From: Halorubrum salsamenti
GTDB lineage: Archaea; Halobacteriota; Halobacteria; Halobacteriales; Haloferacaceae
Assembly (NCBI RefSeq): GCF_007671685.1
Contig: NZ_VCNL01000001.1
Location: 682,001 to 746,000, forward strand
Reading direction: 5' to 3'
DNA: 64,000 bases
This document shows, one piece after another, positions 1-64,000 of the stretch (within the stretch, counting starts at the first letter, position 1; each line of letters begins with the position of its first letter). The notes under the pieces are model-generated. The model did no database searches and was not told where the DNA came from. It saw nothing but the letters and a program-made list of their open reading frames with translations. Made by a program: the position numbers and the translations under genes.

Positions 1-1283
1 ACGGGACGGCGTTCGCCTCCGAGTCCGACCTCGAAGAGCACCTCGAACTGCGCGAGGAGGCGTTAGAGCGCGACCACCGGAAGATCGGACAGGAGATGAA
101 CCTCTTCTCGATCCCGACGGTGACCGGCCCCGGCCTCCCGCTGTACCACCCGCCGGGCAAGACCGTGCTCCGCGAGCTGTCGGACTTCGCGAACGAGCTC
201 AACCGCGAGCACGGCTACGAGGAGGTCGAGACGCCCCACGTGTTCCGAACGGAGCTGTGGAAGAAATCCGGCCACTACGAGAACTACAAAGAGGACATGT
301 TCCTCCTCGACGTGAACGACGAGGAGTACGGCCTCAAGCCGATGAACTGCCCGGGTCACGCGACGATATTCGACCAGCAGTCGTGGTCGTACCGCGACCT
401 CCCGCAGCGCTACTTCGAGAACGGGAAGGTGTATCGGAAAGAGCAGCGCGGCGAGCTCTCGGGGCTCTCGCGCGTCTGGTCGTTCACCATCGACGACGGG
501 CACCTGTTCGTCCGGCCGGACCAGATACGTCAGGAGATCGAGTCGGTGATCGAGATGATCTTCGAGGTCGTCGAGACGCTCGATCTGGACGTCGAGGTCG
601 CATTAGCGACCCGCCCCGACAAGTCCGTCGGCGGCGACGAGATCTGGGAGTCCGCCGAGGAGCAGCTCCGCGACGTGCTCGAATCGGGCGGCTACGACTA
701 CGACGTCGAGCCCGGCGACGGCGCCTTCTACGGCCCGAAGATCGACTTCGGCTTCGAGGACGCCCTCGGACGCGTCTGGGACGGTCCGACGGTCCAGCTC
801 GACTTCAACATGCCCGACCGGTTCGATCTCACCTACACGGGCGAGGACAACGAGGACCACCAGCCGGTGATGATCCACCGCGCGCTGTACGGGAGCTACG
901 AGCGCTTCTTCATGGTGCTCATCGAGCACTTCGACGGCGACTTCCCGCTGTGGCTCGCGCCCGAGCAGGTCCGCATCCTCCCCGTCTCCGACGAGACGCT
1001 CGGCTACGCGCACCGCGTGAAAAACGAGCTGGAGGACGCCGGCTTCCGCGTCGAGGTCGAGGACCGCGACTGGACGGTCGGCCGCAAGATCCGCGCCGGC
1101 CACGACGACCGGCTCCCGTACATGGTCATCGTGGGCGAGGACGAGCAGGAGGCGGGCACCGTCTCGGTCCGCGACCGCTTCGAGAATCAGCGCGGCGACG
1201 TCGATATCGACGCGTTCGTCGACCACCTCGTCGCCGAACGCGACGAGAAGCGGACGGAGCCGGACTTCGTCGACGACGAGTGA
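1..1283 (+). CDS. thrS: Threonyl-tRNA synthetase, 3' part (start outside window)
   Basis: Charges tRNA-Thr with threonine in the cytosol. The reading frame is open from base 3, so the N-terminal TGS and editing domains lie upstream of the window. What is visible is the class II catalytic core and the C-terminal anticodon-binding domain. Motif 2 is seen in [21 protein letters not shown] and motif 3 in [18 protein letters not shown]. The HGxx-type anticodon-binding fold begins at [21 protein letters not shown] and includes the terminal VGRKIRAG segment. The acidic tail ends PDFVDDE. The next gene begins about 85 bases later from its own promoter, so no operon is implied. Identity is secure from the motifs; only the 5' end is missing. 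Confidence 0.95.
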
Positions 1284-1368
1284 CCGGCGAGACCCGGAGG
1301 GCCGTCGGTCTCCGGCCTGGCTCTCGGGTTCCGTCGTGTTTTTCATGCTGCTCCGGGTAGCTCACTCC

Positions 1369-2535
1369 ATGGGTGACTCATCCGCGCTGACCGAGTCGAA
1401 ACACGACGCACCGGACGTAGGAGAGCTGACACCGCCGGATCGGACGCTAATGGGACCGGGACCGAGCGACGTCCACCCGCGCGTGCTCAAGGCGATGAGC
1501 ACGCCGCTCGTCGGCCACCTCGACCCCTCGTTCGTCGAGATCATGGACGAGGTCCAAGAGCTGTTGCGCTACACGTTCCGAACCGATAACCGGTGGACTA
1601 TCCCGGTGTCGGGGACCGGGTCGGCGTCGATGGAAGCGGCCATCGGCAACCTCGTCGAGCCGGGCGACACAATGTTAGTCCCGACGAACGGCTACTTCGG
1701 CGGGCGGATGAAGTCGATGGCCGAGCGCGCGGGCGGCGATGTCGTCGAGGTCGACGCGCCGTGGGGCGAGCCCCTCGACCCGGTCGACGTGGAGCGCGCG
1801 TTCGACGAGCACCAGCCGGACGTGTTCGGGTTCGTCCACGCGGAGACCTCGACCGGGGTCCTCCAGCCGAACGTCCCCGAGCTGACCGACATCGCGCACG
1901 ACCACGACGCGTTCGTGATCGCCGACACCGTCACGTCGCTTGGCGGCGTCGAGCTGCGCGTCGACGAGTGGGGGATCGACGCCGCCTACTCCGGCCCGCA
2001 GAAGTGCCTCTCGTGTCCGCCCGGCGCGAGCCCGCTCACGCTCAGCGACCGCGCGATGGACAAGGTGCTCGACCGCGACGAACAGCCTCGGTCGTGGTAC
2101 CTCGACCTCTCCCTGCTCGAGGGATACTGGGGCGACGACCGCTCGTACCACCACACCGCGCCGATCACGAACGTGTACGCGATCCGCGAGGCGCTCCGGC
2201 TCGTCGCCGAGGAGGGGATCGAACAGCGGTGGGCGCGCCACCGAGAGGTCGCGGGCGACCTGAAGGCGGGGCTCCAAGAGATGGGCCTCGAGATGAACGC
2301 TCCCGACGAGTACTGGCTCCCGAGCCTGAACGCGGTGCGGGTTCCGGACGGGATCGACGACGGCGCCGTTATCGACTACCTCCTCGAGGAGTACGACCTG
2401 GAGATCGCGTCCGGGCTCGGCGACCTCGAAGGCGACATCTGGCGGATCGGCTGTATGGGCTACTCGGCCCGCCCGAAGAACGTCGAGTACGTCCTCGCGG
2501 CGCTGGAGGACGCGCTGTCCGAGCAAGGGTTCTAA
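1369..2535 (+). CDS. PLP-dependent alanine-glyoxylate / serine-pyruvate aminotransferase family protein
   Basis: Class V aminotransferase that transfers amino groups between alanine or serine and glyoxylate or pyruvate; exact substrate cannot be read from sequence. The PLP Schiff-base lysine is K212 in SGPQKCLSCPPG and the pyridine-nitrogen aspartate is D186 in VIADTVTSLGG. The N-terminal motif LMGPGPSDVHPRVL and SGTGSASMEA are typical of this family, as is the full length of 388 residues. I chose ATG 1369 over the upstream in-frame GTG at 1336 because a TTTTTC promoter-like box lies about 28 bases before 1369, which fits a leaderless transcript. It stands alone between thrS and an IMPDH-like gene on the same strand. 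Confidence 0.88.
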   Translation: MGDSSALTESKHDAPDVGELTPPDRTLMGPGPSDVHPRVLKAMSTPLVGHLDPSFVEIMDEVQELLRYTFRTDNRWTIPVSGTGSASMEAAIGNLVEPGDTMLVPTNGYFGGRMKSMAERAGGDVVEVDAPWGEPLDPVDVERAFDEHQPDVFGFVHAETSTGVLQPNVPELTDIAHDHDAFVIADTVTSLGGVELRVDEWGIDAAYSGPQKCLSCPPGASPLTLSDRAMDKVLDRDEQPRSWYLDLSLLEGYWGDDRSYHHTAPITNVYAIREALRLVAEEGIEQRWARHREVAGDLKAGLQEMGLEMNAPDEYWLPSLNAVRVPDGIDDGAVIDYLLEEYDLEIASGLGDLEGDIWRIGCMGYSARPKNVEYVLAALEDALSEQGF

Positions 2536-2623
2536 CCGCCGGGAAAGCGGCGGACCGTCCCGATCGATCGTCGATCGACCGCCGAGAGATTTATCAGTGA
2601 GTATCTCTCCCCTCGGTAGGGGT

Positions 2624-3733
2624 ATGAACGATCTACGAACCGGGCTGAGCTACGGGGACGTGCTGCTCGTCCCGCAGCGGTCGTCAGTCGACAGCCGGAG
2701 CGACGTGGACCTCTCGACGCGACTCACGCCGGGCGTCGAACTGGAGACTCCACTCGTCTCGGCCGCGATGGACACCGTCACGGAGGCGGAGCTAGCGATC
2801 GAGCTCTCCCGCGCCGGCGGGATCGGCGTCCTCCACCGCTTTCTCACCGTCGACGAGCAGGCGACGCAGGTCGAGGAAGCGGCCGCGGCCGGCGAGCGGG
2901 TCGCCGCCGCGGTGGGCGTCAACGAGGACTACGTTGCCCGGAGCGCCGCCCTCGTCGCGGCCGACGTGGACGCCCTCGTCGTCGACGTCGCGCACGGGCA
3001 CCTCGAACGAACGATCACGGCTGTCGAGGAGATCTCCGACGAGTTCCCGGAGACGGATCTGGTCGCCGGTAACGTCGCCACGCCCGCGGGCGTCGAGGAC
3101 CTCGCGGCCGCCGGCGCCGACTGCGTGAAGGTCGGTATCGGACCGGGATCGCACTGTACCACGCGGAAAGTCGCCGGGGCCGGCGTGCCGCAGCTGACCG
3201 CGGTCGACGACTGCGCGACCGCGGCCGAGGACCTCGACGCGACGATCTGCGCCGACGGCGGGATCCGCACCTCCGGCGACGCGGTGAAGGCGCTGATGGC
3301 GGGCGCCGACACCGTGATGCTCGGCAGCCTCTTCGCCGGCACGGAGGAGGCGCCGGGCGCGGTCGTCGAGGTCGACGGGACGCGCTACAAGCGGTCGCGC
3401 GGGATGGCGACGACCGCCGCCGCCGAGGACCGCGACGACAAGGGATCGGACGTGGGAGCCGACGAGGGCGTCGAGGCGCTGACGCCGTACAAGGGGCCGG
3501 TCGCGACGGTCGCCGAGGAGTTCTGTCAGGGGATCCGCTCGGGACTTTCGTACTGCGGCGGACACACGCTCGAGCGCGCCCGCGACCGGGCCGAGTTCAT
3601 CCGCGTCGCGCCCGGCGCGAAGGAACGCGAGGGGTTCCACACCGACGACGACTGGGAGGGGATCAGCGTGGACAGCGAGACGAAGCGGGTCGTCGAGTCG
3701 GCCGGCGGGTCGTCGATCGAAGGCGGCGACTGA
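2624..3733 (+). CDS. IMP dehydrogenase / GMP reductase family protein lacking CBS domains
   Basis: TIM-barrel enzyme of the IMPDH/GMPR family acting in purine nucleotide interconversion. The N-terminus ([15 protein letters not shown]) and [14 protein letters not shown] match the family. The catalytic cysteine is C178 in [11 protein letters not shown], and the phosphate-binding [16 protein letters not shown] and [14 protein letters not shown] segments are present. It has about 369 residues, and the CBS module that canonical IMPDH carries between barrel strands is absent. A full IMPDH with CBS domains is encoded at 27837-29324, so this is a second, divergent copy. It is often named GMP reductase in haloarchaea, but the flap and active-site loop ([15 protein letters not shown]) are unlike either textbook enzyme, so the reaction is uncertain. 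ATG 2624 follows a TTTATC box at 2590 by about 29 bases. Confidence 0.82.
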
Positions 3734-3841
3734 GCGGCGGCCGACGACCGGCCAACCAGCCGACGAGCGCACGACTGCGGCCGTGCGACTGCGAGGCGAT
3801 CCCACGAACCGTTTTTCAGGCCGGGCCGACAGGCTCGGCTC

Positions 3842-4561
3842 ATGATCGACGCCTTCGGACGCGCGATCCGCGATCACCACCGCGGCGATCGGACCGAACC
3901 CCTCCGACAGGGCGACGGGGAAGCGACGCGCGAACACCCGATCGAGGCGTTCTACTTCGACGCGTTCGACCCGGGGAGCGATGCGGGATCGTGGCTGGCG
4001 TCGCGGCTGGCGGGGTCGCTCGTCGACCTCGGCGCCGGCGCTGGGCGCCACGCCCTGTGGTTTCAAGACCGGTTCGAGACTGTCGCGGTCGAGACCAGTC
4101 CGGCGCTCGTCGAGACGATGCGCGATCGCGGCGTCGCGGACGCTCGCGAGGGCGACATGTTCGCTCTCCGCGACGCGTTCGAGCGGGACCGGTTCGCATC
4201 GGCGCTCGCGATCGGCACGCAGATCGGACTGGCGGGTTCGATGCGCGGGCTCTCGTCGTTCCTCGGCGATCTGGCGTTCGTGACGACCTCCGATGCGACC
4301 GCCGTGATCGACTGTTACGACCCGGACCACTCCGGGGCCGCGGACCTCCTCGGGTACCGCGAGGACCCGACGCCGGGGCTCGCGCACCGCGTCATGTGGT
4401 TTGCGTACGACGGGGAGACGGATCCGACCCTCCACTTCAGGCTGTTCTCACCGGATCGGCTCCGCGAGGCGGCCCTCGGGACGGGATGGGAGGTCGCGGC
4501 GATCGATCGCGAGGGAACCGGGGACGGCCCACACTACCGGGCCGCACTCAGGAAGCGGTAG
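3842..4561 (+). CDS. Class I SAM-dependent methyltransferase
   Basis: 239-residue soluble methyltransferase. The SAM-binding motif I is SLVDLGAGAGRHALWF at about residues 59-74, followed by an acidic residue in VAVETSPALVETM (strand 2) and REGDMFAL (motif near residue 105). The substrate is not recognisable; the C-terminal half is typical of haloarchaeal orphan methyltransferases. The gene has its own promoter: GTTTTTCAGG about 30 bases upstream of ATG 3842. It converges with the MFS gene on the opposite strand, leaving 33 bases between the two stops. Confidence 0.8.
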   Translation: MIDAFGRAIRDHHRGDRTEPLRQGDGEATREHPIEAFYFDAFDPGSDAGSWLASRLAGSLVDLGAGAGRHALWFQDRFETVAVETSPALVETMRDRGVADAREGDMFALRDAFERDRFASALAIGTQIGLAGSMRGLSSFLGDLAFVTTSDATAVIDCYDPDHSGAADLLGYREDPTPGLAHRVMWFAYDGETDPTLHFRLFSPDRLREAALGTGWEVAAIDREGTGDGPHYRAALRKR

Positions 4562-4594
4562 GCCTCGCGTCTCCCGGTTCCGAGAGCCGTGTTC

Positions 4595-5893
4595 CTACCA
4601 CGCCGTCAGCGCCGCTCGGCCGTGGTCGTGCGCGAGCACCGCGAGGAATGCGAGGACTCCGGTGATCGCGAACGCGCCGCCGACGTAGAAGACGGACGCC
4701 ATGCTCACCTCGACCATCAGCCAGCCTGCGATCAGCGGTCCCGCCACCGAGCCCGGCCGCCAGACCAGTTCGCGGATGCCGAAGCTGGACGCGACGCCGC
4801 CGTCGTCGGTGCCCTCGTCCGCGAACAGCGCCATGCTCGCCGGCTCGCGGAAGGAGTCGGCGACGCCGAGAAGTCCCGAGAAGGCGACGAGCGGCAGGTA
4901 CGCGGGCGGCAACTCCCCGAGAACCGGGACCGTCACGTCGGTGCCGAGGAGCGCGCCGGCGGCCGGCGCGAAGGGGATCAGGACCGCGATCACCCCGTAG
5001 GCCCCTCCGCCGGCGAAGACGAACAACGAGCGACCGTATCCGTCCGAGAGGCGGCCGGTGAACAGCTGCCCGACCATGTTGGTCGCCTTCTCGGCGGTGA
5101 CCGTCACCGCGACCGCGGTCGCGCCGACCGCGAGTCCGCCCGCAGCCAGTTCCGTGCCCGCGTAGATCGGGATCCACGTCCGCACCGTCGTCACCGCGAA
5201 GGCGTACTGCGCGCGGAACGTCGAGATCGTGAGGATCTTCCGGTTGACCGCGAGGTCGGTGAACGGGAACCCCTCGACACGGGTCGGATCCGGATCGAGG
5301 ACGCCCCACGTGATCAGCCACGCGACCACCATCAGCGCCGTGATGATGGCGAACACCGGCCCGAATCCGACCGCATCGTACACCGCGCCCGCGCCGAGCG
5401 ACCCGACGATGGAGGCGGCGAAGGCGGCGGCGTTCGCTTTTCCGATCCTGTCCGCACGCGTGCCCACGTCGGCGATCTGCCCGACCAGCGAGAGCGTCAT
5501 CAGCCCTGCGCCGGTGACGACGAACCCCTGTAGCGCCCTGACGAGGATAAACGAGCCCGAGGAGTCGACCAGCGGGAACAGGGTGTACACGCCCGCACCG
5601 GTCCCGAGGACGGCGAGGAGTACGAGCCGCTTGTCGAGTCGATCGCCGGCCCACGCCAGGGGGATCACGGCGACGGTCTGCGCGAGGGTGAACCCCGTGG
5701 TGTACATCCCGATGATGAATCCGGCCGAGATGGTGACGCCGAGCACGGTCGCCGACTGGGGGTCCAACGTGTTGATATACGTCGGTAGCAGGGTCAGCAG
5801 GGTGATGAACCCGAACCCCTCGGCGAACCGAGTGAGATAGAGCGCCCAGAACTGCGATCGCTTCGGCCCGTTGCTCGCGCCCGCGTTGCTCAC
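4595..5893 (-). CDS. MFS transporter
   Basis: Major facilitator superfamily permease, 432 residues, with about 12 hydrophobic helices. The loop 2-3 signature region reads GDRLDKRLVLLAVLGTGAGVYTLFP, and the second half repeats it as GRLSDGYGRSLFVFAGGGAYGV. A cytoplasmic N-terminus (MSNAGASNGPKRSQFW) precedes the first helix. The sequence SFGIRELVWRPGSVAGPLIAGWL is characteristic of drug or sugar efflux-type MFS proteins, but the substrate cannot be assigned. The gene is transcribed divergently from a small zinc-ribbon gene at 5984 with a 90-base shared promoter region. Confidence 0.85.
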   Translation of the reverse strand: MSNAGASNGPKRSQFWALYLTRFAEGFGFITLLTLLPTYINTLDPQSATVLGVTISAGFIIGMYTTGFTLAQTVAVIPLAWAGDRLDKRLVLLAVLGTGAGVYTLFPLVDSSGSFILVRALQGFVVTGAGLMTLSLVGQIADVGTRADRIGKANAAAFAASIVGSLGAGAVYDAVGFGPVFAIITALMVVAWLITWGVLDPDPTRVEGFPFTDLAVNRKILTISTFRAQYAFAVTTVRTWIPIYAGTELAAGGLAVGATAVAVTVTAEKATNMVGQLFTGRLSDGYGRSLFVFAGGGAYGVIAVLIPFAPAAGALLGTDVTVPVLGELPPAYLPLVAFSGLLGVADSFREPASMALFADEGTDDGGVASSFGIRELVWRPGSVAGPLIAGWLMVEVSMASVFYVGGAFAITGVLAFLAVLAHDHGRAALTAW

Positions 5894-5983
5894 ACCGGAA
5901 CGGCGCGTACCCGTTCAAAAGCGGTTTCGGTTCGAAGCGCTTTCTGAGGCGAGTGGTGTGGGACGGAGGCCGCCGTCGGACTT

Positions 5984-6124
5984 ATGAGGCATCCGTGCGG
6001 ACACGCGGGCATGGGCGATCCCGCCTGCGATCGACGGTTCTGTCCGGAGTGCGACCTCGCCGTCTCGTGTGCCGACGAGGTCTGTCCGGAGTGCGGTGCG
6101 CGGATCGAAGGCGTCGAGGGGTGA
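5984..6124 (+). CDS. Small zinc-ribbon protein, 46 aa
   Basis: Short gene beginning ATGAGGCATCCG and ending TGA at 6122-6124. The protein begins MRHPCGHAGMGD and contains C15, C20 and C23 (FCPEC), C29, C34 and C37 (VCPEC), so there are two CPEC knuckles plus C5 and H7. It is probably a zinc-binding mini-protein of the kind abundant in haloarchaea. Codon use, with a GC-rich third position, agrees with its neighbours. It shares a short intergenic region with the divergent MFS gene. Function is unknown; similar micro-proteins in Haloferax affect growth and stress behaviour, but no specific link can be made here. Confidence 0.6.
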   Translation: MRHPCGHAGMGDPACDRRFCPECDLAVSCADEVCPECGARIEGVEG

Positions 6125-6254
6125 GGTCTCGGACAGTCGCCGCCCTCCTCTCTTCCCCGCCAACTCTCGTCGATTTCAGTCTCTCCGGTCCCGTCCGCTC
6201 CTCTCCGATAGCCCCTGACTCTCACGGACCCGTCTCGGACAGCGTGTCGTGGAA

Positions 6255-6354
6255 CATGCAGAATCATCATCAAATAATATCTAAATCACATGGGATCCGT
6301 ACAGTCTCCGATAAATGAAAGTTGGCAAACACTTTTTGATAGTGGGACAGTGTT
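6255..6354 (+). promoter_or_regulatory. AT-rich promoter region of the surface-protein gene
   Basis: This stretch is strikingly AT-rich in a GC-rich chromosome (for example AAATAATATCTAAATCAC). A TATA-like box CACTTTTTGATAG at about 6329-6342 lies 23-30 bases before the candidate starts at 6355 and 6364. No Shine-Dalgarno sequence is present. The remainder of the gap (6125-6254) shows no gene. Confidence 0.5.
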
Positions 6355-7890
6355 ATGATACGCATGGAAGTTTCAACAAGAAAACTTATCGCAGTCGTAC
6401 TAGCTGCGGTGATGATGAGCTCCGTCGTGGGGATGGTCGGAGCCCAAGAGCTGCGGCCACAGGTCGAGTCATCGACGAACACCAGCGCCACAGTAGCGTT
6501 TTCCGATCAGATGACCGACGGTACGTCGGTAACCGTCGACTCGGTGAACACGTCCGACGGCGGATTCGTGGTGATCCACAACGACAGTCTGCTCGACGGG
6601 GACGCCACGGGGAGCGTGATCGGCGTCTCGGAATACCTCGAACCGGGAGAAAACGAGAACGTAACGGTCACGCTGTTCGACGGCGTTCCGGGAGCGACGT
6701 TCGATCGAACGGAGCTGACCGAAGACGAGACGCTGATCGCGATGCCGCATCGCGACACGAACGCGACCGAGAGCTACGACTTCGTCGCGAGCAACGGGTC
6801 GGCGGACGGGCCGTACGTCGACAACGGCACGGCGATCACTGACTCGGCGAACGTCACCCTCGAAACCGCCGAGACCACCGGCGAATCGTTCGACGTGTCT
6901 GGCCTGAGTGCCTCCGAAGTCACCGAACGGGGCGACACGCTGAACGTCGGCGCGACGATCGAGAACCCCAACGACGTGGCGGACACACAGACCGTGGAGT
7001 ACCGGTTCGACGGTAACGTGACGGCCCGCGAGGAGGTCAGCCTCGACGCCGGCGAGTCGACGAACTTCACGACGTCGGTCAACACGTCGGAGGTCGCTTC
7101 CGACGCGTACATCCACGGCGTGTACACGCGCGAAGAAGGGGAACCGGCCCAGATCCGGATCGTCGACGAGATCGCCTCGTTCAGGGTCACGGGGCTCACC
7201 GCACCCGAATCCGTGAACGTGGAAGACACCGTCGCGGTGAACGCAACGGTCTCGAACCCCAACGACTTCGCCATCGAACAGCCGGTCGAGTTCCGGTTTG
7301 ACGGCGATCTCGTCGAGACCCGGACCGTCGACCTCGACGGCGAGAGCTCGACGGACGTTCAGTTCGAAGTCCGGGCCGCGGGTCCGCCGGGCGCGTATAT
7401 CCACAGCATCTTCACGAACGATTTCGGACAGGACGCGATCATCGTCGTCGAAACGCCGAGCGAAGGGCCCCCGGCTGACGGCGACGACGGCGACGAGGGT
7501 ATGGACGGTGACGACGGCGACGAGGGTATGGACGGTGACGATGGCGCCGACGATACGGACGGTGACGATGGCGAAGACGGAACAGACGGCGAAGACGGAA
7601 CAGATGGTGACGATGGCGAAGACGGCACGGACGGCGAAGACGGTACGGACGGTGACGATGGCGCCGACGATACGGACGGAGAGGATAGTGAAGACGGTAC
7701 GGACGGTGACGATGGCGAAGACGGTGAAGACGGAGAGGACGGCGAAGACGGTACGGACGGTGACGATGGCGAAGACGGTGAAGACGGAGAGGACAGCGAA
7801 GACGGTACCGACGATGAAGACGGCGAAGACGAGAACTCCAGCGGCGAGGACAGCGACGAAGAACAGGCGGACACCCCAGAGGACGCCTGA
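6355..7890 (+). CDS. Secreted surface protein with DUF7282-like domain, two CARDB-like repeats and an acidic repeat tail
   Basis: 511-residue exported protein. A Sec-type signal peptide spans residues 1-30 (RKLIAVVLAAVMMSSVVGMVGAQ). Residues about 45-165 resemble the DUF7282 fold common in haloarchaeal surface proteins. Two homologous beta-rich modules of the CARDB/NEW3 type follow: one starts FDVSGLSASEVTERGD and contains GATIENPND; the other starts FRVTGLTAPESVNVED and contains NATVSNPND. Many N-x-S/T sequons suggest N-glycosylation. From about residue 373 to the end the chain is a D/G/E/T low-complexity repeat (units such as DGDDGEDGTDGE) with no membrane anchor or PGF-CTERM. ATG 6364 is an alternative start. 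Function unknown; adhesion or cation binding would be guesses. Confidence 0.78.
   Translation: MIRMEVSTRKLIAVVLAAVMMSSVVGMVGAQELRPQVESSTNTSATVAFSDQMTDGTSVTVDSVNTSDGGFVVIHNDSLLDGDATGSVIGVSEYLEPGENENVTVTLFDGVPGATFDRTELTEDETLIAMPHRDTNATESYDFVASNGSADGPYVDNGTAITDSANVTLETAETTGESFDVSGLSASEVTERGDTLNVGATIENPNDVADTQTVEYRFDGNVTAREEVSLDAGESTNFTTSVNTSEVASDAYIHGVYTREEGEPAQIRIVDEIASFRVTGLTAPESVNVEDTVAVNATVSNPNDFAIEQPVEFRFDGDLVETRTVDLDGESSTDVQFEVRAAGPPGAYIHSIFTNDFGQDAIIVVETPSEGPPADGDDGDEGMDGDDGDEGMDGDDGADDTDGDDGEDGTDGEDGTDGDDGEDGTDGEDGTDGDDGADDTDGEDSEDGTDGDDGEDGEDGEDGEDGTDGDDGEDGEDGEDSEDGTDDEDGEDENSSGEDSDEEQADTPEDA
7477..7884 (+). repeat. In-frame acidic tandem repeat region of the surface protein
   Basis: The DNA consists of many short units of the kind GACGGTGACGATGGCGAAGA, each a multiple of three bases, encoding about 136 residues rich in Asp, Gly, Glu and Thr. 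The units differ at synonymous positions, so the array is not freshly amplified. The region is prone to length change between strains. Confidence 0.75.
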
Positions 7891-8174
7891 GTAACTCGCT
7901 TTTCTCGAGTTCCATATTTCGGCCTGCCGTCGCAGACATGGGGCATTCCGGTCGTCGGTAGCAACGACGACCTGTCGTGATCGGACTGAGCTGTGTCACG
8001 ATCGGCGGCACCCATCACTGATGCTGTAGTGGGCGTCAACTATGACTTAGATGCCAGACGGCTTCGGGGCACGTTCAGTTACCGAACGAACTCGCTCGGA
8101 GATTCGAGCCGATTTAGAGGCGGTAGACTCGCCATCATGCGATCTACGCGACTCGGAATCGTTCGGTGAAAAAG

Positions 8175-8248
8175 CGGGCCGGGCGCGATTTGAACACGCG
8201 ACCGACGGATTAAGAGTCCGTCGCTCTCCCTAACTGAGCTACCGGCCC
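8175..8248 (-). tRNA. tRNA-Lys (anticodon CTT)
   Basis: On the minus strand the RNA begins GGGCCGGTAGCTCAG and ends in CCGGCCC plus discriminator G. The acceptor stem is GGGCCGG/CCGGCCC. The D arm is TAGCTCAGTTAGGGAGAGC, the anticodon stem-loop is ACGGA-CTCTTAA-TCCGT with anticodon CTT, and the T arm is GCGTG-TTCAAAT-CGCGC. No intron and no encoded CCA. A GTCTTTTACG box at about 8270-8282 is the probable promoter. The flanking gaps (7891-8174 and 8249-8536) hold no other gene that I can support. Confidence 0.95.
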
Positions 8249-8536
8249 TCACTGACTCGTACCCGTGTCGACGTAAAAGACCTTTTCATTCGACGGCGAG
8301 CGGAGTGTGTCGATCGGCAGAAAGTAGACGGATGGAAACGGCATTCACGACGCTCTCGACGGTCGCGACGACGCCAAGTCGTTCGACGGGCGGACTGACC
8401 CGGGCGCCGCGCTACTCGTGATCGACCTCGTCCGCAACCGCCGGCGGGCGGGAGGGCTCCCCGACGACGGCCACGCAGGGGCCTCGTCACGCCGAGAGCG
8501 CACTCGTTAAGTGTCGTCCCGCGGAAATCACAGGCA

Positions 8537-10000
8537 ATGAGTAGTGCGGCATCCGGATCGGCGCGAACGCGATACGCGATCCTCGGCTGTGGGAGCGTCG
8601 GGCACGCCGTCGCGGAGGACCTGACTAGCCGCGGCAAGGACGTGCTCATCCTCGACCGCGACGAGAGCCGGGTCGAGGCGCTCCGCGACCAGGACCTCAA
8701 CGCTCGCGTGCAGGACATCGCCGACTCGGACGTGGTCGAGGCGCTCGACGACCGGGACATCGTGCTGATTCTCGCGAGCGACGTCGAGGCCAACAAGGCG
8801 GCCGTCTCGGCGGTGCGCGACACCGGCGGCGACCACTACGTCGTCGTCCGCGCCTCGGATCCCGTCAGCGAGGACGAACTGCGCGAGCGCGGCGCCGACG
8901 TGGTGATCAACCCCTCGACGGTGATCGCCGACAGCGCGCTCCAGTCGCTCGAGACCGGCGAGCTGGAGTACATGGCGCGTCAGCTCGCGGAGATCATCGA
9001 AGAGGGGGACGGCCGGATGGCGATCCTGACCCACGACAACCCGGAGCCGGACTCCATCGCGTCGGCGACCGCGCTACAGGCCATCGCGGACGCGTTCGGC
9101 GTCGACGCGGACATCCTCTACACCGGCGACGTGGGCCACCAGGAGAACCGGGCGTTCGTCAACCTCCTCGGGATCGATCTGCTGGCGCGCTCCGAGGCCC
9201 CCGACCTCTCGGAGTACGGAACGGTCGCCGCGGTCGACCTCGCGAAGTCGGCCGAGGACGGCTTCGACTTCGACGTGGACATCGACATCTACCTCGACCA
9301 CCTCGAGGCCGAGGTCCCCTTCGACGCCCGGTTCATCGACGTGCGGACCAACGTCTCCTCGACGTCGACGATCCTCACGAAGTACCTCCAGGAGTTCGAC
9401 CAGTCGCCGACCGAGGCGGTCGCGACCGCCCTCCTCTACGGGATCCGCGCCGAGACGCTCGACTTCAAGCGGGACACGACGCCCGCGGACCTGACGGCGG
9501 CCGCCTACCTGCACCCGTTCGCGAACCACGACACGCTCGAACAGGTGGAGTCGCCGTCGATGAGTCCCGAGACGCTGGACGTGCTCGCGGAGGCGATCCA
9601 GAACCGCGAGGTGCAGGGGAGCCACCTCTTCTCGACGGCCGGGTTCATCCGCGACCGCGAGGCGCTCGCGCAGGCGGCCCAACACCTCCTCAATCTGGAG
9701 GGGATCACGACGACCGCCGTGCTGGGGATCGCCGACGACACCATCTACCTCGCGGCGCGCTCGAAGGACATCCGGCTGAACATCGGCAACGTCCTCGACG
9801 AGGCGTTCTCCGAGATGGGCGACGCCGCCGGCCACTCGACGCAGGGGTCGCTCGAAATCCCGCTCGGCATCTTCACCGGGATCGAGTCGAGCGGCGACAA
9901 CCGGGACACCCTGCTTCACCTCACCGAGGAGGCCGTCCGCCGGAAGCTGTTCGACGCGCTCGGCGTCGAGGGCGGCGGCGACGGCGGGAACGGGTCGTGA
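8537..10000 (+). CDS. TrkA-N domain fused to DHH/DHHA1 phosphoesterase
   Basis: 487-residue fusion. Residues 11-135 form a TrkA-type Rossmann domain with GCGSVG (17-22) and the acidic strand-2 end LILDRDES. Residues about 160-400 form a DHH-family phosphoesterase with motif I THDNPEPDSIAS (165-176), followed by a DHHA1-like C-terminal part (GITTTAVLGIADDTIYLAARS, HSTQGSLEIPLGIF). Such fusions are widespread in archaea and resemble NrnA-type nanoRNase or cyclic-dinucleotide phosphodiesterases, possibly gated by NAD(H) or a nucleotide. The eponymous motif reads DHL at residues 254-256 instead of DHH. A leaderless start is supported by GTTAAGTG about 28 bases upstream. It is followed by a small zinc-finger-like gene. 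Confidence 0.8.
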   Translation: MSSAASGSARTRYAILGCGSVGHAVAEDLTSRGKDVLILDRDESRVEALRDQDLNARVQDIADSDVVEALDDRDIVLILASDVEANKAAVSAVRDTGGDHYVVVRASDPVSEDELRERGADVVINPSTVIADSALQSLETGELEYMARQLAEIIEEGDGRMAILTHDNPEPDSIASATALQAIADAFGVDADILYTGDVGHQENRAFVNLLGIDLLARSEAPDLSEYGTVAAVDLAKSAEDGFDFDVDIDIYLDHLEAEVPFDARFIDVRTNVSSTSTILTKYLQEFDQSPTEAVATALLYGIRAETLDFKRDTTPADLTAAAYLHPFANHDTLEQVESPSMSPETLDVLAEAIQNREVQGSHLFSTAGFIRDREALAQAAQHLLNLEGITTTAVLGIADDTIYLAARSKDIRLNIGNVLDEAFSEMGDAAGHSTQGSLEIPLGIFTGIESSGDNRDTLLHLTEEAVRRKLFDALGVEGGGDGGNGS

Positions 10001-10082
10001 GACCGGCGGAACCGTTTCCGTGAGACCGGCGGAGCGATTTTCTTTCCCCGGGTCGTAACGGGAGCCAACCGGGACTCCAACC

Positions 10083-10301
10083 ATGTACGTCCCCGAGGAC
10101 CCGCCGGAGACCTGCCCCGCCTGCGGCGACCCGTACGCGTCGGTGTCGCGCCACGACGACGGGTTCGTCGTCAACCTGCTCGACAACGAGCGGTACCGGC
10201 GCGTGTGTTTCCAGCCGGTCGATCCGGACGCCGACCCGGACGCCGCGTTCGACTGCTTCCACCACACGCACCGACAGGCCGGAAGCTCTGCGGGGAAGTG
10301 A
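10083..10301 (+). CDS. Conserved small haloarchaeal protein with CPAC knuckle, 72 aa
   Basis: Begins MYVPEDPPETCPACGDPY and ends QAGSSAGK. A single CPAC knuckle (C11, C14) near the N-terminus, plus C42 and C57 and the HH pair at 59-60, could together bind a zinc ion. The protein is short, acidic and soluble. It lies 82 bases after the TrkA-DHH gene on the same strand and converges with the nucleotidyltransferase at 10350. I do not recognise a function. Confidence 0.65.
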   Translation: MYVPEDPPETCPACGDPYASVSRHDDGFVVNLLDNERYRRVCFQPVDPDADPDAAFDCFHHTHRQAGSSAGK

Positions 10302-10349
10302 CGGGCGGAAAAATCGGAAGCCGGACGCCCGGCGATCGACGACCGCGCG

Positions 10350-11324
10350 CTAGAACTCGTCGCCCTCGGTGATCGAGGTGTACGAGCCGATCAGCGCGCC
10401 GGTGAGGTCCACGTTCTCCAGCGTGACTCCTTCGTCGAGCACGGAGTTTCGGATCTTCGAGTCCGCGATCGTCGCGTCCGGGAAGACGACCGAACGTTCG
10501 ATCGTCGAGTCGGTGACGGTCGCGCCCGACATGACGTGGACCACGTCGCCGAGGTCGGAGTTCTCGACGGTCGCGTCGGCGGCGACGAGCGTCCCGCCGT
10601 CGAGCGCGTACTCGACCGCGTCGAGGTAGCTGTCGGCGGTGCCGATGTCGAACCACGCGCCGTCGAAGGTGTACGCGTGCACCGCGCCGCGCCCCTGAAG
10701 CCACTGGAGGAACCAGCCCGGCTCGTCGGGGTTGTTGCCGTCCGAGAGGTACGTTTCGAGGTCGGGGAGCGTCTCGGCCGGGAACGCGTAACAGGCGATG
10801 GAGACGAGCGTCGATTTGGGGTCGTCGGGCTTCTCCTGGAAGTTCACGACCTCGTCGCCGTCGAGTTCGACGAGCCCGTACGACTTGGCGCGCTCGCGGT
10901 CGCCAACGTCGTAGGCCGCCAGCGTCGGCGACCCCTTGCTCTCGAAGAAGTCGGCGAAGTCGGCCAGATCGAAGCTGATCATGTTGTCGCCGGCGACGAC
11001 GATGAGGTCGTCGTCGACGCCCTCGCGCTCGACAAGCTGCGCGAGCGCCCCGACGACGCCGAACTTCTCGTCCTCTTCGACGGTCTCCTCGACCGAGAGG
11101 GTCGGCTTCTCGAACGGGCTGTCGGCGAGGTAGTCGGCGAACGCGTCGGCGAAGCGCTCGTTCGTCGAGACGAACACCTCGTCGACGCGGTCGTCCGCCT
11201 CCAAGTCCTCGAAGATCTCGTCGATGACGGTGTTCTCGCCGACCGGCAGGAACATCTTCGGTCGGGTCTCGGTGATCGGCCAGAGCCTCGTCGCGTAACC
11301 TCCGGCAAGTACGACTGCTTTCAT
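10350..11324 (-). CDS. Sugar nucleotidyltransferase with left-handed beta-helix tail
   Basis: NDP-sugar pyrophosphorylase, 324 residues, using a sugar 1-phosphate and an NTP (often dTTP or UTP) to feed cell-surface glycan or N-glycan synthesis. The N-terminal signature MKAVVLAGGYATRLWPITETRPK is the nucleotide-binding loop, and PVGENTVIDEIFEDL follows. GDNMISF is the metal- and product-binding motif, and FQEKPDDPKS is the conserved sugar-binding loop. From about residue 240 hexapeptide-repeat turns appear (GATVTDSTIERSVVFPDATI, and NSVLDEGVTLENVDL). A promoter-like AAAAGAGGTATGCC lies upstream of ATG 11324. The substrate sugar cannot be told from sequence. Confidence 0.85.
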   Translation of the reverse strand: MKAVVLAGGYATRLWPITETRPKMFLPVGENTVIDEIFEDLEADDRVDEVFVSTNERFADAFADYLADSPFEKPTLSVEETVEEDEKFGVVGALAQLVEREGVDDDLIVVAGDNMISFDLADFADFFESKGSPTLAAYDVGDRERAKSYGLVELDGDEVVNFQEKPDDPKSTLVSIACYAFPAETLPDLETYLSDGNNPDEPGWFLQWLQGRGAVHAYTFDGAWFDIGTADSYLDAVEYALDGGTLVAADATVENSDLGDVVHVMSGATVTDSTIERSVVFPDATIADSKIRNSVLDEGVTLENVDLTGALIGSYTSITEGDEF

Positions 11325-11447
11325 ACGGTTCTCGTCTCACCCCGGCGGCATACCTCTTTTGCTCGTGTCAACGGCGAGAAACGGATCGGAGGTGTCTCTG
11401 CGGGGTGAACTCCGATCGCGGCCCCGCCGCGGCGCCCTCGACGCCCG

Positions 11448-11744
11448 CTACTCGCTCAGTCGATCGGTGTCGATGTTCACGCCGGGCGGCGCGACGACGA
11501 GGAACCCGCGGAAGTGCATCAGCTCGCCGCCCATGTCCTTGACCTCGCGAGCGAACCCCGCGGCGAGCTCGTTGAGGTCGCCGTCGACGGACAACACGAG
11601 GGTGTTCCCGTAGTCGACGCTGCGGACCCACTCGTCGGGGTCGGTGGTCCCGTCGAGGACGCCGAGGACGACGTCGCCGGCGGCCGCGAACGCCTCGTCC
11701 ATCTGCTCTTCGGCGTCGCGCAGGTCGAGGTCCCAGTCGCTCAT
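11448..11744 (-). CDS. Small conserved haloarchaeal protein (DUF5779-like), 98 aa
   Basis: Acidic 98-residue soluble protein beginning MSDWDLDLRDAEEQMDEAF and ending PPGVNIDTDRLSE. It has a predicted alpha/beta pattern with the conserved-looking segments VVLGVLDGTTDPDEWV and GGELMHFRGFLVVAPPG. It resembles the family named DUF5779 as I remember it; that assignment is not verified. Its own promoter (GTTTTTGCC, about 30 bases upstream) suggests a single-gene transcript. Function unknown. Confidence 0.65.
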   Translation of the reverse strand: MSDWDLDLRDAEEQMDEAFAAAGDVVLGVLDGTTDPDEWVRSVDYGNTLVLSVDGDLNELAAGFAREVKDMGGELMHFRGFLVVAPPGVNIDTDRLSE

Positions 11745-11875
11745 ACCTCAGGGTCGCGAGGCGGCGGCAAAAACGTTCGGACGCGTCCCCGGTGGCCAGC
11801 CGCGGACGCGTCCCGTCGCGGCCCGCCGATTACCCCTCTCGGTGCGGTTAAGTGCGCTGCGTCCGGATCGGCGGT

Positions 11876-12595
11876 ATGGAACACACGCGGCGGTCCCTTC
11901 TCGCGGGCGCGGCCTCGGTCGGTGTCATCGGCGCGGCCGGCTGTCTCGGCGGCGGAAGCGGCGGAGGCGGGGCCGACGGAGACGGAAGCGGTGGCGGCGG
12001 AAACGACGGCCTCGACATCAGCGGCGTCGACCTCGATCCCGGCCAGTACGACTGCGATCTGACCGAACCGGAGGACCCGGACCTCGGCTACCGACCGACC
12101 CTCGGTAACCCGGACGCCGACGTGGTCGTGCAGGCGTTCGAGGACTTCACGTGTCCGCACTGCGCGACGTACAAGCTGGAGGAGTTCCCGACGATCCGCG
12201 AGGAGTTCGTCGAGCCCGGCGACGTCCGGTACGAGCAGTGGGACTTCCCGATCCCCGTCAACGAGACGTGGGCGGTCCCCGTCGCCAGCGCGGCCCGCGG
12301 GGTCGGCGAGCGGCAGGGGAACGAGGCGTACTTCGCGTTCTCGTCGGCCGCCTACGAGTCGCAGGGGAACTACAGCGGGGAGGCGATCGGCGCCGCCGCG
12401 GAGACCGCCGGCGCGGACCCCTGCGCGGCCATCGCCGACGCGCGGTTCGCGGCGTACGGCGAGGCGTCCGCGAGCGACCGGAGCGAGGGCCTGTCGATGG
12501 GGCTCGAGGGGACGCCGACGATCTTCGTGAACGGCGAGGCGGTCGACGGGTACGACGCGGACTCCATCGCGACGGCGATCGACTCGGCGCTGTAG
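11876..12595 (+). CDS. DsbA-family thioredoxin-like lipoprotein (Tat-exported)
   Basis: 239-residue extracytoplasmic thiol-disulfide oxidoreductase. The N-terminus has a twin-arginine motif (TRRSLL) followed by a hydrophobic core and a lipobox AAGC, so it should be exported by Tat and lipid-anchored. A Gly/Asp-rich linker (residues 25-50) precedes the thioredoxin fold. The active site is CPHC in FEDFTCPHCATYKLEEF. The cis-proline region GTPTIFVNGEAVDGYD lies near the C-terminus. It probably helps fold or repair secreted proteins. I chose ATG 11876 because GGTTAAGTG lies about 27 bases upstream. The MFS gene follows after 76 bases. Confidence 0.85.
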   Translation: MEHTRRSLLAGAASVGVIGAAGCLGGGSGGGGADGDGSGGGGNDGLDISGVDLDPGQYDCDLTEPEDPDLGYRPTLGNPDADVVVQAFEDFTCPHCATYKLEEFPTIREEFVEPGDVRYEQWDFPIPVNETWAVPVASAARGVGERQGNEAYFAFSSAAYESQGNYSGEAIGAAAETAGADPCAAIADARFAAYGEASASDRSEGLSMGLEGTPTIFVNGEAVDGYDADSIATAIDSAL

Positions 12596-12671
12596 GTGGG
12601 GACACACGCGGCGTCAGTCACGGTTCCCCCGAGCGTCGGCCTTTTGACCGTTCGGCACGTTTTATAAGTAG

Positions 12672-13931
12672 ATGACGGAGGACGACCGCGGCGAGCGGCG
12701 GCGGCTGGGCGCCGTCGTGCTCGCCGTGTTGATCTCGCAGGTGCTCTTGTACCCCGGAGTGCCGGACCTAGTGGTCGCGCTCGGCGCGCCCGCCGGGATC
12801 GACGCCGGGATGTGGTTCCTCGTCGCGGAGTTCGGCGCGTTCGTGACCTTCGCGGTCGTCTGGGGCGCCGCGAGCGACGCGCTCGGGCGGCGGGCACCCC
12901 TGATCGTCGCCGGCGCGCTCGGGGGCGCGGCCTCGTACGTCGCGCTCGCCGCGGTCCCCGAGTTCGGGTTCGGCTTCCGGGCGGCGCTCGCGGTCCGGGT
13001 CGTGGGCGGCGCGCTCACCATCGGCGCCTTCTCGCTGGCGATCACCTCGCTGATGGACCTCCGGGGCGGCAACGGGCGAAACATGGGGGCCGCCGGGGTC
13101 GCGATCGGGCTCGGCGCAGCGGTCGGCTCGGTCGTGGGCGGCGCGCTCGCCGACCTGAACGCCTTTTACCCCGTGTACGCCGGCGCCGCGGTGCTCGCCG
13201 GGTCGGGACTGCTCGCGGCCACCGTCGACGACCGGGTCGTCACCGACCGATCGAGGACTCCGAGCGGAGGCGATTCGGACGGCGACGTGGGCTTCCGCGA
13301 CGTGCTCGCCCGGGCGCGGACGACCCGCGGCCTCTTGGTCCCGCTCGCGTTCGGCTTCGTCGACCGACTCACGGCCGGCTTCTTCGCGCTCGTCGGCGTC
13401 TACTACTTTCAGGACCCCGCGACGTTCGGCCTCTCGGCGGGGGCCGCGGGGGCGACGCTCGCGCTCTTCTTCGTCCCCTTCGCGGTGCTACAGGCCCCGT
13501 TCGGCTCGCTGTCGGACCGGGTCGGCCGCTTCCTTCCCGTCGTGATCGGGTCGATCGCGTACGGGATCGTCACGATCGGCGTCGGCGTGGCGCCGGTGTA
13601 TCACCTCGCGGCCGCGCTCATGGTGCTCGTCGGCGTCTGCGGCGCGCTGATGGCGCCGGCGACGATGGCGCTCGTCACGGACCTCGTCGAGCCCGAGGCC
13701 CGCGGCGCGGCGATGGGGCTGTTCAATGTGTTCGGCTCGCTCGGCTTCCTCGCGGGCTTCCTCATCGGCGGGAGCGCGACCGAGACGTTCGGCTACACGC
13801 CCGCGTTCCTCGCGGTCGGCGGGCTCGAACTCGCCATCGCGCTAACGCTGTTCCCGGCCGTGAAAGCGATCGCGCCGGGCGACGGGTTCCTCGGGCTCGG
13901 CGGCGGGACCGGGCGGTCGCCGTCGGAGTGA
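12672..13931 (+). CDS. MFS transporter
   Basis: 419-residue permease with about 12 transmembrane helices. The N-terminus is short and charged (MTEDDRGERRRLG). The loop 2-3 motif is seen as GAASDALGRRAPLIVAGALGG and its repeat in the second half as GSLSDRVGRFLPVVIGSIAYG. The central cytoplasmic loop (residues about 195-215) is rich in D, S and R. GAAMGLFNVFGSLGFLAGFLIGG is typical of drug or metabolite MFS proteins; the substrate is unknown. A CTTTTGACC box at about -30 is the likely TATA element. A second TTTTATAAG is too close to the start to serve it. Confidence 0.85.
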   Translation: MTEDDRGERRRLGAVVLAVLISQVLLYPGVPDLVVALGAPAGIDAGMWFLVAEFGAFVTFAVVWGAASDALGRRAPLIVAGALGGAASYVALAAVPEFGFGFRAALAVRVVGGALTIGAFSLAITSLMDLRGGNGRNMGAAGVAIGLGAAVGSVVGGALADLNAFYPVYAGAAVLAGSGLLAATVDDRVVTDRSRTPSGGDSDGDVGFRDVLARARTTRGLLVPLAFGFVDRLTAGFFALVGVYYFQDPATFGLSAGAAGATLALFFVPFAVLQAPFGSLSDRVGRFLPVVIGSIAYGIVTIGVGVAPVYHLAAALMVLVGVCGALMAPATMALVTDLVEPEARGAAMGLFNVFGSLGFLAGFLIGGSATETFGYTPAFLAVGGLELAIALTLFPAVKAIAPGDGFLGLGGGTGRSPSE

Positions 13932-14031
13932 CTCCCGCCCGCGACGCGAGCCCGACGCGGCCCGAGACGGGCGGTTCGGCCGTCCGAGTCGAGCCCTTTT
14001 AACGCGCCCGTCCCTTCAGTACGGACGACAG

Positions 14032-14805
14032 ATGGACATCCTCGTGGTGGGCGCCGGCGAGATCGGCCGCTGGATCGCCGACACCGTGTCGGCCGACGAG
14101 TCGCCGGTCGACGCGACCGTGGCGTTCGCGGACCGCGACCCCGACGTCGCCGCTGACGCGGCCGCCGCGCGCGACGCGGAGGCGGTTCCGACCGACGGCG
14201 ACACCGTCCACGACGCGGTGTGTCTCGCGGTGCCGATGTCGGCGGTCCCCGCCGCCGTCGAGGCGTACGCGCCCCGCGCGGAGCGGGCGATCCTCGACGT
14301 CTCCGGGGAGATGACCGACGCGGTCGCAGCGATGCGCGAGCACGCCCCGGACCGCGAGCGCGCGAGCTACCACCCGCTGTTCGCGCCGCCGCGCGTCCCC
14401 GGCAACGTCGCCGCGGTCGTCGACGAGGCCGGACCGGTCGTCGAGGGGATCACCGCCGCGATCGAGGCCGGCGGCAACGAGGTGTTCGAGACGACGCCCG
14501 CGGAACACGACGAGGCGATGGAGACGGTGCAGGCCGGCGCGCACGCGGCCGTGCTCGCGTGGCGGCTCGCGGGCGGCGACGTGCGCGAGGAGTTCCACAC
14601 TCCTGTCTCGGCCGCGCTCGACGAGGTCGCGGACACCGTCACCGAGGGGGCGCCCGAGGTGTACGCCGAGATCCAGCGCGCCTTCGACGGCGCCGACGAC
14701 GTGGCCGCGGCGGCCCGCGAGATCGCCGACGCCGACCCGGAGGCGTTCGCAGCCCTGTACGAGCGCGCCCGCGGCGACCGCGAGGAGCGGGAGCGACACG
14801 AGTGA
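14032..14805 (+). CDS. tyrA: Prephenate dehydrogenase
   Basis: NAD(P)-dependent oxidative decarboxylation of prephenate to 4-hydroxyphenylpyruvate in tyrosine synthesis. The 257-residue protein opens with the Rossmann motif ILVVGAGEIGRWIADTV. The family segments CLAVPMSAVPAAVEAYAP, ILDVSGEMTDAV and the active-site YHPLFAPPRVPGN (catalytic His in HPLF) are present. A C-terminal helical dimerisation region follows. A CTTTTAACG box about 30 bases upstream makes a leaderless start likely. It is followed after 25 bases by an Rsm22-type methyltransferase, so the two are probably cotranscribed. Confidence 0.85.
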   Translation: MDILVVGAGEIGRWIADTVSADESPVDATVAFADRDPDVAADAAAARDAEAVPTDGDTVHDAVCLAVPMSAVPAAVEAYAPRAERAILDVSGEMTDAVAAMREHAPDRERASYHPLFAPPRVPGNVAAVVDEAGPVVEGITAAIEAGGNEVFETTPAEHDEAMETVQAGAHAAVLAWRLAGGDVREEFHTPVSAALDEVADTVTEGAPEVYAEIQRAFDGADDVAAAAREIADADPEAFAALYERARGDREERERHE

Positions 14806-14830
14806 CGCGACAGCCGACGCCAGTGATTTC

Positions 14831-16291
14831 ATGATAGACAGAGAGGCCGTCCGGAACAACGCCAACTACCTGCGCAACGTCAGACCGATCGACCCCGAGG
14901 AGATCGCGGAGTACATCGAGGGGAGCGCCCACCCCGCCGTCGTCCGCGAGACGCTCCGCGAGGAGGCGTTCGACCTCCGGCTCCGCGAGCGCGACGACGG
15001 CGCCTTCGAGCCCGTCCCCGAGGAGCCCGTCCCCGATCCCGGCTGGGCGCCGACGGCGTTCCCCGAGGAGTACTCGTTCGCCCTCGAAGACCTGCTCGTC
15101 CGGGAGTTCGGCGCGAACTGGCACCGCGGGGAGTCCGGCGACGAGCTCCGCGAGGCGGTGCGCCGGCTGAAGGACGACTACCTCTACGGGAACGACGTGG
15201 CGTACGACCGGGTCGCGGCGCTCGGCTACGCGGTCTACCACCTGCCGGCTTACTACGCGACGATCGGCTACGTCCTCGACGACCTCGTGGAGAACGGGCT
15301 GCTCGACCGGACCCTCCGCGTCCTCGACGTGGGCGCGGGCGTCGGCGGCCCCGCCCTCGGCCTACACGATTACCTCCCTGACGACGCCGTCGTCGACTAC
15401 CACGCCGTCGAGCCGAGCGCGGCCGCCGACGTGCTCGACCACGTGCTCGACGAGACGGGGCGGAACTTCCGGTCGACGATCCACGAGGAGACGGCGGAGT
15501 CGTTCCTCGGACTCGACGGCGGGACGGCGGGGGGCGGCACCGCCGAGGGCGACGACGCCGCCGACGAGTTCGATCTGGTCGTGTTCGGGAACGTCCTCTC
15601 GGAACTCGACGACCCGATCGCGGTCGCCGATGCCGCGCTCGGCGGACTCGCCGACGACGGGAGCGTCGTCGCGTTCGCGCCCGCCGACCGCAACACCGCC
15701 ATGGGGCTCCGCGAGGTGGAGCGCGCGGTCGCGACGCCCGAGAGCGGCGTCGAGACGTACTCGCCCACCCTCCGGCTCTGGCCGAACGCGACCCCCTCGG
15801 ACGGCGGGTGGTCCTTCGACGTGGCCGACGACCTCGATGTCCCGCCGTTCCAGCGACGGCTCGACGAGGCCGCCGAGCGGGGCTCCGCGGACGAGCCGGG
15901 CGAGTTCGTCAACGTCGACGTCCAGTTCGCGTACGCGATCCTCCGTCCGGACGGAAAACGACGGGTCGACGTGCGGGCCAGCGGCGGTCGCTGCGCGCGC
16001 ATGGCCGACTCCGAAGACCACGTCACCGACCGCGTGAACCACCTCGCCGTGAAGCTGAGCCACGACCTCAGCGACGGCGACAACGCCCTCTACCGCGTCG
16101 GCGACGGCTCGCAGACGGTGGACCACTACCTCGTCTGTACGCGCGAGACCGTGCTCAACGACGACCTCCGAACGGCCGACTACGGATCGGTGGTCTTCGT
16201 CGAGAACGGGCTCGTGCTCTGGAACGACGACGAGGGGGCGTACAACGTGGTCGTCGACGACGAGACGGTCGTCGATCTGGTGGCGCGCTGA
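14831..16291 (+). CDS. Rsm22-like small-ribosomal-subunit methyltransferase family protein
   Basis: 486-residue protein. The N-terminal half is helical and acidic (MIDREAVRNNANYLRNVRPID). A SAM-binding motif appears at LRVLDVGAGVGGPALGLHDYLP (about residues 160-180) and a post-motif at FDLVVFGNVLSELDDP. The C-terminal part contains SGGRCARMADSEDHVTDRVNHLA, where Rsm22 proteins usually carry a Cys-rich Fe-S segment; here only one cysteine is seen. Rsm22 (METTL17) members act on small-subunit assembly, with or without rRNA methylation. Spacing to tyrA suggests cotranscription, though no functional link is obvious. Confidence 0.7.
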   Translation: MIDREAVRNNANYLRNVRPIDPEEIAEYIEGSAHPAVVRETLREEAFDLRLRERDDGAFEPVPEEPVPDPGWAPTAFPEEYSFALEDLLVREFGANWHRGESGDELREAVRRLKDDYLYGNDVAYDRVAALGYAVYHLPAYYATIGYVLDDLVENGLLDRTLRVLDVGAGVGGPALGLHDYLPDDAVVDYHAVEPSAAADVLDHVLDETGRNFRSTIHEETAESFLGLDGGTAGGGTAEGDDAADEFDLVVFGNVLSELDDPIAVADAALGGLADDGSVVAFAPADRNTAMGLREVERAVATPESGVETYSPTLRLWPNATPSDGGWSFDVADDLDVPPFQRRLDEAAERGSADEPGEFVNVDVQFAYAILRPDGKRRVDVRASGGRCARMADSEDHVTDRVNHLAVKLSHDLSDGDNALYRVGDGSQTVDHYLVCTRETVLNDDLRTADYGSVVFVENGLVLWNDDEGAYNVVVDDETVVDLVAR

Positions 16292-16325
16292 GAGCGGTCG
16301 CGGTACCCGGCCCGACCGCAGGGCG

Positions 16326-16637
16326 TCACCGGACCGGAGTCACGGACGGCGGCTCACGGTCAGCCCGTTCCCGCCGACCTCGTCGCGGACGGCGGCTCAC
16401 GGTCAGCCCGTTCCCGCCGACCTCGTCGCGGACGGCGAAGTAAAGCGTCCAGACCACGACGCCGCCGAGAAGCGCGGCGACCGTCCACGCGAGCGCGTGG
16501 CCGCTGTTCCGGTCCACCGCGTCCAGGTAGATGAACAGGGACGCGAACACCACCGGGACGGCAACCACCGTGGCGAGGAGGAGGACGACGAACAGTTCCG
16601 GACCGCCGGGAAGGCCGACTTGGAGGGCAGAGAGCAT
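16326..16637 (-). CDS. Small two-helix membrane protein with frameshift-extended C-terminus
   Basis: 103-residue protein with two transmembrane helices, about residues 14-37 (ELFVVLLLATVVAVPVVFASLF) and 48-68 (ALAWTVAALLGGVVVWTLYF). This resembles the PLDc_N / two-helix haloarchaeal membrane-protein type. A CTTTTTATTCC promoter box lies about 33 bases upstream. The last 30 or so codons lie in a 43-bp tandem duplication: the first copy encodes VRDEVGGNGLTVSRRP, and because 43 is not a multiple of three the second copy is read in another frame as a basic tail RRGRRERADREPP. Without the duplication the protein would stop after SRRP at residue 84. Function unknown. Confidence 0.7.
   Translation of the reverse strand: MLSALQVGLPGGPELFVVLLLATVVAVPVVFASLFIYLDAVDRNSGHALAWTVAALLGGVVVWTLYFAVRDEVGGNGLTVSRRPRRGRRERADREPPSVTPVR
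16343..16437. repeat. 43-bp tandem duplication at the 3' end of the small membrane-protein gene
   Basis: Two identical 43-bp units start at 16343 and 16386 (both begin CGGACGGCGGCTCACGG), and a third partial unit, CGGACGGCG, starts at 16429. The perfect identity of the two units implies a recent event or an assembly artefact. Confidence 0.95.
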
Positions 16638-16699
16638 CTACTCCTCGTTCAGTTAACAGGAATAAAAAGATTCCTTCGAACGGACACGTCGCGGGACCG

Positions 16700-17422
16700 T
16701 CACCCGATCGGTTCGATCAGCTCCGGCGTGTCGACGCCGGGGGAGTTCACGCGCGTCGAGACCGGATGGACCGTCATCTCGTCGGCCGGATGGGGGCCGA
16801 GCAGCGCGGCGGCCTCGTCGGGGTCGCCCCGGAGCCACGTCTCCTCCTCGTCCGGATCGAGGATCACCGCCATCCGGTGATGGAGGTCGGCGACGAGGTC
16901 GTTCGGCTCGGTGGTGACGACCGTGAACGTATCGATGAGCTCGCCGGTGTCGTCCGAGTCGTCCTCCTCGCCCGCCCCGCCGCCGAACGCGCCGAGCCCC
17001 GTCTGCGTCGTCTCCGGCTCAGGCGGCTCCCACCGCTCGTAGAGCCCCGCCATCGCGAACGGGCGGTCGTCCTCGAAGGCGACGCGGTAGGGCGTCTTGT
17101 CGCCCGATCCCGCCTCTCCATCAACCCACTCGTAGAAGCCGTCCGCGGGGACGAGACACCGCCGGCGCTCGAAGGCGTCGGCGAAGCTCCGCTTCTCGCG
17201 GACCGTCTCCGCGCGGGCGTTGATCAGGTCGAACGACTCGGCGGCCCACGAGGGAGTGAGCCCCCACTCCATCCGCGTCGCAGCGGTCGGGTCCTCGTCG
17301 GCGATCACCGGGAGGTCCTGGCCGGGCGCGCAGTTGTAGCTCGGCTCGACGCCCGCGAAGTCGGCGTCGAACCGGGCTTCGAGGTCGGTGGCGGGAGTAA
17401 AGAGAGTGTAGCGGCCGCACAT
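16700..17422 (-). CDS. SOS response-associated peptidase (SRAP / YedK family)
   Basis: Forms a covalent link to abasic sites in single-stranded DNA and so shields them during replication. The catalytic nucleophile is Cys2 (MCGRYTLF). The other family signatures are SYNCAPGQDLPV, MEWGLTPSWA, NARAETV, KRSF, RCLVPADGFYEW (with the conserved Glu) and LHHRMAVIL (with the conserved His). An insertion rich in D, E and G (residues about 125-160) lengthens the chain to 240. A GATTTATGCC box at about 17446-17456 makes a leaderless start likely, which is compatible with Cys2 exposure after Met removal. It diverges from the exonuclease at 17509; both would act in DNA maintenance. Confidence 0.92.
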   Translation of the reverse strand: MCGRYTLFTPATDLEARFDADFAGVEPSYNCAPGQDLPVIADEDPTAATRMEWGLTPSWAAESFDLINARAETVREKRSFADAFERRRCLVPADGFYEWVDGEAGSGDKTPYRVAFEDDRPFAMAGLYERWEPPEPETTQTGLGAFGGGAGEEDDSDDTGELIDTFTVVTTEPNDLVADLHHRMAVILDPDEEETWLRGDPDEAAALLGPHPADEMTVHPVSTRVNSPGVDTPELIEPIG

Positions 17423-17508
17423 GCGTAGCCGCCCCTTCGGCCCGCGTCGGCATAAATCGCGCCGCCGCCTCCCGTCGGGTTTTTGCCCGCTCGCCGCCGC
17501 GGTCGAGT

Positions 17509-18273
17509 ATGCGCATCGAGAACAGCTTTATCCCGGTCGAGGGGGTCGGCGAGACGACGGAGCGCCGGCTCTGGCGCGAGGGCGTCACCACGTGGGAGAC
17601 GTTCGACCCCGCGGTCGACGTGCCGGGCGTCGGATCGACCATCGCCGACCGGATCGAGTCGTTCATCGCCGAGGCGCTGACGCGCCTCGACGACGGCGAC
17701 GCCGCCTACTTCGACCGCGCCTTCCCGAGCGGGGAGCGCTGGCGGCTCTACGAGAACTTCCGCGAGGAGACCTGCTTCTTCGACATCGAGACGACCGGAC
17801 TGGACGAGCATCGCAATCAGGTGACGACGGTGAGCTTCCACCAAGCCGGCGAGACGACGACGCTCGTCGCCGGCGAGGACCTCACCGCGGAGCGCCTCCG
17901 CGAGCGGTTCGCCGACGCCAGCCTGCTCGCGACGTTCAACGGCGCGCGGTTCGACGTGCCGTTCTTAGAGACCTCCTTCGACATCGAGATCGACACGCCC
18001 CATCTCGATCTCATGTACCCCTGCAAGCGGATCGGGCTCTCCGGCGGGCTGAAGCCGATCGAGAAGGAGATCGGGATCGACCGCGACCGCCCGGACATCT
18101 CGGGGCGGGACGCCGTCCGACTCTGGCGCGAGTACGAGCGCGGCGACGACGACGCGCTCGACACCCTCGTCTCGTACAACCGCGAGGACACGGAGAACCT
18201 CCGGGCCCTCGCGGACGCCGTCACCGAGACGCTCCACGAGGACGTGTTCGTCGGCGACACCGTCGAGCGGTAG
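17509..18273 (+). CDS. DEDD-type 3'-5' exonuclease with N-terminal helix-hairpin-helix (YprB-like RNase H fold)
   Basis: 254-residue nuclease. Residues 8-55 contain two helix-hairpin-helix elements (VEGVGETTERRLWREGV and VPGVGSTIADRIESFI) for non-specific DNA binding. The exonuclease core follows: motif I FFDIETTGLDE (D92, E94), motif II ATFNGARFDVPFL and motif III YNREDTENL, a DEDDy arrangement. It is related to the YprB / ribonuclease-H-like domain proteins annotated in haloarchaea. The specific substrate (DNA repair intermediates or RNA) is inference. A GGGTTTTTGCC box lies upstream. The gene ends just before the dispersed repeat at 18296. Confidence 0.82.
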   Translation: MRIENSFIPVEGVGETTERRLWREGVTTWETFDPAVDVPGVGSTIADRIESFIAEALTRLDDGDAAYFDRAFPSGERWRLYENFREETCFFDIETTGLDEHRNQVTTVSFHQAGETTTLVAGEDLTAERLRERFADASLLATFNGARFDVPFLETSFDIEIDTPHLDLMYPCKRIGLSGGLKPIEKEIGIDRDRPDISGRDAVRLWREYERGDDDALDTLVSYNREDTENLRALADAVTETLHEDVFVGDTVER

Positions 18274-18295
18274 TCTCTGCAGACAGAGCGGCGAG

Positions 18296-18737
18296 CGATG
18301 ACGGGAGTACGTCTCTCAGTGTGGTGGTGTGGTCATTTATAAGTCGGATCGGGGTGTTGCTGTTGGTGGTTTATAAGTATTCGACGCTGTGGTGACGACC
18401 TCCAAAGCCCCGGCCGCGAGGACTCGCGCGGCTCGCTGCGGTCCTCGTCACTCGCGTTGCTCGTTCCTGCGGTCCTTGCGTCGCCGTGCTTCGTCCTCGC
18501 GGCCGCCCCTTTGAGTCCCACCCGCACAGCACCGCAGCCTCACACCTCCCCAACCTCGCGATTCGCGCTCTGCGAGCGCTCACCGCGTCCCTCGCGCGTG
18601 CTCCTCGCGCCCGGTGGGCGCTCGGAGGCACGCGCCACCGCACTCGTCAGTTATAAGCGATCGTCGCCGTCGCTCATGGCTATTTAAATACGGTTACGCA
18701 GACGCCGATCTGCAAGACCAACTCCCGCTATCGATCG
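18296..18737 (+). repeat. Dispersed non-coding element, copy A
   Basis: About 442 bp, closely similar to the element at 60056 and recognisably homologous to the inverted copies at 35081 and 45852. The left end is degraded (CGATGACGGGAGT) and the right end is intact (ACTCCCGCTATCGATCG at 18721-18737), stopping four bases from the gdh stop codon. It has tandem TTTATAAG boxes at 18336 and 18370. Internal inverted-repeat arms lie at 18400-18423 and 18493-18515 (shared stem GGCCGCGAGGAC) around a 69-nt loop. A second promoter-like zone, TTATAAGCGA and TATTTAAATA, sits at 18651-18690. It lies between convergent genes. Short ORFs inside are not conserved as proteins. Confidence 0.85.
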
Positions 18738-18741
18738 CCGC

Positions 18742-20049
18742 TTACGGGAACAGCCCGCGGTACTCGTGGGCGCTCGCGGTGCGTTCCAGCGCGAGCGTGT
18801 ACGCGGCGGTACGGAGGTCCGGGAGCTCCTTCTGGTCGAACTGGTCGATCGTCTGGTCGAAGGCCGTACCGATGCGCCGCTCCAGCTCGGCGTTGACCGT
18901 CTCCAGCGGCCACGAGAACTCCTGCGCGTTCTGGACCCACTCGAGGTACGAGACGATGACCCCGCCGGCGTTCGCGAGGATGTCGGGGACGACCTGGACG
19001 TCTCGCTCCGTGAGCACCTCGTCGGCGGCGACCGTCGTCGGCCCGTTTGCCGCCTCGACGATCACGGAGGCCTGCAGGTTGTGGACGTTGTCCGCGGTGA
19101 TCACGCCCTCGACCGCGGCGGGGATCAACACGTCGACGTCGAGGGTCAACAGCTCCTCGTTCGTGATCTGGTCCGGGTCGTCCCACTGGTTCCCCCCGCT
19201 GGTGCGCCGGTCCTCGGGCATCGCTCGGGGCTCTCCGGCGACGTACTCGTCGATCAGGCCGCCGGCGTCGACGTGGGCCCCGAGCGCCGCCACGTCGAGC
19301 CCGTCGGGGTCGTAGGCGGCGCCGGTCACGTCGGAGGTGGCGACGATCCGCGCGCCGGACTCGTCGAGGAGCCGAGCCGCGTTCGATCCGACGTTGCCGA
19401 ACCCCTGGATCGCCACGGTGGCGTCCGAGAGATCGCGGTCGAGGTAGTCGAAGAGCCGCTCGGTGACGATGGAGACGCCGCGGCCGGTCGCGGCGACGCG
19501 GCCCGGAGTCCCGCCGATTTCCAGCGGCTTCCCGGTGACGACCTGCGGGACGGTGTGGCCCTCGTACATCGAGTAGGTGTCCATCATCCACGCCATCGTC
19601 TGCGGGTTCGTGTTCATGTCCGGCGCGGGCACGTCGGTCTCGGGACCGATCATCCGGCGAATTCCCTCGGTGTACCGCCGGGTCAGGTTCTCCAAGTCGT
19701 TCTGGGTGAGGTCCTTCGGCTCGCAGATGACGCCCCCCTTCGCGCCGCCGTACGGGAGATCGACCAGCGCCGTCTTCCACGTCATCCACCCGGCGAGCGC
19801 CTCGACCTCGCGCTGGGTGACCGACGGGTGGAACCTGACGCCGCCTTTAAATGGGCCGCGGGCGCTGTCGAACTGGCAGCGGTACCCCTCGAACACCTCG
19901 ACCTCGCCGGAGTCCAGCTCCACCGGGAGGGTGACCTTGAGCGTGCGCTCCGGGTGTTTGAGCCGCTCGAAGATACCGTGGTCCACGTCGGCGTACTCCT
20001 CCGCGCGGTCCATCTGTGCGAGCATGTTCTCGAACGGGTCGTCCGCCAT
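18742..20049 (-). CDS. gdhB: Glu/Leu/Phe/Val dehydrogenase (glutamate dehydrogenase)
   Basis: Reversible oxidative deamination of glutamate to 2-oxoglutarate, linking nitrogen and carbon metabolism. The 435-residue protein carries the substrate loop GPFKGGVRFHPSV, the catalytic lysine segment KTALVDLPYGGAKGGV and the Rossmann motif VAIQGFGNVGSNAAR. The acidic region PEDRRTSGGNQWDDPDQI lies in the cofactor domain. ATG 20049 (MADDPFENMLAQMD) is preferred over a far upstream start because homologues begin here and the 76-residue extension has non-coding character. The symbol is a paralogue guess; haloarchaea carry several gdh copies. The stop codon abuts element copy A. Confidence 0.88.
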   Translation of the reverse strand: MADDPFENMLAQMDRAEEYADVDHGIFERLKHPERTLKVTLPVELDSGEVEVFEGYRCQFDSARGPFKGGVRFHPSVTQREVEALAGWMTWKTALVDLPYGGAKGGVICEPKDLTQNDLENLTRRYTEGIRRMIGPETDVPAPDMNTNPQTMAWMMDTYSMYEGHTVPQVVTGKPLEIGGTPGRVAATGRGVSIVTERLFDYLDRDLSDATVAIQGFGNVGSNAARLLDESGARIVATSDVTGAAYDPDGLDVAALGAHVDAGGLIDEYVAGEPRAMPEDRRTSGGNQWDDPDQITNEELLTLDVDVLIPAAVEGVITADNVHNLQASVIVEAANGPTTVAADEVLTERDVQVVPDILANAGGVIVSYLEWVQNAQEFSWPLETVNAELERRIGTAFDQTIDQFDQKELPDLRTAAYTLALERTASAHEYRGLFP

Positions 20050-20235
20050 GGTCGGCTCGACTCGGGCACGGGTGATATCGGTTTCGGCAATTATCGCCAG
20101 TGTCAGAGGATAACACTCATACCGAACCGGCGAGCCGGCAGCGGGGTGACGGCGCGTCGTCGACAGCGGATCGACGGCGGTCGCCCCCGTCGTTTTCCGC
20201 CCGGACTTATACGTGGGCGCCGACAACGACGGCCC

Positions 20236-20271
20236 ATGACACTCGGACGCGCGTTGGAGGTGCGTCGATGA
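20236..20271 (+). CDS. Possible leaderless leader peptide, 11 aa
   Basis: A CTTATACG box at about 20203-20210 places the transcript start near 20236, where an ATG opens MTLGRALEVRR followed by TGA. The TGA (20269-20271) overlaps the ATG of the PH-domain gene (20268). Its last codons contain the Shine-Dalgarno sequence of the next gene. Translation is plausible by the leaderless route but unproven; it could simply be 5' UTR. Confidence 0.35.
   Translation: MTLGRALEVRR
20256..20262 (+). promoter_or_regulatory. Shine-Dalgarno sequence for the first PH-domain gene
   Basis: GGAGGTG ends five bases before ATG 20268. A strong, well-spaced Shine-Dalgarno is unusual in this window, where most starts are leaderless, and it settles this start codon over an upstream in-frame ATG at 20100. 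Confidence 0.7.
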
Positions 20272-20732
20272 CGACACAGACGCTTCACCCTCGCGTTCAG
20301 GTCGTGTGGGTCCTCCGTGCGGTTCTCATCGCGGCGGTGTTGACGGCACCGTTCGCCGGCGCGGTCTACTTCGATCGGCTCCCGGAGTGGGTGCCGATCG
20401 CCGCCGGTGCCGCCTTCCTCATCCTCGGCGTGGGACACGCGCTCCTCCGGTACCGTCGCTGGAGCTACGAGATCCGGGAGGACGCGCTGTACCTCGACCG
20501 CGGCGTGGTCACGCAGGTCCGGACGACGGTGCCGCTGGTGCGGATCCAGCACGTCGACTCCCGGCGCGGTCCCGTCGAGCGCGGCGTCGGGCTCGCCTCC
20601 TGCGTGGTGTACACGGCCGGCTCACGCGGCGCGGACGTTCGGATTCCCGGGCTCACGCCCGACGGGGCGAGCGACCTCCGCGAGGAGCTGAAGCGACTGG
20701 CCATCCGCGCGGACGGGGAGGACGCGGTGTGA
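20268..20732 (+). CDS. Bacterial PH-domain (bPH2, DUF304) membrane protein, YdbS-like
   Basis: 154 residues. Two transmembrane helices come first (VLRAVLIAAVLTAPFAGAVYF and WVPIAAGAAFLILGVGHALL), followed by a bPH2 domain: YEIREDALYLDRGVVTQVRTTVPLVRIQHVDSRRGPVERGVGL in pieces. The pattern matches Bacillus YdbS, which works together with the larger YdbT encoded next to it. That is exactly the arrangement here: the following gene overlaps by four bases. YdbS/YdbT confer resistance to certain antimicrobial peptides in Bacillus; whether that holds in archaea is unknown. Translation starts from a Shine-Dalgarno-led ATG. Confidence 0.8.
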   Translation: MTTQTLHPRVQVVWVLRAVLIAAVLTAPFAGAVYFDRLPEWVPIAAGAAFLILGVGHALLRYRRWSYEIREDALYLDRGVVTQVRTTVPLVRIQHVDSRRGPVERGVGLASCVVYTAGSRGADVRIPGLTPDGASDLREELKRLAIRADGEDAV

Positions 20733-22609
20733 AGCTCGCGCCCCAGTCGGTCCCGTACCGCGCGCTCCAGAAGGTGTCCGGGATCGTCGTGATCCTCTTT
20801 TTCGTCGTGAACAACAACCCCGACTGGGGGTTCGCGGCCGCGACCGCCGTCGCCGTCGCGGTCGTCGTCGCGGCGCTCGCGTACGAGGTCGCGTACTACC
20901 GGCGGTTCGACTACGAGCTGACCGAGGACACCCTCGACATCTCCTCCGGCGTGATCTCCCGACGCGAGCGGGAGATCCCCTATCGACGGATCCAGAACGT
21001 CGACGTGAGCCGGAGCGTGCTCCAGCGCGCGATCGGCGTCTCCGCGGTGGACTTAGAGACCGCCGGCGGCTCCAGCACCGAGGGGTCGATCCGCTTCGTC
21101 ACCCCCGAGGAGGCGACACGGCTCCAGCGCGAGGTCCAGCGCCGCAAGTCGGCCGGGTCCGGCACGGAGACGCGCGGCGAGGGTGCGGACCGAGCGGGAA
21201 GCGAGGCGAGCGGCGCGACGGGCGCCGGGAGTGGGGTCGGTCCCGCCGAGGAGGAGCTGTTCGCGATCTCGCCGGGCGAGCTCGCCTTAGTGGGAGCGCT
21301 GTCGTTCGACGGTCGGCTCATCGGGCTGTTGGCCTTCTTGAGCTCCGGATCCGTCCCGGTGCTTTCAAGCTTCATTCCGGACGCGTCGGCGATCGCGCTC
21401 ACCGCGACCGCGATCGTCGGCGTCGGCGCGCTGTTCCTCGTGTCGTGGGTGCTCGGCGCGGGAATCGCCTTCTCGAACTACTACGGGTTCCGTCTCTCCC
21501 GCGCCGGCGACGAGCTCCGGTACGAGCGGGGGCTGTTCCGCCGGTACAGCGGCTCGATCCCCACGGAGAAGGTGCAGACGCTCCGGATCGCCGATAACCC
21601 GGCGAAGCGGGCGCTCGGCTACGCGAGCCTCTCGATCGAGACCGCCGGCTACGCCCCCGGACAGGGCGGCGATCAGGGGAGCCAGGCGGCCGTCCCGATC
21701 GCGACGACCGACCGGGTGTATCGACTGGCGCGCGAGGTCGAGTCGTTCGGCGACCCGCGGTTTCACCGCCCGCCCAAGCGGATCCGCTGGCGGTACGCGT
21801 TCCGGTACGCGATCGTCGTCGGCGTCCTCGTCGCGGTCGCGTTCGGGACCGACTGGTACCTCGGCGCCGGCGCCCCGTGGTACGCCCCGGCCGCGCTCCT
21901 GCTCGCCGTGCCGCCGGCCGCCCACCTGAAGTGGAAGCACCGCGGCTACTGGCTCGGCGAGGACCACCTCCTCACCCGGAACGGGTTCTGGAGCCGCACG
22001 GTGACGGTCGTTCCCTACTACCGGATCCAGAACGTCATCGACACCCGAACCGTCTTCCAGCGCCGCTGGGACGTGGCGACGATCGTCGCCGACACCGCCG
22101 GCAGCAGCTCCATCGCCGGTGCCGACGCCGCCGCCGTCGACTTCGCGACCGACGAGGCGGTCGACCTCCGCGAGACGCTTCGGGAGCGGCTCCGAGTCGC
22201 CGTCGCGGAGCACCGCGAGCGACGGGACCGGTTCGAGTGGTTCGAGGGCGACGTGGCGGACGCGGGTCCGGTCGACAGACCAACCGGGCAGGCCGACGAA
22301 CCGACCCCTGACGACGGCGAGGGGCCGACCTCCGGCGTCGACGACAGCGAATCCCTCGACGATGGCGACGAGGGCGCCGAGGCCGACGAGGACCGGTCGG
22401 ATATCCCGGACGACGGCGTGATCCGCCCGGACTTCTCGGGAAGCGACCGCGACTACTCCGAGCCGGCCGAGCGGATCGACACCGGCGAGTACGCGGTGGA
22501 CCGCAACCCCTCGGACATGGGAGGGAACGAAAAGGACGAAAAGGGCGAAAAAGACGACGAGGACGAGGTGGACAACGCCGACAACGACGCGGACGACGCC
22601 AAGAAGTAA
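20729..22609 (+). CDS. Triple bPH2-domain membrane protein, YdbT-like, with acidic tail
   Basis: 626 residues, GTG start at 20729 overlapping the previous stop (GTGA), so translation is coupled. Three repeats of [two transmembrane helices + bPH2 domain] are visible. Repeat 1 has EIPYRRIQNVDVSRSVLQRAIG, repeat 2 has SIPTEKVQTLRIADNPAKRALGY and repeat 3 has VVPYYRIQNVIDTRTVFQRRWD. The shared core xxPxxxIQxVxxxxxxxxR shows they arose by duplication. Linkers are charged, and the last 125 or so residues are a disordered D/E-rich tail ending DADDAKK. It probably forms a membrane complex with the preceding protein. The tail is longer than in bacterial YdbT proteins. Confidence 0.8.
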   Translation: MKLAPQSVPYRALQKVSGIVVILFFVVNNNPDWGFAAATAVAVAVVVAALAYEVAYYRRFDYELTEDTLDISSGVISRREREIPYRRIQNVDVSRSVLQRAIGVSAVDLETAGGSSTEGSIRFVTPEEATRLQREVQRRKSAGSGTETRGEGADRAGSEASGATGAGSGVGPAEEELFAISPGELALVGALSFDGRLIGLLAFLSSGSVPVLSSFIPDASAIALTATAIVGVGALFLVSWVLGAGIAFSNYYGFRLSRAGDELRYERGLFRRYSGSIPTEKVQTLRIADNPAKRALGYASLSIETAGYAPGQGGDQGSQAAVPIATTDRVYRLAREVESFGDPRFHRPPKRIRWRYAFRYAIVVGVLVAVAFGTDWYLGAGAPWYAPAALLLAVPPAAHLKWKHRGYWLGEDHLLTRNGFWSRTVTVVPYYRIQNVIDTRTVFQRRWDVATIVADTAGSSSIAGADAAAVDFATDEAVDLRETLRERLRVAVAEHRERRDRFEWFEGDVADAGPVDRPTGQADEPTPDDGEGPTSGVDDSESLDDGDEGAEADEDRSDIPDDGVIRPDFSGSDRDYSEPAERIDTGEYAVDRNPSDMGGNEKDEKGEKDDEDEVDNADNDADDAKK

Positions 22610-22645
22610 CGCGTCGTCCGCGCCGTCCGCATCGCTCGTGCCGCC

Positions 22646-23791
22646 CTACTCGTCGAGAAGCTGTTGGGCGATCGTGTTCCGCAGGACCTCGCTGGTCCCC
22701 TCGTAAATCTCGTTCAGCTTCGCGTCGCGGTAGAACCGCTCCGCGGGGAAGTCCTTCGTGTAGCCGTAGCCGCCGTGGATCTGGATGCCCTCGTTGGCGA
22801 CCTCGCGGGAGATCTCGGAGGCGTACAGCTTCGCCTGCGCGGCCTCCTTGATGTAGTCCTCGCCGCGCATCTTCAGGTCGGCCGCCTCGTGCATCAACAG
22901 CTCGGCGGCGCGGACCTTCGTGTCCATGTCGGCGAGCTTGTGCCGGATCGCCTGGAAATCGGCGATGGCGCGGTCGAACTGCTCGCGTTCCTGCGCGTAC
23001 TCGGTCGCCTCGTCGAGGGAGGCCCGCGCGATCCCGACCGAGCGCGCCGCGATGGTGATCCGGCCGCCGTTCAGCGTCTTCAGCGCCTGCACGAACCCCT
23101 CGCCCTCCTCGCCGAGCAACCGGTCCTCCGGGATCCACATGTCGTCGAACCGGAGCTCGGCGGTCGGACACCCCTTGTCGCCGAGCTTGTCCTCGGTCCC
23201 CTCCACGACGAACCCGTCGTCCTCCTCGGGCCGGACGACGAACGAGGAGATCCCCTTCCGGCCCGCGTCGGGGTCGGTCTTCGCGAACAGCGTTACCGTG
23301 TCGGCGACGGAGCCGTTCGAGATCCACAGTTTGCCGCCGTCGACGAGATAGCCGTCGCCGTCGCGCTCAGCCCTAGTGGTCATCGCCGGTACGTCCGAGC
23401 CCGCCTCGGCCTCGGAGAGCGCGAAGGCGCCGATGTCCTCGCCGGTGTTCAAGGCGGTGAGGTACTCCTCCTTCTGTCGCTCGTCGCCGAACTCGTACAG
23501 CATGTTGCCCGCGAGCGACGTGTGGGCTGCGACGACCGTCCCGAGCCCGCCGGAGCCGCGCGCGATCTCCGCGAGCCCGATCGCGTAGCTGTGGTAGTCG
23601 AGCCCGGCGCCCTCGTACTCGACCGGGAACGGCATCCCCATGAGCCCCAACTCCGCCATCTCGTCGATCAGGTCGGCCGGGAACTCGTCGGTCTCGTCGA
23701 TCTCGGGCGCGCGCGGGACGACCTCCTCGTCGACGAACTCCGCGACCGTGTCCCGGATCTGACGCTGCTCTCCGGAGAGAGTGAAGTCCAT
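22646..23791 (-). CDS. Acyl-CoA dehydrogenase
   Basis: FAD-dependent alpha,beta-dehydrogenation of acyl-CoA in fatty-acid or branched-chain amino-acid breakdown; electrons go to ETF. The 381-residue protein shows the classical blocks: MDFTLSGEQRQIRDTVAEF (N-terminal helices), FALSEAEAGSDVPAMTTRAE (FAD and substrate binding), DKGCPTAELRFDDMWIPEDR, GIARASLDEATEYAQEREQF and the C-terminal YEGTSEVLRNTIAQQLL. ATG 23791 follows a GGATAAG box by about 28 bases. It diverges from the squalene/phytoene synthase gene. Chain-length preference cannot be told. Confidence 0.92.
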   Translation of the reverse strand: MDFTLSGEQRQIRDTVAEFVDEEVVPRAPEIDETDEFPADLIDEMAELGLMGMPFPVEYEGAGLDYHSYAIGLAEIARGSGGLGTVVAAHTSLAGNMLYEFGDERQKEEYLTALNTGEDIGAFALSEAEAGSDVPAMTTRAERDGDGYLVDGGKLWISNGSVADTVTLFAKTDPDAGRKGISSFVVRPEEDDGFVVEGTEDKLGDKGCPTAELRFDDMWIPEDRLLGEEGEGFVQALKTLNGGRITIAARSVGIARASLDEATEYAQEREQFDRAIADFQAIRHKLADMDTKVRAAELLMHEAADLKMRGEDYIKEAAQAKLYASEISREVANEGIQIHGGYGYTKDFPAERFYRDAKLNEIYEGTSEVLRNTIAQQLLDE

Positions 23792-23970
23792 GATCGTGGG
23801 TGTCCGCACGGGAACTTATCCGTTTCTACACGGTTGTACACGCCTCCGGCGTCGAGCAGAACGCGAGGCGAGCGAAAAGCGGACACCGTGGGGCCGCGAC
23901 CGGCTACGCGGGCGTCCCCCGACGTTCCACGAGGCTTTTTATGCGTTGTGCCGTAAGTGTCCGTAACCGA

Positions 23971-25038
23971 ATGAGCGGACGAGAACACGGTCCTGTAGAG
24001 CCCGACCTCCAGTGGTGTCACGAGGCGGTTCAGGGCGTTTCCCGGACCTTCGCGCTAACGGTCGACGTGTTGGAGGAGCCGATGGCCTCGCACATCTGCG
24101 TGGGGTACCTCCTCTGTCGGGTCGCCGACACCGTCGAAGACGCCGGACACATCCCCCCCGAAGCCCAAAGCGACGTGTTGCGGACGTACCGTCGCGCGAT
24201 CGATCCCGACGACGACACCGACATCGCGGCGTTCCGCGACGCGGTCGACGAGTGGCTCCCGGCGCCCGCGGAGCGCAACGACGACTGGGAGGTCGTCGCC
24301 GAGGTTCCGACGATCGTGGCGACGTTTTCGGAGTTCGAGCCCGCGGCCCGCGAGGCGATCGTCCCCCCCGTGTTGGAGATGGTCGACGGGATGGCGATGT
24401 TCGTCGACCGCCACGCCACCGAGGGCGGACTCCGCATCGACGACCGCGACGAGTTGGAGCAGTACTGCTACTACGCCGCGGGGACGGTCGGGAATCTCAT
24501 CACGAACCTGCTCACCCGCGGCGACATCACGGAGGACCGCGCGCGACAGCTGCGTGACACCGCCGAGGAGTTCGGGCTCCTCCTCCAGCTCGTGAACGTC
24601 TCGAAGGACGTGTACGACGACTACACCGAGGAGAACAACGTCTACCTCCCCGCCGAGTGGCTCGCCGACGAAGGGGTCGACCAGGAGCGCGTCGTCCACC
24701 CCGACAACCGCGAGTCGTCCGCTCGCGTCGTCGACCGAACCGCCGAGTACGCCCGCTCGTTCCTCGACGACGCGCAAGCGTACTTGGAGACGATGCCGCT
24801 CTCGAACGGGAACACGATGGAGGCGTGGACCGTCCCGTACCTGCTCGCGGTCGGCACCCTCCGCGAGCTCAGCTCCCGCCCCGAGGACGCGCTCACCGAG
24901 ACGGGCGTGAAGATCTCCCGGCAGGAGGTGTTCGCGGTGATGGCCGTCGCCGGCGACGCCGGCCGCGACTCCCTCGCGGACCTTCGGCAGACGATCGCGC
25001 GGACTCCCTTCCACCGGGCCGTCGAGCCCGCCGACTGA
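23971..25038 (+). CDS. Squalene/phytoene synthase family protein (probably squalene synthase)
   Basis: Head-to-head condensation of two prenyl diphosphates, feeding squalenes (and menaquinone-membrane lipids) or carotenoids such as bacterioruberin. 355 residues. The first aspartate-rich motif is DTVED (residues 53-57) in CRVADTVEDAG; the second is NVSKDVYDDYTEENN. YCYYAAGTVGNL and RTFALTVDVLEEP are also family-specific. The pattern LLLQLVNVSKDVYDD, with YLPAEWL following, looks closer to farnesyl-diphosphate farnesyltransferase than to CrtB, but this is judgement by eye. The start at 23971 follows a CTTTTTATGC box by about 30 bases. Confidence 0.85.
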   Translation: MSGREHGPVEPDLQWCHEAVQGVSRTFALTVDVLEEPMASHICVGYLLCRVADTVEDAGHIPPEAQSDVLRTYRRAIDPDDDTDIAAFRDAVDEWLPAPAERNDDWEVVAEVPTIVATFSEFEPAAREAIVPPVLEMVDGMAMFVDRHATEGGLRIDDRDELEQYCYYAAGTVGNLITNLLTRGDITEDRARQLRDTAEEFGLLLQLVNVSKDVYDDYTEENNVYLPAEWLADEGVDQERVVHPDNRESSARVVDRTAEYARSFLDDAQAYLETMPLSNGNTMEAWTVPYLLAVGTLRELSSRPEDALTETGVKISRQEVFAVMAVAGDAGRDSLADLRQTIARTPFHRAVEPAD

Positions 25039-25067
25039 TCGGCGTCCGTCCGCTCCCTTTTACCGCG

Positions 25068-27050
25068 TCACAGCCGCGAGCGCGCCCTCGCGGCCGCCGG
25101 CACGCGCACGCCGATCGTCTCGGCGAGCGCCTCGGCCGCGCTCAACAGCCACTCGGCGCGCTCGACGCGGGAGTCGAGGTCGCCCGGCCCGATCCGGTAC
25201 GACTCCACCAGTTCCTCGACGGTCGCGCCGCCGATCCACTCGTCGAGGATCCGCGCCGTCTTCACCGACTCCAGCCACTCCTCGAAGTCGTCCGTCTCGT
25301 CCATCGCCGTCGTCAGGGTCCCCGCGTTCGCCCGGGCGAACCGGTAGATATCGGCTCGTTCGGCGTTTCCGAGGTAGGTGTCCTGCATGTCGGGCGTGTC
25401 GCAGATCACCTCGAAGACGGTGAGCGTCGTCGCGTTCGACATTTCCGCCGCGGTCCGGATTCCTGAGACGATCCGTTCTGCGGTCTCCGGTCTGACGTAC
25501 TGCTTCGAGGCCGTCTCCCCGACCGGGGTGGCGGTCAGCCGGTACGCCTCGACGCCGCCCTCGCCCGTCTCCCGGCGGACTAGCTCCCCGGAGACGAGGT
25601 CGTCGACCGCGACGGCGACCGCGTCGGCCAGCCCGCCGGCGCCCGCCTCTCGGGCGTAGAACGTCCCCTCGAACACGTCGAGGATCTCGGCCTCCGTCTC
25701 CGCGAATCCGGTCGCGACCGCCGAGAGGACGTGCGTTCGGAGCGACGCCGGGTCGGCGAGCGTCGATTCGACCGCTTCCGGCTCCCCCTCGACGTACCGC
25801 TCGACGAGTTCGGACTCGGTGTCCGCGTCGCCGACGAGCACGGCCTCCCCGTACGGGTCCAGTCCGGGGCGGCCGGCGCGCCCGCACATCTGGTGGACTT
25901 CCAGCGTGGGGAGCCACTCCATCGCCGACCCCGCGTATCGCTTCTGGTCGCGGACCACGACCCGCCGCGCGGGGACGTTGACGCCGGCGGCCAGCGTCGG
26001 CGTCGCGCAGATGCAGGCGAGTTCGCGGTCGCGGAACGCCTCCTCGACGACCGCCCGGTGTCCGGCGCGGAGCCCTGCGTGGTGGAAGGCGACCCCGGAC
26101 CGCAGGCAGTCGGCCAGCTGCCGGCCGGTCGCGGTGCCGTCCACGTCGGCCGCCTCGTCGCCCGCGGCCGCGGCCGCCGACTCGACTCCCAGGCGCTCGG
26201 CGAGCCCGTCGTCCGCGAGCCGCTCGGCCAGTGCGACCGCCTCGGTCCGCGACCGGACGAACGCGAGGCACTGACCGCCCCGATCGACCGCGTCGGCGAC
26301 GAGGGCGGCGGTGACCTCGGTGTCGTCGGGCGAGTCGTCGTCACTGCGTTCGTCGTTGGCGTCGCCCTCGCTGGCGTCGTCTCCGACCTCGACCGCCAGC
26401 TCCGTCCCGTCGTCGAACGTCACGTCCCCGCCGACGGCGACCCCGGTTCGGAGGTCGACCGGGCGCCACGCGGACTCCACGAGGGTCGCGTCCAGCCACT
26501 CCGCGATCGCCTCCGGGTTGTCGACCGTCGCGGACAGCGCGACGACCTGTAGTTCGGGGTTCCGACGGCGGAGCGTCGCGAGAGTCACTTCGAGGGTCGG
26601 GCCGCGGCGCTCCGCGCCGAGGAGGTGGACCTCGTCGACGGCGACGCAGGCGAGCTCGTCGACCCACGACGCGCCGTTGCGGATCGCGGAGTCGACCTTC
26701 TCGCTCGTGGCGACCACCACGTCGTTGCCCGCGAGCGCCTCCCCGGACGCGTCGAAGTCGCCGGTCGAGATCGCGGCGTCGACGCCGGGCAGCGCCGCGA
26801 ACGCCTCGTACTTCTCGCGGGCGAGCGCTCGGAGCGGGCAGACGTACAGTCCCGGTCCATCGGCGGTCAGCAGCGCCAGCTCGGCGACGAACGTCTTCCC
26901 GGAAGCGGTCGGCACCGCGGCGACGACGTTCTCGCCCTCGCAGACGCCGGCGTCGACCGCGGCGGCCTGCGGCGGGTACAGCTCGCGGATCCCTCGGTCG
27001 GCGAAGTGGTCGACGAACCGCTCCGAGAGCGGGAGATCGCGAACGCGCAT
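25068..27050 (-). CDS. Hel308-family superfamily 2 DNA helicase, short form
   Basis: 3'-5' DNA helicase thought to act at stalled replication forks. The N-terminus (MRVRDLPLSERFVDHFADRGIRELYPPQ) carries the Q-like motif, Walker A PTASGKT is at residues 47-53, motif II DEVH at 139-142, and the motif V-VI region reads GVNVPARRVV and QMCGRAGRPGLDPYG. The winged-helix and ratchet domains follow. The chain ends (RSRL) right after the ratchet helix EWLLSAAEALAETIGV. Full-length archaeal Hel308 continues for about 60-70 residues with an HhH domain (RxxGRVRAR); only 29 bases separate this stop from the convergent gene, so that domain is absent. Haloarchaea often encode more than one Hel308. Confidence 0.85.
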   Translation of the reverse strand: MRVRDLPLSERFVDHFADRGIRELYPPQAAAVDAGVCEGENVVAAVPTASGKTFVAELALLTADGPGLYVCPLRALAREKYEAFAALPGVDAAISTGDFDASGEALAGNDVVVATSEKVDSAIRNGASWVDELACVAVDEVHLLGAERRGPTLEVTLATLRRRNPELQVVALSATVDNPEAIAEWLDATLVESAWRPVDLRTGVAVGGDVTFDDGTELAVEVGDDASEGDANDERSDDDSPDDTEVTAALVADAVDRGGQCLAFVRSRTEAVALAERLADDGLAERLGVESAAAAAGDEAADVDGTATGRQLADCLRSGVAFHHAGLRAGHRAVVEEAFRDRELACICATPTLAAGVNVPARRVVVRDQKRYAGSAMEWLPTLEVHQMCGRAGRPGLDPYGEAVLVGDADTESELVERYVEGEPEAVESTLADPASLRTHVLSAVATGFAETEAEILDVFEGTFYAREAGAGGLADAVAVAVDDLVSGELVRRETGEGGVEAYRLTATPVGETASKQYVRPETAERIVSGIRTAAEMSNATTLTVFEVICDTPDMQDTYLGNAERADIYRFARANAGTLTTAMDETDDFEEWLESVKTARILDEWIGGATVEELVESYRIGPGDLDSRVERAEWLLSAAEALAETIGVRVPAAARARSRL

Positions 27051-27101
27051 TCGATCTGCGGGTTCGGCCGGACCGTACTTAAAAAGTCGCGCGGTGCGGC
27101 G

Positions 27102-27704
27102 TCACTCGTCGATATCGGCGCCGACGTCGTCGTCGAATTCCTGAAACAGCTTCTCGAAGTCGTCGTCCTCGGTCACCGCCTCCAGCGACTGGTCGGCCCG
27201 CGACCGGAGTTCGTCGATCCGGTCGGTGAGCCGCTGGTACTCCTCGTTGTCCGCGAGCTCGGTGGCGCTTTTTTCAGTCTCCAGCATCGCCTTCTTGGAG
27301 GTCAGGGAGAACAGCTCCTGCATCTCGGTGTCGTACTCTCCGCGGCGGAGCAGCCCTTCGACCGTCTCGCAGAGGGTGTCGCTGGTGACCGGTTTCACGA
27401 GGTAGTCGTCGAATCCCATCTTCAGGATGTCGAAGTCGGGCTCGACCGCGGTCACCATCGCGACGCGGCAGTCGATGCCGCGCTCCCGGACCGCGGCGAG
27501 GACCTCGTCGCCGGAGAGCCCCGGCATCCGTCGATCCAACAGGATCGCGTCGACCTCGTCGTCGGCCTCGTCGAGCTCGTCTAACGCCTCCTGGCCGCCG
27601 TACGCGGTCCGGACGCGATACTCGTCGCCGAGCCACGCGGCGTACAGGTCGGCCAAGTCAGGTTCGTCCTCAACCACGAGGACCAGCGGCGGTTGCTCAC
27701 TCAT
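27102..27704 (-). CDS. HalX-domain response regulator
   Basis: 200-residue signalling protein. Residues 1-120 form a receiver domain with the acidic pocket VVEDEPD, the phospho-acceptor D57 in AILLDRRMPG, the switch threonine in AMVTAVEPD and K in DDYLVKPV. Residues about 125-185 match the HalX domain found in haloarchaea (FSLTSKKAMLETEKSATELADNEEYQRLTDRI, a coiled helix pair). No DNA-binding domain is present. No histidine kinase is adjacent, so its partner lies elsewhere. Its role, probably light, redox or chemosensory signal output, cannot be specified. Confidence 0.88.
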   Translation of the reverse strand: MSEQPPLVLVVEDEPDLADLYAAWLGDEYRVRTAYGGQEALDELDEADDEVDAILLDRRMPGLSGDEVLAAVRERGIDCRVAMVTAVEPDFDILKMGFDDYLVKPVTSDTLCETVEGLLRRGEYDTEMQELFSLTSKKAMLETEKSATELADNEEYQRLTDRIDELRSRADQSLEAVTEDDDFEKLFQEFDDDVGADIDE

Positions 27705-27836
27705 GGATGACCCGAGCGACGACGTATTCGCTCACACGTTTCGTCTCTGCGCGGACTATATTAAAATACCTCTTCGGGTCCGCGTCACCGGTTTCGAGAT
27801 CGTTCGACCCCGGAACGCGATGCCGTTACCGCCGCG

Positions 27837-29324
27837 TCACTCGTCCGGGCTGTAGTTGGGCGCCTCGTCGGTGATCATCACGTCGTGGGGGTGTCCCTCG
27901 GTCTGTCCGGCGCTGGAGACGCGGACGAACTCGGCGCGCTCGTGCAGCTCGGGGACGGTCCCGGCGCCGACGTACCCCATCCCGGAGCAGATGCCGCCCG
28001 TGAGCTGATGGAGCTCGGAGGCGAGGCTCCCCTTGTACGGGGTCGCGGCCTCGACGCCCTCCGGGACGAACTCCTCGTCTTCGTCCTCCTCCTTGAGGTA
28101 GCGGTCGCCGCCGCCGGACTTCATCGCGCCGACCGACCCCATCCCGCGGTACTGCTTGTACTTTTTCCCCTGCATCGTGATGACGCGGCCGGGCGCCTCG
28201 TCGGTGCCAGCGAAGTAGGAGCCGAGCATGACCGCGCTCGCGCCTGCGGCGAGCGCCTTGATCGCGTCGCCGGAGTAGCGGATCCCGCCGTCGGCGATCA
28301 CCGGGACGCCGTGTTCGGATGCCACGTCGGCCACCTGCGAGACGGCGGTCATCTGGGGCATCCCCGCGCCGCTCACCACGCGGGTGGTGCAGATCGAGCC
28401 CGGACCGATGCCGACCTTCAGCCCGTCCGCGAAGTCGACGGCGGCCTCGGCGGCCTCGCGCGTCCCGACGTTGCCGACGACCACGTCGGCCTCGACGGTC
28501 TCTTTGATCGCCCGCGCCGAGTCGAGCACGTTGAGGTTGTGGGCGTGCGCGCAGTCGATGAAGATCACGTCGACGTCGGCCTCGTCGGCCGCGATCGCTC
28601 GCTCCTCCTCGAAGGGGCCGACCGCGACGCCGGCGAGCAGGCGACCGTCCTCGTCGCGGGCGGCCTCCTCGTGCTCGCGGCGCTGTAAGATTCCCTGCAT
28701 CGTGACGAGCCCGACGAGCCGGTCGTCGTCGTCGACTATCGGGACGCGCTCGATCTTGTGGTCGTACATCAGTTCGAGCGCCTCGCGGGCGTCGACCTCC
28801 TCGGGCGCGGTGATGACCTCGTCGGTCATGGCCTCGCGAACGGCGTCGTCCTCGCCGACCTCCAGGTAGGGGCGGATGTCGGTGCCCGAGATGATCCCTA
28901 AGACCGTGTCGTCCCCGTCGACGACCGGGGCGCCGGAGACGCCCTGACGCTCCATCACGGCGTCGGCCTCGCGAACCGTGTCGTCGGGGGAGACGGTCAC
29001 GACGTTCTCGCGGCGGATGACGAGTTCGTGCGCGCGCTTGACGCGACCGACCTCCGCGGCCGTCTCCTCGACGGTCATGTTGCGGTGGAGCACGCCGAGT
29101 CCGCCCTCGCGGGCCATCGCGATCGCGAGGTCGCTCTCGGTGACCGTGTCCATCGCCGCCGAGAGGACCGGGACGGTGAGCTCGACGTTCTTCGAGACGC
29201 GCGCGGAGAGGTCCGCGTCGTCTGGCTCGACGCGGCTCTCTTTGGGCTTTAACAGTACGTCGTCGAACGTCAACGCTTCCGGGACATCGAGCTTCGCTGA
29301 GAATCGACCGGAGTCTGTCGCCAT
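27837..29324 (-). CDS. guaB: Inosine-5'-monophosphate dehydrogenase
   Basis: Oxidises IMP to XMP, the committed step of GMP synthesis. 495 residues: the barrel start [28 protein letters not shown], then two CBS domains (about residues 105-220) for nucleotide regulation. The catalytic loop is GIGPGSICTTR with C312. IADGGIRYSGDAIKAL and the flap KKYKQYRGMGSVGAM are complete. This is the canonical enzyme; the paralogue at 2624 lacks the CBS pair. ATG 29324 follows CTTTTTATCGG by about 30 bases, and the 24 in-frame upstream residues are non-coding in character. Confidence 0.95.
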   Translation of the reverse strand: MATDSGRFSAKLDVPEALTFDDVLLKPKESRVEPDDADLSARVSKNVELTVPVLSAAMDTVTESDLAIAMAREGGLGVLHRNMTVEETAAEVGRVKRAHELVIRRENVVTVSPDDTVREADAVMERQGVSGAPVVDGDDTVLGIISGTDIRPYLEVGEDDAVREAMTDEVITAPEEVDAREALELMYDHKIERVPIVDDDDRLVGLVTMQGILQRREHEEAARDEDGRLLAGVAVGPFEEERAIAADEADVDVIFIDCAHAHNLNVLDSARAIKETVEADVVVGNVGTREAAEAAVDFADGLKVGIGPGSICTTRVVSGAGMPQMTAVSQVADVASEHGVPVIADGGIRYSGDAIKALAAGASAVMLGSYFAGTDEAPGRVITMQGKKYKQYRGMGSVGAMKSGGGDRYLKEEDEDEEFVPEGVEAATPYKGSLASELHQLTGGICSGMGYVGAGTVPELHERAEFVRVSSAGQTEGHPHDVMITDEAPNYSPDE

Positions 29325-30034
29325 ATAAACCGTCGTGAGTCGCCGATAAAAAGCGTTGCGAGTCAGCACGGACGTGTACGTCGTTGTCATCCACATTCAC
29401 GTAATATGCATTCTCGTGGATCGATATTGATCGGCGTTGAGTTGCGCGCCGAGTTCTGTTTGCGTGACGAGTCCGGTGTTGCGCGCCCCCTCTCCGGAGG
29501 CATCGACGCTCCGCGTTCGGAGTCACGGCCGTCGACACGGTTCGGTAGCGCCGACGAGTAGCAGTCTGGCGGTCGAAAGTCGGTCGTCCGTTTGAGTGCT
29601 CGCTCCGATACCCGATTCGATCGGCGTTCCCGCTCCGTTCGCCCGACGGCGAACCGATCGGACACGGATCGCTCATCGATGTCGGCGCGTCTCCGAGGAA
29701 TCGTCACCTACACCGTATCTCCGCCGATACATCCATGAGTTGCTTATAAAGGCCGTGTACCGATCTCTCGCCCCGTGCGGGCACGTCTCACACAACCTTT
29801 AACGCAACCGAAACGGATATATGAGGTATGGACTCCGACAGTCCCGTGAATGCGCGTACCGCCGGCCAGCCGATCCTCAACCTCGGCGCCCGCTTTACAG
29901 CCGGCAATTCGCGCAAACGCTTTACATGGGCTCGTCGGGCCGCTCGCGGATTCGACTCCGCACTCCGGGCCCTCGGCTATCGCCGGTCGCCCGCTTCCTA
30001 CCGTGTACCCGTCGGTCAGGGTTATCGCCCCTGA
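29325..30034. other. Long divergent intergenic region with several TATA-like boxes
   Basis: 710 bases between guaB (minus) and the DUF5794-like gene (plus). The guaB promoter lies at its left end. On the plus strand, TGCTTATAAAGG (29741-29752), CCTTTAACGC (about 29797-29806) and CGGATATATGAGG (29814-29826) are TATA-like, and GCTTTACA occurs twice (near 29890 and 29920). A 68-codon ATG frame at 29828-30034 ends one base before ATG 30035 and sits 25-30 bases after CCTTTAACGC; its protein is Arg-rich and unlike its acidic neighbours, so I do not call it a gene. A long 5' UTR or a small RNA is possible. The middle (29400-29730) shows nothing I can name. Confidence 0.4.
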
Positions 30035-31075
30035 ATGAGCGTCTCACGTCACCCGATCGCCCTCCGGCTGGAACAGCAGGTCGGGAGCGCGACGAAGCTG
30101 CTCGCGACCGTGATGGTGCTGCCGCTCGTCGACGGGATCTTCCCCGCCCTCGTCGTCGCCGGCGTCCTGACGACGGCGACGGGCGTGATCGAGACGGGGA
30201 TCCTCATCTTCGGCGGCTCAGCGACCGCCGCGGTGATCCTCGCGGAGATGGACGGCAGCCGCCGGCAGATGGTCGTCTCCGTGCTGCTGATCGGCGCGGT
30301 CATCGTCCCGCTCGCCGCGATTGAGGCCGCCTTCGCTCCCACGTTCAGGGGGTTCCTGAACCTCCCCGTCTTCGAGCGCTTCGCCGGGCTGGTGATCCTC
30401 ACGATCGCCGCCAAGACCGCGAGCTCGGAGATCGGCGAGTACCTGCCGAGCCCCGGCGTCATCATCTCGCTCGGGCTCGTGGCCAGCTTCGAGCCGTCCG
30501 GGTTCGCCCTCCGGACCTCCCCGGAGTACGTCCTCAACGGCGCCGCCGCGGCCGGCGTCGGCGTCGCGTTCGCGCTGGCGATCGCGCTGCTGTCGCCGCA
30601 CCTCCGCGGCCGCGTGGACATCGACCGGTTCCGGTTCGGCTCGGCCGTCGCGCTGGGCGTGCTCGCGCTGCCGATCCTGCTCGGCCCCTTCGACCTCATG
30701 CAGACCGAGGCGCCCATCGCGCTGGCGGTGCTCGGCGTGACGACCCTGTTCGCCTACGACCCGAACGCCGGACCGGCGGACGGTCCCGCGGGCGAAGGCG
30801 CCGGCGACGACCCGGACGATCCCGACGCTGCCGCCGGAGACGACGCCGACGGCGCGAACGACGTCGACGGCGACACGGACGCCGACGGCGACGCGGACGA
30901 CGGCGGAGACCCGGATTCGACCGAACCGCCGCTCGACGCGCCGACCGCGCCCGGCCCCATCGTCGACGACGACGTGGCGGTGATCGCCAACGGCGGCGAC
31001 TCCTCGACCCCGAGCGACGACGGGGACGGCACGGACCCCTTCGCGGACGACGACTCCCGGGCGCCGTGGCTGTAG
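30035..31075 (+). CDS. DUF5794-like multi-pass membrane protein with acidic C-terminal tail
   Basis: 346 residues. The N-terminal 235 residues hold about six or seven hydrophobic helices (for example LLATVMVLPLVDGIFPALVV, MVVSVLLIGAVIVPLAAIEA and AAAAGVGVAFALAIALL). The remaining 110 are a disordered D/G/A-rich tail ending FADDDSRAPWL. It resembles the haloarchaeal family DUF5794 as I remember it; not verified. The adjacent gene looks like DUF5795, which supports a conserved haloarchaeal neighbourhood. No clear TATA box lies at -27, so the transcript may begin further upstream in the long gap before it. Function unknown. Confidence 0.7.
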   Translation: MSVSRHPIALRLEQQVGSATKLLATVMVLPLVDGIFPALVVAGVLTTATGVIETGILIFGGSATAAVILAEMDGSRRQMVVSVLLIGAVIVPLAAIEAAFAPTFRGFLNLPVFERFAGLVILTIAAKTASSEIGEYLPSPGVIISLGLVASFEPSGFALRTSPEYVLNGAAAAGVGVAFALAIALLSPHLRGRVDIDRFRFGSAVALGVLALPILLGPFDLMQTEAPIALAVLGVTTLFAYDPNAGPADGPAGEGAGDDPDDPDAAAGDDADGANDVDGDTDADGDADDGGDPDSTEPPLDAPTAPGPIVDDDVAVIANGGDSSTPSDDGDGTDPFADDDSRAPWL

Positions 31076-31174
31076 GCACTGACTAGATCGGGGGCCGAGG
31101 GAGACGCGGTCGACGAGATCAGCTCCCGCCCCGCGTGTCGCCGGTGTTTAGGTGCTCGGCGGTGAACGGTGGGT

Positions 31175-31402
31175 ATGTCCAATCGCGTTGTGCAGGGGCG
31201 GATGGTGACGCCCGAGAAGCTCGCGGAGTTGGTCGAGGGCGAGTCGGTCCTCGAAGCCGAATCGATCGCGGACGCCGACCGCGACTGTCCCGAGTGCGGT
31301 AGCGACGTCATCTCGGTCGGCTACATGCCGAGCGTCACCGAGTTCGTCACGGGCTACAAGTGTCAGGAGTGCGACTGGAGCGCCGACGACCGAGAGGAGT
31401 GA
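31175..31402 (+). CDS. Small zinc-ribbon protein (DUF5795-like), 75 aa
   Basis: Protein begins MSNRVVQGRMVTPEKLAELV and carries CPEC and CQEC knuckles (DCPECGSDVISVGYMPS and GYKCQECDW), a four-cysteine zinc ribbon, ending SADDREE. The N-terminal helix EKLAELVEGESVLEAESIAD precedes the ribbon. A GTGTTTAGG box lies about 27 bases before ATG 31175, so this start is better than the in-frame GTG two codons upstream. Possibly a nucleic-acid-binding or transcription-associated mini-protein; no direct evidence. Confidence 0.72.
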   Translation: MSNRVVQGRMVTPEKLAELVEGESVLEAESIADADRDCPECGSDVISVGYMPSVTEFVTGYKCQECDWSADDREE

Positions 31403-31534
31403 CCGCGCGGCCTCGTCGTCTCCGGTCCGCCTCGCTTCGTCTCGTCCGGCCCGCTCGGCCGTCCCGTCGCCCGATCGCTCGCGATCGAAACCCCTTTATC
31501 CGCGTTTCGGCAACCAACTGATGCGAGATCACGC

Positions 31535-31709
31535 GGGGCTGTGGCCAAGCCAGGCATGGCGACTGACTCCAGAGGCTTGCGCCCGGGACGACACTCCAGA
31601 CTGATATACCGAGCGGCCGACTGATCATCGGTCGTGTTGACGACCCTCTGGAGTTCCGAGGCGCACCGGAGATATCAGTCGATCGGGGGTTCAAATCCCT
31701 CCGGCCCCA
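31535..31709 (+). tRNA. tRNA-Trp (anticodon CCA) with 101-nt intron
   Basis: Exon 1 (31535-31572) runs from GGGGCTGTGGCCAAG to CTCCAG; exon 2 (31674-31709) runs from ATCAGTCGATC to CGGCCCC plus discriminator A. The spliced product has acceptor GGGGCTG/CGGCCCC, anticodon loop CTCCAGA with CCA at 34-36, and T arm GGGGG-TTCAAAT-CCCTC. The intron interrupts after position 37 in the usual archaeal place. In haloarchaea this intron is known to carry a box C/D guide RNA directing 2'-O-methylation of C34 and U39 of the same tRNA. CTGA boxes and an ACTCCAGA stretch complementary-type to the anticodon region are visible here. CTTTATCC at about 31492 is the promoter. Confidence 0.95.
31573..31673 (+). 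ncRNA. Intron of tRNA-Trp, probable box C/D guide RNA
   Basis: 101 nt between exon halves. It contains CTGA/TGATCA-type boxes (CCAGACTGATATACC and CCGACTGATCATCGG) and pieces repeating the exon sequence around CTCCAGA. The family role (guide for tRNA-Trp modification, released by the splicing endonuclease at a bulge-helix-bulge) is established in Haloferax. I infer it here from position and boxes; exact box C and D limits were not folded. Confidence 0.6.
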
Positions 31710-31894
31710 TTATCTCAGTTCCCAAACGCTGAGCGGTGCGTACGTCCACAATTATCCGTCCGCGAATAATCGCGCTTGGATGCCGGCGATCTGTGGCCGA
31801 CCTGTTCGAAACTGGCTGAGGACAGAAGAACTCGGCGTGCGACTCCACTTCGATCGATCGGCTGCCAAAATCGAGCGCAGTCGACCAGAAGCCG

Positions 31895-33094
31895 TTATAA
31901 CGGTAACACGCCGTCGTCATCATCGCCGTCGTCAGTCTCGTTCTCCGTTCCGTCATCCGAACCGTCGTCGGTCTCGTTTTCGGTGGTGTCGCCGTCGCTG
32001 TCGTCGGTTCCGCTTTCACTATCGGTCGTGTTGCCGCCGTCAGACGCGCCGTCGTCGGTCTCGTTTCCGCCGTCTTCGGTGCCGGACCCGTCCCCTGACG
32101 GGTCGGTCCCGTTCCGCACGTCGTCGCCCTCGCCGAAGATGTCCGTCTCGATCGTCTCCTCGTAGGTGAGCGCGTCGAGCGGGACGGTGGCCTCCCCGCC
32201 GCCCGGGAACTCGATCACGGCGTAGAACTCGATCCGGAGGCCCGTCACCTGGTGTCCGCGAACGTCCTCGTCGAGGTGGGTGACCCACCAGTCGTCGAGG
32301 TGGCGGTTCTGGAGCGCCGTCGTGAACTCGACCGTCTCGGTGCTCTGCGAGGGGATCACGTACCCCTCATCGGTCTGTCCCGATCCCATCTCCACCCCGT
32401 TCATGGTGATGTCGTAGCCGATCTCCGTGACGGCGTACGGCTCGATGTTCGGGTTGTACACCGTAAACGCCATCTCGATCGGCGTCTCCGACTCGCTGAC
32501 GGTCCCCCACTCGCCCCGCGTCTCGTTGACGTAGAGGACGGGGTCGTCCGTCAGCGGGCTGTCGGCGTTCACGGGCCGCGTCTCGTCGGAGTTGAACGCG
32601 CCGAGCAGATCCGTCCGGATCTCACGGCTCCGCGAGAAGTCGACGCCTCGGCCGAGGCGTTCCGAAGTGGCGGTCGCGTCGATGTCGAGGGTCGTCCGCT
32701 CGCCGTTGCGGACGTGGCTCACCCACCACGGCGGAATCCCGTCGTTTCGCAGCCGCGTCTCGAGGTTCAGTGTGGAGTTCCCGGTGCCGATCTGCACGCC
32801 CTCCCGGCCGCCCTGCGCCATCTCGATGTCGTTCATCGAGACCGTGTAGTTCACCGAGACGCCGTCGAGGCCGACGCCGACGGGGTTCGGGTTCGAAACG
32901 ACGAGATCCGTCTCGATCTCCGTGGTCTCGTTCGTCACGTCGCCGAACGTGTTGTCGACGGCGGCGACGCTCGGCACGCCGAGCACTCCGAGAGCGAAGG
33001 CGCCGCCGACGGTTCCGCCGAGGACGAGCACCCCGAGGAGCGCGACCCTGAGCTTCGAGCTGACGAGCGCGGAGAGAACGTCGCTCGGATTCAT
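31895..33094 (-). CDS. LEA type 2 / WHy-domain membrane-anchored protein with acidic tail
   Basis: 399 residues. One N-terminal transmembrane helix (KLRVALLGVLVLGGTVGGAFAL) anchors two extracytoplasmic WHy/LEA2 beta-sandwich domains. The first contains TEIETDLVVSNPNPVGVGLDGVSVNYTVSMNDIEMA, the second IEMAFTVYNPNIEPYAVTEIGYDITMNGVEMG (both listed in outline; the NPN turn and the Y-x-V/T-x-M-N-x-x-E-M pattern recur). A D/G/E/T-rich tail of about 80 residues ends DDDDGVLPL. WHy domains are linked to desiccation or osmotic tolerance in plants, which fits halophily, but the role here is inference. Confidence 0.75.
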   Translation of the reverse strand: MNPSDVLSALVSSKLRVALLGVLVLGGTVGGAFALGVLGVPSVAAVDNTFGDVTNETTEIETDLVVSNPNPVGVGLDGVSVNYTVSMNDIEMAQGGREGVQIGTGNSTLNLETRLRNDGIPPWWVSHVRNGERTTLDIDATATSERLGRGVDFSRSREIRTDLLGAFNSDETRPVNADSPLTDDPVLYVNETRGEWGTVSESETPIEMAFTVYNPNIEPYAVTEIGYDITMNGVEMGSGQTDEGYVIPSQSTETVEFTTALQNRHLDDWWVTHLDEDVRGHQVTGLRIEFYAVIEFPGGGEATVPLDALTYEETIETDIFGEGDDVRNGTDPSGDGSGTEDGGNETDDGASDGGNTTDSESGTDDSDGDTTENETDDGSDDGTENETDDGDDDDGVLPL

Positions 33095-33207
33095 ACTCGC
33101 TCAACCTCGTCGGAGCGTAAAATCGTACCGCATTGGCATCGTGTCGCACACTTTTCGCCTCGGTAACAGGTCTCGCCGTCGCGCGTCCGGTCCGTCTATG
33201 TCGCGAC

Positions 33208-33405
33208 CTACAGGACGTCGCCGATCCGTACCGGCTCGCCGTCGAGATCGGGCTCCTCGGCGACGATCTGTAACACTTCGTGATCGGTGACGTCGCGGTA
33301 CCCCTTCCCGGTCGCCTCCTCGATCAGGTCCTTTTCGAGTTCGAACTCGGTGCCCTCGTAGACGACGTCGACGCCGTCATCGGTGAACGTCAGGTCGGTG
33401 CTCAT
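33208..33405 (-). CDS. Small conserved haloarchaeal protein (DUF5800-like), 65 aa
   Basis: Acidic 65-residue protein beginning MSTDLTFTDDGVDVVYEGTE and ending PVRIGDVL. It has the look of a compact alpha/beta domain with the conserved-seeming segment KGYRDVTDHEVLQIVAEEP. The DUF5800 assignment is from memory. It lies in a run of short haloarchaea-specific genes, each with its own promoter. Function unknown. Confidence 0.7.
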   Translation of the reverse strand: MSTDLTFTDDGVDVVYEGTEFELEKDLIEEATGKGYRDVTDHEVLQIVAEEPDLDGEPVRIGDVL

Positions 33406-33507
33406 GGAGGGAGGTAGGCTGCGACCGGATAAAAGGGGCGTGACACGGCCGCGATCGACCCGAAAACCGTTCTCCAGCGCTCTCCCGCGTTCGGGGCGAC
33501 GGGCGAC

Positions 33508-33690
33508 CTACTCGTCGTCCTCGTCGTCTTTCATCTCCGAGAGCCGGCCGACGAGGTCGTCGGTCGACGCGCCGCCCTCGATGGAGACCTCGCCGTCGTG
33601 GTCGTTCTCGTGGACGTTCACGGCGCTGTCGTCGTCGGTATCTACGTCCTGATCCTTCTGCTCGCTCTCGTCGTACGATCCGAATCCCAT
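33508..33690 (-). CDS. Small acidic protein (DUF5786-like), 60 aa
   Basis: Starts MGFGSYDESEQKDQDVDTDD at 33690 and ends EMKDDEDDE. A CCCTTATGAGG box lies about 30 bases upstream of this ATG, which is why the longer upstream frame is rejected. The chain is highly charged with a C-terminal helix STDDLVGRLSEMK. It matches my recollection of the haloarchaeal DUF5786 family. Function unknown; size and charge suggest a small binding or regulatory protein. Confidence 0.7.
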   Translation of the reverse strand: MGFGSYDESEQKDQDVDTDDDSAVNVHENDHDGEVSIEGGASTDDLVGRLSEMKDDEDDE

Positions 33691-33864
33691 GCCTGAGCCT
33701 TCCGCGCCGGCCTCATAAGGGTAGTGACACCGCGACGGTTCGGCAACGCCCCCCACACGGAACCGGGGCGGACCGACCGTCGTGTTCCGCGCACTGCCCG
33801 TCCGCGTCCGACGCGCGTCGGACGACCCCACACGGTTTATACGGGCGGAGGGAGTTCTCCCGGT

Positions 33865-34995
33865 GTGTCGCTGAGGGGAGGCGGTCCGATAGAGGAGCTC
33901 GCCGTCCCGTCCGGGACGACCGTCGAGGAGCACGACCTCGTCACCGACGGCGACGTGCTCGTGGGCGGCCAGTCGACCGTGGAGTTCGGGCTCCGCGGTC
34001 GCAACGTCGCGCTGGGCGAGCGCGTGAGCGTCGAAAACGACATCGAGGCCGAGGGCGACTGCCGGTTGGACACCTGGTGTTCCGTCGACGGCAACGTCCT
34101 CGTCGGCGAGGACGCGTACCTCGGCGAGCGGGTGACCGTCACCGGCCGGCTGATGGTCTCCGGCGACCTCGACATCGGCGACGACGTGACGATCGAGGAG
34201 GGGTTCGAGGCGAACGGGTGGATCGTCATCCGGAACCCCGTCCCCACCCTCGTCTTCTACTTCATCGTCCTCTCTCAGCTCTTACGGCTCGGCGAGACCG
34301 ACGCGGCCGACGACCTCGCGGAGGCGCTCGCCGACGGCGAGGAAGTGCGAGACCCCCTGCTGGTCCCGCGCGGCGCCGAGATCTCCGACGACGCGTGGCG
34401 CGTCTCGACGCCCGCGACCGTCGGCGACGACTGTCGGCTCCACGGCAACCTCCGGGCGGAGTCGATCCGCGTCGGCGAGCGCGACGAGGTGTTCGGCTCC
34501 CTGCGCGCCCGCGAGGGGATCACGGTCGGCGCGGACACGACGATCCACGGCGACGTCACCACGCGCGGCGGAACCGTCACCGTGGAGGCCGGCGCGCGGG
34601 TCCTCGGCGACGTCTCCGCCGGCGACCTCGTCGTGCACGACGGCGCCGAGATCGACGGCACCCTCCGCGCCCGCGGCGAGATGAAGCTCGTTCAGGAGAC
34701 CGGCGGCGACGAGGGTGGAGCTGGAGAAGAGGGGGCCGATAGCGATGGCGGCGACGACTCCACGGACGACGTTAAGTCGGACTCTGAAGCGACGGACGAC
34801 GAACGGGCGGACTCGGAAACGATGGCCGACCCCGACGAGGACGACGCAGCCGACGAGGACGCAGCCGAGGACGACGCCGAGTCCGGCGGTGAGAGTTCTG
34901 ACGATGAGTCCGATGCCGAGGACTCGGAGCCGAAGGGTTCAGATGATGATGAGCCAGAGCCCGAAGAACCAGACGTCGACGCTGAAGCGACGTAG
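33865..34995 (+). CDS. Bactofilin-like polymer-forming protein with beta-helix repeats
   Basis: 376 residues from GTG 33865, which lies about 28 bases after GGTTTATACG; earlier in-frame starts would fall upstream of that box. Successive short turns such as TDGDVLVGGQSTVEFGLRG, NVALGERVSVENDIEAEG, DCRLDTWCSVDGNVLVGED and DTTIHGDVTTRGGTVTVEAG form a right- or left-handed beta-helix like bactofilins, which polymerise into cytoskeletal or envelope scaffolds. One hydrophobic segment (VPTLVFYFIVLSQLLRL, about residue 130) interrupts it and may touch the membrane. The last 95 residues are a D/E/S-rich disordered tail. Convergent with mutA across element copy C. Confidence 0.75.
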   Translation: MSLRGGGPIEELAVPSGTTVEEHDLVTDGDVLVGGQSTVEFGLRGRNVALGERVSVENDIEAEGDCRLDTWCSVDGNVLVGEDAYLGERVTVTGRLMVSGDLDIGDDVTIEEGFEANGWIVIRNPVPTLVFYFIVLSQLLRLGETDAADDLAEALADGEEVRDPLLVPRGAEISDDAWRVSTPATVGDDCRLHGNLRAESIRVGERDEVFGSLRAREGITVGADTTIHGDVTTRGGTVTVEAGARVLGDVSAGDLVVHDGAEIDGTLRARGEMKLVQETGGDEGGAGEEGADSDGGDDSTDDVKSDSEATDDERADSETMADPDEDDAADEDAAEDDAESGGESSDDESDAEDSEPKGSDDDEPEPEEPDVDAEAT

Positions 34996-35080
34996 CTGAG
35001 GTCATTTACAATCGATGAGGTCCGTTGAAATCCTCCTCTTCAGACAGAGAATCGTCCGAAACGACCGTTCTCCCAAGCGT

Positions 35081-35545
35081 GCTTCTTGATCGATAGCGGG
35101 AGTGAGTGTTGCAGATCGGGGGCGGTGATGACGTATTTAAACGACTGTGAGCGACAGCGACGGTCGCTTATAAATGGGTCTGCGGTGGCGCGCGCCCGTG
35201 AGCGGCCGACAGGCCGCGAACGGCGCCGCGCGAGGGAGTCGGCCGGCGCTTATAAGTGCCGGCCGACGAGGCTGGGGAGGCGTGAGGCTGCGGTTGCGGT
35301 GCTGGAGGACTCAAAGGGGCAGTCGCGAGGGCGAAGCACGCCGCAGTAAGCACCGCAGCGAGGGAGCGCTAGCGACTGAGCGAGGAGCACAACAAGGCGC
35401 GCGAGCCCTCGCGGCTGGGGCTTTGGAGACCCTCACCGCAAAGCCGTCGATCGCTTATAAACAGCCGACAGCAACACCGCGACCCGACTTATAAACGACC
35501 AATCAACCGCACCGATATACCTACTCCCGCTATCGATCAAGAAGC
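35081..35545 (-). repeat. Dispersed non-coding element, copy C (complete ends)
   Basis: Inverted relative to copies A and D. It is bounded by a perfect 23-bp terminal inverted repeat: 35081-35103 (contains CTTGATCGATAGCGGGAGT) and 35523-35545. Outer TCCGAAA-type boxes (TCGTCCGAAACG at 35052-35063 and TTTCGGACT at 35565-35573) suggest the true ends may be about 35052-35573. The internal arms are 35310-35332 and 35405-35428 with a 72-nt loop; one G-U pair is the only irregularity in the stem AGYCGCGAGGGC. A 30-bp near-perfect palindrome around CTTATAAG lies at 35238-35267. Tandem TTTATAAG boxes are present near the right end. It lies between convergent genes. Confidence 0.88.
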
Positions 35546-35616
35546 GGTCCACATCGACCAACCCTTTCGGACTGACAGACGTGCGAACCGGAGGTGTTCA
35601 ACGGCGCTTCATTCGC

Positions 35617-37317
<1,701 letters not shown>

Positions 37318-37425
37318 GCCGGCAGCTACCCGCCGGTCCCGTATAAATATTCATTATGATTGGAGACTCTCACGGTCCGATCATCCCACGGATCCATTAT
37401 ATGCGCTCGGAATCAATCCCCGACT

Positions 37426-37782
37426 ATGGCCGACTCCTCGGAGCGTCCGACGCCGCCCGAAGGATTACCGCCGACGATCGTCGACGCGCTGACCGGTTGC
37501 ACGCCCGATGAGCTTCGGAAGGCGATCGTTCACGCGCAGGAGCTGCTCCACTTCCACGGGGAGGCGGAGCTTCCCGTCGAAGCGGAAGCCAACGACGACA
37601 TTCTCCGAGTCACTGAACACGAGGGGTACACCGAGGTCGTGAAGCAGTTCCGGTGTGCCGACGGCTGCGACGACTGCCCGCACGGCCCCTACCTCTACCA
37701 CGTCACGGAGGAGCCCCAGCCGGACGGGAGCCGCAAGGTGCACTGGTCGTTCATGGGAACGGTACAAGCACAAGAGGAGTGA
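37426..37782 (+). CDS. Conserved protein with CxxxCxxCPHGPY motif, 118 aa
   Basis: Starts MADSSERPTPPEGLPPTIVD at 37426, about 28 bases after CCATTATATGCG. A helical N-terminal half (TPDELRKAIVHAQELLHFHGEA) is followed by a short metal-binding motif FRCADGCDDCPHGPYLYHV and ends MGTVQAQEE. The CPHGPY-Y signature recalls the DUF6788-type motif seen near integrase- and plasmid-associated proteins, but I cannot confirm membership. It is transcribed divergently from mutA. Function unknown. Confidence 0.7.
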   Translation: MADSSERPTPPEGLPPTIVDALTGCTPDELRKAIVHAQELLHFHGEAELPVEAEANDDILRVTEHEGYTEVVKQFRCADGCDDCPHGPYLYHVTEEPQPDGSRKVHWSFMGTVQAQEE

Positions 37783-37824
37783 ACGAGAGACGGAGGCGGT
37801 CGGTTCCGACGGGTTACCCGGGTG

Positions 37825-39519
37825 CTACGGGTTCAGCCCCCGGATCCCGGCTCGGATGAACACCAGCACCGGAATGATCTCCAGCCGCCCGATCCACATG
37901 TTGAAGAGGAACATCGCCTCCGCCACCGGCGACATCGACGGCCCGGTGATCCCGGACGAGAGGCCGACGTTCCCCTGTGCGCTGGCGACCTCGAACAGCG
38001 CGTCGGCGTAGTCGAACTCCGGACCGGCGACGTTGACGAGCACGAGGCTCCCGACGACGAGCGCGACGAGCCACAGCAGGGTGACGATGGCGGCCTCTCC
38101 GAACTCGCGTTCCATCGTCTCGCGGTCCAGCGTCCGATCGCCGATGCGCGCGGTGACGACGGCGTTACTCGGGAGGAACACGCGGGAGAACTGCCAGATG
38201 ATCCCCCGCGCGACCGTGTACGCCCGAACGATCTTGATACCGCCGACCGTGGACCCGGCGGCGCCGCCGAGTACCATCGCCCCGACGACCAACACCTTCG
38301 CGCCGGCGACCCAGTTCCCGATCGGCGCCGACTGGAAACCGGTGGCGGTCATCGCGCTGATCCACTGGAACGTCGAGTCCCGGACCGCATCGAGTCCCGC
38401 TCCGTCGAGGAGCGGCACCGGAAACGCGAGGAACGACTCCGTCGCGAACGCGTCGGTAGCCACCGGAACGGACGCGACGTTCTGCACCGAGAGCGCGGCG
38501 ACTCCGGCCCCGAGCAGGGTAAACAGCCACCGAGTCTGGAGATCACCTACCAGCTCGCGCAGACTCCGATCCCTGAGGACGACGTAATGGACGGGAAACG
38601 CGATCGCGCCGAGGATCATGATCGGCAGCAGCACGGCCTCGACCAGCGGCGAGCCGTACGTCGCGATCGAGTCGTCCGTGACGGAGAACCCGCCGGTCGT
38701 CAGTCCGGTCATGGCGTGGTTGAGCGCCTGCCAGGCGGTCTCGCCGAGCGAGAGCGACTCGGCGTAGTCGCTCCCGCTCGCGCGGATCGCGACGAACAGC
38801 GCCGCGAACGACAGCAGCGTGTAGCCGACCACGAGCTTCCAGACGGTCCGGACCGTCGAGACGACGCTCGGGTGGATCTTCCGCTCTCGGGCCTCGCTCC
38901 GGTAGAGCGCGTAGCTCCCGCTGCCGGGACGCGAGAGGATGGAGACGGTGAGGACGATGACGCCCACGCCGCCGACCCACTGGATGAACGACCGCCACCA
39001 CTGCACCGCCCGCGGCAGCGACGGCTCGTGGACCGCCATCGTCAGGCCGCTCCCGGTCCAGCCGCTCATGCTCTCGAAGAAGGCGTGCAGGGGGTCGCGG
39101 AAGTAACCGAGACTGGAGAGCGTCGTGGCCCCGCCGACCCCGATCGGTTCCCACGACGACGTGTCCGCGGCGGCCGGAACGAACGCGTCCATGACGGCGG
39201 GCGGCGTCACCCACGCCGTCAGAAACAGCGGGAGGGCGCCGAAGGCGGCGACCATGAGCCACCCGCCGGCGGCGATCACCATCCCGTGTTTCATCTTCGG
39301 CTCCGGGGCGTCGGCGAACCGCCGGTTAGCGAGGCCGCCGACGAGGGCGGTCACCCCGCCCGCGACGAGGAAGCCGAGCGCCGCGTGGAGTTCCCGAAAC
39401 CCGAGGGCGACGATAACGGTGACGGTCATCAGCCCCGCCTCCATCAGGAGGAGCGAGCCGATGTCCCGGGCGATCACAGCCAGATCGGACGGGAGTCGGC
39501 CGCCGTTCCGTTCGGCCAT
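37825..39519 (-). CDS. trkH: TrkH-family potassium uptake protein (first of three)
   Basis: K+-translocating subunit of a Trk/Ktr system, 564 residues, with extra N-terminal helices compared with the two other copies. The four selectivity loops show SGWTGSGLTM, TGLTTGGFSV, TATGFQSA and AQGNVGLSSG, each with the key glycine. The intramembrane gate motif AGSTVGGIKIVRA is canonical. It lies one base downstream of a TrkA gene (39521-40204), so the pair forms a complete Trk operon. In haloarchaea K+ is the main compatible solute, so such systems are central to osmoadaptation. Confidence 0.9.
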   Translation of the reverse strand: MAERNGGRLPSDLAVIARDIGSLLLMEAGLMTVTVIVALGFRELHAALGFLVAGGVTALVGGLANRRFADAPEPKMKHGMVIAAGGWLMVAAFGALPLFLTAWVTPPAVMDAFVPAAADTSSWEPIGVGGATTLSSLGYFRDPLHAFFESMSGWTGSGLTMAVHEPSLPRAVQWWRSFIQWVGGVGVIVLTVSILSRPGSGSYALYRSEARERKIHPSVVSTVRTVWKLVVGYTLLSFAALFVAIRASGSDYAESLSLGETAWQALNHAMTGLTTGGFSVTDDSIATYGSPLVEAVLLPIMILGAIAFPVHYVVLRDRSLRELVGDLQTRWLFTLLGAGVAALSVQNVASVPVATDAFATESFLAFPVPLLDGAGLDAVRDSTFQWISAMTATGFQSAPIGNWVAGAKVLVVGAMVLGGAAGSTVGGIKIVRAYTVARGIIWQFSRVFLPSNAVVTARIGDRTLDRETMEREFGEAAIVTLLWLVALVVGSLVLVNVAGPEFDYADALFEVASAQGNVGLSSGITGPSMSPVAEAMFLFNMWIGRLEIIPVLVFIRAGIRGLNP

Positions 39520-39520
39520 C

Positions 39521-40204
39521 TCAGCCGTGGTCCTCCGGGTGACCGAACACGTCCGTCACCTCGGGAGTCACGCCGCTTCCCGAGTACACCGTGAGCAGGT
39601 CGCCCGCCTCGATTCGCGTGTTTCCCCGCGGTGTTATCGGAGTGTCTGTCCCGTCGCGCTCGACGGCGACGATCAGCGTCTGTCCGCCGATCAGGCCCGC
39701 CTCGTCAGCCTCGCGCAGCGTCTTCCCGGCGATCGGCGCCTCGGGCCCGACGGTGATCTCGAACACCTCCGCCTCCTCGCCGATGTGCATGAAGTCGACA
39801 ACCGACGGTCGGCTCACCGCCCGGTAGAGGTACTCCGCGATAAGGCTCTGGGGGTTCTGCATCGTGTTGACCCCGATCTGTTCGAACACGTTCATATGCT
39901 CGGGGTTGTGGACGACCGAGACGATGTTCGGGACGGACAGCTCCTGTGCCAGCAGACAGACCATGATGTTCGTCGCGTCCTGATCCGTCGTCGAGATGAG
40001 GGCGTCGGCGCGGTCGGCCCCGGCGTCCTGTAACGTCTCCTTCGATGTCGCGTCGTCGTTGATGACGAGACAGTCGTACCCTCGGGACGCCCGCTCCGCC
40101 CGTTCCTCGTCGCGCTCGATGACGACGACCTCGTTGCCGCTCTCGGTCGCGAGCTTGACGAGCGGCGTCCCGATGTCGCCCGCGCCCACGACGACCAAAT
40201 ACAT
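39521..40204 (-). CDS. trkA: TrkA regulatory subunit, single RCK domain pair
   Basis: 227 residues: TrkA_N Rossmann domain with YLVVVGAGDIGTPLVKLA and acidic VVVIERDEERAE (NAD(H)/ATP sensing), plus a TrkA_C domain (EVFEITVGPEAPIAGKTLREADEAGLIGGQTL). It gates the TrkH partner encoded immediately downstream (one-base gap). ATG 40204 gives the normal N-terminus MYLVVVGAGD; an upstream frame adds 18 unlikely residues. Confidence 0.9.
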   Translation of the reverse strand: MYLVVVGAGDIGTPLVKLATESGNEVVVIERDEERAERASRGYDCLVINDDATSKETLQDAGADRADALISTTDQDATNIMVCLLAQELSVPNIVSVVHNPEHMNVFEQIGVNTMQNPQSLIAEYLYRAVSRPSVVDFMHIGEEAEVFEITVGPEAPIAGKTLREADEAGLIGGQTLIVAVERDGTDTPITPRGNTRIEAGDLLTVYSGSGVTPEVTDVFGHPEDHG

Positions 40205-40285
40205 GTGACGGCGTTTCAGAAGCGACCACCGAAAGCCTACCGCTCCGCGCGGAAACACGGGCCGGGTCCACCGCAGCGGACGCTC

Positions 40286-41161
40286 TCAGTGCCCGCCGAA
40301 CAGCCGCTCGCGGAGCGACCGCGAGGACGGTCGCTCCGCGAGCAACACCGGCGTGTCGAGGCGTTCGATGGCGTCGTACGCCAGCGATCCGCGGACGATC
40401 CGCGAGAGCAGCCCGCGCTCCGTCGCGCCGACGATAACGAGGTCGTACCCCCCACCGAGACGGCCGATCGCGTCGTCGACGTCGCCCGTCTCGATTCGCA
40501 GGTCGGCGTCGCCCAACCCGTGGCCGTCCGCCCAGTCGACGAGGAACTCACGGCCGGCCGCCTCGGCGCCCGACTCGACGACGTGCAGCAGCGAGACGTC
40601 CGCCCCGGCGACGTCCCGGAGCGCCGTCGCGACTTCCGCGGAGAGGTCGGAGGAGGGGCCGCCGGCGGTCGGCACGAGCACGTCCGAGGGGTCCAGCCGC
40701 CGGCCGTCCAGGACGAGGAAGTCGCACGGGAGGTCGTGGGTGAGTTCGTCCAGCGACCCCTCGACGCGCCCGCCAGCGAACCGCGTCCCGCCGTACCCCA
40801 TCACGACGGTGTCCGCGTCGTTCGTCCGCGCCGCGTCGAACACCTCCTCGATCCCGCGGTGCGAGAGGACCGTCTTCGTCTCTATCGGCACGTTGAAGGC
40901 GGCCGCGTCGGCGACGGCGGCGTCGAGCAGCTCCTCGGAGGACCGGTCGAGCTTCTCCCGGTCCTCCGCCGCCTTCTCGAGCGACGTCTGATCCGGAACC
41001 GTCACGACGTGCGTCGCGAGCACGCGCCCGCCCTCGTGCCGGGCGAGCGCGCCGGCGAGGGCGACGAGCGCGCTCTCGGTCCGCGGGTTCGACACCGCGA
41101 CCATGACCGTCGGTCCCTCGGTCTCCGTCGGCGCGCCGGCGCCGATCGTCATCCCGAACAC
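40286..41161 (-). CDS. Tandem UspA-domain protein
   Basis: 291 residues with two universal-stress domains: about residues 15-155 (PTVMVAVSNPRTESALVALAGALAR ... ADTVVMGYGGTRFAGG) and 158-280 ([25 protein letters not shown] ... VIVGATERGLLSRIVRGSL). The second has the ATP-type G-2x-G-9x-G(S) signature (GATERGLLSRIVRGS). It is closely similar to the C-terminal half of the adjacent permease-Usp fusion, including [11 protein letters not shown] and VPDQTSLE. It was therefore probably derived from that gene or a shared ancestor by local duplication. It likely regulates transport or stress response. Confidence 0.85.
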   Translation of the reverse strand: MFGMTIGAGAPTETEGPTVMVAVSNPRTESALVALAGALARHEGGRVLATHVVTVPDQTSLEKAAEDREKLDRSSEELLDAAVADAAAFNVPIETKTVLSHRGIEEVFDAARTNDADTVVMGYGGTRFAGGRVEGSLDELTHDLPCDFLVLDGRRLDPSDVLVPTAGGPSSDLSAEVATALRDVAGADVSLLHVVESGAEAAGREFLVDWADGHGLGDADLRIETGDVDDAIGRLGGGYDLVIVGATERGLLSRIVRGSLAYDAIERLDTPVLLAERPSSRSLRERLFGGH

Positions 41162-41227
41162 GGTCCCTCGGTCCTCGGCGAACGTCTCCTCGCTCGTTCG
41201 TCCGTTCCGCTCATCCGTCCGCTCCGC

Positions 41228-43618
41228 TCACTCGTCCACCCGCGTGACCTCGTCGTCGCTCCTCGCCTCGGCGACGGCGCTCGCGTCCTCCGCCTCGGCG
41301 ACGGCGCCCGCGTCCTCCGCCTCGGCGGTGTCGGTGGCGTCACCGTCCTCTACGTTCGCCCGGGAGCCGCTCCCGAACAGCCGAGCACGGATGCCGCGTT
41401 CGTCGCGCTTCTCCGCGAGCAGCACGGAGCACTCCACGTCCTCGAGCACCTGCAACACGAGCGATCCGCGGACCAACCGCGAGAGCAGTCCCTTCTGAGT
41501 CGCGCCGATGATCAGCATCGTGGCGTCGCGTGCGGCTCGGTCGATAGCGGCTTCCACGTCTCCGCTCTCGATCCGCAGCGTCGCGTCGGAGAGGTCGTGC
41601 TCGGCGGCCCACTCGGTGAGGAACCGCCTTCCGGCGTCCTCGTCGTCGGCGACGTGAAGGAGGGTGACCTCGCCGTCGAACTCCGTCTGGAGCATCTTGG
41701 CGACCGCGCCGGACAGATCCGAAGACGGCCCGCCGGCGGTCGGCACGAGGATCCGCGAGGGGTCGAACCCGCGGTCGCGGAACACGAGGAAGTCGGAGGG
41801 GAGCGAGTGCGCGAGCTCGTCGACCGCCGTCTCCGCGCGCCCCGGCGCGCCGTGGGAGTCCTCGCCCCAGCCCATCACGGTGAGATCGGCGCCGTACGTC
41901 TTGGCGGCGTCGAACACCTCCTCGAACACGCGGTGCGAGAGGACGACGTGCGTCTCCACGTCGACGCCGAACGTCTCGGCGTCGTCTCGGGCCGCGTCGA
42001 GGAGGTCGTGTGCCGCCTCGTGAGCGCCGCGGTCGCGGGCGGCCTCCAGCGACGTCTGGTCGGGGACGTTCGCGATGTTGACCGCGACGACCGTCCCGTT
42101 CCGCTGCTTGGCGATGGCCGACGCGAGCGTGATCAGGTGCTCCTCGGTCGCCGGATTCGCGAGCGGCACCATCACGCGGTAGTCGTCGCCGCTCGGCTGG
42201 ACCGACGTGGCCGCCGACACGGCGGGCTTGGGCAGCTCGTCGGAGCGGTCGAGGATCCACGTCCCCAACACGCCGCGGGCCTCGACGCGGGTGCGGGCGT
42301 ACAGCAGGTACCAAAGCACGGCGAAGGCGACGAGTCCGAACGAGATCAGGATGATCGTCGGCTCGATGTAGGCGATCAACGCGAACGACGACACCGTCCC
42401 GATAATCGGGACGGCCGGGTAGAAGGGGACCTCGAAGTCGGGGTCGTACCCCTCGACCTCCGACTCGCGCATCACGATGAGCGCGAGGTTAAGCAGCCCG
42501 TAGACGATGAGGTGGAGCACGGACCCCATCGTCGACAGCGACTCGACGCCGCCGGCGACGAGGAACACGAGGATGAGCGCGCCGGTGAGCGCGATCGACT
42601 TGTAGGGGGTTCCGAACCGGCTGTGGATCTCGTTGAGCTTCGGGGTGACGATCTTCTCTCGGCCCATCGCGAAGTTGATCCGCGACGACGAGAGGATCGA
42701 GGCGTTCGCCGACGAGGCGGTCGCGAGCAGTCCGCCGATCAGCAGCATGCCGGCGCCGACGGCGCCCAGCGAGTAGCCGAACACCTCGTAGTTGCCGAAG
42801 AGGAGACGCGCGGCGTCGACGACCGCGGTCTCGTTGTTCGCGACGAGCTCGTTCGGCACCGCCGCGAGCAGCACGACGAGGAACAGCGCGTACACGACCG
42901 TGACGATGACGACCGAGCCGAGGACCGCGAGCGGGAGGTTCCGCCCGGGGTTTTTGATCTCCTCGGCGACCGAGGTGATCTGCACGAACCCGAGATACGA
43001 GACGAAGATGATCCCCGTCACCGGGAGTACCTGGCTCGTCGTTCCCGGCGGCGCGATCGGTCGCAGCGACTCCATGTCGGCGTTCAGCATGCCGACGACG
43101 GTGAACACGGCGAGGATGCCCAAAAGCGACATCACGATGACGATCTGGAGTCCGCCCGTCTCCTTCGCGCCGAAGTAGTTGACCGCGATGAAAAGCAGCG
43201 CGCCGGCGAGCCCGATCACCTGCGCCGCCTCCAGCGTCAGCGGGCCGACCCCGACGGGGCCGAGCCCGACGAGCGCGTTGACGTACTCGCCGAAGCCGTA
43301 CATGTAGAAGGCGGAGGCGAACGCGAGTCCGAGCCAGTTCGCCCACCCCGCGACGGAGCCGAACAGCGGCCCGAGCGCGCGGTTGACGTAGAAGTACGCG
43401 CCGCCCGACTTCGGCATCGCGGTGCCGAGTTCGGAGGCGGACAGCGCGGTGAACAGCGCGATCACGCCGCCGAGGACGAACGTGGCCGCCGCGAGCGGCC
43501 CGGCCCGGGCGACCGCGGTACCGGGGAGGACGAAGATCCCGGCACCGATCATCGTCCCGATCCCGATCGTGAGCGCGGCGAGGGGGCCGAGGTCCTTTGC
43601 CAGCTCCTCGTCGCTCAT
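41228..43618 (-). CDS. APC-family amino-acid permease fused to two UspA domains
   Basis: 796 residues. Residues 1-430 form a 12-helix APC transporter: [23 protein letters not shown] (helix 1 substrate loop), [21 protein letters not shown] and [20 protein letters not shown] are diagnostic. Residues about 465-605 and 615-750 are UspA domains ([45 protein letters not shown] with [15 protein letters not shown]). A tail of repeats [21 protein letters not shown] ends VTRVDE. Such fusions occur in haloarchaea; nucleotide binding may tune transport. It overlaps by four bases with the upstream UspA gene (ATGA). Confidence 0.88.
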
Positions 43619-44055
43619 TCGGTCGATCCCTCGGGCGGGAGCGCGATTACGGGTACGTGCGACTTCGTCACGAGCTTGAGCGAGAGGTCACCGGAGAGGA
43701 ACTGCAGCAGGCGGTTGCCGTCCCGCGAGCGGTAGGCGATGGCGCTCGCACCGACCTCGTCGACGGCGTCGAAGATGGCTTCCACGACGTCGCGGGCGTA
43801 CGCGGTGTGGTCGTCGGCGTCGGGGAACACGGTTCGGACCGCGGCGTACGACTCGGCCGCGAGCTCCTCGGACTGTTCGACCGGCGACTTGTCGGGAGTG
43901 CCGCCGCCCTTCTCGACGACGTGGAGGGCGGTCACGCGCTCCGGGCGATAGGGTTCGAGCGCGCGCGCCGTCGCCAGCGCGTCCTCCTCGTGGGCGACCG
44001 GCAGGAGAACGTGGTCGAGCAGGTCCCGTTCCACCGGTTGGTCAGTGCTCGTCAT
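43615..44055 (-). CDS. UspA-domain protein, single domain
   Basis: Universal stress protein of 146 residues from ATG 44055 ([24 protein letters not shown]); an ATG four codons further upstream (44067) is also possible. TTCTTAAC about 27 bases before 44055 favours the shorter form. The chain shows [35 protein letters not shown] and [21 protein letters not shown]. The stop overlaps the start of the permease-Usp gene (ATGA), so it is the first gene of that operon: UspA, APC-UspA, then UspA-UspA. Confidence 0.82.
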
Positions 44056-44175
44056 ACCAACACTCATAGCCTCGCCAGTTAAGAAGATACGCTCTCAGAC
44101 GTCGCGTCGTTAGCTGAGTCCAAGTCTCGTCTCCCGCGGTTAGAGCGCGTCGCTGGTGCTCTCGAACGCGGACCG

Positions 44176-45714
44176 TCAGCGCTCGTCGATTCCGGTGACG
44201 AACAGCGCGAGCACGGGAACGATCTCCAGCCGACCGACCCACATCAGCCCGATCATCAACAGCTTCGTCGTGTTCGGCAGGAACTCGTAGCTCCCGAAGG
44301 GACCGAGCGGACCGAGGCCCGGTCCGATGTTCCCGATCGTCGCCAGCGAGGCCGCGAACGCCTCCGTACCGGTGAGCGCCTCTCCGACCCGCGCCGTGTC
44401 GATTTCGATGAACACGGCCGCGAGCGCGAACAGCAGGAAGTACAGGAGCGTGAACACCAGGATACCGCGGATCACGTCTTCGTCGACGACCTCGCCGCCG
44501 AGTCGTACCGGCCGGACGACGTCGGGGTTCGCCGTCGTGTACAGCTCCCGGCGAAGCGTCTTCAACAGGATGAGCCACCGGATGATCTTGATCCCGCCGC
44601 CGGTCGAACCCGCCGAGCCGCCGAGAAACATCGCGAACAGAAGGAGGAACTGCGTCTGGGTGTCCCACTGCGCGAAGTCCGCGGTCGCGAACCCGGTCGA
44701 GTTCAGCAGCGAGGCGATCTGAAAGGCGCCCTGTCTGAGCGCGTTCTCCGTGACGCCCTCGGTGACCCCTCCGATTTCGGTGACGGGGGCACCGCCGTAG
44801 AACAGCCCGACCGCGAGCACCGCCGCGAACCCGGTCACCAGCCCGAGGTACATGCGGAACTCGGTGTTCTCGAACATCCGCGTCGGGTCGTCGCGGAGCA
44901 CGAACCAGAACAGCGCGAAGTTCACTCCGGCGATCACCATGAAGGGGACGAACACCCACTGGACCACGGGCGAGAACGCCGCGATGCTCTCCGCCTGCGG
45001 CGAGAATCCGCCGGTCGGGAGCGTCGAGAAGCCGTGAGCGATCGCGTTGTACAGGTCCATGTTCGGCGCGAGCGGCGTGAGCCCGAGTCCGAACAGGATC
45101 GCGATCAACGCGGCCGTGAATCCGGCGTAGATCAGCCAGAGCGCCCGCGCCGTCTCGGCGATCCGCGGCGTGAGCTTCTGGAGTCCCGGGCCCGGCGCCT
45201 CCGATTTCATCAGCTCCGCGCCGTTGACCGCCAGCTGCGGGAGGATCGCGACCATCAGCACGATGATCCCCATCCCGCCGAGCCACTGCGTGAGCTGCCG
45301 CCACATCAACACGGCGTGCGAGTGTTGCTCGAAGCTGATCTCCGCGGTCGCCGTCGCGCCGGTCGTGGTGAATCCGCTCATCGACTCGAACAGCGCGTTC
45401 ACCGGGTGCCCGAGCGCCGAGGCGGTCCCGTACCCGGCGATGACGTACGGGACCGCTCCGACGATCGCGGCCATGAGCCACGCGAGCGAGACGACCGCGA
45501 GCGCGTCACGCGGTCCGAGATCCGGCTCGTCGTCGAGCCGTTCCATTCCCGCGCCGAGCGCGACGCCGATCGCCAGCGAGACCGCGAACGCGACCGCGTC
45601 CTCCCCGTAGATCAGCGCCACGACGAGCGGGACGCTCATCGACGCCGAGAGGTATTTAACGACGCTCCCGGTGTAGCTCAGCGTCGCCCGCGTGTTGACC
45701 GTCGTTCGCGTCAC
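44176..45714 (-). CDS. trkH: TrkH-family potassium uptake protein (second of three)
   Basis: 512 residues, GTG start at 45714. Selectivity loops: GFTTTGATAT, STLPTGGFSP, LLNSTGFATAD and TIGNIGPGLGPLG. The gate motif is FLGGSAGSTGGGIKIIRWLILLKTLRRELY, fully canonical. The C-terminus WVGRLEIVPVLALFVTG is the family end. No TrkA is adjacent on this side; it may use either of the two TrkA proteins in the island. An AGGG before the GTG and a CTTATCGC box about 45 bases upstream imply a short leader. Confidence 0.9.
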   Translation of the reverse strand: MTRTTVNTRATLSYTGSVVKYLSASMSVPLVVALIYGEDAVAFAVSLAIGVALGAGMERLDDEPDLGPRDALAVVSLAWLMAAIVGAVPYVIAGYGTASALGHPVNALFESMSGFTTTGATATAEISFEQHSHAVLMWRQLTQWLGGMGIIVLMVAILPQLAVNGAELMKSEAPGPGLQKLTPRIAETARALWLIYAGFTAALIAILFGLGLTPLAPNMDLYNAIAHGFSTLPTGGFSPQAESIAAFSPVVQWVFVPFMVIAGVNFALFWFVLRDDPTRMFENTEFRMYLGLVTGFAAVLAVGLFYGGAPVTEIGGVTEGVTENALRQGAFQIASLLNSTGFATADFAQWDTQTQFLLLFAMFLGGSAGSTGGGIKIIRWLILLKTLRRELYTTANPDVVRPVRLGGEVVDEDVIRGILVFTLLYFLLFALAAVFIEIDTARVGEALTGTEAFAASLATIGNIGPGLGPLGPFGSYEFLPNTTKLLMIGLMWVGRLEIVPVLALFVTGIDER

Positions 45715-45851
45715 GAGTGTCCCTCAGAGGTTCCGATGTGAGCCGTAGCTTTCCGATGCGATAAGAAGCCGTCGGTAGGGGTCCAAGGCTTTTTAAAAGT
45801 CATCCGTCGGTGGTATCCTCGGATACGCTTCCGATCCGACCGGGACGGCTG

Positions 45852-46254
45852 CGATCGATAGCGAGAGTAGGTATCGCAGATCGGCGGCCGCGAGCCAGCC
45901 CGCGAGGGACGCCGCGAACGCCCGCAGGACGTGAGCGGCGAGGTTGGGGAGGAGTGAAGTGCGGGTGCTGTGGGTGGGACTCAAAGGGGCAGTCGCGAGG
46001 CGGACGCAGGCGACGTAAGTAGCGTGGCGCTACGCGCCACGGAAAGCCGGCGGCGAAGCCGCCGGCGACACCGCAGGAACGATCGAAGCGAGTGACGAGG
46101 AGCACAGCGAGCGTGCGTCCGCCTCGCGACTGGGGCTTTGGCGGTCGTCATCCCAGCAGCCTCAACCATTTATAAACAGCCAACGGCAACACCGATATTT
46201 CCTTATAAACCGCCTCACTCACGGCGTACTACATCTACTCCCGGCATCGATCGC
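45852..46254 (-). repeat. Dispersed non-coding element, copy B (short form)
   Basis: About 403 bp in the same orientation as copy C. Ends: CGATCGATAGCGAGAGT (45852-45868) and ACTCCCGGCATCGATCG (46237-46253). Internal arms 45980-46007 and 46115-46141 contain an 18-bp perfect stem (CAGTCGCGAGGCGGACGC) around a 107-nt loop. The loop carries two extra perfect hairpins, at 46024-46040 (GTGGCG/CGCCAC) and 46046-46066 (GCCGGCGGC-GAA-GCCGCCGGC). Tandem TATA boxes sit at the right end, 33 bp apart. The distal zone with TATTTAAATA found in the other three copies is missing. It lies between two trkH genes transcribed in the same direction. Confidence 0.82.
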
Positions 46255-46344
46255 CTATAATGCGCATTCGGTTTGAGGACCCGATTTAAAAAGCGGATAC
46301 AACGACGCCGACTCCGTCGCTCGAGACTTGACCGCCGAGGGACG

Positions 46345-47847
46345 CTACGACGTCCAGAACGCCTTCGTGAACAGCACGAGCACCGGGATGATCTCGATCC
46401 GTCCGATCCACATGAGGACGATCATCACGGCCCGAGTGCTCATCGGGAAGGTCGCGAACGTCCCGTACGGTCCCGCGTCGCCGAACGCCGGGCCGATGTT
46501 GAGGAACGTCGTCGCCGCCGCGCCGAGCGCCTCGAACTCGTCCACGCGGAGATTCGCGCGCTCGGCGTCGACGACGATGACCACGGCGAGCAGGAAGAAG
46601 ATGACGAGCGACAGGAGGAGGTACGCGTAGATGTCGCGGATCGCCCCCTCGTCGACCGGCTTGCCCGAGATCCGGACCGGCCGAACGGACTCCGGGTGGA
46701 TCGCGGTGTAGAGGTTCCGGCGGAACGACTTCAGCGCGACCAGCCACCGCAGCGACTTGATCGAGCAGGTGGTCGACCCGACCATTCCGCCGACGAACAT
46801 CCCCATGAACAGCATGTGCTTCGCCGCGGGCGCCCACAGCACGTAGTCGGTGCTGGCGTACCCCGTCGTCGTCACGATCGACGCGACGTTGAAGACGGCG
46901 TGGCGGATCGTCGCCTCGGCGCCGAAGGTGATCGTGGGATCGAGGAACAGGCCGACGGCGACGATCGACGCGAGCGTCCCCATCGCGCCGAGGTAGAAGT
47001 GGAACTCCTCGTTCCGCAACAGGCGCATCGGCTCCCCGTTGATGGCGAAGTAGATGAGGACGAAGCTCGTCGAGCCGATCACCATGAACGGGACGACGGC
47101 CCACTGGATGAGCGGGTGGAACGCGCCGACGGAGAGCGGCTCCGGCGAGAATCCGGCCGTCGCGACCGACGTGAACGCGTGCGCGACCGCGTTGTACAGG
47201 TCCATCTGCGGGTCGACGGCGAGTCCGAGCAGGAAGTAGACGGCGATCGCGAGCCCCGTGAGCCCGAAGTAGATCCCCCAGATGAGCCGCGCCGTCTGCG
47301 AGATCTTCGGCGTGAGCTTGTTGACGTCTTGGGTCTGCGACTCCGACTCCATCAGCTGGGCGCCACCGACCCCGATCTCGGAGAGCACCGCGGTCGCGAG
47401 GATGAGGATACCGAGTCCCCCGAGCCACTGGATCACCTGTCGCCACATCATCACGGACCGGGAGTGGATCGAGAAGTCCCGCAGGACGGTCGCGCCCGTC
47501 GTCGTCAGCCCGCTCATCGCCTCGAACAGCGCGTTCACCGGGTGCGCGACCGTCCCCACGCCCGCGACGACGAACGGGATCGCGCCGACCGCGGCGACGA
47601 GGAACCAGATCAGCGCCACCGCGAGGAACGCCTCGCGGGGCCCGAGGTCGACCGCCGGGTCCTGCACCGACCGGAACGCCGCGCCGAGCGCGAGCGAGAC
47701 CGCGATCGCCGCGAGGAAGGGGAGGGGGGACTCGCCGTAGTAGAGGGCGATCAGCAGCGGGAACGCGAGCGGGATCGGGAGGGCCGCGAGGACGTCGCCG
47801 GTGAGTCCGACGCTGGCCCGCCAACCGACCCGGATCGTGGTGGTCAC
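46345..47847 (-). CDS. trkH: TrkH-family potassium uptake protein (third), with variant gate motif
   Basis: 500 residues, GTG start at 47847, eight bases after the TrkA gene stop. Selectivity loops: GLTTTGATVL, TSVATAGFSP, IVTTTGYAST and FLNIGPAFGDAG keep the key glycines. The intramembrane motif normally reading GSTGGGIK is GSTTCSIKSLRW here, so two of the three flexible gate glycines are replaced (by Thr and Cys/Ser). This may change gating or coupling to TrkA. Coupled in an operon with the two-RCK TrkA at 47855. Confidence 0.88.
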   Translation of the reverse strand: MTTTIRVGWRASVGLTGDVLAALPIPLAFPLLIALYYGESPLPFLAAIAVSLALGAAFRSVQDPAVDLGPREAFLAVALIWFLVAAVGAIPFVVAGVGTVAHPVNALFEAMSGLTTTGATVLRDFSIHSRSVMMWRQVIQWLGGLGILILATAVLSEIGVGGAQLMESESQTQDVNKLTPKISQTARLIWGIYFGLTGLAIAVYFLLGLAVDPQMDLYNAVAHAFTSVATAGFSPEPLSVGAFHPLIQWAVVPFMVIGSTSFVLIYFAINGEPMRLLRNEEFHFYLGAMGTLASIVAVGLFLDPTITFGAEATIRHAVFNVASIVTTTGYASTDYVLWAPAAKHMLFMGMFVGGMVGSTTCSIKSLRWLVALKSFRRNLYTAIHPESVRPVRISGKPVDEGAIRDIYAYLLLSLVIFFLLAVVIVVDAERANLRVDEFEALGAAATTFLNIGPAFGDAGPYGTFATFPMSTRAVMIVLMWIGRIEIIPVLVLFTKAFWTS

Positions 47848-47854
47848 GGTCCTT

Positions 47855-49192
47855 TCACGCCATCGAGGTGATCTCGCTCACGGAGTCGGACTCCACGAAC
47901 AGGATGACGTGGTCGCCGGCCCGGAGCACGGTGTCTCCGCGGGGGGTGACGAGTTTGTGATCGCGGGTGATCGCGCCGATGACGAACCGCACGTCGCTGT
48001 CGGCGACGATCTCCGAGATCGGCCGGCCGGTGAGCCCGCACCCTTCGGTGAGTTCGAGTTCGAGGACCTCGGCCTGGTCGTTTTCGAGGACGGCGATGTT
48101 CTCCGCGACGCTCTCGTAGGTGAACCGCGTGATCTCCTCGGCGGTCACGGTGCGGGGGTTGATCGCGATGTCGATGCCGATCTCCTCGAAGACGGTGACG
48201 TAGTCGGGGCTGTCCACCACCGCGATCACCCGGTCGACGCCCAGCCGCTTGGCGAGCACGGAGACGAGCAGGTTCTGCTCGTCGGACCCGAGCGCGGTGA
48301 CGAGGATGTCCGCGTCGTCGACGTGCTCGCGGGAGAGGAACTCGGTGTCGGTGGCGTCGTGTTCCATCACGACCGTGTTCGGGAGATTCTCCGCCAGCCA
48401 CCGCGCGCGGTCGGCGTCGCGCTCAATCAGCCGCGGTTTGAAGTCGCGCTCTTCGAGCAGTCGGGCGGTCTGGTACCCGATCTCGCTCCCCCCCACGACG
48501 ACGATCTCGTCGGCGCGGCCGGGGGTCGTCTCCGGCGCGACGTCGGTCGCGAACGCCTGAACGCTCTCCGGGCTCCCGATCACGACAGCCCGATCGCCGG
48601 CCTTGATACCGGTGTCCCCGCGCGGGATCGTCATCTCCCCGTCGCGGAACAGACCGACAAAGGTGAGCGACTCGAAGCGGTCGGCCTGGGAGACGGTCTG
48701 TCCCGCGACCGGACTCTCCTCGTCGATCTCGAACTCGGCCATCTGGACCAGCCCGCTCGCGAACGGGTCGACGTCGATGGCGGCGGGGAGGCCGATGACG
48801 CGGACGATGTTCTCCGCGGTCAGGAGGTCGGTACACACCATGAAGTCGACGCCGAAGGCGCCCTCGTTCCCCTCCCACGTCCGGAGGAAGTCCGTGCTCT
48901 TCACGCGGGCGATGGTGAACCCCTCGCCGAGCGTCTTCGCGGCCCCGCAGGCGACGAGGTTCGTCTGGTCGTTGTCGGTGCAGGCGATCACCATGTCGGC
49001 CCGTCCGACGTCGGCCGCCGTCTGGATCTCCGAGGTGGTCCCGTCGCCGGCGATCGTGAGCACGTCGAGTTCGTACTTGAGCTGTTCCGCGCGGTCGGGG
49101 TCGACGTCGACGACGACGACCTCGTGGTCCGACGCGAGGCTCGCAGCGATGCTCGTCCCGACCTCGCCGGCCCCGATGACGACCACATGCAT
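47855..49192 (-). CDS. trkA: TrkA regulatory subunit, two tandem RCK units
   Basis: 445 residues made of two TrkA_N-TrkA_C units. Unit 1 has HVVVIGAGEVGTSIAASLA and VVVVDVDPDRAE; unit 2 has EIVVVGGSEIGYQTARLLEE and RLIERDADRAR. Each is followed by a TrkA_C domain, with PRGDTGIKAGDRAVVIG and PRGDTVLRAGDHVILFV as matching ends. This is the classical full-length TrkA layout, unlike the single-unit TrkA at 39521. ATG 49192 is chosen because it gives the usual MHVVVIGAG start. It is immediately upstream of the third trkH. Confidence 0.92.
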   Translation of the reverse strand: MHVVVIGAGEVGTSIAASLASDHEVVVVDVDPDRAEQLKYELDVLTIAGDGTTSEIQTAADVGRADMVIACTDNDQTNLVACGAAKTLGEGFTIARVKSTDFLRTWEGNEGAFGVDFMVCTDLLTAENIVRVIGLPAAIDVDPFASGLVQMAEFEIDEESPVAGQTVSQADRFESLTFVGLFRDGEMTIPRGDTGIKAGDRAVVIGSPESVQAFATDVAPETTPGRADEIVVVGGSEIGYQTARLLEERDFKPRLIERDADRARWLAENLPNTVVMEHDATDTEFLSREHVDDADILVTALGSDEQNLLVSVLAKRLGVDRVIAVVDSPDYVTVFEEIGIDIAINPRTVTAEEITRFTYESVAENIAVLENDQAEVLELELTEGCGLTGRPISEIVADSDVRFVIGAITRDHKLVTPRGDTVLRAGDHVILFVESDSVSEITSMA

Positions 49193-49276
49193 GGGCGCAA
49201 CCAGAGACCCGACCCTCAAGTTCGTTACTATCGGGAGACGACCGGATCGCCGCGCGAGATCGCGTTCGACGGGCGC

Positions 49277-50170
49277 CTACGACTTCCCGCCGAACGACGA
49301 GGGCTCGGCCCACTCGTTCCGCCCCGAGACGGTGCGCTGCGGGAACGGGATCGAGATGCCCTCCTCGTCGAACCGCTGCTTGACGGCCTTCACGTAGTCG
49401 GCGCGGGCCTTCACGAAGTCGGCCCGCGAGGGGTCCTCGATCCAGATCCGCGACTGCAGGCCGACGTACGAGTCGGCCAGTTCGGTCAGCCGGACCGAGG
49501 GCGCGGGGTCGTCCAGGATCGCGTCGCTCTTCTCGGCCTCCTCGACGATGATGTCGGTCGCTTTCTCCACGTCGTCCTCGTAGTCGATCCCGAAGACGAA
49601 CTTCAGCCGCAGCGTCTTCTTCGCGACCGGGTTCTTCACCACGTCGCTCGTCAGGGCGTGGTTCGGCACCGTGAGCAGCTCGTTGTCGAACGTCCGAACG
49701 CGGGTGACCCGGAGGGAGATGTCCTCGACGACCCCCGAGTTCCCCTGCCACTCGATCCAGTCGCCGATGCGGAACGGCTTGTCCGTGTAGATGAAGACGC
49801 CCGCGACGAAGTTCTTGATCACGTCCTGCAGCGCGAAGCCGATCGCGAGCGTCGCCGCGGCCGCGATCGTCGCCAGCGAGCGGAGGAACCCCTGATACCC
49901 CGCCGCTCCGAACGCGACGGTGACGCCCGCGAACAGCACGACGAACGCCACGAGCTTCTGGAGCGGGCGCCGGGCGTGCTCGTCGAGCCCCTGTCTGTCG
50001 AACAGTCGCGCCGTCAGCGGCGCGATAACGGACTTATAAAGCACGTACGTCGCGACGACGACGAGGAGGAAGATCGCGGCGTCGACGACGAGCCCGGTCA
50101 GCGGGCCGAGGTACGGTTCCAGCGTGCCCGCGACCGCGACGACCGCGGCTCCGTCGGCCGCGGCGCCCAT
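49277..50170 (-). CDS. mscS: MscS-family mechanosensitive ion channel
   Basis: 297-residue channel that releases solutes on hypo-osmotic shock. Three N-terminal helices include IFLLVVVATYVLYKSVIAP and the pore helix TIAAAATLAIGFALQDVIKNFVAGVFIYTDKPFRIGDWI, in which A and G alternate as in MscS TM3. The beta domain GNSGVVEDISLRVTRVRTFDNELLTVPNHAL is typical. The C-terminal cytoplasmic region ends with GISIPFPQRTVSGRN. It overlaps by one base with the YhbY-like gene upstream, so the two are cotranscribed. Its place beside Trk genes suits osmotic control. Confidence 0.92.
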   Translation of the reverse strand: MGAAADGAAVVAVAGTLEPYLGPLTGLVVDAAIFLLVVVATYVLYKSVIAPLTARLFDRQGLDEHARRPLQKLVAFVVLFAGVTVAFGAAGYQGFLRSLATIAAAATLAIGFALQDVIKNFVAGVFIYTDKPFRIGDWIEWQGNSGVVEDISLRVTRVRTFDNELLTVPNHALTSDVVKNPVAKKTLRLKFVFGIDYEDDVEKATDIIVEEAEKSDAILDDPAPSVRLTELADSYVGLQSRIWIEDPSRADFVKARADYVKAVKQRFDEEGISIPFPQRTVSGRNEWAEPSSFGGKS

Positions 50171-50415
50171 CAGTGAAGCACCGCCGTGTTGCCGCGGGTC
50201 TCGATCAGATCCGCGTCGACGGCGTCAGCCAGTTCCGCGGCGAGCTCATCGGTCGTGGTCCCGCCCCGCGCGGCGCGGAGGAACTTCACCTTCACGAGCT
50301 TTCGGTCGTCGAGCTGGTCGTCGAGCTCGTCGACGACCGAGTCGATACCGTGTTTCCCGACCCAGACGGTGACGTCGAGGTCGTGCGCCTCCTTGCGAAG
50401 CTGTTGGTCGCTCAT
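50170..50415 (-). CDS. YhbY-like CRM-domain RNA-binding protein
   Basis: 81 residues, MSDQQLRKEAHDLDVTVWVGKHG. The CRM/YhbY signature is the glycine loop VGKHGIDSVVDELDDQL and the downstream KVKFLRAARGG segment. CRM proteins bind the ribosomal large-subunit precursor in bacteria and archaea. A GCTTCAATGC box lies about 30 bases upstream of ATG 50415. It overlaps the mscS start by one base; the combination of an RNA-binding protein and a channel in one transcript is conserved-looking but functionally unexplained. Confidence 0.85.
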   Translation of the reverse strand: MSDQQLRKEAHDLDVTVWVGKHGIDSVVDELDDQLDDRKLVKVKFLRAARGGTTTDELAAELADAVDADLIETRGNTAVLH

Positions 50416-50453
50416 ACACGGTGGAGTCGGCCGCGCGCATTGAAGCTTGAGGT

Positions 50454-50495
50454 TCGCGGGCCGGCTGATCGGGCTCGCGGGCCGGCTGATCGGGC
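50454..50495. repeat. 21-bp direct tandem repeat
   Basis: Two adjacent identical units of TCGCGGGCCGGCTGATCGGGC (split here as TCGCGGGCCG + GCTGATCGGGC) start at 50454 and 50475, with a third partial TCGCGG. It lies upstream of the YhbY-like gene and outside any coding region I support. Confidence 0.8.
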
Positions 50496-50534
50496 TCGCG
50501 GACGCTCTCGCGGAGGCGGTCTACAGATCGCGCG

Positions 50535-50687
50535 CTACGAATCCCGTTCGCGCTCGACAGTGGGGTCCGGCTCCTCGGGGTCGTCGATGATGACGGCCGA
50601 GTTCGACGTATTCCGCGGTGTCCTCCGGCGTCTCCGTCTCTAACAGCCGGTCGAGCGCGTCGGTGAGGACGAGAGATCGACGAGCGA
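50535..50687 (-). pseudogene. Decayed coding remnant, frameshifted and without start
   Basis: On the minus strand directly after the exporter stop, one frame reads SLVLTDALDRLLETETPEDTAEYVEL with coding-like acidic composition. After a shift of reading frame it continues VIIDDPEEPDPTVERERDS and a TAG at 50535-50537. No ATG, GTG or TTG lies in frame before it. The halves join smoothly if one base is added or removed near GAACTCGGCC. It looks like the 3' end of a gene whose 5' part was lost; I do not recognise the family. Confidence 0.4.
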
Positions 50688-53186
50688 CTAGTCCGCGCGT
50701 TCGCCCGACGTCTCGCGGAGTCCCCCGTCGAGCCCGAGTCCGACCCGGTCCCCGTACCGGTCCCAGACGACGACGAGCGAGGGGACGAGCAGGATCGAGT
50801 AGAGGTAGGCGTACAGCACGCCCAGCGCGAGCAGCACGCCGAAATCGCGGAGCAGGGGGATCACGGCGAGCCACAGGACGCCGAGCCCGCAGACGGTCGT
50901 GAGCATGCTCCCGGTGAGCGCGCCGCCGGTGCCGGCGATGGTGATGTCCAGCGCCTCGTCGATCGCGTGTCCCGCCTTGTACTCGTCGACGAACCGGTGG
51001 ACGAAGTGGACGGTGTAATCCACTCCGAGCCCGATCGACACCGAGAGGATCGGGGCGTTGATCGGCGTCAGCGGAATCGAGAACAGCCGCATCGACCCCA
51101 CCAGCAGCCCGACCGTGACGAGCACGGGCACGAGGTTGAGCAGGCCGTAGACGGCCTTCCCCTCCAGGTAGGCGTACGACAGCGCGAGGAAGACCGCCGT
51201 GAGCGCGAACGCGGCGAAGAGGCTCCGGATCGCGGACTCGGTGAGCCGATCGATCACGGCCTCGTTGACGACGAGGCTCCCGGTCGGCACCGCTTCCAGC
51301 GGGGTGCGCTCGGCGAGGTCGCGCACGTCCGCGACCGCCTCGGAGTTGTCGACGCCCGGTCGGATCGTGTAGTCGATCCGCGCGCTTCCGCGGTCCGCCG
51401 CGAGGTAGCCGCGGGCCTGCCCCTCGGCCGGGGAGTCGAGCAGGGCGTCGTACACCTCGTCGACGTTGCGGTCGGGCACTCCGGTCCCGAGCCGATCGTT
51501 GCGGTTGACGACGGCGGCGAATTCGGGGTCTCGCGCCGCCTGGTCCTCGATGACGGTCACGACGCTGGTCGAGGCCGCGCGCCGCTCGTCGGTCGTCGCG
51601 AAGGTGTCGGGCGGGTTGCGCGTGGTCCGGTCGATCAGCTCTAAGGCGTCGTCGTCTCGCACCGACTGGTCGACGTACAGCGTCACGCTCCCGACGAAGT
51701 CCTGCTCGAACTCCTCCTCGAACAGCGTGAGCACGCGCAGGAACGTGTAGTCGGTCGGCGCGAACGGCTCGGGGAGGTTCGAGTAGGTCTCCAGCCGGTC
51801 CTCGTCCGGGAAGAACGCCTCCTCGGAGAACTCCGTGTTCACCCCGGTGCCGTACGCGCCCCCGACCGCGCCGCCGACGAGGAGCACGGCGACGACGACG
51901 ACCGGCGCGACTCGCGAGAGGTCGACGCCGACGCGCAGCACGCGGCCGAGCCGCGAGTCGCCCGCGCCGAGCGCGGTCGTGCCGAACTCGGGGATCGGGA
52001 GGCGCTCGCGCCAGCGGTCCGCGAGCACCTTCGCGGCGGGCAGGAAGATCCCGAAGACGACGAGCGTGAACACGATCCCGGCGGCGGCGACGATCCCGAA
52101 GTCCCGGTTGGGTTCGAAGGGGCTGGCCACGTTCGAGACGAGCCCGAACACGGTGGTGATCGTCACGAGCAGGAACGCGATGAGCAGCTGGTCGGTCGTC
52201 GTCCGCATCGCGGCCGCGATCCCCAACCCTTCGCCCCGCTCCTCGCGGTAGCGGTTGACGATGTGGATCCCGAAGTCGATCCCGACCGCGAGCAACAGCG
52301 GGAAGACGGTGACGAGCGAGTCGGAGAACGGTATCTGTGCGTACCCCATGAACCCGAACGTCCACAGCAGCGCCATCAGGAGCGCCACGAGCCCGATACC
52401 CATGTCGATCGGATCGCGGTAGGCGAACACGAGAAAGCCCAGAATCAACAGCAGCGCTGCGGGGAACACGATGATCGCGGTGTCGCCGAGCAGCGCGGTG
52501 ATCTCCGACTGGAGCACGCCGTCGCCGAAGAGGATCGCGTTGTCGCCGGCCTCGTTGCCCGGTACCGAGTCGACGACGCCGACGCTGCGCGTCTGGAGCT
52601 CCGTCACCCGGGCGGTCGTCGCCGCGTCGGGCACGTCGTAGGTGATCCCGACGATGGCGGCGTCGGCGGTCTGGGCGGTCGGGTTGTAGTCCACCGACAC
52701 CTGCGCCGCCACCGCGCCCGCCGCGTCGGCGTCGGCGATGGCCCCCCGAAGCTCCCGCGGGCTCGCCTCCGCCACCGCGTCACGCCGCTGGGCGGCGGTC
52801 TCCGCCGTCGGGTCGAGCCGGCGAGCGATCGCGTCCGCGTGGCTCGACGTCGACCCCACCCGGAGCGTCGACCGCGACTCCAGTCGCTCTTGGGTCTCCA
52901 AGATCCGTATCAGCGTCGGCCGGGAGAGCACGTTGTCGTCGGTGACGATCACCTGCGCGGCGGTGGCCGACCCGCCGATGGATGTCTCGAACTCCTCGTC
53001 GATGTCGTCTAACGCCTGCTGGGCCGGGATGTCCTGCGTGAACTGGTCGGCGCCGGCGCTCGTCTCGATACCGCCGAGCCCGCCGACGGCGACGACGCTG
53101 ATCAGGAGGAAGACGGCGATCACCGCGCCCGGCCGCTCGGTGACGAACTCGTCGACCCGTTCGACGAACCGGTCGGCGGCGGTCAC
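50688..53186 (-). CDS. RND/MMPL superfamily exporter (HAE3-like)
   Basis: 832 residues, GTG start. Topology is one N-terminal helix (GAVIAVFLLISVVAVGGLGGIET), a large extracytoplasmic domain, five helices, a second exterior domain and six more helices, the usual two-fold RND layout. Sterol-sensing-like signatures FPLLLAVGIDFGIHIVNRYREE and ILSVSIGLGVDYTVHFVHRF carry the conserved Asp/His. AMRTTTDQLLIAFLLVTITTVFGLVSN is the matching helix. The substrate is unknown; in archaea such pumps may export lipids or drugs. It lies 84 bases downstream of a surface accessory gene in the same direction, and a TetR gene diverges from the pair. Confidence 0.88.
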   Translation of the reverse strand: MTAADRFVERVDEFVTERPGAVIAVFLLISVVAVGGLGGIETSAGADQFTQDIPAQQALDDIDEEFETSIGGSATAAQVIVTDDNVLSRPTLIRILETQERLESRSTLRVGSTSSHADAIARRLDPTAETAAQRRDAVAEASPRELRGAIADADAAGAVAAQVSVDYNPTAQTADAAIVGITYDVPDAATTARVTELQTRSVGVVDSVPGNEAGDNAILFGDGVLQSEITALLGDTAIIVFPAALLLILGFLVFAYRDPIDMGIGLVALLMALLWTFGFMGYAQIPFSDSLVTVFPLLLAVGIDFGIHIVNRYREERGEGLGIAAAMRTTTDQLLIAFLLVTITTVFGLVSNVASPFEPNRDFGIVAAAGIVFTLVVFGIFLPAAKVLADRWRERLPIPEFGTTALGAGDSRLGRVLRVGVDLSRVAPVVVVAVLLVGGAVGGAYGTGVNTEFSEEAFFPDEDRLETYSNLPEPFAPTDYTFLRVLTLFEEEFEQDFVGSVTLYVDQSVRDDDALELIDRTTRNPPDTFATTDERRAASTSVVTVIEDQAARDPEFAAVVNRNDRLGTGVPDRNVDEVYDALLDSPAEGQARGYLAADRGSARIDYTIRPGVDNSEAVADVRDLAERTPLEAVPTGSLVVNEAVIDRLTESAIRSLFAAFALTAVFLALSYAYLEGKAVYGLLNLVPVLVTVGLLVGSMRLFSIPLTPINAPILSVSIGLGVDYTVHFVHRFVDEYKAGHAIDEALDITIAGTGGALTGSMLTTVCGLGVLWLAVIPLLRDFGVLLALGVLYAYLYSILLVPSLVVVWDRYGDRVGLGLDGGLRETSGERAD

Positions 53187-53270
53187 GGTCGCCTCCGGCG
53201 GTCGCGTCGGTCACCGGCCAGCGGCGGACGCCGCTCGCGCGGTCGCTCGGGTGTGGTGTCCGTCATCCGG

Positions 53271-54959
53271 CTACCGCCGCCGGTACCAGACGACCGCTCC
53301 CGCGCCGGCGACCACGACGAGCAGGCCGACGACGAGCGCCGTGATCGGGAGCCCCCCGTCGTCGGTGGACTCGGTCACCTCGATCGGGTACTGGCTCACG
53401 TCCGAGATCCGGTCGTTGCCCCGCTCGTCGTTGTACCGGAAGTCGAGTTCGATCGGGTGGGTCTCGACGCTGGCGCCGGGCGCGGCCGACACCTCGAACC
53501 AGATATCCGTCGACTCGCCGGGTTCGAGCTCGTCGACGAACGCCTCGTCGTTGGGGGCCGAAAGCGGGCTGTCGGCGTACAGCCCCGCGTTGATCGACGA
53601 GAGCGTCTCGGGCCGCTGGTTCGTGATCTCGAAGGAGATCCGCCGCGTCTCGCCGGCCGGCACCGTCGTGTTGTCGGCGACGAGGTCGAACTCGGGCTGG
53701 CGCGGCGCGACCTCGATCCGACGGGTCTCGTCGACCGCGATCGTCGAGTCGCCGCTCGTGTACTCGGTCGTGAACCGGAACTGTCGCGGTCCGGGGTCGG
53801 CGTTGCCGTTCACGTCCGCGTCGAAGGAGAACTCGACCGACTCGCCGGCCGGGATGTCGGGGAGCGCGTACCGGCTCTCGCCGAGGCTCACCCGCTGGCT
53901 CTGCGGGTCAGCGACCAACACCGCGTCGTCGACGTCGAGCGGTCCCTCGTTCGCGAGCGTCCCGGAGACGGTTCCCGAGTAGCCGACTTCGAGGGTGCCC
54001 TCGACGTCCTCGACCGAGAACGACTGCTCGGGGGCGGGGACGACGCCCGCTCGCGAGGAGGGGGCCGTCTCCTCGATCCCGTCGCGGTCGCGGTAGTCGA
54101 CCGTCGAGACGAACGCGTACGCTCCGCCGCCGAAGTCCGGCGAGACGGTCGAGTCGAACGTCACGGTCCGGTTCTCGCCGGGCTCCCAGTTCCCGACGAA
54201 CGCCTCGCCGCTGCCGTCGCCGCCGATCACGGCGCCGCTGCCGGTCGCGGTCCCGGTGACGACCGCGTCGCGGGCGGCCTCGTCGCCGACGTTCCGAAGC
54301 GTCGCGGTCACGTCGCCGCTCCCGCCGACCTGCGCGTCCGTCTCGGTGTCGAGGATCGCGAACCGCGCGCCGTCGTCGACGACGATCGTGACGTCAACGC
54401 TCTCCGTCCCCGGTGAGTCGTAGTGGTTGTCCTGACTCGGTACGATTGTTCGAGTATACCGGTATCGCGCCGTGACCTCGATATCGTACTCGCCGTCACT
54501 CACGTCATCCGGAACGGAAACGCTGATAGGAACTGCTGTTGGAACGCCAGTCGGGACGTCTCCGATCGCCGCTTCTCCTGAGGTGACGGAGAGGCGATCG
54601 TCCTCGGCCTCCGCTTCAACTTTGACACTACGCGCCGTCGTCACCCTGGGATCGAGTTGGTTCCCCATTTGCATCTCTCCGGAGTTGAGAAGGTCGACCG
54701 TGACCGTCGACTCCCCGCCGGACGGGACCGTCGGCTGAGAGAGGAACATGTCGATATCCGGAGATCCGCGGACCTGGCTCGCACCGGATCCGTTTGTCTG
54801 TTCAACGGACGCCCCGCTCCCCGCCAACGCTGCCTGCCCGCGGTCGGGTGTGTCGCCCGTCGCGGGCGCGGCCGCACCGGAGAGCGCGACGCCGGCGACG
54901 AGCGCTCCGGCAGCGACGAACGCGAGGACCAGCGTGCCGATCCGTGCGGCCCGGCTCAT
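53271..54959 (-). CDS. S-layer/NEW3-type extracytoplasmic accessory protein of the exporter
   Basis: 563 residues with a signal peptide/helix (RIGTLVLAFVAAGALVAGVAL), several beta-sandwich modules and a C-terminal anchor (LPITALVVGLLVVVAGAGAVVWYRRR). The modules share the COG1361/NEW3 pattern, for example GDVTATLRNVGDEAARDAVV, YSGTVSGTLANEGPLDVDDA and RISFEITNQRPETLSSI. In archaea this class of protein is found next to RND/MMPL exporters, probably as the exterior partner. ATG 54959 has GGAGGG five bases ahead and overlaps the stop of a 28-codon leader ORF. Same operon as the exporter (84-base gap). Confidence 0.8.
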   Translation of the reverse strand: MSRAARIGTLVLAFVAAGALVAGVALSGAAAPATGDTPDRGQAALAGSGASVEQTNGSGASQVRGSPDIDMFLSQPTVPSGGESTVTVDLLNSGEMQMGNQLDPRVTTARSVKVEAEAEDDRLSVTSGEAAIGDVPTGVPTAVPISVSVPDDVSDGEYDIEVTARYRYTRTIVPSQDNHYDSPGTESVDVTIVVDDGARFAILDTETDAQVGGSGDVTATLRNVGDEAARDAVVTGTATGSGAVIGGDGSGEAFVGNWEPGENRTVTFDSTVSPDFGGGAYAFVSTVDYRDRDGIEETAPSSRAGVVPAPEQSFSVEDVEGTLEVGYSGTVSGTLANEGPLDVDDAVLVADPQSQRVSLGESRYALPDIPAGESVEFSFDADVNGNADPGPRQFRFTTEYTSGDSTIAVDETRRIEVAPRQPEFDLVADNTTVPAGETRRISFEITNQRPETLSSINAGLYADSPLSAPNDEAFVDELEPGESTDIWFEVSAAPGASVETHPIELDFRYNDERGNDRISDVSQYPIEVTESTDDGGLPITALVVGLLVVVAGAGAVVWYRRR

Positions 54960-55042
54960 CTCCGCCCTCCGACGTCGGATCCCCCGGCTGCGACGCCGCA
55001 GCGACCGCCAGACCGCCCGTCGATTGCACCGGATCGAGTCAT
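54956..55042 (-). CDS. Possible leaderless leader peptide, 28 aa
   Basis: The CGCTTATGTTGC box at 55062-55073 puts the minus-strand transcript start close to 55042, where ATG opens MTRSGAIDGRSGGRCGVA... and a TGA at 54958-54956 overlaps ATG 54959 of the accessory gene (ATGA). Its last codons contain the ribosome-binding site. Leaderless translation is plausible but unproven. Confidence 0.35.
   Translation of the reverse strand: MTRSGAIDGRSGGRCGVAAGGSDVGGRR
54965..54970 (-). promoter_or_regulatory. Shine-Dalgarno sequence for the accessory-protein gene
   Basis: GGAGGG on the minus strand, five bases before ATG 54959. Same spacing as at 20256-20262, and like it within the 3' end of an upstream mini-ORF. 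Confidence 0.65.
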
Positions 55043-55075
55043 ACGTTCGTGTCGGACGCTCGCAACATAAGCGTG

Positions 55076-55095
55076 TTGAATGAACGTTCAATCAG
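55076..55095. promoter_or_regulatory. Probable TetR operator between divergent promoters
   Basis: Imperfect palindrome TTGAATGAACGTTCAATCAG with a perfect 10-bp core TGAACGTTCA (55081-55090). It sits between the minus-strand TATA box (55062-55073) of the exporter operon and the plus-strand TATA box GATATATAC (55100-55108) of the tetR gene, ideally placed to control both. Confidence 0.7.
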
Positions 55096-55128
55096 GATCG
55101 ATATATACTCGGTCCCGGTAGGTAGTCC

Positions 55129-55791
55129 ATGAAGGACCCCTTCGCGGAGCCGGCCGACACCCGGCAGGCGATCCTCGGAGCGGCGTTCCGCGCGCTCTGC
55201 GAGCACGGATACGCCGACCTCACGATCAGCCGGATCGGCGAGGAGTTCGACAAGAGCCCCTCGCTCGTCTATCACCACTACGACGGGAAAGACGAGCTGT
55301 TAGTCGACCTGCTCGGCTTTTTGCTCGACGGCTTCGAAGCGTCTGTCTCCGCGGGCGCGTTCGATATGACGCCACGCGAGCGGCTCGACACGTACGTCGC
55401 GGCGACGACCGATCCCGACTCGATCCACGGGGAATACGGACCAGACGGGCGGTTCATGACCGCCATTATCGAGCTTCGCACGCAGGCCGCAACCGACGAC
55501 GCCTACCGCGACCACTTCGACCGCAGCGACCGGGTGTTCGGTTCGTTCCTCGAACGCACGGTCCGGGAGGCGGCGGCCGAGGTGCGAGAGGCGACGCGAG
55601 CCGGAGAACGAACCGACGCGTCCGACGACGCGGTCCTGCCCGCCGAGGTCGCGTCGACGCTTCAGACGCTCGCGATCGGCGGAATGTTACGCTGGGCGAC
55701 GACGACCGACCGCGAGTGGACTGACGACACCCAGAGGGGGATCCGTCGGTACTTGGAGACGGTGCTCCCGAAGGTCGATCCCGACGCCTGA
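55129..55791 (+). CDS. TetR/AcrR-family transcriptional regulator
   Basis: 220 residues. The N-terminal helix-turn-helix is RQAILGAAFRALCEHGYADLTISRIGEEFDKSPSLVYHHYDGKDEL (in pieces; the SLVYHHYDGKDEL recognition segment is canonical). The ligand-binding domain is variable and ends RRYLETVLPKVDPDA. It diverges from the exporter operon with an operator in the shared promoter region, and is probably a local repressor that also represses itself. Leaderless ATG 55129 lies 21-29 bases after GATATATAC. Confidence 0.9.
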   Translation: MKDPFAEPADTRQAILGAAFRALCEHGYADLTISRIGEEFDKSPSLVYHHYDGKDELLVDLLGFLLDGFEASVSAGAFDMTPRERLDTYVAATTDPDSIHGEYGPDGRFMTAIIELRTQAATDDAYRDHFDRSDRVFGSFLERTVREAAAEVREATRAGERTDASDDAVLPAEVASTLQTLAIGGMLRWATTTDREWTDDTQRGIRRYLETVLPKVDPDA

Positions 55792-55830
55792 GCGGCGGCG
55801 ACCGAAGACGCCCGGATCGGCGGCATCGGA

Positions 55831-56523
55831 TCAGCGATCGGTGACGCCGTCGGCGTCCATCCGCGAAACCTCCTCTTCGAGCCACTCTCGCAACCACTTC
55901 ACGCGCTTGATGCGCTGGTGGGCGATGCTCTCGGCGGTGTCGGAGACGACGCGATCGGTGTGGTCGTAGGCGCGCTGGAGCACCCGATCGACCATCTTCG
56001 CGGAGTCCATGTGGGTCCGCGATTCGTACCCCATCCGGAGTAACATTAACACGGCGCCGTTCGCGCCGACCTTGTCCAGCAGGTCGGCTTCCATCAGACA
56101 CCGACTCTCTAGGGACACGTCCGTGAGGTCGCCGGTGTACGAGTGGTCGACGACTGCGCCGCACACCTCCTCGATGAACGACTCCGGATAGTTGCCGCGG
56201 CTCTGTAAGTACTCGCGGGCGACGCGCGCGCCGGCTTCGGCGTGTACGTCTTGTTCGGCCTCCAGTTTCGCTACGTCGTGGAACACCGCAGCCACGCGGA
56301 CCACGTCCACGTCCGCGCCCTCGCTTTCGGCGATTTCGGTCGCCAGGTCGACGACGTTGAGGATGTGGTTGAACCGGTAGTCCGCGGAGTGCCAGGGGTA
56401 CCAGCGCATCCGACCGCCGTCCTCCTCGCTCTCGACGCTGGCTGCGAGATAATCTCTCACAAACCCTTTCATCTCCTCAAAGTCCTCGTCGCTCACCTCC
56501 GTTTCCTTAATCTCGACGCCCAC
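55831..56523 (-). CDS. HD-domain phosphohydrolase
   Basis: About 230 residues. The HD signature runs from H in RFNHILNVVDLATEIA through VFHDVAKLEAEQD (the HD pair) to VVDHSYTGDL and the final Asp in MEADLLDKVGANG. Metal-dependent phosphohydrolase of the small nucleotide or nucleic-acid type; the substrate is unknown. The start is uncertain: GTG 56523 (MGVEIKETEVSDEDF) is favoured by GTTTTTCGCCC about 25 bases upstream; GTG 56532 would add three residues. It converges with tetR 39 bases away. Confidence 0.8.
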   Translation of the reverse strand: MGVEIKETEVSDEDFEEMKGFVRDYLAASVESEEDGGRMRWYPWHSADYRFNHILNVVDLATEIAESEGADVDVVRVAAVFHDVAKLEAEQDVHAEAGARVAREYLQSRGNYPESFIEEVCGAVVDHSYTGDLTDVSLESRCLMEADLLDKVGANGAVLMLLRMGYESRTHMDSAKMVDRVLQRAYDHTDRVVSDTAESIAHQRIKRVKWLREWLEEEVSRMDADGVTDR

Positions 56524-56691
56524 GGGAACCACCTCGGGCGAAAAACTCGTCGTTCATTACCGTAACCGAGGAGCGTTTCGTTCTTAGTCGTTACGACGGG
56601 CTTACCGCCCGACGTTCGCTCGGATCGGTAGTCGATTCCGTCAGTCTCACACGAGATCGATCGAATCCGACCTCACGGAGCGAAGTCGGCC

Positions 56692-58113
56692 TCACCGATC
56701 GAAGTCGATCTCGACCACGTTCTCGCTCACGTGAAGGTAGGTGAGCGGGTTCTGCCCCGGACCGCCGGTGATCCGGATCTCGATATCCTCGAGTGCCTCG
56801 TCTTGCTCAACGGTGAACGCGTTGCTCCTCGTGGCCAAACTGTTGAACACGAAGCCGCCGCGGAGCCTGACGTTTCCGGCGAGATCTGTGTCCGAGTTGG
56901 GAGCGTAGACGACGGCGTCGATGTCGACGTTCCCCTGGCCGGGGCCGTCTTCGAGAAACCCCTCTCGGACGTAGAACTGATTCCGACGCGCTTCGATGGA
57001 CGCGCCGGTCGTCCCGACCGTCGCGTCGCCGTTCGCGAACACGGATCCGTTGACGTAGTACCGAACGACCCCATCGCCCTCGTTCGCGATCTCAAGTTCA
57101 TTCCCGCCGAGATCGAGGTCTCCGTCGACCGCGATCTCGATGTCGCCGTCGCTCGTGTCGAACTCGACTCGCTCGTCGACGGCGACATCGCCGGACGCGT
57201 AGTACGTGCCGCTCGTACAGGCGCTTCCCGAGTCGAAACAGTTCGACAAATTGCTGGAATCCGCACTGTCCTGTAGGTTGGATTCGATCATCGACGCGGG
57301 CGAACGATGAACCGCTTGCTCGGTGTACTTCGATTCGCTGAGCCCGTTGTTGTTGCTTTTGTGTGTGTACTCCCCTTCGAGCGTGATCGCCCGATCGAAA
57401 CTCACCTCCTCCGGCACCACCAGCCGGGCCGTCGCCGTCCGGTTCGCGTCGTCCTTCGTCACCGTGCCGTCGGCGCGTTGGACGAAGAAGTCGTACCACC
57501 CCTCGTAGTACTCGCTCTCGACTTCGACGACGACCGTCCCGTTCCGGAGGGGGTTCTCGGTCTCGGCGACTGCGCTGGAATTGCCCGCGGTCCGGCGGAC
57601 GACGCCGGTCCCGCTCGCGGGCGACGACTCCGCTCCGGTCAGCCGAACGATCGGGAAGGTGAGCGTCTCACCGCGGTAGTGGTACTCCGGCGGCGAGATC
57701 ATCTGCCCGCGACCGCCTTCCGTCGCCCAGACGCCCCCGCCCTGCAACGCCACGGTGCGCCGGTCACCGACGTACGCCAGCGTCCCGATCGACCCGTTGT
57801 ACGTGACGGTGGTGTCGGTCCCGTTCTCGATGCGTACCTCGACGCGCCCCGCGCTCTCGTCGAGGCGGAGCTGTCCGCCGTCGACGGAACCGAGGTCGAA
57901 CCGGCGCGCGTCCGTCTCGCCGAGCGCGACGAGGCTCGACTGCGAGCTGAGCTGTGACATCCCGTTCTCCACGCTCGCCGAGCGGGCCTCGTCGGTGACC
58001 AGCCCGAGCGCCGCGCTCCCGGTCGCCACCGTCACCGTCACGGCGCCGATCGTGATCGCCAACAGGAGCACGACCCCGATCACCTCGCTTTGGCCGCGCT
58101 CGCCGTGTTTCAT
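56692..58113 (-). CDS. Type IV pilin-like secreted protein (DUF7289-like)
   Basis: 473 residues. The N-terminus GQSEVIGVVLLLAITIGAVTVTVATGSAAL is the haloarchaeal class III/IV pilin-type signal: a charged start (MKHGERG) and a hydrophobic helix that stays in the mature protein. It may be processed by PibD, but the cleavage context is only suggestive. The large extracellular part is beta-rich with many N-glycosylation sequons and two cysteines (SNCFDSGSACTSG) that could form a disulfide. A right-handed beta-helix-like region follows (VEFDTSDGDIEIAVDGDLDLGGNELEI). A GTTTAAATATC box lies upstream. Possibly a minor pilin or adhesin. Confidence 0.75.
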   Translation of the reverse strand: MKHGERGQSEVIGVVLLLAITIGAVTVTVATGSAALGLVTDEARSASVENGMSQLSSQSSLVALGETDARRFDLGSVDGGQLRLDESAGRVEVRIENGTDTTVTYNGSIGTLAYVGDRRTVALQGGGVWATEGGRGQMISPPEYHYRGETLTFPIVRLTGAESSPASGTGVVRRTAGNSSAVAETENPLRNGTVVVEVESEYYEGWYDFFVQRADGTVTKDDANRTATARLVVPEEVSFDRAITLEGEYTHKSNNNGLSESKYTEQAVHRSPASMIESNLQDSADSSNLSNCFDSGSACTSGTYYASGDVAVDERVEFDTSDGDIEIAVDGDLDLGGNELEIANEGDGVVRYYVNGSVFANGDATVGTTGASIEARRNQFYVREGFLEDGPGQGNVDIDAVVYAPNSDTDLAGNVRLRGGFVFNSLATRSNAFTVEQDEALEDIEIRITGGPGQNPLTYLHVSENVVEIDFDR

Positions 58114-58303
58114 ACGAAGGCGTTCACCGCCGAGATATTTAAACGTCTACTGCCGACAATCAGTTCTGATACCCCACGGGCCACCGCAGCGCCGGGAGCG
58201 CGGCGTTGGGAACACGACGCTCGCGGCGTCCGGCACGCGGCGTCCGAACCGCGGTGATTCCGACGACGAGGTTCTTAAGGCCGGGGGATGACGACCGACA
58301 CGT

Positions 58304-59230
58304 ATGTGGGGCCCGTGGGAGAGCGGCGAGAAGGCGCGGTTCCAACGCGCCGCGGGGGTGAACGTCATCGGCAACGCGGTGAAGATCGCCGCCGAGGGGG
58401 CGGCGGGGCTGGCGTTCGGTAGTATCGCCCTCCTCGCGGACGCGGCCCACTCCGTCGCCGACCTCGTCGCCAGCGCGGTCGTGTTCGTCTGGGGCGGGTC
58501 GCGATACGACGACGCCGACGAGACCCACCCGCACGGCCACCAGCGGATCGAGCCGCTGACCGCGCTGTTCGTGGGCTCGACCATCGTGGTGCTCGGGCTG
58601 TTACTCCTCCGCGAGTCGGTACTCGGACTCGTGGGGCCGATCGAGGTCGCCGCGAGCCCCGTCCTCGTCGCCGCGCTGCTGTTCGCAATGGCCGACATGT
58701 ACCTCCTCTACTGGTACACCGACCGCGTGAACGCGACGCTGGGGTCGACCGCGCTGACCGCGCTCGCGGCCGACTGCCTCAACGATATCTACACGACGAT
58801 CGCCGCGTTGGTCGGCGTGTTCGGCGTCCTGCTCGGGTTCCCGATCCTCGATCCGGTCGCCGGGGCGCTCGTCAGCGTCCTCGTCGTCTATCAGGGGGTC
58901 GAGATCGCCCGCGAGAACGTCACCTACCTCGTGGGCGCGGCGCCGCCCGCCGCCGACCGGAAGCGCGTCACCGCCGCGCTCCGCGAGAACCCCGCCGTCG
59001 AGGGCGTCCACGACCTGACGGTGTACTACGACGGCACCGACCTCGAGGTCGAGGTCCACGTCGAGGTCGACGGCGGCATGACGCTCCGGGAGGCTCACGA
59101 CGTCGAGACGGAACTGGTCACGGGGCTCCGAGAGCTGGAGGACGTCGGTGACGTCCACGTCCACCTCGACCCCTCGGGTGTCGGCGAGTGGAAGGACGCC
59201 GCGGACGGCGGCGACAGAGACGTCTCCTAG
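58304..59230 (+). CDS. Cation diffusion facilitator (CDF) metal exporter
   Basis: 308 residues, six transmembrane helices and a C-terminal ferredoxin-like cytoplasmic domain (RKRVTAALRENPAVEGVHDLTVYYDGTDLEVEVHVEVDGG, in outline). Metal site residues are visible in helix 2 (LLADAAHSVADLVAS, with D and H) and helix 5 (AADCLNDIYTTI). The interhelix signature YDDADETHPHGHQRIEPL is diagnostic. It most likely exports Zn2+, Fe2+ or Mn2+; the metal cannot be chosen by eye. GTTCTTAAGG about 27 bases upstream is the promoter. Confidence 0.9.
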   Translation: MWGPWESGEKARFQRAAGVNVIGNAVKIAAEGAAGLAFGSIALLADAAHSVADLVASAVVFVWGGSRYDDADETHPHGHQRIEPLTALFVGSTIVVLGLLLLRESVLGLVGPIEVAASPVLVAALLFAMADMYLLYWYTDRVNATLGSTALTALAADCLNDIYTTIAALVGVFGVLLGFPILDPVAGALVSVLVVYQGVEIARENVTYLVGAAPPAADRKRVTAALRENPAVEGVHDLTVYYDGTDLEVEVHVEVDGGMTLREAHDVETELVTGLRELEDVGDVHVHLDPSGVGEWKDAADGGDRDVS

Positions 59231-59289
59231 CGTTCCGCCCTTCTCCGGCCCGGCGTGCGGGTTAACCCGCCGGCGTCCCTCCCGTCCGT

Positions 59290-60003
59290 ATGCTCGAACG
59301 GCGCTGGCTGGAGATGACGTGGCGCGACGGGCTGTTCTGCCACTGGCCGGTCGATCCCGTCGTCGTGTCCGAGACGCTGCCCGACCGGCTCTCGATCGCC
59401 ACCCACGAGGGCGACGCGTACCTGAGCGTCGTCGCCTTCGTGATGGATGACATCCGCCCGCGCGGGGCGCCAGTCGGGCTCTCGTTCCCGGAGCTCAACC
59501 TCCGGACCTACGTCGAGGGACCCGACGGCCCGGGCGTCTACTTCTACAACCTCGACGCGGACGACCGGATCGGCGTCGCGGTCGCGCGGCGGCTGTTCGC
59601 GCTCCCGTACTACCGCGCGGAGATGGACGTGGTTCGGTCCGGGACCGCCGGCCGCTCGGGAGGCGGGGACGGTCCCGTTCGGTTCACCAGTCACCGGACT
59701 CACTCCGGCGTTCCGCACGCGCGGTTCGACGCGACCTACGAGCCGACCGGCGAGCGGTTCGCCGCCGAGCCGGGGTCGCTCGACGCCTTCCTTGCCGAGA
59801 ACTACCGGTTCTACGCCGCGGGGAACCGGCTGTACCGCGGAGAGATCGCTCACGACCCGTGGACGCTGCGGGAGGCGACCGTCGACTTCCGAGCGAACAC
59901 GCTGTTCGAGGCGAACGGGTTCGACCGACCCGACGGCGACCCGATCGCTCGCTACGCGGAGCCGATGGAGGTGAGCGCGGATCGGATTCGATCGGTCGGT
60001 TGA
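59290..60003 (+). CDS. DUF2071 (YqjF-like) protein
   Basis: 237-residue soluble beta-rich protein. The family hallmarks are the N-terminal WRDGLFCHWPVDPVVVSETLP, YLSVVAFVMDDIRPRG and LNLRTYVEGPDGPGVYFYNLDADDRIGVAVARRLFALPYY in outline, and the C-terminal FYAAGNRLYRGEIAHDPW. The function of DUF2071 proteins is unknown. A palindromic GGGTTAACCC lies about 25 bases before ATG 59290 and probably holds the TATA element. It is followed by element copy D. Confidence 0.85.
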   Translation: MLERRWLEMTWRDGLFCHWPVDPVVVSETLPDRLSIATHEGDAYLSVVAFVMDDIRPRGAPVGLSFPELNLRTYVEGPDGPGVYFYNLDADDRIGVAVARRLFALPYYRAEMDVVRSGTAGRSGGGDGPVRFTSHRTHSGVPHARFDATYEPTGERFAAEPGSLDAFLAENYRFYAAGNRLYRGEIAHDPWTLREATVDFRANTLFEANGFDRPDGDPIARYAEPMEVSADRIRSVG

Positions 60004-60055
60004 GGCCCCATTCTGCAGGCGTATTCTCGTCCGAAACGGCAAGTCTCCGAAGACT

Positions 60056-60501
60056 GCTTCTCGATCGATAGCGGGAGTACGTCTCTCAGTGTGGTGGTGT
60101 GGTCGTTTATAAGTCGGATCGGGGTGTTGCTGTTGGTGGTTTATAAGTGATCGATGCCGTGGTGACGGCCTCCAAAGCCCCGGCCGCGAGGACTCGCGCG
60201 GCTCGCTGCGGTCCTCGTCACTCGCTGCGCTCGTTCCTGCGGTCCTTGCGTCGCCGAGCTTCGTCCTTGCGGCCGCCCCTTTGAGTCCCACCCTGCCGCA
60301 CCGCACAGCACCTCAGACCTCCCCAACCTCGCGATTCGCGCTCTGCGAGCGCTCACCGCGTCCCTCGCGCGTGCTCCTCGCGCCCGGTGGGCGCTCGGAG
60401 GCACGCGCCACCGCACTCGTTCTTGATAAGCGATCGTCGCCGTCGCTCACGGCTATTTAAATACGGTTACGCAGACGCCGATCTGCAAGACCAACTCCCG
60501 C
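60056..60501 (+). repeat. Dispersed non-coding element, copy D
   Basis: Nearly the same as copy A over about 440 bp. The left terminal repeat is complete (60056-60078, one mismatch to copy C) and the outer box TCGTCCGAAACG is present at 60027-60038. The right end stops after ACTCCCGC (60494-60501) and then diverges, so the right terminal repeat is cut. Internal arms 60170-60193 and 60263-60285 form the stem GGCCGCGAGGAC with one G-U pair around a 69-nt loop. Tandem TTTATAAG boxes are at the left end. It lies between convergent genes. Remaining bases to 60622 hold nothing I can name. Confidence 0.87.
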
Positions 60502-60622
60502 AGTCGCCCATCGCCGTACCGGTACCGATCGCCATAGAGACGGAGATCTGCCAGGGATCGAGTGTTTCAACGGAGTCGCGAATGAAAAGCGGGGACGGCG
60601 AAGCGAACGGATTGACCGCGCG

Positions 60623-60859
60623 TTACGCCGGGTCGACCGGTCGCGCGGACTCCGCACACCACGCGTTACCCCGGCGACCCGCCCGTCGGAGGTCGAGCTC
60701 GACGACCGACCCGGCGTCGAGCGACGACAGCTCGGCTTCCACGTCGGGATCGTCGTACTCGACGACGTACAGCGTCCCGTTGCGTGGATATTCACGGAGC
60801 GTGATCGCTCCGTGGTCGTTGCACGCTCTCACGACCGTATACTTGCCAGTCCGTTCCAT
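60623..60859 (-). CDS. Small conserved haloarchaeal protein, 78 aa
   Basis: Starts MERTGKYTVVRACNDHGAI at 60859, about 30 bases after TGTTAACATG, which is why the longer frame is rejected. A compact beta-rich chain (TLREYPRNGTLYVVEYDDPDVEA) ending NAWCAESARPVDPA. It carries two cysteines. I do not recognise a function; similar short proteins are widespread in haloarchaea. Confidence 0.7.
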   Translation of the reverse strand: MERTGKYTVVRACNDHGAITLREYPRNGTLYVVEYDDPDVEAELSSLDAGSVVELDLRRAGRRGNAWCAESARPVDPA

Positions 60860-60971
60860 CACACGTGTTGCTACGCAGTAGCCCATGTTAACATTTGTGT
60901 AGGTGGGTACCGAGGGCGCACACTCCGGCCGCGAACGGTTCATTTTAATCGGCGCGCCGCCTCGCTCGGGT

Positions 60972-61805
60972 ATGACGGAGACGGAGATTCCCGAGGATCA
61001 CCCGCGCTACGCGTCGCTGGTGACGCGCCACCGGATCGAGGCGGGCGTCGAGAAGGGGATCACCTCGAAACAGGGGCTGATCGCGCAGGGGCGCGGCGAG
61101 GCGTTCGACTACCTCCTCGGCGAGCGGACGCTCCCGAGCGCGGACGCCGCCGCCCGCGCCGCGGCGGCGACGTTGCTCTCGGCCGAGCGCCCGGTGCTCT
61201 CGGTGAACGGCAACGTCGCGGCGCTCGCACCCGCGGAGACCGTCGACCTCGCGGAGGCGGTCGACGCCGACGTCGAGGTGAATCTCTTCAACCACACCGA
61301 CGAGCGCGCCCGCCGGATCGCCGACCACCTCCGCGAACACGGCGCCGACGAGGTGAAGGGCCTCGCGGGGGACGGGGAGATCCCCGGACTGGACCACGCC
61401 CGCGGCACGGTCGACGCCGACGGGATCGAAGCGGCCGACGTGGTCGTCGTCCCGCTGGAGGACGGCGACCGCGCCGAGGCGCTCGACGCGATGGGGAAAA
61501 CGGAGATCGTGATCGACCTGAACCCCGGCAGCCGGTCGCCCCGCACCGCCGATGTCCCGATCATCGACAACCTGATCCGAGCGGTGCCGAACGTCACGGC
61601 CCACGCGCGGGACCTCGCCGACGCGTCCCCCGCGACGCGTCGCGACGCGATCGACTCGTTCGACGCCGCCGAGGCGCTCGCCGAGGCGGAGGCCGCCATC
61701 CGCAAGGGGACCTTCGCGACGCCCGACGACGAGGTACCGAACGACGAGGCCGCAGATGCCGAGGCCTCGAACGCCGATATGGTCGGTGACACGTCCGCTC
61801 GTTGA
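60972..61805 (+). CDS. 4-phosphopantoate--beta-alanine ligase (archaeal phosphopantothenate synthetase)
   Basis: ATP-dependent condensation of 4-phosphopantoate with beta-alanine in the archaeal coenzyme A pathway. 277 residues with the family N-terminus PEDHPRYASLVTRHRIEAGVEKGITSKQGLIAQGRGEAFDYLLGE in outline, followed by VLSVNGNVAALAP and the nucleotide-type motif EVNLFNHTDER. DLNPGSRSPRTADVPIIDNLIRAVPN is near-invariant in the family. A CATTTTAATCGG box lies about 28 bases before ATG 60972. Confidence 0.9.
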   Translation: MTETEIPEDHPRYASLVTRHRIEAGVEKGITSKQGLIAQGRGEAFDYLLGERTLPSADAAARAAAATLLSAERPVLSVNGNVAALAPAETVDLAEAVDADVEVNLFNHTDERARRIADHLREHGADEVKGLAGDGEIPGLDHARGTVDADGIEAADVVVVPLEDGDRAEALDAMGKTEIVIDLNPGSRSPRTADVPIIDNLIRAVPNVTAHARDLADASPATRRDAIDSFDAAEALAEAEAAIRKGTFATPDDEVPNDEAADAEASNADMVGDTSAR

Positions 61806-61853
61806 TGAATTCGGCACTGTCGGCGCCGGAAGTGCAAAGGCCGCTGACAACGT

Positions 61854-62312
61854 ATGACACGCATGGAACTCGACGAGACGGACCGCGCGATCCTCCGGAT
61901 TCTGCAGGAGGACGCCCGGACGCCGTTCTCGGAGGTCGCTCGCCGCATCGACATGTCCAGCGCGACCGTCCACGACCGGGTGAACCGCATGGAGGATGCG
62001 GGCGTCATCGAGGGATACCACGCGTCGATCGACCCGAAGGCGGTCGGTTACGGCGTCAGCGCCTTCGTCGGTCTCCGGGTCGAACAGGGACGAGAGGAGG
62101 ACGCCTTGGAGCAGCTCCGCGAGATCGACGGCGTCCGTGAGATCCACCTGACCACCGGCGAGTGGGACGTGATGCTCAAGGTCGTCGCCGCGGACACGGA
62201 CAGCCTCCGCGAGCTGATGTTCGATCGCGTCGCGGAGATGGAGGGGTTTTCGCGGTCGCAGACGATGATCATCCTCAGTACCGATTACGAGGCGGACGGA
62301 CCGGCAGTTTGA
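61854..62312 (+). CDS. Lrp/AsnC-family transcriptional regulator
   Basis: 152 residues. The N-terminal helix-turn-helix is LDETDRAILRILQEDARTPFSEVARRIDMSSATVHDRVNRME in outline, and the C-terminal RAM/AsnC ligand domain has SAFVGLRVEQGREEDALEQL and GEWDVMLKVVAADTDSLRELM. ATG 61863 is an alternative start. Haloarchaeal Lrp proteins control amino-acid and nitrogen genes. There is no close neighbour target except the DUF63 gene 69 bases downstream. Confidence 0.9.
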   Translation: MTRMELDETDRAILRILQEDARTPFSEVARRIDMSSATVHDRVNRMEDAGVIEGYHASIDPKAVGYGVSAFVGLRVEQGREEDALEQLREIDGVREIHLTTGEWDVMLKVVAADTDSLRELMFDRVAEMEGFSRSQTMIILSTDYEADGPAV

Positions 62313-62381
62313 GCGCCTCCCCCGGCGACGCGACGACGCCGGACCGGAACCCTCAATTCGGGGACTCCCTCAACGAAGAGC

Positions 62382-63536
62382 ATGAGCACACGGGTCGAGG
62401 AGCGGTTCGGGCTGTCGCCGGAGAGCGCGTGGGCGGCGGTCGTCGGCGCCGTCGCGGCGCTTCTCGCTGTCGGGTCGGCCGTCTTTCCGCGGATCGTGTA
62501 CGACCGATTCCTGTGGCGGTACTTCTGGGGGCCGGTCGCGGCCGACGGACAGGGCGCACAGTGCGCCGTCCGCGACGCGGGCGGGACCGAGCTGCTCGGG
62601 AGCTCGTCGGCGTGTTCGGCGGCTGTCCAGGCCGGCGAGGTCGTCGCGGAGCCGGGGTACACCACGGTCTCGACCGTGAGCTACGTCGTCATCCTGCTGG
62701 CGATGCTGATCGGCGTCGTCTTCCTCCTCCGCCGGCTGGATATCGGCACCGAGTTGCGCTTCTTCTACGCGCTGTTCCCGTTCATGCTGCTCGGCGGCGC
62801 CCTCCGAACCGTCGAGGACTCGGGGGTCGCCGCGATGCGCGCGGGCGTGGAGCCGCTGATACCGTTCCCGGCGAGTGCGCTGTTGATCAGCCCGTTCATC
62901 TACTTCACCGTCTTCGGCGTCACGCTCGCGTGCGTCCTCGCGGCGTACTCGCTCGAAGGGCGGGGCGTGGTCGACGACTACGCCCGCCCCCTGTTCGCGA
63001 TGGGCGCCGTCGCGCTCGCGGTCGCGTTCGGGTACCTCTCGTACCTCTCGGCCGCGACCGACTACGTCCAGTTCTACCCGATCATCCTCGTCTTGACGCT
63101 GGGGATCGCGACCGCGGCGACCGCGGTCACGTGGAAGCTCGCGACCGCGTACGTGCCCGAGGTCCGGCAGGGGACCGGCGTCGCCGGGATCGTCATCATC
63201 TGGGGGCACGCGATCGACGGCGTCGCCAACGTGATCGGGCTCAACTGGATGCCGGCGCTGACGGGAACGGCGAACCTCGTCCCGAAACACGTCGTCAACG
63301 CGCTGATCGTCGACTGGACCGGCCGGCTGCTCCCGCAGTCGATCGTCTCGGTCACGGGGGACGCGTGGCCGTTCCTGCTGGTGAAGCTCGCGGCGGCGAC
63401 GTTCGTCGTCTGGGTGTTCAACGGCGAGATGTTCGACGAGTCGCCGCGTTACACGCTGCTGTTGCTCATCACGGTACTCGCGGTCGGCCTCGGTCCCGGA
63501 AGCCGGGACATGCTGCGCGCGACGTTCGGGATCTGA
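62382..63536 (+). CDS. DUF63 multi-pass membrane protein
   Basis: 384 residues with about eight to ten transmembrane helices, beginning [21 protein letters not shown]. The conserved-looking motifs [35 protein letters not shown] and [17 protein letters not shown] fit the archaeal DUF63 family. The two cysteines in [10 protein letters not shown] and SSACSAAV lie in an exterior loop and could pair. Function unknown. It may be cotranscribed with the Lrp gene. Confidence 0.82.
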
Positions 63537-63551
63537 GGGCGAGGAACGGGG

Positions 63552-63830
63552 TCACATCCCCATGTCGGCGGCGGCCTCGGGAACCGGGAGGTCGGCGACG
63601 GCGACGCCGAGCAGTTCGGCGGCGTGGTCGAGCGCCATGTCGAAGCCGTAGTACCGCTCTAACTCGTCGCCGGTCGGTCCCGGTCGAACCTTCAGCATCG
63701 CGTAGCCGTCGACGTTCTGGGCGACGGTCGCGTCCCTCCCGTCGGCCGAGAAGGTGAGGCGTCGCTCCCCGTCGATCTCCTCGTAGCGCGCGTCGATCCC
63801 GCCTTCGTCGCTCCCCGTCGCGTCGCTCAT
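63552..63830 (-). CDS. Small conserved haloarchaeal protein, 92 aa
   Basis: Starts MSDATGSDEGGIDARYEEID at 63830; the longer upstream frame is non-coding in character. Acidic, with YAMLKVRPGPTGDELERYYGFDMALDHAAELLGVAV as the conserved-looking core and the C-terminus EAAADMGM. An AGATACGAC box lies about 34 bases upstream. It resembles a haloarchaeal DUF family whose number I cannot state with confidence. Function unknown. Confidence 0.72.
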   Translation of the reverse strand: MSDATGSDEGGIDARYEEIDGERRLTFSADGRDATVAQNVDGYAMLKVRPGPTGDELERYYGFDMALDHAAELLGVAVADLPVPEAAADMGM

Positions 63831-63933
63831 GCGCACGGTACGCTCCGATCCCAGTCGTATCTGTCGGTCGGAGCCGCCGGCTCGGCTCGCTCGGATGGTA
63901 AGATTAAGGGACGGCACGACCCTACCGGCGACA

Positions 63934-64000
63934 ATGAGTACCGAAGTGTCGCGGCGGAGAGCGTGGGTGATCGCCGCGCGGCCGCAGACGCTCCCCGCCG
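63934..64000 (+). CDS. menA: 1,4-dihydroxy-2-naphthoate polyprenyltransferase, 5' end (runs off window)
   Basis: Only 22 codons are present: MSTEVSRRRAWVIAARPQTLPA. The WxxAARPQTLPA start is typical of MenA, which attaches the prenyl chain in menaquinone synthesis. GATTAAGGG lies about 27 bases before ATG 63934, fitting a leaderless start. The identification rests on this short N-terminus and is therefore provisional. Confidence 0.7.
   Translation, partial: MSTEVSRRRAWVIAARPQTLPA

Follow-up and report, generated by a model that had tools for sequence, protein, structure and literature searches.

A conserved leaderless-type mini-ORF overlapping the start of an exporter operon in Halorubrum as a candidate ribosome-delivering fore-cistron

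Short reading frames that end on the start codon of the following gene are reported from mycobacteria, where RTG-started ORFs of 5-50 amino acids lie at the 5' end of leaderless transcripts and their TGA overlaps the next RTG (Shell et al. 2015, PMC4633059). In Hfx. volcanii, termination-reinitiation is described for gene pairs that overlap by ATGA or TGATG and whose upstream ORF contains an SD motif, the motif reportedly being common, but not essential, in such pairs (Huber et al. 2019, PMC6728339). SD motifs of this organism are reported to be non-functional for de novo initiation and to help restart at overlapping pairs, with the extent of this help varying by gene pair (PMC6728339, PMC7531240), and the idea of ribosome delivery was restated in a 2025 review (PMC12548453). 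Most leadered transcripts of Hfx. volcanii are said to carry no SD at all (Kramer 2014). Two further systems come close, i.e. the uORFs of Hfx. volcanii, short ORFs of 15-31 amino acids reported ahead of normal genes (Babski et al. 2016, PMC4983044), and a bicistronic design for Corynebacterium, in which a leaderless fore-cistron with an SD is reported to feed the gene of interest (PMC10367133).

The window, i.e. the whole 64,000-nucleotide stretch of Halorubrum salsamenti DNA that was analysed, contains a related arrangement on its minus strand. A mini-ORF of 28 codons (54956..55042, minus strand; product MTRSGAIDGRSGGRCGVAAGGSDVGGRR), which may be viewed as a leaderless-type fore-cistron, starts with the ATG at 55042 and ends with a TGA located within the ATGA of an accessory gene (53271..54959, minus strand; ATG at 54959). 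Its start is preceded by the TATA-like element CTTATG (55066..55071, minus strand) at -29..-24 relative to the mini-ORF ATG, a position inside the AT peak (-30..-25) of the called starts in a 400-kb sample of the same genome, and its tail carries the SD-like motif GGAGGG (54965..54970, minus strand) 5 nt upstream of the accessory ATG. The initial annotation had described a 28-codon leaderless-type ORF near a TATA box with its TGA inside ATGA, and this description is borne out. The accessory protein has NPCBM_assoc/NEW3 and CARDB-type domains as well as, by eye, a signal peptide and a C-terminal TM; as the signal peptide lies directly behind it, the accessory start is well placed. An MMPL/RND-family exporter is encoded downstream (50688..53186, minus strand). 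On the other side, a TetR-family regulator is encoded divergently (55129..55791, plus strand) behind a leaderless-type promoter of its own, with ATATATA at 55101-55107, and the near-palindrome TTGAATGAACGTTCAATCAG between the two divergent promoters (55076..55095; strand not applicable) is a probable TetR operator.

All 52 Halorubrum genomes searched gave some match and 46 carry an orthologue, the six left out (G018, G021, G026, G029, G030 and G040) having paralogue-like best matches with 37-41% identity. The mini-ORF is present in every one of these 46 genomes. The distance from its ATG to the accessory start takes 13 distinct values between 80 and 230 nt, all in one phase (46/46). On a quick tree of the accessory proteins, in which 13 of the 43 inner branches have weak support, at least 13 length changes are needed to explain these distances, each of them a multiple of three; assuming that one change in three keeps the phase, the chance of 13 phase-keeping changes out of 13 would be ~6e-7, a rough value only, since full independence of the events is compromised by repeat slippage and by the weak branches. 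The mini-ORF frame is free of stops in all 46 genomes, as compared to 19 genomes with a stop in the accessory frame of the same stretch; the third frame contains a stop in all 46, which is uninformative as the mini-ORFs begin with ATGA. The accessory start takes the form ATGA in 37 genomes, GTGA in seven and TGATG in one (G043), i.e. stop and start overlap by 1 nt or 4 nt in 45/46 genomes, and the overlap is RTGA-type (ATGA/GTGA) in 44/46. In the remaining genome, G051, the accessory start reads ATGG and the overlap is gone, so that the mini-ORF extends to 115 codons and overlaps the accessory gene. Elsewhere the mini-ORF comprises 27-77 codons; 36 of the 46 products fall into the range of 27-49 amino acids, including the window copy with 28, and ten into that of 55-115. 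In-frame tandem repeats with 7- and 6-codon units are found in the mini-ORFs of G004 (L011/L033) and G022 (L028), where they lengthen the mini-ORF and leave the phase unchanged.

Outside the set of orthologues, 20 loci of paralogues or distant relatives of the accessory gene were read, 12 of them Halorubrum paralogues and eight from other genera. None of the 12 paralogues shows the layout at TATA spacing; two (L147, L150) have an 18-codon frame that ends in GTGA and lacks a TATA box, and the other ten have no such frame. Among the eight other-genus loci, one, an orthologue from the same family (L159, 51% identity), has the full layout, with TATA, a 35-codon mini-ORF, SD and ATGA all present, three (L160, L163, L166) have overlapping frames, and the remainder have none. 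The 29-codon frame of the Haloparvum relative (L052/L160, 43%) ends in ATGA, with the TATA roughly 75 nt off, whereas in L163 and L166 the right spacing is occupied by AT-rich stretches.

The signals around the mini-ORF were compared across the 46 genomes as well. No accessory start reaches a TATA score of >=4, as compared to 28 of the mini-ORF ATGs; the box of the window locus, CTTATG, is weak, and the score remains <4 in 18/46. GGAGG is present in the accessory SD window of 32 genomes, the remaining 14 windows mostly containing other G-rich runs. The palindrome recurs at 44/46 orthologous loci if <=3 mismatches are allowed, its distance to the mini-ORF ATG being 53 nt (54 nt in G041); it was not found at this threshold in G004 and G014. 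TetR matches were obtained at 18 of 21 named loci, and L033 (G004) and L037 (G014) give none. As G004 and G014 nevertheless retain both the TATA-like box and the mini-ORF, the mini-ORF seems to be independent of the TetR system.

Based on these findings we consider it likely that the mini-ORF is a leaderless fore-cistron that passes ribosomes to an SD-assisted restart by termination-reinitiation. To judge from the TATA spacing, the promoter next to the probable TetR operator is likely to start transcription at or beside the mini-ORF ATG, and ribosomes would be loaded at this ATG by the leaderless route. They would then translate the 28 codons into a peptide without detectable importance, terminate at the TGA, which shares bases with the accessory ATG, and restart on the latter, aided by GGAGGG. 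The mini-ORF would in this way give a translation route to a gene that starts ~80-230 nt inside the transcript. Delivery of ribosomes to the gene behind is the most likely role, and peptide-making less so, because related archaea keep the layout while the peptide drifts freely. It would not be the sole conceivable route for a leadered gene, as most leadered transcripts of Hfx. volcanii reportedly manage without an SD (Kramer 2014).

The drift of the peptide is evident from substitution patterns at the three codon positions. Pairwise differences at positions 1/2/3 amount to 781/692/836 among 17 sequences of 27 codons (721/572/595 once the ends are removed), to 530/495/571 among 11 sequences of 28 codons, and to 155/114/136 among five sequences of 57 codons, i.e. 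a third-position excess was not found in the mini-ORFs of these 33 sequences in three length groups, and the body of the mini-ORF is thus without visible amino-acid constraint. At the exporter locus the architecture is more conserved than the peptide sequence, and the parts of the mini-ORF that are kept are its ends, namely the start and a Gly-rich tail whose codons spell the SD. Selection acts on frame and overlap, not on the peptide, and the phase data are unusually clean. As the mini-ORF sequence is conserved at the PsmA-like genes described below, the unimportance of the peptide holds for the exporter locus only.

These data bear directly on the possibility that the mini-ORF encodes a regulatory leader peptide, with stalling or codon-specific arrest controlling the operon by attenuation. 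Such a role would agree with a mini-ORF that heads an operon beside a TetR regulator. Moreover, members of the 27- and 28-codon groups retain the opening codons (MTR, in one case MSG) together with some of the Gly-rich tail, and a weak structural hint may be seen in the RNA folds, in which the SD is paired somewhat more (0.73) than control windows are (0.64-0.68). The retained tail residues, however, coincide with the SD, conserved codons or residues of the kind expected for a leader-peptide attenuator were not found in the peptide body of the 33 sequences, and the length of the mini-ORF varies from 27 to 77 codons, or 115 in G051, so that we regard attenuation as unlikely.

The folds are likewise compatible with a partly hidden SD, as would be expected if the mini-ORF were a translated brake, i.e. 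if the accessory gene started de novo via its SD, a motif found in SD-like form before the accessory start in most genomes, and the mini-ORF lowered its translation. SD pairing exceeds the mean of its own leader in 32 of the 46 genomes, and a conserved RNA structure concealing the SD is weak at best. In Hfx. volcanii, SDs are reported not to bring about de novo initiation (PMC6728339; Kramer 2014). An exact stop/start overlap, retained despite at least 13 changes in length, is a requirement of coupling rather than of braking, which leaves little room for a brake.

Alternatively, the product might be a functional microprotein that cooperates with the exporter, in line with the occurrence of the mini-ORF at all 46 loci. 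Sequence, length and repeats vary freely without a third-position excess, which argues against a function of the polypeptide. Moreover, the peptides are mostly basic, with a median pI of 11.6, values >9 in 41/46 and a minimum of 4.6 (G051 being represented by its first 30 residues only), unlike the uORF peptides of Hfx. volcanii, for which a low pI is reported (PMC4983044). We therefore judge a microprotein to be quite improbable and return to the fore-cistron reading, which also extends to other genes.

A second mini-ORF of the window (20236..20271, plus strand; 11 codons, MTLGRALEVRR followed by the stop) overlaps the ATGA with which a gene for a small membrane protein begins (20268..20732, plus strand). 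This gene is presumably bPH2/YdbS-like. A CTTATA box (20206..20211, plus strand) precedes the mini-ORF, and the SD-like motif GGAGGT (20256..20261, plus strand) lies 6 nt upstream of the ATG at 20268, so that the identical five-base spacing that the initial annotation had ascribed to both examples applies to the exporter locus, but not to the second. Its view that chance is a less likely source of the repeated layout holds for both, with the phase kept at 46/46 exporter loci and the layout present in 30/30 orthologues read for the bPH2-like gene, which has a match in 52/52 genomes.

Further examples came from pattern searches in the same genome (G000), whose length limits exclude both window examples. 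With six bases after GGRGG there was no match, and with seven bases there were four, as compared to none in the reversed control. Three of the four are in frame and belong to genes that we name, by sequence reading, DacZ-like, CD-NTase-like and Tat-lipoprotein-like; the fourth (L145) is out of frame. The CD-NTase-like gene (L143, G000:C2:44731) has a 16-codon and the Tat-lipoprotein-like gene (L146, G000:C15:354155) a 21-codon mini-ORF, both ending in GTGA. The leaderless-type mini-ORF ahead of the DacZ-like gene (L144, L167-L196; G000:C12:589032-589660) has 14-26 codons, and a gene that we call PsmA-like, again by sequence reading (L237-L266; G000:C12:153955-154735), follows a MSERDTARAGDRR-like mini-ORF of 12-13 codons with a T-rich box. 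Both genes have matches in 52 genomes, and the layout was seen in 30/30 loci read for each, counts that are biased toward a match because the best-scoring among several candidate starts was taken. Of the DacZ-like loci 29 reach a TATA score of >=4 and G027 scores 3.8; six of these mini-ORFs are GTG-started and three end in TAG five bases past the A of the gene's ATG, eight bases into the gene. Among the PsmA-like loci the overlap is TGATG in G003. As at the exporter locus, the gene's own start has no comparable box, a TATA score of >=4 being reached at 0/30 bPH2-like and 0/30 DacZ-like loci. The sequence of the PsmA-like mini-ORF is conserved as well as its layout, and its peptide may have a role of its own. 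Another genus contributed 22 DacZ- and PsmA-like loci with 42-62% identity, which may be paralogues; none of them has an overlapping mini-ORF that reaches a TATA score of >=4. The PsmA-like genes in another genus (L267-L277, 11 loci) have a common leader, GTCAACGTGATACA, directly 5' of the ATG, and a TATA score of >=4 is reached at none of these 11 starts.

How frequent the layout is was estimated by genome scans, in which genes were called by a simple script of our own instead of a standard gene finder, so that some starts are surely wrong. Without an SD filter and at a score of >=3, a sample of G000 gave five cases at the right spacing, as compared to 1-6 at seven shifted spacings, and G042 gave eight as compared to 2-7, i.e. 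no enrichment. If an SD and an ATG start are required, 6/27 candidates in 1.2 Mb of G000 match, as compared to 0-2 at eight shifts; the PsmA-like gene is counted twice among them, and the SD-bearing, overlapping ATG mini-ORFs with a TATA at the right spacing thus belong to five genes. There is no excess in the same 1.2 Mb for GTG-started mini-ORFs with an SD (1/39 vs. 0-2) or for those without one (ATG, 8/111 vs. 6-14; GTG, 12/206 vs. 6-15). Counted per gene with ATG and SD, contig C1 yields 2/8 (control mean 0.58, maximum 2) and contig C12 3/16 (control mean 0.25, maximum 1; 24 wrong spacings), C12 being the independent part since C1 includes both loci that raised the question; G042 alone, with 2/9 (control mean 0.96, maximum 3), is not enriched. 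Without the SD, the per-gene counts are 2/24 in C1 (control 3.46), 5/63 in C12 (5.88) and 2/32 in G042 (2.46). The enrichment suggested at the outset is therefore obtained with the SD filter, for five genes in 1.2 Mb only, and not without it. Although open frames are frequent at high GC and the unfiltered scan shows no enrichment, an accident of base composition, in which an ATG near the promoter meets few stops and ATGA arises because the protein begins with Met-Ser/Thr, is practically negligible in view of a phase kept in 46/46 genomes over 13 lengths, of stops in 0 vs. 19 genomes in the two frames and of the independent recurrence, with the same conservation, at other genes.

The class of overlapping mini-ORFs is real, small and not bound to envelope proteins. 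A general way of starting envelope-protein translation, as put forward in the initial annotation, does not agree with the equal presence of the layout at the DacZ-like (di-adenylate cyclase) and PsmA-like (proteasome alpha) genes, whose products do not look like Sec substrates, and envelope specificity was rejected on these grounds. We may speculate, very tentatively and rather doubting it ourselves, that haloarchaea possess a small class of leaderless fore-cistrons, conserved within the genus, which would serve as a common translational entry for an exporter operon, a di-adenylate cyclase, proteasome alpha and a membrane protein, such that these would be translated by restart only and could be tuned jointly via leaderless initiation or ribosome recycling. 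For some genes, a leaderless mini-ORF whose stop falls on their start codon would be a simple solution, and the exporter and the other loci are places where the coupling can be tested. They also constitute a warning for annotation, as short ORFs of this kind may serve ribosome entry and not encode proteins.

Among the known systems, the small leaderless ORFs described as coupled in mycobacteria (Shell et al. 2015, PMC4633059) resemble the exporter mini-ORF in start codon and overlap, and would also do so in their position at the 5' end of the transcript, to judge from its TATA spacing, and some of them are reported to keep the architecture more than the peptide, just like the exporter mini-ORF. 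The window copy falls within their size class, whereas ten of its 46 orthologues fall outside. The mycobacterial ORFs are bacterial and reportedly rest on transcript mapping and ribosome profiling, whereas the present ones are archaeal and deduced from DNA sequence, and, unlike the ORFs as described there, the exporter mini-ORF lies behind a TATA-type promoter with a putative TetR operator. With the termination-reinitiation pairs of Hfx. volcanii (Huber et al. 2019, PMC6728339) it shares the ATGA/TGATG overlap and the SD inside the upstream ORF, but the upstream partners reported there are operon genes and not a leaderless-type mini-ORF with an unconstrained peptide. The uORFs of Babski et al. 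2016 (PMC4983044) are likewise short and precede normal genes; they are reported from UTRs of 150-250 nt and have a low pI, and the section that describes them mentions neither overlap nor coupling, whereas the exporter mini-ORF peptides are basic and end on a start codon. The Corynebacterium design (PMC10367133) combines the same elements, i.e. a leaderless fore-cistron and an SD, but is synthetic and bacterial. No description of coupled leaderless mini-ORFs in haloarchaea was found in titles and abstract openings of the papers to which searches of the open-licence PMC literature led. Taken together, the kind of layout is already known from these systems, and the haloarchaeal mini-ORF represents a further form of it.
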